A stretch of DNA of 14,483 nucleotides, taken from the NCBI GenBank assembly GCA_934663645.1, contig CAKUKR010000066.1, positions 1-14,483 on the forward strand, written 5' to 3'. The stretch is from an uncultured Muribaculaceae bacterium. Lineage in GTDB: Bacteria > Bacteroidota > Bacteroidia > Bacteroidales > Muribaculaceae. Numbering within the stretch: position 1 is the first letter of the stretch; every line of letters begins with the position of its first letter. Positions 1 through 14,483 of the stretch are shown one piece after another. The notes under the pieces were generated by a model. The model was not told where the DNA came from. It saw nothing but the letters and a program-made list of their open reading frames with translations, and searched no databases. The translations under genes and the position numbers were made by a program.

Positions 1-1
1 T

Positions 2-75
2 GCTTCAGTAGCTCAGTTGGTTAGAGCACCTGACTGTTAATCAGGGGGTCGTTGGTTCAAGCCCATCCTGAAGCG
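2..75 (+). tRNA. tRNA-Asn (anticodon GTT), copy 1
   Basis: This is a complete cloverleaf of 74 nt. The acceptor stem GCTTCAG (2-8) pairs with CTGAAGC (68-74), and the discriminator base is G75. The D arm contains AGCTCAGTTGGTTAGAGC. The anticodon stem CCTGA/TCAGG holds loop CTGTTAA with GTT at 36-38, and the T arm contains GGTTCAAGCCC. CCA is not encoded. It is identical to the second copy, and 20 nt separate the two genes, so they are probably one transcript. Confidence 0.97.
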
Positions 76-95
76 CAAACGAAAATACAACTATT

Positions 96-169
96 GCTTC
101 AGTAGCTCAGTTGGTTAGAGCACCTGACTGTTAATCAGGGGGTCGTTGGTTCAAGCCCATCCTGAAGCG
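96..169 (+). tRNA. tRNA-Asn (anticodon GTT), copy 2
   Basis: This is an exact duplicate of the first tRNA. The repeat covers positions 1-76 and 95-170, so it includes one flanking base on each side. The anticodon GTT lies at 130-132. A terminator-like hairpin follows directly. The pair looks like a tandem duplication that adds gene dosage. Confidence 0.97.
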
Positions 170-174
170 CGAGA

Positions 175-208
175 AAAGACGCACCGCGAGGCGCGTCTTT
201 GTTTGTTT
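175..208 (+). terminator. Terminator after the tRNA-Asn pair
   Basis: AAAGACGC (175-182) pairs with GCGTCTTT (193-200) around a 10-nt loop. The 3' arm runs into a T-rich tail (TTTGTTTGTTT). It lies 5 nt after the second tRNA and just before the toxin-antitoxin promoter. Confidence 0.75.
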
Positions 209-230
209 ATGTGCAAGTGTGTGGATAGGA

Positions 231-262
231 GTTGCAGGTGTTGTCAGAAAGCATTACCTTTG
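231..262 (+). promoter_or_regulatory. Bacteroidota-type promoter for the toxin-antitoxin operon
   Basis: GTTG (231-234), 20 bases, then TACCTTTG (255-262) matches the TTTG / TAnnTTTG pattern of the phylum's main sigma factor. The predicted transcript start is near 268-270, about 12-14 nt before the ATG at 282. The same GTTG-N20-TACCTTTG arrangement recurs before the acyltransferase gene. Confidence 0.75.
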
Positions 263-281
263 CAAATAAAATGATAGCACT

Positions 282-542
282 ATGGAAGTAACTGTTCCCA
301 AGAAAAAGGCAACCATGTTCCGTCTTAATGCAGATCTGCTCGACCGGCTCAAGGAGCTGGCTCGCCGTGAGCATCGCAGTTTGAACAACTATGTGGAGTG
401 TGTGCTGCTCGATGTAGTTTATAATGAGCCTAATGAAACGACCATTGCCGCCGTTAACGAGGCTCGCAGCGGTGCTTTGCGCAATACTACGCCTGTTGAC
501 ACTTCGAGTGTTGAGGCAATGCTCAACTCGCTGGGAGTATGA
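282..542 (+). CDS. Ribbon-helix-helix type II antitoxin (YafQ partner)
   Basis: This 86-residue protein is probably the antitoxin of the pair. Residues about 11-46 fit a ribbon-helix-helix DNA-binding fold: a short beta-strand-like stretch (ATMFRLN), then two helices holding LLDRLKELA and SLNNYVECVLL. The rest (about 47-86) is likely the flexible part that wraps the toxin. This is known of the class; I infer it here from order and length. The stop codon overlaps the toxin start (ATGA, 539-542), so the two are translationally coupled with the antitoxin first, the usual type II arrangement. Such antitoxins normally repress their own promoter, here at 231-262. I saw no clear palindromic operator there. 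The exact antitoxin family was not resolved. Confidence 0.8.
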   Translation: MEVTVPKKKATMFRLNADLLDRLKELARREHRSLNNYVECVLLDVVYNEPNETTIAAVNEARSGALRNTTPVDTSSVEAMLNSLGV

Positions 543-829
543 AGGCACTCCACCCGTCTTCGCAGTTCAAGAAAGATGTCAAGCGGATTAGGAACAACAA
601 CCCACTCAAGCTTGCAAGGCTTAGGGAAGTCCTAGACATGCTGGCATCTGAAATAGAGCTGCCTGAAAGGTACAAGGCTCATCGTCTTGTCGGAGACTAC
701 AAGGACTGCCTGGAGTGTCATATTGAGGGCGATTTCCTGCTGATATGGATTGACGAGACTGACCAGTCCATAAACCTGCTTCGTCTTGGCTCTCATCCTG
801 AACTGTTTGGCAAAGGCTCGAAGAAATGA
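539..829 (+). CDS. yafQ: YafQ-family mRNA endoribonuclease toxin (RelE/ParE superfamily)
   Basis: This 96-residue protein is a ribosome-dependent mRNA-cutting toxin by family. The C-terminal half carries the YafQ signature: YKAHRLVGDYKDCLECHIEGD at residues 45-65, then LLIW, and LLRLGSHPELF at 80-90. The expected active-site residues are present: H48, H61, D65 and H86, plus R82. The Trp that follows the Asp in Escherichia coli YafQ is Phe (F66) here. The length matches the family (about 92). It overlaps the antitoxin by 4 bp and is followed by a hairpin terminator at 859-880. The toxin looks intact and active. A ParE-like gyrase toxin is less likely because the HIEGD and GSHPELF motifs are specific to the YafQ branch. 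Confidence 0.9.
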   Translation: MKALHPSSQFKKDVKRIRNNNPLKLARLREVLDMLASEIELPERYKAHRLVGDYKDCLECHIEGDFLLIWIDETDQSINLLRLGSHPELFGKGSKK

Positions 830-858
830 TATCCACGCGGCGGTTTTTGGGCCTGGGG

Positions 859-880
859 CGCGGATATGCCGCGGTTTTTT
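859..880 (+). terminator. Terminator after the YafQ toxin
   Basis: CGCGG (859-863), loop ATATG, CCGCG (869-873), then G and six T (875-880). It is a short GC-rich stem with a T tract. It sits where the -33 box of the next promoter would be expected, so the two signals are packed together. Confidence 0.6.
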
Positions 881-882
881 GC

Positions 883-890
883 TAACTTTG
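883..890 (+). promoter_or_regulatory. Probable -7 box of the yicC-gmk-nadD operon
   Basis: TAACTTTG matches TAnnTTTG and ends 21 nt before the yicC ATG. I see no convincing -33 box; the expected place (about 859-862) reads CGCG and lies inside the terminator stem. The call rests on one box and its position. Confidence 0.5.
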
Positions 891-911
891 TGGTAACAAA
901 GCATTGGATTT

Positions 912-1784
912 ATGATATTGTCTATGACAGGCTTCGGCAGAGCCACAGTGGAATATTGCCTCAATAAGATAACGGCTGAAGTGAAGTCGTTGAACAGCAA
1001 ACAGTTGGATTTGCAGATGCGTGTCCCGTCTTATTACCGTGAACTTGAGCCGTCGTTGCGCTCGCAGCTGTCGGACGCTGTGCACCGTGGCAAGCTGGAT
1101 CTGTCGGTGACTGTCGAGAACCTTGGCGGTGAAGCGCCGGTGACGCTGAATGTGGCTGTCATGCGCACCTACAAGCGTCAGATAGAGGAGATGTGCAGTG
1201 AGCTGGGCATCGGCTGCCCGACGGACTGGGTGGGTCAGCTGATGCGTATGCCAGACGTGATGCACACGGAGACCCGCACCCTTGGCGAGGAGGAGATGGC
1301 TGCTGTACGCCGTGCCCTGGCTGATGCCGTGGAGGCTCTGACGGCGTTCCGCGCTCAGGAGGGGGCAAAGCTGGAAGTGTTCTTCCGCAGCAAGATAGAG
1401 CGCATCAGCGAGCTGCTGGCACTGGTTGACCCGTATGAGGCGGAGCGTGTGGAGAAGCTGCGCGAGAAGCTGGTGCTGCAGCTAGACAAGCTGCCCGGTG
1501 TCGAGGTTGACAGCGGACGGCTGGAGCAGGAGATGATATACTACATCGAGAAGCTCGACGTGACCGAGGAGAAGACCCGCTTGCGTGCCCACCTGAACTA
1601 TTTCATGGAGACCATGGACGGCGAGCCTGGGCAGGGCAAGAAGCTGGGCTTCATCGCGCAGGAGATGGGTCGCGAGATAAACACTCTCGGCTCGAAGTCG
1701 AACAATGCGGAGATGCAGCGCATCGTCGTGAAGATGAAGGACGAGCTGGAGCAGATCAAGGAGCAGGTGCTCAACGTGCTTTGA
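912..1784 (+). CDS. yicC: YicC-family endoribonuclease
   Basis: This 290-residue cytoplasmic protein has the family hallmarks at both ends. The N-terminus starts MILSMTGFGRATVE, the typical opening of the YicC N-terminal domain. The C-terminal domain (DUF1732, about 206-290) contains the conserved run FIAQEMGREINTLGSKSNN. YicC proteins are metal-dependent endoribonucleases; the Escherichia coli member affects small-RNA turnover. The length matches the family (about 287-295). It is the first gene of a run that continues with gmk (30 nt gap) and nadD (6 nt gap). A yicC-gmk neighbourhood is common across bacteria and nadD often follows in Bacteroidota, so this is a conserved housekeeping block. 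The start at 912 is fixed by the motif at residue 1. Confidence 0.93.
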   Translation: MILSMTGFGRATVEYCLNKITAEVKSLNSKQLDLQMRVPSYYRELEPSLRSQLSDAVHRGKLDLSVTVENLGGEAPVTLNVAVMRTYKRQIEEMCSELGIGCPTDWVGQLMRMPDVMHTETRTLGEEEMAAVRRALADAVEALTAFRAQEGAKLEVFFRSKIERISELLALVDPYEAERVEKLREKLVLQLDKLPGVEVDSGRLEQEMIYYIEKLDVTEEKTRLRAHLNYFMETMDGEPGQGKKLGFIAQEMGREINTLGSKSNNAEMQRIVVKMKDELEQIKEQVLNVL

Positions 1785-1814
1785 CAACAAACCTCATACT
1801 GACAAGGACAAGCA

Positions 1815-2384
1815 ATGAAAGAAGGGAAAATCATCATATTCTCCGCGCCGTCCGGGAGCGGCAAGTCTACCATAATACACCGCCTGATGGCTGACGAGCG
1901 TCTGCGCCTGGGCTTTTCTGTCTCTGCCACGAGCCGCAGCCCGCGAGCCGGCGAGGTGGACGGCAAGGACTATTTCTTCATCACCGCAGAGGAGTTTGAC
2001 GCCGCTGTACGCGCAGGACGCTTCATCGAGTGGGAGGAGGTGTACAATGGCACTCGCTACGGCACACTTTCATCAGAAGTGGAGCGTGTGATAGGAGAGG
2101 GGCGCAACCTGGTGCTGGACATAGATGTCAGGGGGGGCGTCAACGTGAAGCGCATCTACGGCGACCGCGCCCTGTCGGTGTTCATACAGCCGCCGTCGCT
2201 CGAGGTGCTTGCTGCGCGGCTGCGCGGCCGTGGTACTGACAGCGAGGAGGTGGTGGCACGCCGTCTGGCCAAGGCGGAGGAGGAGCTGTCATACGCTCCG
2301 CAGTACGATGCCGTTGTTGTCAACGACGACCTGGACGAGGCTGTCGCGCAGGCCACGCGGCTCATCCTCGATTTCACAGCCTGA
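1815..2384 (+). CDS. gmk: Guanylate kinase
   Basis: This 189-residue enzyme phosphorylates GMP to GDP with ATP, an essential step in purine nucleotide supply. The P-loop is SAPSGSGKST at residues 10-19. The GMP-binding part follows: SATSRSPRAGEVDGKDYFF (about 36-54), EVYNGTRYGT, and the LDIDVRGG strand. The C-terminal lid has arginine-rich LRGRGTDSEE and RRLAKAEEEL. The length is at the short end of the family (190-210) but nothing is missing. The ATG at 1815 puts the P-loop at the normal distance from the N-terminus. It lies between yicC and nadD and was probably made from the same transcript. Confidence 0.97.
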   Translation: MKEGKIIIFSAPSGSGKSTIIHRLMADERLRLGFSVSATSRSPRAGEVDGKDYFFITAEEFDAAVRAGRFIEWEEVYNGTRYGTLSSEVERVIGEGRNLVLDIDVRGGVNVKRIYGDRALSVFIQPPSLEVLAARLRGRGTDSEEVVARRLAKAEEELSYAPQYDAVVVNDDLDEAVAQATRLILDFTA

Positions 2385-2390
2385 CAGGTG

Positions 2391-2987
2391 ATGACGATAG
2401 GCGTTTACAGCGGTTCTTACGACCCGATACACATAGGCCACACCATGGTTGCCTCGTACATAGCGCAGAGCGGCTTGGTGGACTGCGTGTGGCTGCTGGT
2501 GAGCCGCCTCAACCCTTTGAAGCGCGGCGTGACAGCCCCTGCCGACGCTGCGAGCCGTCTGCGCATGGCTGAGATAGCGGTCAGCGGCTGCCCGTACCTG
2601 CGTGCTGACGGCATTGAGCTGTCGATGCCAGAGCCTTCCTATACCTACGACACGCTGCGCGAACTGTCGCGCCGCTGGCCGCAGCACCGGTTCCGGCTGG
2701 TGGTGGGGGCTGACAACATCCGCGTGTTTGACAAGTGGCGCAACCATGACCGCATCCTTGCGGAGTACGGCGTGATCGTTTTCGCCCGCCCCGGCTATGA
2801 TGTCGAGGCCTCGGAGCTGCCGGCGGGGGCGGTGCTGCTGCCTGACACGCCTGAGTGCAGGCTGTCCTCCACGTTCATACGCGGCGAGATAGCGGCACGC
2901 CGTGACGTGCGGTATTACCTGCCTGCCGGTGTCGCTGAATACATAGCCCGGGAGGGGCTGTACAGCGGCGGCGTCAGCCTATCTTGA
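2391..2987 (+). CDS. nadD: Nicotinate-nucleotide adenylyltransferase
   Basis: This 198-residue cytoplasmic enzyme joins nicotinate mononucleotide and ATP to give deamido-NAD, the penultimate step of NAD synthesis. The nucleotidyltransferase signature GSYDPIHIGH is at residues 8-17 with H14 and H17. Others are NPLK (41-44), VVGADN (104-109), and the closing SSTFIR (159-164), the usual S-x-T-x2-R site. GSYD replaces the commoner GSFD/GSFN. I chose the ATG at 2391; a GTG one codon upstream (2388) is in frame but needless. It starts 6 nt after the gmk stop. Its last 14 bases overlap the end of the convergent rnfA. Confidence 0.95.
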   Translation: MTIGVYSGSYDPIHIGHTMVASYIAQSGLVDCVWLLVSRLNPLKRGVTAPADAASRLRMAEIAVSGCPYLRADGIELSMPEPSYTYDTLRELSRRWPQHRFRLVVGADNIRVFDKWRNHDRILAEYGVIVFARPGYDVEASELPAGAVLLPDTPECRLSSTFIRGEIAARRDVRYYLPAGVAEYIAREGLYSGGVSLS

Positions 2988-3555
2988 TGCCTGAAAATCC
3001 CATGAATGCCATTGCCAGCAGCCCGGCGCAGATGAGCGCGATGGGCACTCCGCGCATCCCTTTCGGGGTGTCGCTGAGGTCGAGCTGTTCGCGTATGCCG
3101 GCAAATATCCACAGGGCGAGGGTGAAGCCCAGCGAGGTGGAGAAGCCGTAGACGACGGATTCCATGAGCGAGAAGCCCTTCTGTATCACGAGTATCGCGA
3201 CGCCCAGGACGGCGCAGTTGGTCGTGATGAGGGGCAGGAACACGCCGAGCGACTTGTAGAGTGCGGGGGTGATTTTCTTGAGTATGATCTCGAGCATCTG
3301 CACCAGGAACGCGATGACGAGTATGAACACTATGGTCTGCAGGAACTGCAGGTCGAGGGGAGTGAGGACGTATGTCTGCAGCAGCCATGCTACGACAGTG
3401 GCGAGCGTTATGACGAATGTCACCGCTGCCCCCATGCCGAGGGCGGAGCTTATCTTCTTCGACACGCCGAGGAAGGGGCATACGCCGAGGAACTGCGAGA
3501 GGACGATGTTGTTGATGAAAATCGCGGTGACGATTATGGATATGTATGTCAGCAT
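2974..3555 (-). CDS. rnfA: Rnf complex membrane subunit RnfA
   Basis: This 193-residue integral membrane subunit has about six hydrophobic segments. RnfA and RnfE are homologous, lie antiparallel in the membrane, and together hold a [2Fe-2S] cluster that passes electrons across it. The Cys expected for this are C26 (in QFLGVCPFLG) and C114 (in TTNCAVLG). The N-terminus MLTYISIIVTAIFINNIVLSQ is typical of the family. It is the last gene of the operon, 8 nt after rnfE. There is no terminator before it meets nadD from the other strand, and the two stop regions overlap by 14 bp. Confidence 0.96.
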   Translation of the reverse strand: MLTYISIIVTAIFINNIVLSQFLGVCPFLGVSKKISSALGMGAAVTFVITLATVVAWLLQTYVLTPLDLQFLQTIVFILVIAFLVQMLEIILKKITPALYKSLGVFLPLITTNCAVLGVAILVIQKGFSLMESVVYGFSTSLGFTLALWIFAGIREQLDLSDTPKGMRGVPIALICAGLLAMAFMGFSGIKIG

Positions 3556-3563
3556 GGTCTGTG

Positions 3564-4157
3564 TCAGCAGGATTTGTTTCTGATTTTGTTAACTATGGCG
3601 ATGAGGTATCCGAGCGCGAGGAAGGCTCCCGGGGCGAGTACGAACAGCAGTATGCCGTAGTCTTCGGGGTAGATGCGCAAGCCGAAGAGCATGCCAGTGC
3701 CCAGCAGCTCGCGCACCGCGCCGAGGAGGGTGAGGGCGAAGGCGAAGCCTATGCCGCAGCCCAGCCCGTCGCACAGTGAGGCCAGCACGCCGTTCTTGCC
3801 GGCGAAAGCCTCGGCGCGTCCCAGCAGGATGCAGTTGACCACGATGAGCGGTATGAAGATGCCCAGCGAGGCGTTGAGGGCGGGGAGGTAGGCGTTGATG
3901 CACAGCTGCAGCACGGTGACGAATGACGCTATGACGACGATGTATGCCGGTATGCGCACCTTGTCGGGGATGAGCGACTTGATGGCCGATATTGCGGCGT
4001 TGGAGCAAACGAGCACCGCTGCCGTTGCCAGGCCCATCATCATGCCGTTCATGGCCGAGGATGTCGTGCCGAGGGTGGCGCACATGCCCAGCAGCAACAC
4101 CAGGACGGGGTTGCCGGGGATGATGCCGTTGTATATTATGCTGAGGTACTTCTTCAT
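3564..4157 (-). CDS. rnfE: Rnf complex membrane subunit RnfE
   Basis: This 197-residue integral membrane protein is the partner of RnfA. The matching cysteines are C26 (LLGMCATLG) and C109 (IVVNCILLGRAEAF). The start overlaps the rnfG stop (ATGA, 4154-4157), so translation is coupled. Hydrophobic segments cover most of the chain; the C-terminus NKIRNKSC is basic. RnfE resembles RnfA and NqrD/NqrE, but the GRAEAF motif and the operon order favour RnfE. Confidence 0.95.
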   Translation of the reverse strand: MKKYLSIIYNGIIPGNPVLVLLLGMCATLGTTSSAMNGMMMGLATAAVLVCSNAAISAIKSLIPDKVRIPAYIVVIASFVTVLQLCINAYLPALNASLGIFIPLIVVNCILLGRAEAFAGKNGVLASLCDGLGCGIGFAFALTLLGAVRELLGTGMLFGLRIYPEDYGILLFVLAPGAFLALGYLIAIVNKIRNKSC

Positions 4158-4765
4158 TTCATGTCTCCTTTCTGCTGTTGGTATTGCGTGTATGCCTCAA
4201 AAGCGTCGCGCATGGCCTCGAGGAATGCGCGTGACGAGATGGTGGCGGCGGTGATGCCGTCCACAGTGCCGTTCTTGTCCTTGTCCTTGGTCACGTACAG
4301 TGGCTCTGTCGCGGGGTTCTTGCCGATTACGCTGCGGCTGGCTGTCGTATCGCGGAACCATGTCTGCATTTTCGAGCCGAGCCCCGGGGTTTCGCCCTGC
4401 TGCAGCACCTGGTAGTCGCGTATTGTGCCGTCGGCGTTGAAGCCCGCCATTACTGACACTTCGCCGGCAAATCCGTTCTGCGACGAGGACATGACGGCAG
4501 CTCCGGCGAGCGAGCCGCCGCTGTATGCCGGGTATACGGTGCAGGCAGTGCCGTCCTGCGCGGTGTATTCCCACTTGTCGGCAGTCGGGTCGTTGTCAAA
4601 CTGCGGCGTTACCTGGCGTATTGCGTCTACCTGCCGCTGCGCGTCCTGACGGGCTATCGGCTCTTTGGTGACGGCGTATACCGCGCCGAGGACAGCCCCG
4701 GCGATTATGGTGATGCAGCCCAGTGACAGCACCATGTTGACGAGTGTGGATTGCGGCCTTTTCAT
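4154..4765 (-). CDS. rnfG: Rnf complex FMN-binding subunit RnfG
   Basis: This 203-residue protein has one N-terminal membrane anchor (about 10-33) and a periplasmic FMN-binding domain. FMN is attached covalently to a threonine in the S/T-x-A-T motif, here DGITAATISS at 169-178, giving T175 as the likely attachment site. Supporting motifs are GFAGEVSVMAGFN (98-110) and GETPGLGSKM (124-133). I placed the start at 4765, where ATG overlaps the rnfD stop (ATGA). The open frame extends much further upstream, but that part is arginine- and proline-rich shadow sequence inside rnfD. Residues 161-170 (DKDKNGTVDG) resemble a calcium-binding loop just before the FMN motif. Confidence 0.95.
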   Translation of the reverse strand: MKRPQSTLVNMVLSLGCITIIAGAVLGAVYAVTKEPIARQDAQRQVDAIRQVTPQFDNDPTADKWEYTAQDGTACTVYPAYSGGSLAGAAVMSSSQNGFAGEVSVMAGFNADGTIRDYQVLQQGETPGLGSKMQTWFRDTTASRSVIGKNPATEPLYVTKDKDKNGTVDGITAATISSRAFLEAMRDAFEAYTQYQQQKGDMK

Positions 4766-5706
4766 TTCTTCCTCCTTTCTCCGAGTATGCGCGGGCGGCA
4801 GTAGCGGTTGATGAGCGGCGTGAAGCTGTTCATGAGCAGTATGGCGAATGACATCCCCTCGGGATAGCTGCCGAAGCGGCGTATGACTATCGTTATCGCG
4901 CCGATGAGTATGCCGTAGATGATCTGTCCTGTGCGTGTCATTGGGGAGGTGACATAGTCCGTAGCCATGAACACCGCGCCGAGGAGCATGCCTCCGGAGA
5001 GGAGGTCGAGCAGGGGGCTTCCGCCCAAAGCCCAGGAGAGCAGCGCGGCTGACGCGAGTATCGACACGGGGATGTGCCACGTTATGGTGCGTGTGAGCAG
5101 CAGGTATGCCAGCCCGATGAGTATGGCTATCGCTCCGACCTCGCCGGCAGAGCCGTTCATGTTGCCGATGAGCAGCCTCGCCATGTCAACTGACGAAGCG
5201 TCCGCCTGGCCGGCGTTGAGGGCTGCGAGGAATGTCGCGCCTGTCGAAGCGTCTGCGCCTGAAGGTATGCCTGTGGGCCATGTTGTCATGGCAGCGGGGA
5301 ACGACAGCAGCAGGAACACGCGGCCCACCAGGGCGGGGTTCCAGATGTTCTGTCCCAGTCCGCCGAATGACATCTTGCCGATGCCTATCGCCACGACTGC
5401 GCCGATGACGACCATCCACCAGGGGAGTATACTCGGCACGTTCATTGCCAGCAGCAGGCCGGTGATTACGGCAGAGCCGTCGGCGAGCGTCTGGCGGCGT
5501 TTGAGCAGCAGCCGGTCTATCGCCCACTCGGCGAGCAGGCAGGCGGCGACGCTTGTCACGGTGACTGCCAGCGCGGGCAGCCCGAAGGTGTAGAATGATA
5601 TGGCGAGAGCCGGCAGTAGGGCTATAACGACGTTCCACATGCACTGGCGTATGCTCTTGCCGGAGTGTATGTGGGGCGATATGGAGACGGTCAGTTTGTT
5701 TTCCAT
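4762..5706 (-). CDS. rnfD: Rnf complex membrane subunit RnfD
   Basis: This 314-residue integral membrane protein (NqrB/RnfD family) has about nine to ten hydrophobic segments. RnfD carries a covalent FMN on a threonine; the site is DASTGATFL at 152-160, with T158 as the acceptor. Other family motifs are DGSAVITGLLLAMNVP (76-91) and FGGLGQNIWNPALVGR (114-129). The stop overlaps the rnfG start (4762-4765), and 22 nt separate it from rnfC. It is a core part of the ion-pumping membrane domain. Confidence 0.96.
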   Translation of the reverse strand: MENKLTVSISPHIHSGKSIRQCMWNVVIALLPALAISFYTFGLPALAVTVTSVAACLLAEWAIDRLLLKRRQTLADGSAVITGLLLAMNVPSILPWWMVVIGAVVAIGIGKMSFGGLGQNIWNPALVGRVFLLLSFPAAMTTWPTGIPSGADASTGATFLAALNAGQADASSVDMARLLIGNMNGSAGEVGAIAILIGLAYLLLTRTITWHIPVSILASAALLSWALGGSPLLDLLSGGMLLGAVFMATDYVTSPMTRTGQIIYGILIGAITIVIRRFGSYPEGMSFAILLMNSFTPLINRYCRPRILGERRKK

Positions 5707-5728
5707 TGTGTGGTGGAGGTGTGTGTTG

Positions 5729-7036
5729 TCAGCGTTTTTTGAGGTTCATTTTGGCCAGCTTGATATGGTCGAGTATCGGGCGTGCCGAGGGGCATGAGTA
5801 TGAGCAGCAGCCGCACTCTATGCAGTTCATCACGCCGTGCGAGCGTGCGTCGTCCCAGCGGCTGTGTACTGCGTGGAGCATTAGCAGGTACGGCTCGAGC
5901 CCCATTGGGCAGGCGTCCACGCACCTGCCGCAGCGTATGCACGGGCCGGCGGCGCGGCGCGACGACATATCCCGTGGCAGCACGAGTATTCCGCTCGTGC
6001 CTTTGGTCGAGGGTGCGTCGAGGCAGCTCACTGCACGACCCATCATCGGGCCTCCGGCGATGACCTTGCCGGTGTCTTCGGGCAGTCCTCCTGCGGCCTC
6101 GATGAGCGCGGACAGGGGCGTGCCGAAGGGGGCGAGGTAGTTGCCGGGGCGTTGCAGCGACGGTCCTGTGACGGTGACTATGCGGCTGGTGAGGGGAAGG
6201 CGCATGATGACGGCCTGGTGTACGGCGTATGCCGTGGCCACGTTGTCCACGATGCAGCCCACGTCTACGGGCAGCCCGCCTGCTGGGACTTCCCTGCCGG
6301 TGAGAGCCTGTATGAGCTGTTTCTCGCCGCCTTGCGGATATTTCTTCTGGAGCGTGACGACCTCGATGTCGGGGTATTGCGCGGCGGCCTGAAGCATGGC
6401 GGCTATGGCCTGGGGCTTGTTCTCCTCGATGCCGACAATGGCGCGGCTGACGCTGACGCTGCGCATGATGAGGCGTGTGCCGGAGATGATTTCCGCCGCG
6501 CCGGTGCGCATCAGCTGGTCGTCGCAGGTCAGGTACGGCTCGCACTCCGCCCCGTTGATTATTATGGTGTCAGGCACTTTCCCCTCGGGGGGTGAGAGTT
6601 TCACGCGGGTGGGGAATGTCGCTCCGCCGAGGCCGACGATGCCGCTGTCGCCTACGGCCTTGACTATCTCTGCTGGCGTGAGGGCTTCTGCCTCCTCTGC
6701 GGTGAGTGGCGCGGGGTGGGTGTCCTGCGCCTCGGCGTCGGGGGTGATGATTATCGCGTCCTGCCATTGCCCTTGGGGCGTGTGCACGCGGTCCAGCTTC
6801 TTGACCGTGCCGGTGACGGGGGAGTGCACGGGCGCGCCTACGAACCCTCCTGCCTCTGCTATCATCTGTCCGCGCAGCACCGTGTCGCCGGCCTTTACAA
6901 GGGGCTTGGAGGGTGCGCCGATGGCTTGTGAGAGCGGCAGCGCGAGTTCGGCGGGCATCGGTATCGGGGCGACGGCGGCCTCTGATGTCAGCTTGCTGCC
7001 GTCGGGGTGTATGCCTCCTTTTCTGAATGTCTTCAT
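5729..7036 (-). CDS. rnfC: Rnf complex NADH/flavin subunit RnfC
   Basis: This 435-residue peripheral subunit on the cytoplasmic face is where NAD+ is reduced. An N-terminal barrel-sandwich-like part (GTVKKLD) is followed by the NADH/FMN-binding region: GLGGATFPTRVKL (135-147) and NGAECEPYLTCDD (161-173). Two [4Fe-4S] motifs sit near the C-terminus: C366-C369-C372 with C376, and C405-C408-C411 with C415. The gene starts 2 nt after the rnfB stop. The length is in the normal range for the short RnfC form of Bacteroidota and Firmicutes, without the long alanine-rich tail of some proteobacteria. Confidence 0.97.
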   Translation of the reverse strand: MKTFRKGGIHPDGSKLTSEAAVAPIPMPAELALPLSQAIGAPSKPLVKAGDTVLRGQMIAEAGGFVGAPVHSPVTGTVKKLDRVHTPQGQWQDAIIITPDAEAQDTHPAPLTAEEAEALTPAEIVKAVGDSGIVGLGGATFPTRVKLSPPEGKVPDTIIINGAECEPYLTCDDQLMRTGAAEIISGTRLIMRSVSVSRAIVGIEENKPQAIAAMLQAAAQYPDIEVVTLQKKYPQGGEKQLIQALTGREVPAGGLPVDVGCIVDNVATAYAVHQAVIMRLPLTSRIVTVTGPSLQRPGNYLAPFGTPLSALIEAAGGLPEDTGKVIAGGPMMGRAVSCLDAPSTKGTSGILVLPRDMSSRRAAGPCIRCGRCVDACPMGLEPYLLMLHAVHSRWDDARSHGVMNCIECGCCSYSCPSARPILDHIKLAKMNLKKR

Positions 7037-7038
7037 TG

Positions 7039-7884
7039 TCAGCTGTTTTGAGAGGGTATAACTGATGGGTCAGGTGTGCCGTGTGCTGTGATGCACTTGC
7101 GCGGGCATGCCTCGATGCACAGCCCGCAGCCGATGCACCGTGAAGCGTCGATGTGCGACAGGAAGCTGTCTATGGTCACTGCGCCGGAGGGGCATACCCT
7201 CTTGCACTTGGTGCAGCCGATGCATGAGCTGTCGCACTCCTTCATAGCCACCGGGCCTTTGTCGCGGTTGACGCACGTCACCCATACCAGCGCCTTGCCG
7301 GGCGTGTGCTGCTGCAGCTCGATGATGCCACGCGGGCAGCCCTTGGCGCACAGCCCGCAGCCTACGCAGCGGTCGAAGTCTACCACAGGCATGCTTGTAG
7401 CCGCGTCCATTGTGATTACGCCGTAGGGGCATGCACGGGCGCAGTCGCCGCAGCCGAGGCAGCCGTGGGGGCAGTCGCGCTCGCCGCTGCACGTGGCGGC
7501 CTCTATGGCGCATGAGCGCACGCCGTCGTATGTGACGCGCTTGTCACGCTGCGAGCATCCGGCGCTGCAGCGCACCACTGCCACTCGGCGTATGGTCTCT
7601 CCGGCCTTCAGCCCGAGCAGCGAGGCTATCCCTTGCATGGTCTTGTCGCCGCCGACCGGGCAGCTGAGTGAGTCCAGCGAACTTGCGCTGACGCACGCCG
7701 CCGCAAAGGCGTGGCATCCGCTATGTCCGCAGCTGCCGCAGTTTGCCCCGGGCAGCAGTGCCTCGACCTCGCCGATGCGAGGGTCCTCATAGACGTGAAA
7801 CCGCCTGGCGACGAACCACAGCACCACCGCTGCGATGATGCCGGTGACGCCCAGCACCGCTACTGTTATCCAAATGGTGTCCAT
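7039..7884 (-). CDS. rnfB: Rnf complex ferredoxin-type subunit RnfB
   Basis: This 281-residue electron-entry subunit takes electrons from reduced ferredoxin. A single membrane helix (about 4-26) anchors it. A [4Fe-4S] domain follows, with C49, C52, C57 and C75 (CGSCGHSGCHAFA). Four ferredoxin-like [4Fe-4S] motifs come next: C142/C145/C148/C152, C173/C176/C179/C183, C221/C224/C227/C231 and C250/C253/C256/C260. Further cysteines (C106, C110, C125, C132, C138, C204, C217) lie between them. This multi-cluster form is typical of anaerobes. It is 14 nt after the RseC-like gene and 2 nt before rnfC. Confidence 0.96.
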   Translation of the reverse strand: MDTIWITVAVLGVTGIIAAVVLWFVARRFHVYEDPRIGEVEALLPGANCGSCGHSGCHAFAAACVSASSLDSLSCPVGGDKTMQGIASLLGLKAGETIRRVAVVRCSAGCSQRDKRVTYDGVRSCAIEAATCSGERDCPHGCLGCGDCARACPYGVITMDAATSMPVVDFDRCVGCGLCAKGCPRGIIELQQHTPGKALVWVTCVNRDKGPVAMKECDSSCIGCTKCKRVCPSGAVTIDSFLSHIDASRCIGCGLCIEACPRKCITAHGTPDPSVIPSQNS

Positions 7885-7898
7885 ATCAAGAAGTGTGT

Positions 7899-8345
7899 TC
7901 AGGTGTTTTTGTCGGCTGGCAAGACTTCAAAGTCGAACTGGTGGGCTATCCGATTTCTCATCAGGTATAGCAGGGCGAAGAACGCCGCTGTCATGCAGAT
8001 GCCGTATGTCGCCGCCCGCGCCTCGCTGCCTGTGAGCAGGTAGGTCAGCACCATGGTGGCGATGAGGGCGATGCAGGGGAACACTGTCGCGAACATTATC
8101 GCCTTGCGGTGCATGCGCTCTGTGCCTCGCAGCACCACGCGCTGTCCCCGGACGTAGCGTGACGTGTCCTTGACGCGCACTGTGGCGGTGCGGTCGCCCT
8201 TGCCGGCGGCGCGGCACAGCCGTGAGGCTGGGCATGAGCCGCACTCGTCCTCGCCGGTGATGCGCACTGTGAGCGTGCCGGCGCGGCTGTCTACGGACTC
8301 TACCACTCCGTCGTCATCGATGTATTCCACAATGTCTGTTGCCAT
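7899..8345 (-). CDS. RseC/SoxR-reducing-type membrane protein heading the rnf operon
   Basis: This 148-residue protein fits the RseC_MucC (SoxR-reducing system) family. A soluble N-terminal part (1-80) carries a cysteine motif, CGSCPASRLC (C35, C38, C44), then two membrane helices (about 82-105 and 111-129) and a short tail. Members are found next to rnf/rsx genes and are thought to assist the complex, possibly in Fe-S or redox handling; the exact role is uncertain. It is the first gene of the rnf operon, 14 nt before rnfB. This position is common in Bacteroides-type rnf clusters. The N-terminus MATDIVEYIDDDGVVESV is normal for the family. Confidence 0.87.
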   Translation of the reverse strand: MATDIVEYIDDDGVVESVDSRAGTLTVRITGEDECGSCPASRLCRAAGKGDRTATVRVKDTSRYVRGQRVVLRGTERMHRKAIMFATVFPCIALIATMVLTYLLTGSEARAATYGICMTAAFFALLYLMRNRIAHQFDFEVLPADKNT

Positions 8346-8372
8346 GTCGTTGTGTTACAGTTATTTGAGCCA

Positions 8373-8408
8373 GGCGGCGTGTGACCGCCCTTTTGGATTG
8401 CAAATGTA
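8373..8408 (-). promoter_or_regulatory. Possible rnf operon promoter box and leader hairpin
   Basis: On the minus strand, TACATTTG (8408-8401) matches TAnnTTTG and lies 55 nt before the RseC-like ATG. There is no good -33 box 20 bases upstream. The leader then holds a hairpin (GGCGG 8389-8385 with CCGCC 8377-8373). I saw no strong terminator between the beta-barrel gene and this point, so read-through from upstream is also possible. Confidence 0.4.
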
Positions 8409-8453
8409 TGAAATTATTGCGACACTCCAGCTGTTTGGGGCAGGTTATTTTTG

Positions 8454-9062
8454 TCAGATGTCGAAGAGCACAGTCACCGACACCTCCACGCCGTCCCTGC
8501 GCAGCGAGATGTCCTGTCCTGGCGGGGCGGAGCTGACGATGTCCGCCAGCCCGAAGCGGTAGCCGGCGGCGACCTGGATGAAGTTGAGTATGTCGAAGCC
8601 TGCGCCAATGTCCCAGCCGGGCTGCACGCGGCGCGTGGGGCAGGGGATGCCGCCGTCGTCGCTGTCGAGGCGCACCATGAGTGACGGCCCAGTGTAGACG
8701 AAGGGGGCGGCAAGGTCGTATGCCGACCGCAGCCAGTGCTTGTATTTGACGTGCAGGGGGATGTGCAGCATGTCGTTGCCCGCTTTCCAGCAGCCCGAGG
8801 CGTTGCCCACGGTGACAGGGGAATGGGTGTATAGCAGCGAAGCGTCGAGGGCGAAGCCGCTGGCCTCAAACTGGTACTCGCACGCCAGTCCGCCGCTGAA
8901 GCCGCTGCCGCGCTTGATGTCCCACCCTGGAGCGTCTGCCAGCCGCGCCGTGCTTATCTCGCCGCCGAGGCGTATGCCGTAGCGCAGCTGCGCAGCCGCC
9001 TGAGGCGCAGCCGCTGCCGTGACGGCCAGCAGCATGGCCGCTGTGCGTGTGAGGGCGTTCAT
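8454..9062 (-). CDS. Outer-membrane beta-barrel protein (porin-like, OMP_b-brl family)
   Basis: This 202-residue protein has a clear signal peptide (about 1-24: hydrophobic core LLAVTAAAA, cleavage after QAAA) and then alternating polar/hydrophobic strands, ending in VSVTVLFDI, as in small outer-membrane barrels of Bacteroidota. The GxRxGxE-type start of the mature part (RYGIRLGGE) and the GAGFDILNFIQVAAGYRFG run near the end (154-171) are typical of PorT/OMP_b-brl_2-like proteins. Its role and ligand are unknown. The start at 9062 overlaps the HD-gene stop by one base (TGATG); the longer open frame upstream is arginine-rich shadow sequence. It was probably co-transcribed with the HD gene. 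Confidence 0.8.
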   Translation of the reverse strand: MNALTRTAAMLLAVTAAAAPQAAAQLRYGIRLGGEISTARLADAPGWDIKRGSGFSGGLACEYQFEASGFALDASLLYTHSPVTVGNASGCWKAGNDMLHIPLHVKYKHWLRSAYDLAAPFVYTGPSLMVRLDSDDGGIPCPTRRVQPGWDIGAGFDILNFIQVAAGYRFGLADIVSSAPPGQDISLRRDGVEVSVTVLFDI

Positions 9063-9673
9063 CAGCTTCCCAGGTATTTGCGTTCCGTGAACTTGGCGGC
9101 TGCCGTGTCTGCCATTTGTATCAGGGTGACGAGGGGGAACAGCTCCTCGGCCTTGCGGTAGTTGCCGGTCTCCTCGCTGCTGCAGCGGTCTACTGCCCAT
9201 GCGCCCATGTGCCAGCGTATGGCGCACACCTCGCTGTCCTCCAGCCCCAGCCCCATTTGGAAGAGCATGACCACCGACTTCTCGCCGTGGCCTATGGGGA
9301 GGGCGGAATAGTCAGTGCCGAACTCGGCCTTTCCGAAGTCCACCTGCGCCCCGCGCTTGCGGAAATACTGGTTGGCCTTGCACACGTCGTGCAGCAGCGC
9401 GGCTATGGTGATGCTCTCGTCTGAAATCTTCTCGAATATGTCCGGGCGTTCCTTGATGAACGTCTGCTTGAGCATCATCGCCGCCTCGTAGACGTTGAGC
9501 GAGTGAAGCATAAGCCCTCCCTCAAAGCAGAGGTGGTTTTTCATCGAGGCCGGTGCTTCAAAGAAGCCCGACTTCTCGAGCTGCGCTATGAAATAGTCCA
9601 TGTCGTCGATGCCGGTGCCGCGCAGCAGCTCCAGGAACCGCGCCTTGTGTCTCTTGAGTTCTTCCTTGTCCAT
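9062..9673 (-). CDS. HD-domain hydrolase
   Basis: This 203-residue cytoplasmic protein has a metal-binding HD phosphohydrolase fold. The motif residues are H57 (LMLHSLNV), H95-D96 (LLHDVCK), H129 (IGHGEKS) and D189 (QMADT). The family cuts phosphate esters of nucleotides or signalling nucleotides; the substrate here cannot be told. I chose ATG at 9673. A TTG at 9700 would add nine residues, but it falls on the -7 promoter box, so it is unlikely. It is the first gene of a two-gene unit with the beta-barrel protein and has its own promoter at 9698-9729, divergent from the acyltransferase gene. Confidence 0.85.
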   Translation of the reverse strand: MDKEELKRHKARFLELLRGTGIDDMDYFIAQLEKSGFFEAPASMKNHLCFEGGLMLHSLNVYEAAMMLKQTFIKERPDIFEKISDESITIAALLHDVCKANQYFRKRGAQVDFGKAEFGTDYSALPIGHGEKSVVMLFQMGLGLEDSEVCAIRWHMGAWAVDRCSSEETGNYRKAEELFPLVTLIQMADTAAAKFTERKYLGS

Positions 9674-9697
9674 TGTCGCATTTGGAATTACAGGATG

Positions 9698-9729
9698 CAA
9701 AATTAATCAAACCGCGCCGTATATGCAAG
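9698..9729 (-). promoter_or_regulatory. Promoter of the HD-hydrolase / beta-barrel operon
   Basis: On the minus strand CTTG (9729-9726), 20 bases, then TAATTTTG (9705-9698) fits the Bacteroidota pattern. The box ends 24 nt before the ATG at 9673. Confidence 0.72.
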
Positions 9730-9764
9730 AGTTTCAGCCCCTCGCCGCCGAGTGCCGCGCCCGT

Positions 9765-9796
9765 GTTGCGTAATTGGCGGCTGTTTATTACCTTTG
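9765..9796 (+). promoter_or_regulatory. Promoter of the acyltransferase / SGNH operon, with almost no leader
   Basis: GTTG (9765-9768), 20 bases, TACCTTTG (9789-9796). It is identical in boxes and spacing to the toxin-antitoxin promoter. The box ends only 5 nt before the ATG at 9802, so the predicted transcript would start at or very near the start codon. Confidence 0.72.
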
Positions 9797-9801
9797 CACC
9801 C

Positions 9802-10812
9802 ATGGTGAATAATGCAGCAAGTGCAGCCGCCGCGCCCCGAGAGCGGCTGTGGGAGATAGATTTCGCGCGGGCCGTGGCGATAGTTCTTGTCGTCATAGGC
9901 CATTGGGACATCGGCGGCGGCGAGCCGCGCTGGTGGACTGCGGCGGTCGATGCCATTTACACGTTCCACATGCCGCTGTTTCTGGCCATGAGCGGCTACC
10001 TGTACATGTACGGCTACAAGCCGGGGCGCAAGTACCTCCCCTTTCTGAGGGGGAAGGCGATGCGGCTGCTCGTGCCGTATTTCACCGTGTCCGTAATAGT
10101 GGTGACAATCAAATACGTGACGCAGGGAGCAGCGATAGTGCAGCATCCGGTCACGGCGGCGACGTATGTCGAGATACTGTACCGCCCTGCCGCAGGGGCG
10201 TTCCTGTGGTTTGTGTGGGCGTTGTGGTGGATGTTTGTCATCATGCCGGCGTTCCGCAGCCGTGCATCGCGCCTTGTGCTGTTCGTGGCGTGCGCAGTGC
10301 TGGCATACGTGCCGCGCCCTGAACTCGGTTTGTTCTGCATCGACGAGGCGGCGGGCATGGTGGTCTGGTTCGTAGCCGGGACGCTGCTGTACGACTGGCG
10401 CGAGTATCTGCCGATGCGCTCGCGCGGCATGGCCTTCGGGGCGTTTGCGCTGTTTGCGGCGCTGCTGGCGGCGTACTTGTGCGGCTGGCAGCCGGCAGAG
10501 TACGCGATACCGTATGTGGCTGTGTACGCGCTGCCCGCCGTGGCATACCAGTGGTCAGCGCACTGCGGCGGCAGGACGCGCGGCGTGATGCTCTCGCTCT
10601 CGTCAGCCTCGTTCATGGTCTACCTGCTGCACACCACCTTCGAGGGTTTTGTCAAGTCGTTCTACCTGCGCTATGCCCCTGCCGGCGACGAGTGTCTGTT
10701 TGCCCTCGCTGCCCTTGCCGGCGTGGCGGCGGGGACAGCCGTGCCGTGGTGGCTGTATGCCAAGGTCTTCACGCGCAGCCGCGTCACGCGCATATTGTTC
10801 GGACTGAAATGA
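9802..10812 (+). CDS. Acyltransferase-3 family membrane protein (O-acyltransferase)
   Basis: This 336-residue integral membrane protein has about ten hydrophobic segments. It carries the family's R-x10-H motif (R23 in FARAVAIV to H34 in VIGHW), then FHMPLFLAMSGYLY (55-68), a hallmark of acyltransferase-3 proteins. They move acetyl or similar groups from the cytoplasm to sugars, lipids or peptidoglycan in the envelope. No SGNH domain is fused; a separate SGNH lipoprotein gene follows with a 4-bp overlap (ATGA, 10809-10812). The open frame extends back to 9673, but that part overlaps the promoter and the HD gene start. ATG 9802 is the last plausible start before the conserved RERLWEIDFAR. Confidence 0.88.
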   Translation: MVNNAASAAAAPRERLWEIDFARAVAIVLVVIGHWDIGGGEPRWWTAAVDAIYTFHMPLFLAMSGYLYMYGYKPGRKYLPFLRGKAMRLLVPYFTVSVIVVTIKYVTQGAAIVQHPVTAATYVEILYRPAAGAFLWFVWALWWMFVIMPAFRSRASRLVLFVACAVLAYVPRPELGLFCIDEAAGMVVWFVAGTLLYDWREYLPMRSRGMAFGAFALFAALLAAYLCGWQPAEYAIPYVAVYALPAVAYQWSAHCGGRTRGVMLSLSSASFMVYLLHTTFEGFVKSFYLRYAPAGDECLFALAALAGVAAGTAVPWWLYAKVFTRSRVTRILFGLK

Positions 10813-11414
10813 AGGGATTGGCAGTCAAGATGATATTGGCGTTTATGGCATTGGCAGGGCTGTGCGGCTGCGACAGGGAATATGAGGGCGACCTGTGGTT
10901 TGCCGGCGACTCGATATGCCACGGCTGGAACGTCAAGTCGTGTTTCCCCGACTGGCGGACGCACAACTACGGTGTCAACGGAGCGCGGATAGACCGCATC
11001 GAGGAGCTTGCCGGGCGTTTCGCCGGCGAGAGCGTGGTGGTGGTCATCGGCACGAACGACCTGATGTGGATAGAGGACCCCGACAAGTATGCCGACCGCT
11101 ACGCCAAGGCTCTGCAAGGCCTCGCGGCGCGGCGCATATACCTGATATCCATACTCCCTCGCAACCCCAACGACGTGCATACGCAGCCGTATGACGAGGA
11201 CATACGCGACATCAACAGCCGCATACGCTCGCGTGTCGAGGCCATGGAGGAAGTGGTGTATGTCAACGCCTACCCGGCTTTCGAGAAGGAGGGGGGCATC
11301 AACGCCGTCTACACCAAGGACGGCCTGCATCTCAACGCCGCGGGCTACCAGCTGCTGTCGTTCCTGCTCTCGCAGTACCTGCTGCGCGACACGTCCGCCG
11401 AGCCGCAGCAGTGA
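10809..11414 (+). CDS. SGNH/GDSL-type esterase lipoprotein
   Basis: This 201-residue protein starts with a lipoprotein signal: basic N-terminus, hydrophobic MILAFMALAGL, then LCGC with C21 as the likely lipidated residue. The mature part is an SGNH hydrolase: GDS at 33-35 (S35 nucleophile), NYGVNG around 53-58, GTND at 81-84, and D171/H174 in DGLHLNAAGY. Such enzymes remove acyl groups from sugars or peptidoglycan, or act with acyltransferase-3 proteins to place them. The +2 Asp and acidic CDREYEGD start could favour outer-membrane or surface location in Bacteroidota; this is inference. The start overlaps the acyltransferase stop (ATGA). It ends 9 nt before the convergent T9SS gene. Confidence 0.87.
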   Translation: MKGLAVKMILAFMALAGLCGCDREYEGDLWFAGDSICHGWNVKSCFPDWRTHNYGVNGARIDRIEELAGRFAGESVVVVIGTNDLMWIEDPDKYADRYAKALQGLAARRIYLISILPRNPNDVHTQPYDEDIRDINSRIRSRVEAMEEVVYVNAYPAFEKEGGINAVYTKDGLHLNAAGYQLLSFLLSQYLLRDTSAEPQQ

Positions 11415-11423
11415 GCGGCGGTG

Positions 11424-12617
11424 TCAGCGGCAGACGAACTTGGCTGACCCTGCGGCCGTGTGCAGTATGTATGTGCCGTGGGGCAGCGCCGAGATGTCGA
11501 TGTCGTTGTCGCCCGGCTGGAGCTGCTCGAGCGCGGCAGCCGTGCCTGTGGCGGAGTATATGCGTGCCTGTGCGCTGACGGCCGAGCGCACGCGCAATGT
11601 CCCTCCGGCTGCTGACAGGATGACAGGCCGCGCGGTTGTCGCCGCGATGCCGTCCACGCCGCCGGTGGGCGTGTATTCGGCCTCTGGGTGCAAGTCCTCG
11701 CCGCCGCACACCTCTGTCGACGTCTCGCCTATCCAGCCGCAGTCCTGGTTGACCGCCGTGTAGACCTTGATGAAATGCACGCCCCCCAGGCGCACCGGGC
11801 GGCCCTGCGCGTCCACAGCCCATGAGATGTCAAATCCCAGCTCCTCGTCGTTGGAGATGTTGTCGGCATAGCCGTATCCGTAGCTGCGCTGAACGAACAG
11901 GTCGCTCCCGCCGCTGCCGATGTTGACATAGTTGTCGGGCAGGCACGCGCCCTCGTATTCGAGCGTCTCCTCGCCGTCGAGCCATGCCGGCCAGTACGGC
12001 TGCGCGTGAAACGTGTTGCGCCTCACATACCCCTCGGGCTTAGCCGGGTCGTTGGTCGTGTATCGTATGTATGTGCGGTCGGTGATGTATTTCTCGTCCG
12101 GGTCGGGGTCTGCGTCTGCCGGGCGGCCCGTGTCGGGACGGAAGTATGTGATGCGGTACGAGTGCTGCGTCGCCGGGTTGTTGTATTCGCTGCCTGCCAG
12201 CTCGTACCATGGGTCGTCGGGCAGCCCGTTGCCGTTGGTGTCCTCGCTTACCATTATGATGCCTGGCTCGGAGCTGCCGGTACGCGAGCTGCTGTCGCGA
12301 GAGAAGGCGTTGCCGTAGATGACGAAGTCGCGCTGCCCCTCGACGTTTGCCACCGGGTGGTCGAAGCCGACGATGATGTATCCGCCGTATGCCCCCAGCG
12401 TCACTGTGCCGGGGGTCTTGTCGCCGCAGAGCAGCTCCTCGGCCTTGGCGAGCATTTCGGCCTCGGTGTCGCCAGGCTCGTGTTCAGGCAGGTCGTTGAC
12501 AAACTGCCCCGGGGCAGGGCGGTAAGAGTATACGCGGTGCAGCCACGGCGAGGCTGCCGTGGCGGCCGCAGCCGCTGCCAGACAGAGCGGTGCGCAGAGT
12601 ATGTGCCGGTAGTCCAT
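11424..12617 (-). CDS. Secreted protein with type IX sorting domain, under a cobalamin riboswitch
   Basis: This 397-residue protein has a signal peptide (1-23, alanine-rich, cleavage near TAAS) with no lipobox. The middle (about 30-320) has PAPGQFVNDLPEHEPGD (34-50), LGAYGGYIIVGFDHPV (74-89), a calcium-loop-like DTNGNGLPDD (126-135) and WYELAGSEYN (137-146). I recall similar sequences in Bacteroidota annotated only as cell-surface protein. Residues about 331-397 look like a type A C-terminal sorting domain of the type IX system: ARIYSATG, then GDNDIDISALPHGTYILH. The upstream riboswitch suggests a role in vitamin B12 capture at the surface. I saw no beta-propeller repeats, so it is not obviously BtuG; kinship with BtuH is possible but untested. 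Confidence 0.8.
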   Translation of the reverse strand: MDYRHILCAPLCLAAAAAATAASPWLHRVYSYRPAPGQFVNDLPEHEPGDTEAEMLAKAEELLCGDKTPGTVTLGAYGGYIIVGFDHPVANVEGQRDFVIYGNAFSRDSSSRTGSSEPGIIMVSEDTNGNGLPDDPWYELAGSEYNNPATQHSYRITYFRPDTGRPADADPDPDEKYITDRTYIRYTTNDPAKPEGYVRRNTFHAQPYWPAWLDGEETLEYEGACLPDNYVNIGSGGSDLFVQRSYGYGYADNISNDEELGFDISWAVDAQGRPVRLGGVHFIKVYTAVNQDCGWIGETSTEVCGGEDLHPEAEYTPTGGVDGIAATTARPVILSAAGGTLRVRSAVSAQARIYSATGTAAALEQLQPGDNDIDISALPHGTYILHTAAGSAKFVCR

Positions 12618-12658
12618 TGTGTTACAGGTCGTTTTCTTGTTGCAAAAAAAGGACAGGG

Positions 12659-12688
12659 GACGGAGCTGCTGTCATTTTCCGCTCCGTC
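12659..12688 (-). other. Leader hairpin, possible weak terminator
   Basis: GACGGAGC (12688-12681 on the minus strand) pairs with GCTCCGTC (12666-12659) around 14 nt. CCCTGTCC and then seven T follow (12650-12644). The gap before the T tract makes it a poor intrinsic terminator. It lies 42 nt before the start codon. Confidence 0.45.
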
Positions 12689-12707
12689 GCCGCTGTTCCT
12701 CAAAACA

Positions 12708-12715
12708 CAAATCTA
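12708..12715 (-). promoter_or_regulatory. Lone -7-like box inside the leader
   Basis: TAGATTTG on the minus strand matches TAnnTTTG. No -33 box is found 19-21 bases upstream (the place reads GCAA/CAAC). It could be a second promoter that bypasses the riboswitch, or chance. Confidence 0.25.
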
Positions 12716-12757
12716 TTATAGACAAAAACTATTAGTTGCCAGCCGTGTGAGGGCATG

Positions 12758-12803
12758 AAAAAACCGCTCACGGACACCGTTGCTGCGACAGCATTGCGGC
12801 TTT
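12758..12803 (-). terminator. Terminator-like structure in the riboswitch leader
   Basis: On the minus strand AAAGCCGC (12803-12796) pairs with GCGGTTTT (12767-12760, one G-U). The pair encloses two small hairpins (GCTG-TCG-CAGC and ACGG-TGT-CCGT), and the tract goes on to six T in all. It may end transcripts begun at the riboswitch promoter, as an attenuator or leftover leader end. If so, expression of the gene needs read-through or another promoter. Confidence 0.45.
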
Positions 12804-12928
12804 GGCTACGTGGGCGGTGACAGGTTTGTGTTATGAGGAATTTCAGTATGATGCATCCCCCCGGGCAGTGCGCCGAGGGAAGGGCATTTCTCATTTTCTG
12901 CCAAACCACTGCCTAAGTCCACGTAGGC
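12804..12928. ncRNA. Candidate structured RNA: 28-bp imperfect hairpin
   Basis: In plus-strand coordinates four arms pair in order: 12806-12812 with 12920-12926 (CTACGTG/CACGTAG), 12813-12818 with 12908-12913, 12823-12828 with 12902-12907 (GGTTTG/CAAACC), and 12833-12841 with 12886-12894 (ATGAGGAAT/ATTTCTCAT). The mismatches at 12816/12910 and 12838/12889 are G-U if the RNA is read from the plus strand, but A-C if read from the minus strand. That leans to a plus-strand RNA, though no plus-strand promoter is seen. As part of the minus-strand leader it would be directly followed by the terminator-like structure. I do not recognise it as a known RNA family. Confidence 0.45.
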
Positions 12929-12971
12929 GGCTGGGCGGCATGGCGTGCCGCTGCAGCATCTCGGTTTGTCC

Positions 12972-13142
12972 TTGCCGGTCCGGTCTTCTGACTCGTCCCC
13001 CCGGTCATGCACGCCTTCCCGGCATCGGCTGCCAGTGGCGTTATGTGCATCAGGTGTAAGGGACATCACAGCAGCGGGTCTGTCGGGGATTCTCACCCCT
13101 GTTCCCGGATGAGGGGGTCGCTGATACGCAATGTGTCGGCAA
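12972..13142 (-). ncRNA. Cobalamin (vitamin B12) riboswitch
   Basis: Read on the minus strand, the aptamer has P1 TTGCCG (13142-13137) pairing with CGGCAA (12977-12972). Next comes the core GGGAACAGGGGTGAGAATCC (13106-13087), then CCCGCTGCTGTGA (13079-13067), GCCACTGGC (13039-13031), CCGGGAAGGC (13022-13013), and the B12 box AGTCAGAAGACC (12993-12982). These are the family's conserved elements in the normal order and distance. Binding of adenosyl- or other cobalamin normally turns expression off. The gene it precedes on the strand is the T9SS-type secreted protein at 12617. The 354 nt to its start is unusually long. Confidence 0.93.
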
Positions 13143-13260
13143 CGCCCTCACCGATGTCAATCCATCGCTTTCGGCATGGTGTGCGGTGTCATCAAGCGTT
13201 TTGGCGGCATCCCTCCTCTGGCGAGGGGGCTTGAGCCGCTGACTCTCTTGTCTCACGCCG

Positions 13261-13292
13261 CAAAATTAGGAAATAAATCCCGTATGGGCAAA
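13261..13292 (-). promoter_or_regulatory. Consensus promoter of the riboswitch transcript
   Basis: On the minus strand TTTG (13292-13289), 20 bases, TAATTTTG (13268-13261). Both boxes match the Bacteroidota consensus perfectly. The transcript should begin near 13254, about 110 nt before the aptamer. That upstream stretch holds a small GC hairpin (13227-13211) and no gene. The promoter is divergent from the small gene at 13347. Confidence 0.85.
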
Positions 13293-13346
13293 AAGATTTG
13301 CGGATTTTTCGTAAATTCGCGTGCAGAACCGATTTACATACGCGAT

Positions 13347-13778
13347 ATGGCAAAGATAGACACAGTCAACAAGTACATAGGCGAGTACCTGGCGGGCAAG
13401 TCGCCCGAGGCAGCGGAGCGTTTCCGCGCCAAGGATGTGAGCCGCCAGTACCAATCGATAATGACATGGCGTTACAACCAGCGCAAGCGAGCCGCCGCGT
13501 CGGCGGCAGTTCCGGCTGCCGAGGAAGAGCCGAAAAGCCCTGCGGAGATGCTGCGTGCCGTGCGCCGCGACATGGAACGCCGCCGCGACCTGACGGAGGA
13601 GATGCTCGACGAGCTGACGGCGGAGCTGGACGGCTTCGCGGAGTTTGTCCGCCAGACACGCCACCGCATGCGCCTCGCCGAGATAGAGACGCTCGAGACG
13701 CGCCGCGAGGAGATAGCAGAGCGGCTCAAGACGCTGCGCCGTCAGGTGGACGAGGTGCAAGCGCCGACGCTCTTCTGA
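13347..13778 (+). CDS. Small basic/coiled-coil protein of unknown function
   Basis: I do not recognise this 143-residue protein. An N-terminal part (1-50) is helical and basic at its end (VSRQYQSIMTWRYNQRKR, 31-48), as in a small DNA-binding domain. An alanine/proline/glutamate linker follows (51-65). The rest (66-139) is a long highly charged helix with heptad-like leucines, likely coiled coil (MLDELTAELDGF, ETRREEIAERLKTLRRQV). There is no signal peptide or membrane helix, so it is cytoplasmic. I chose ATG 13347; the open frame runs back to 13131, but that part lies in the riboswitch leader. A weak box TAAATTCG (13312-13319) precedes it. It ends 21 bp before the repeat mosaic. Confidence 0.72.
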   Translation: MAKIDTVNKYIGEYLAGKSPEAAERFRAKDVSRQYQSIMTWRYNQRKRAAASAAVPAAEEEPKSPAEMLRAVRRDMERRRDLTEEMLDELTAELDGFAEFVRQTRHRMRLAEIETLETRREEIAERLKTLRRQVDEVQAPTLF

Positions 13779-13798
13779 CACGCCGCCCTCTCGGCTGC

Positions 13799-13889
13799 CG
13801 TTAACCGCGTGTTAACCTGTTAACCTGTTAACCGCCCCCAAGGGCAGGTTAACAGGGTTAACACGGTTAACACGGTTAACAGGTTAACG
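13799..13889. repeat. GTTAAC array 1: inverted clusters around a GCCC/GGGC centre
   Basis: GTTAAC occurs at 13800, 13811, 13819, 13827, 13848, 13857, 13866, 13875 and 13883. By their flanks the first four read C/T-GTTAACC and the last five read GGTTAAC-A/G, so the two arms are inverted about GCCCCCAAGGGC (13834-13845). The right arm has a 9-bp period (13848-13875), the left an 8-bp period. The whole can fold as a large imperfect palindrome. Confidence 0.95.
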
Positions 13890-13910
13890 CCATCCTCATT
13901 CCCTGATACT

Positions 13911-13956
13911 TGTTTACCGTCCCTGCCGTGGTAAACAGAGTAAACTAAGGTAAACA
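13911..13956. repeat. GTAAAC array: TGTTTACC, centre, then three GTAAAC copies
   Basis: TGTTTACC (13911-13918) is inverted to GGTAAACA (13930-13937) across an 11-bp centre. Two more GTAAAC copies follow at 13940 and 13950 (9 and 10 bp steps). The design matches the GTTAAC arrays with a different inner base. Confidence 0.9.
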
Positions 13957-13984
13957 CGCTTGCCGTTTCACCGACGGCAAGTGT
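13956..13984. repeat. Inverted repeat CTTGCCGT/ACGGCAAG
   Basis: CTTGCCGT (13959-13966) pairs perfectly with ACGGCAAG (13974-13981) around 7 nt, and three more outer pairs (one G-U) extend it. No T tract follows on either strand, so it is not an intrinsic terminator. A second small stem, TCTCGG (13991-13996) with CCGAGA (14003-14008), follows at once. Confidence 0.8.
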
Positions 13985-14020
13985 CGGAGGTCTCGGAGTT
14001 CCCCGAGAGCGGAAATCATT

Positions 14021-14053
14021 CTCGTCGGGAGTGGATTGCTCTCGTCGGGAGTG
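14021..14053 (+). repeat. Direct repeat CTCGTCGGGAGTG, two copies
   Basis: Identical 13-mers lie at 14021-14033 and 14041-14053 with a 20-bp step, about two helical turns, so both copies face the same side of the DNA. Confidence 0.85.
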
Positions 14054-14077
14054 CTGTCTCCTCTTCCTCCGACAGAT

Positions 14078-14097
14078 ATACTATATGTGTATAGTAT
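14078..14097. repeat. Perfect palindrome ATACTATA-TGTG-TATAGTAT
   Basis: Two 8-bp arms (14078-14085 and 14090-14097) surround a 4-nt loop. It is AT-only apart from one C/G pair per arm, in an otherwise GC-rich area. It could be an operator or a DNA-unwinding/cruciform site. Confidence 0.85.
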
Positions 14098-14153
14098 GTA
14101 TACGCCGCCCCCTGCCACAGCTGCTTACGCGCTGCCATAGCATAACGACGGTG

Positions 14154-14161
14154 CAAAGTTA
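14154..14161 (-). promoter_or_regulatory. Lone TAACTTTG box on the minus strand
   Basis: The box equals the -7 box before yicC, but the -33 region (near 14182) is poor. It would drive a transcript leftward through the palindrome and the GTAAAC array, where no good gene exists. A small untranslated RNA is possible. Confidence 0.3.
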
Positions 14162-14230
14162 CAACCTTCCTGCGACACGAAATCTGCTGTTTAACATTTG
14201 CGGCAGGAGGGCGCACTCTCCGATGAATAT

Positions 14231-14274
14231 GTCCGGCGTGTTCGGCGTTCCCAGCCCCCGAACAGGCCGAACAG
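14231..14274. repeat. TGTTCGG / CCGAACAG array
   Basis: GTCCGGCGT (14231-14239) and GTTCGGCGT (14240-14248) form a 9-bp direct repeat. The inverted right arm is CCGAACAGG CCGAACAGT (GAACAG at 14260 and 14269, 9-bp step). GTTCGGC (14240-14246) pairs with GCCGAAC (14266-14272). Confidence 0.88.
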
Positions 14275-14293
14275 TCTACTTACTACAGGAATG

Positions 14294-14392
14294 TGTTTCA
14301 TCTGTTTCACCGTTGCAGGGGTGCAACAGATGCAACACTTGCAACAGATGCAACAGGTGCAACACTTGCAACACTTGCAACAGATGCAACAG
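14294..14392. repeat. TGTTTCA / TGCAACA array with eight 9-bp units
   Basis: TGTTTCA lies at 14294 and 14303 (9-bp step), then CGTTGCA (14311-14317). After GGG come eight tandem 9-mers from 14321 to 14392 of the form NTGCAACA[G/C]. GTTGCA and TGCAAC are inverted to each other. Confidence 0.95.
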
Positions 14393-14411
14393 TAACAGGG
14401 AATAATGGGGC

Positions 14412-14483
14412 TGTTAACCTTGTTAACCTGCCACAGGGGGGTTAACACGGTTAACAGGTTAACGCGAGGTTAACAGGTTAACG
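14412..14483. repeat. GTTAAC array 2 (runs to the window end)
   Basis: GTTAAC occurs at 14413, 14422, 14441, 14450, 14458, 14469 and 14477. The first two read TGTTAACC; the last five read GGTTAAC-A/G. The centre is TGCCACAGGGG. It is the same design as array 1, about 610 bp away, and may go on past the window. Confidence 0.93.

Follow-up and report, generated by a model that had tools for sequence, protein, structure and literature searches.

Inverted arrays of short, exchangeable repeat units between the genes of a Muribaculaceae bacterium and some of its relatives

The end of a 14,483-nucleotide stretch of DNA from an uncultured Muribaculaceae bacterium—called the window below, always at its full length—is built from arrays in which a short motif recurs at 9-bp steps and returns as its complement behind a short centre. 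This layout recurs in some related genomes, is placed mostly between genes and often near stop codons, and uses a repeat unit that varies from genome to genome. At one and the same gap, array types are exchanged while the neighbouring genes stay put. We think it fairly probable that these clusters are non-coding dispersed intergenic repeat modules in the form of inverted arrays, which would originate through slippage and fold-back copying and undergo replacement in place. They read as relatives in kind of the STRR (short tandemly repeated repetitive) and REP/BIME short intergenic repeats.

The arrays at the end of the window

Within positions 13799–14483, AACA occurs 21 times and TGTT 10 times by direct count. 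Twelve AACA pairs and two TGTT pairs are spaced by 9 bp, and two further TGTT pairs, in the left arm of array A, by 8 bp. This makes 14 nine-step pairs, whereas 2000 dinucleotide shuffles of this 685-base tail average 0.047 such pairs and never exceed 2; the preceding 13,798 bases of the window hold no nine-step AACA pair. A preliminary description of the DNA had claimed recurring inverted clusters with TGTT on the left and AACA on the right, and had proposed the comparison with shuffled sequence as a check; the claim passes it.

The tail consists of five inverted arrays and one lone palindrome (Table 1), and no supported gene was found in it. The palindrome TGTTTAACA may be a chance occurrence. 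The best self-match lies at lag 9 in all five arrays, with lag 8 nearly tying in A and F. Automatic clustering places all TGTT before all AACA in three of four clusters; the fourth is a merged run of D, E and F, in which this order appears only after a by-eye split at the array borders. Arrays A and F have the unit GTTAAC in common, and array A starts about 22 bp past the stop codon of a 143-aa open reading frame. Array E has a period of 9 with 7.9 copies, and its two arms have only the TGTT/AACA tetramer and GTTGCA/TGCAAC in common.

Table 1 Features at the end of the window
Feature	Positions	Strand	Composition
143-aa ORF	13347..13778	+	upstream of array A; function-unassigned protein without Pfam match
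Array A	13801..13888	.	TGTTAACC x3 (step 8) and one GTTAACC, C-rich/G-rich centre GCCCCCAAGGGC, then GGTTAACA copies (step 9)
Array B	13910..13956	.	left TGTTTACC; right GGTAAACA / GTAAACT / GGTAAACA; best lag 9
Lone palindrome-like TGTTTAACA	14188..14196	.	single TGTT adjoining single AACA
Array D	14230..14273	.	left GTCCGGCGTGTTCGGCGTTC, right GAACAGGCCGAACA; best lag 9
Array E	14294..14391	.	left TGTTTCA x2 and GTTGCA, GGGG centre, right TGCAACA x8 in strict 9-bp steps
Array F	14412..14483	.	TGTTAACC x2 (step 9), centre, GGTTAACA copies; window ends inside array

Much of the preliminary description is borne out by this anatomy. The inner sequences it listed (TTAACA, TAAACA, CGAACA, GCAACA and TGTTTC/GAAACA) are all present, the steps are mostly 9 bp, apart from the left arm of A with its steps of 8, and the right-arm counts of 5, 3, 2, 8 and 5 hold by eye if the terminal GTTAACG and the GTAAACT copies are included. 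Its argument against plain slippage of one motif also stands, as both arms retain a complementary tetramer even as the remaining letters vary. The listed letters are thus real, but they do not make up five families: GAAACA is merely the left arm of the GCAACA array (TGTTTCA twice, then GTTGCA) without a right arm of its own, and A and F share one unit.

As RNA, array A folds at −51.2 kcal/mol (z −7.8), with none of 200 shuffles equally stable. For the others, z is −5.84 for F, −4.05 for D and a modest −2.65 for E; array B, at −1.65, is not significant, with 16 of 200 shuffles folding equally well.

Recurrence in related genomes

The closest genome match of a window protein, at 80% identity, is contig L001 (Porphyromonadaceae bacterium UBA7180); Duncaniella and Muribaculaceae contigs reach 52–53%, with Porphyromonadaceae, Bacteroides and Barnesiella titles in between. 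The family sample (n = 397) is the group of L001, which is probably Muribaculaceae. The window tail itself has no match in L001.

A four-copy AACA-N5 pattern matches in 73 of the 397 family genomes, and much of this is simple repeats with an equally high control. A search for TGNAACANNTGNAACA in eight genomes reveals dispersed arrays in four of them: G225 yields 45 matches against 1 in the control, G342 23 against 0, G083 12 against 0 and G366 14 against 6, and G001, G007, G206 and G356 have 0–1 matches. G225 and G083 contain many arrays in the inverted layout of the window, with a left arm of TGTTTCA or TGTTCCA and a right arm of TGAAACA or TGGAACA. The arrays of G342 and G366 lie within longer dispersed repeats and are mostly one-sided; not every array is inverted. 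No transposase was found for these larger repeats, PF01797 being the one looked for. Several times, contigs of relatives (e.g., G342 and G366) end at or near arrays, which would fit multi-copy sequence.

The inverted pattern TGTT-N5-TGTT-N(5-35)-AACA-N5-AACA occurs in 44 of 397 family genomes, once in 28 of these, and at least five times in seven: G034, G050, G058, G083, G156, G194 and G225. The matches of G050 are simple TGTTG low-complexity repeats, and those of G156 are mixed or partly of this kind; G034 carries the window's own GTTAAC unit as TGTTAACCTTGTTAA-GGGG-TTAACAAGGTTAACA. The reversed control, i.e., the pattern read backwards (ACAA..TTGT), reaches at least five matches in 48 of 397 family genomes, with up to 74 overlapping ones; the counts for both patterns were made by hand from the matches listed, and overlapping matches count several times per array. 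In five of six genomes with the reversed pattern (G284, G354, G022, G054, G219 and G168), the matches listed include inverted arrays with other letters, for example ACAATAAATACAATAAGCACAAT ... ATTGTACTTATTGT. Hence, the control is itself a set of inverted 9-bp arrays, and a larger one than that of the TGTT/AACA type, which makes the layout general and the TGTT/AACA letters one version of it.

The letters retained are GAAAC in G225 and G194, GGAAC in G083, GATAAC in G058 and ACAA/TTGT in G284, in whose genus 7-bp AGTTAGG/ACTAGAA and others also serve as array units. The preliminary description had treated TGTT/AACA as a privileged frame, and this falls with the differences in retained letters between genomes and sites: its rule for the letters is too narrow. 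The search in relatives it had suggested does find the layout in some related genomes, but often with letters other than TGTT/AACA. The case it had named as contrary to its view—private repeats without a TGTT/AACA frame—is thus partly seen, yet the layout itself is common to these relatives.

Tandem short units dispersed at many intergenic places occur in the relatives G225, G342, G083, G366 and G284. A phylum sample of 296 genomes shows no such burst: 41 match, with a maximum of 5 in one genome against a control maximum of 3, and the matches listed read like background. In IMG/VR, the four-copy pattern gives at least 120 loci; among the matches listed, the array is covered by an open frame of 150 aa or more in 110 cases and lacks one in 10, and of these ten L198 and L266 have an inverted copy beside the array.

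The protein of the 143-aa frame has 8 matches in the protein collection (E up to 0.001) and a match in 39 of 397 family genomes. The 700 bp downstream of its relatives, 28 of 30 loci being orientable, contain a single nine-step pair (L036) and no clear array. Hence, the window arrays do not travel with this gene.

Placement relative to genes

The G284 loci contain 23 hairpins. Ten of these have a stop codon no more than 25 bp away, and 6 lie in divergent gaps, which are hence not avoided (simple ORF calling). Five fill gaps of 105–113 bp between tandem genes, the hydF gap among them, and another is bounded on both sides by the stop codons of a convergent aminotransferase gene pair. Arrays are also found within housekeeping operons, near AAA_25 and DUF6371 genes (L111 and L127) and, in one instance in G225, inside mnmE, in frame and in a loop; that loop also holds unrelated repeats in some related species.

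Periodicity was also measured in gaps that were not picked for arrays. In G284, 9 of 46 are strongly periodic, at lags 7 and 9 only. In G225, 12 of 51 are periodic, at lags 7, 9, 14 and one at 10; two of these twelve (L118 and L288) are arrays that the exclusion pattern missed. G342 has 3 of 20 (lags 7, 14 and 16), the window's nearest named relatives (L001–L012) 3 of 55 (lags 9 and 11), and viral contigs 9 of 240 with mixed lags of 6, 9, 11, 12 and 15. Across 84 family loci picked by gene, the tandem matches outside ORFs number 17 at lag 10, 12 at lag 11 and 5 at lag 9. Lags 10 and 11 are thus commoner than 9 in these unselected loci, and the preference for 7 and 9 is no rule of the whole family.

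Two gaps compared between species

Two array-bearing gaps of G284 were traced through its genus, with 41 genomes searched per gap and loci obtained from 30. Gap 1 runs from a radical-SAM gene to a glycosyltransferase gene and gap 2 from a Peripla_BP_2 to a FecCD permease gene (names by Pfam). Gap 1 measures 59–214 bp in 18 of 18 close species, whose downstream proteins are 83–100% identical, and at most 21 bp in 8 of 11 measured distant species; one further distant species (L422) has no adjacent pair. Gap 2 measures 48–146 bp in 16 of 16 readable close species and 0 bp in three outgroup species. Seven loci have no adjacent pair at gap 2, namely the seventeenth close species (L440) and L444, L445, L448, L449, L450 and L452; L446, L447 and L451, with gaps of 14–33 bp, are paralogue-like and were excluded from the count, and L443 (gap 0) is a partial, long-branch row.

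The best lag of the inserts is 7, 9 or 14 in all 18 cases at gap 1 and in 14 of the 16 cases at gap 2, with a few ties. Of the remaining two at gap 2, one has its best lag at 12, followed by 9, and L436 (48 bp) is not significantly periodic. The gap of the distant species L419 has a lag-8 periodicity of its own. The insert sequences vary widely, from 7-bp AGTTAGG ... ACTAGAA to the 9-bp units ACAATAAAT, TCTAGANNN and AATTCGNNN. In the sister species L425 and L426, the flanks of gap 2 (150 nt on each side) are 98% and 95% identical and the gap is 19% identical, whereas at gap 1 the same two genomes (L396/L400) carry nearly one array (95%). Two of the 13 pairs compared, L423/L429 and L431/L432, have an upstream identity of just 0.34 in this gapless comparison, which is probably due to an indel.

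Mapped on a tree of the downstream gene, the array types at one of the gaps require 7 changes among 16 species—three types, labelled by eye, with the nonperiodic L436 assigned to the CTAG type. This is no fewer than with shuffled labels (mean 6.3), i.e., the types are unclustered on the tree; the well-supported branches by themselves require a minimum of 2, 3 and 2 changes, respectively, in the three types.

Arm pairing and a possible role at mRNA ends

In G284, the arms of the same array match at 23.14 of 27, compared with a mean of 21.91 (sd 0.35) and a maximum of 23.14 in 5000 permutations of the arms; the test covers the 14 of 23 hairpins that fit a GAARACAA...TTGTYTTC frame, including two arrays that are identical copies. 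As same-array arms match better than cross-array arms, the arms belong together.

The kinds of mismatch between the arms speak to why they do so. In 58 hairpins, G.U and A.C mismatches are equally frequent (88 each), with no array-wise strand skew (P 0.79). For 34 gap arrays, counted on the transcribed strand and without the distant-species gaps L414, L415 and L419, 52 G.U stand against 81 A.C, which is the wrong direction for an RNA helix (P 0.015), and 151 purine–purine mismatches against 67 pyrimidine–pyrimidine ones. Selection on an RNA helix is thus unsupported by the mismatches. Of the preliminary description's idea of a fold with co-varying arms, the matching arms remain but the G.U excess is missing.

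These counts bear on the strongest alternative, in which the arrays are functional stem-loops at mRNA 3′ ends or between cistrons. Here, a hairpin after the stop codon would be selected as a terminator, as a stop for RNases or for differential stability, as with malE–malF REP, and its sequence would be left free. We regard this as possible, though rather unlikely. In its favour are the placing after stop codons, also between the Peripla_BP_2 gene and its FecCD permease gene, and two gaps that are occupied in all readable close species by different sequences. Folding divides: 22 of the 34 gap arrays are more stable than at least 95% of their shuffles, and window arrays A, D and F fold strongly, but 12 of 34 are not significantly folded. 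By eye, the window arrays have no obvious T-tract, and neither the window tail nor the arrays of 10 loci match an Rfam 15 family. A selected RNA helix would be expected to give more G.U than A.C mismatches on one strand, which is not seen on the transcribed strand or as a bias per array; hence, we keep the mRNA-end role as a rival to dispersed repeat modules and not as the main reading.

Other explanations

One could also imagine a dedicated process that writes and rewrites inverted arrays in intercistronic gaps, setting complementary tetramers on the two arms at a fixed spacing of 7 or 9 bp with the inner letters free and the adjacent codons nearly unchanged. We hold this to be improbable. 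If true, what the cell preserves would be the layout rather than the sequence, with TGTT/AACA as one alphabet among several that can replace each other.

Little credence is given to sites for a DNA-binding protein that reads the tetramer, be it on replicon iterons, as a nucleoid protein or possibly the 143-aa protein. The dyad layout and the fixed steps would suit such a protein, the iterons of phage P4 are GGTGAACAG-like, and arrays lie near the AAA_25 and DUF6371 genes mentioned above. The IMG/VR contig L280 carries TGTTAACCC three times with an inverted partner. Nevertheless, the retained letters vary from genome to genome, and sister species can differ in them at a single gap, and the steps are 7 or 9; the single AACA-reading protein offered in the preliminary description is likewise unsupported. 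Arrays in housekeeping operons and inside mnmE do not suit such sites either, and G034, G058, G083, G194 and G342 bear arrays but are not among the 39 genomes with the 143-aa gene, although incomplete genomes could hide it. No replication initiator gene adjoining the arrays was seen in the scanned part of the window ORFs, up to position 14483. A phage origin or iterons were rejected, the array being overlain by an open frame of 150 aa or more at 110 of 120 listed IMG/VR loci.

Those frames would be at home in a reading of the arrays as coding repeats or chance low complexity, as would the in-frame array in mnmE of G225 and the many family AACA-N5 matches that look like coding low complexity with an equal control. 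For the arrays described here, we find this hardly credible: the window tail has no supported gene, its density is far above shuffles and its arms are inverted, the G225 units have TGA stops in one frame, and several G284 arrays lie between well-defined genes. Least probable are REP-like elements moved by a RAYT (Y1 transposase), which would fit the dispersed, palindromic and intergenic arrays and the RAYT-like genes in some of these genomes, but which we reject, if weakly, since G342 has 23 array matches and no PF01797 match, 14 PF01797 loci (6 of 8 genomes, about 1.5 kb on each side) hold isolated nine-step pairs only (L301, L303 and L311), and GTAG/CGTC tags, sought up to 8 bp outside or 4 bp inside the outer end of the hairpin, are not enriched (10 of 62 against a random-place mean of 13.1, sd 3.5).

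Comparison with known repeat systems

The STRR of cyanobacteria are heptamers, and 7-bp arrays occur here too. Measured against fixed heptameric direct repeats, the window has steps of 8–9, inverted arms and several inner types. The available text of MacGregor 2015 (PMC4679880) describes TAACTGA repeats from Beggiatoaceae, cyanobacteria and five Bacteroidetes; the main genome has 169 direct sets and a single indirect repeat. As far as that text goes, these repeats share with our arrays the many intergenic places, copy changes by unit steps, array-free gaps in some close relatives and the lack of a known mobiliser; they differ in being almost all direct and of a fixed heptamer, whereas here many arrays are inverted, step by 7 or 9 bp and use units that vary from genome to genome and are swapped at one site.

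REP/BIME elements, in the available portion of PMC3733652, are likewise dispersed intergenic palindromes, some of them inside genes, and the CGTC elements also come without a dedicated transposase. Our arrays depart from them by the absence of GTAG/CGTC tag enrichment and of a RAYT link, by their 7- and 9-bp units and by their fast sequence change. For STRR and REP alike, a defining feature was tested and found absent, and therefore the arrays are not filed as a member of either.

Rickettsia palindromic elements, one longer sequence family, can sit in frame inside a conserved gene, as does the array in mnmE of G225, which is however a 9-bp array. The hairpin in the tRNA-Leu intron of Nostoc has degenerate heptad repeats with partly fixed letters on both sides; the construction of both hairpin sides from short degenerate repeats is the same, but Nostoc uses 7 bp only and one intron site as opposed to many gaps. 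CRISPR arrays also place repeats in a gene-free stretch, but their repeats of about 25–40 bp with unique spacers are ruled out by the 8–9-bp units, inverted arms and missing spacers seen here, as the preliminary description had concluded; no cas gene was noted among the window ORFs.

Palindromic candidate structured RNAs of human microbiomes are a further parallel by description alone. In the available part of PMC8040213, they measure about 80–130 bp, several are mostly from Bacteroidetes, 230 of 250 are predicted terminators and one expressed 108-bp candidate is common near radical-SAM genes; unlike the arrays, they are defined by a sequence model. In the literature searched, mostly outside subscription journals, no description of nonamer inverted arrays in Bacteroidales was found.

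A proposed origin of the arrays

The unit of the proposed repeat modules is a short motif (here TGTT) in 9-bp steps, a short centre and the complement (AACA) on the opposite side, with looser letters in between. Replication slippage in steps of 7 and 9 bp might give rise to arrays of this type and lengthen them; polymerase slippage is cited as a proposed source of 7-nt repeats in the introduction of PMC4679880. Fold-back copying, i.e., a template switch, would add the mirrored arm and keep the arms complementary. Swapping a whole array at one gap would take an additional step, and gene conversion or recombination between arrays could thus spread or replace them. No mobiliser or copying enzyme for the arrays was found. 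In the short gaps after stop codons, the arrays would be tolerated and possibly kept, as a stem-loop there may be harmless or may mark or protect the mRNA 3′ end—a role proposed for REP/BIME elements.

Implications

Intergenic short-repeat elements as a kind are already known; new here are inverted 7-/9-bp arrays with swapped units. They also advise caution in the use of a reversed-pattern control, which may conceal a real signal. Bacterial intergenic repeats are usually defined by their sequence. Here, layout and position look longer-lasting than sequence, given the 7 changes of array type at one gap among 16 close species. The old question whether such repeats are selfish, slippage debris or interchangeable modules of mRNA ends becomes directly testable, and sister species with swapped arrays at one gap provide natural test pairs.

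Repeats enclosing and accompanying the arrays

In two of the searched genomes of the nearest family (probably Muribaculaceae), the arrays, which are clusters of short repeats, are enclosed by longer dispersed repeats: in G342 at loci L120–L124, L281, and L282, most of which bear a promoter-like leader, and in G366 at loci L128, L129, and L290–L299, most of which bear a TGGACCAAAAA...TTTTTGGTCCA hairpin flank. In a third genome, G225, duplicated array-bearing segments flank a PD-(D/E)XK gene and a zeta-toxin-like gene, each on both sides. The same genome carries a further dispersed repeat of ~110–180 bp, distinct from the arrays, whose copies are mostly 93 to 100% identical. The mnmE array of G225 codes for SPV/DTT/NTV repeats and lies in the loop that follows NKSD; in some related species this loop carries different repeats.

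Other repeats were seen as well. Between the arrays of the window (13972–14047) lie two copies of CTCGTCGGGAGTG together with TCGGAGG palindromes; the latter are also found near the arrays of G034, another array-bearing genome. On a Duncaniella contig among the nearest named relatives of the window (L010, 10649–10764), ~13 copies of the 9-bp unit TATAAGTCC adjoin an HD-domain gene. At about 12050–12280, the IMG/VR viral contig L280 bears three copies of TGTTAACCC and, ~110 bp off, an inverted partner.

Features in the window and in G225
Feature	Location	Strand	Source
Two tRNA genes, side by side	window 2–169	+	Rfam, equal score for both
Two small ORFs, mutually overlapping	window 282–829	+	Pfam
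Cobalamin riboswitch	window 12981–13107	-	Rfam RF00174, 75.8 bits
mnmE of G225 with in-frame 9-bp array	L117 6721–8250	-	
G225 ~110–180 bp dispersed repeat	L110 1657, 9541, 13381, 18733; L112 15685; L113 4080; L116 5533, 11371		
G225 duplicated array-bearing segments	L112 8092–8278 and 9766–9952; L113 8666–9106 and 10031–10442		

Further features of the window

The cobalamin riboswitch lies on the same strand as a 397-aa gene (11424–12617), for which the Pfam scan gave no match. The overlapping ORFs likely constitute a toxin–antitoxin pair: the second matches the YafQ toxin (Pfam PF15738, E 1.1e-27), and the first shows a weak ribbon-helix-helix match slightly below the Pfam cut-off.
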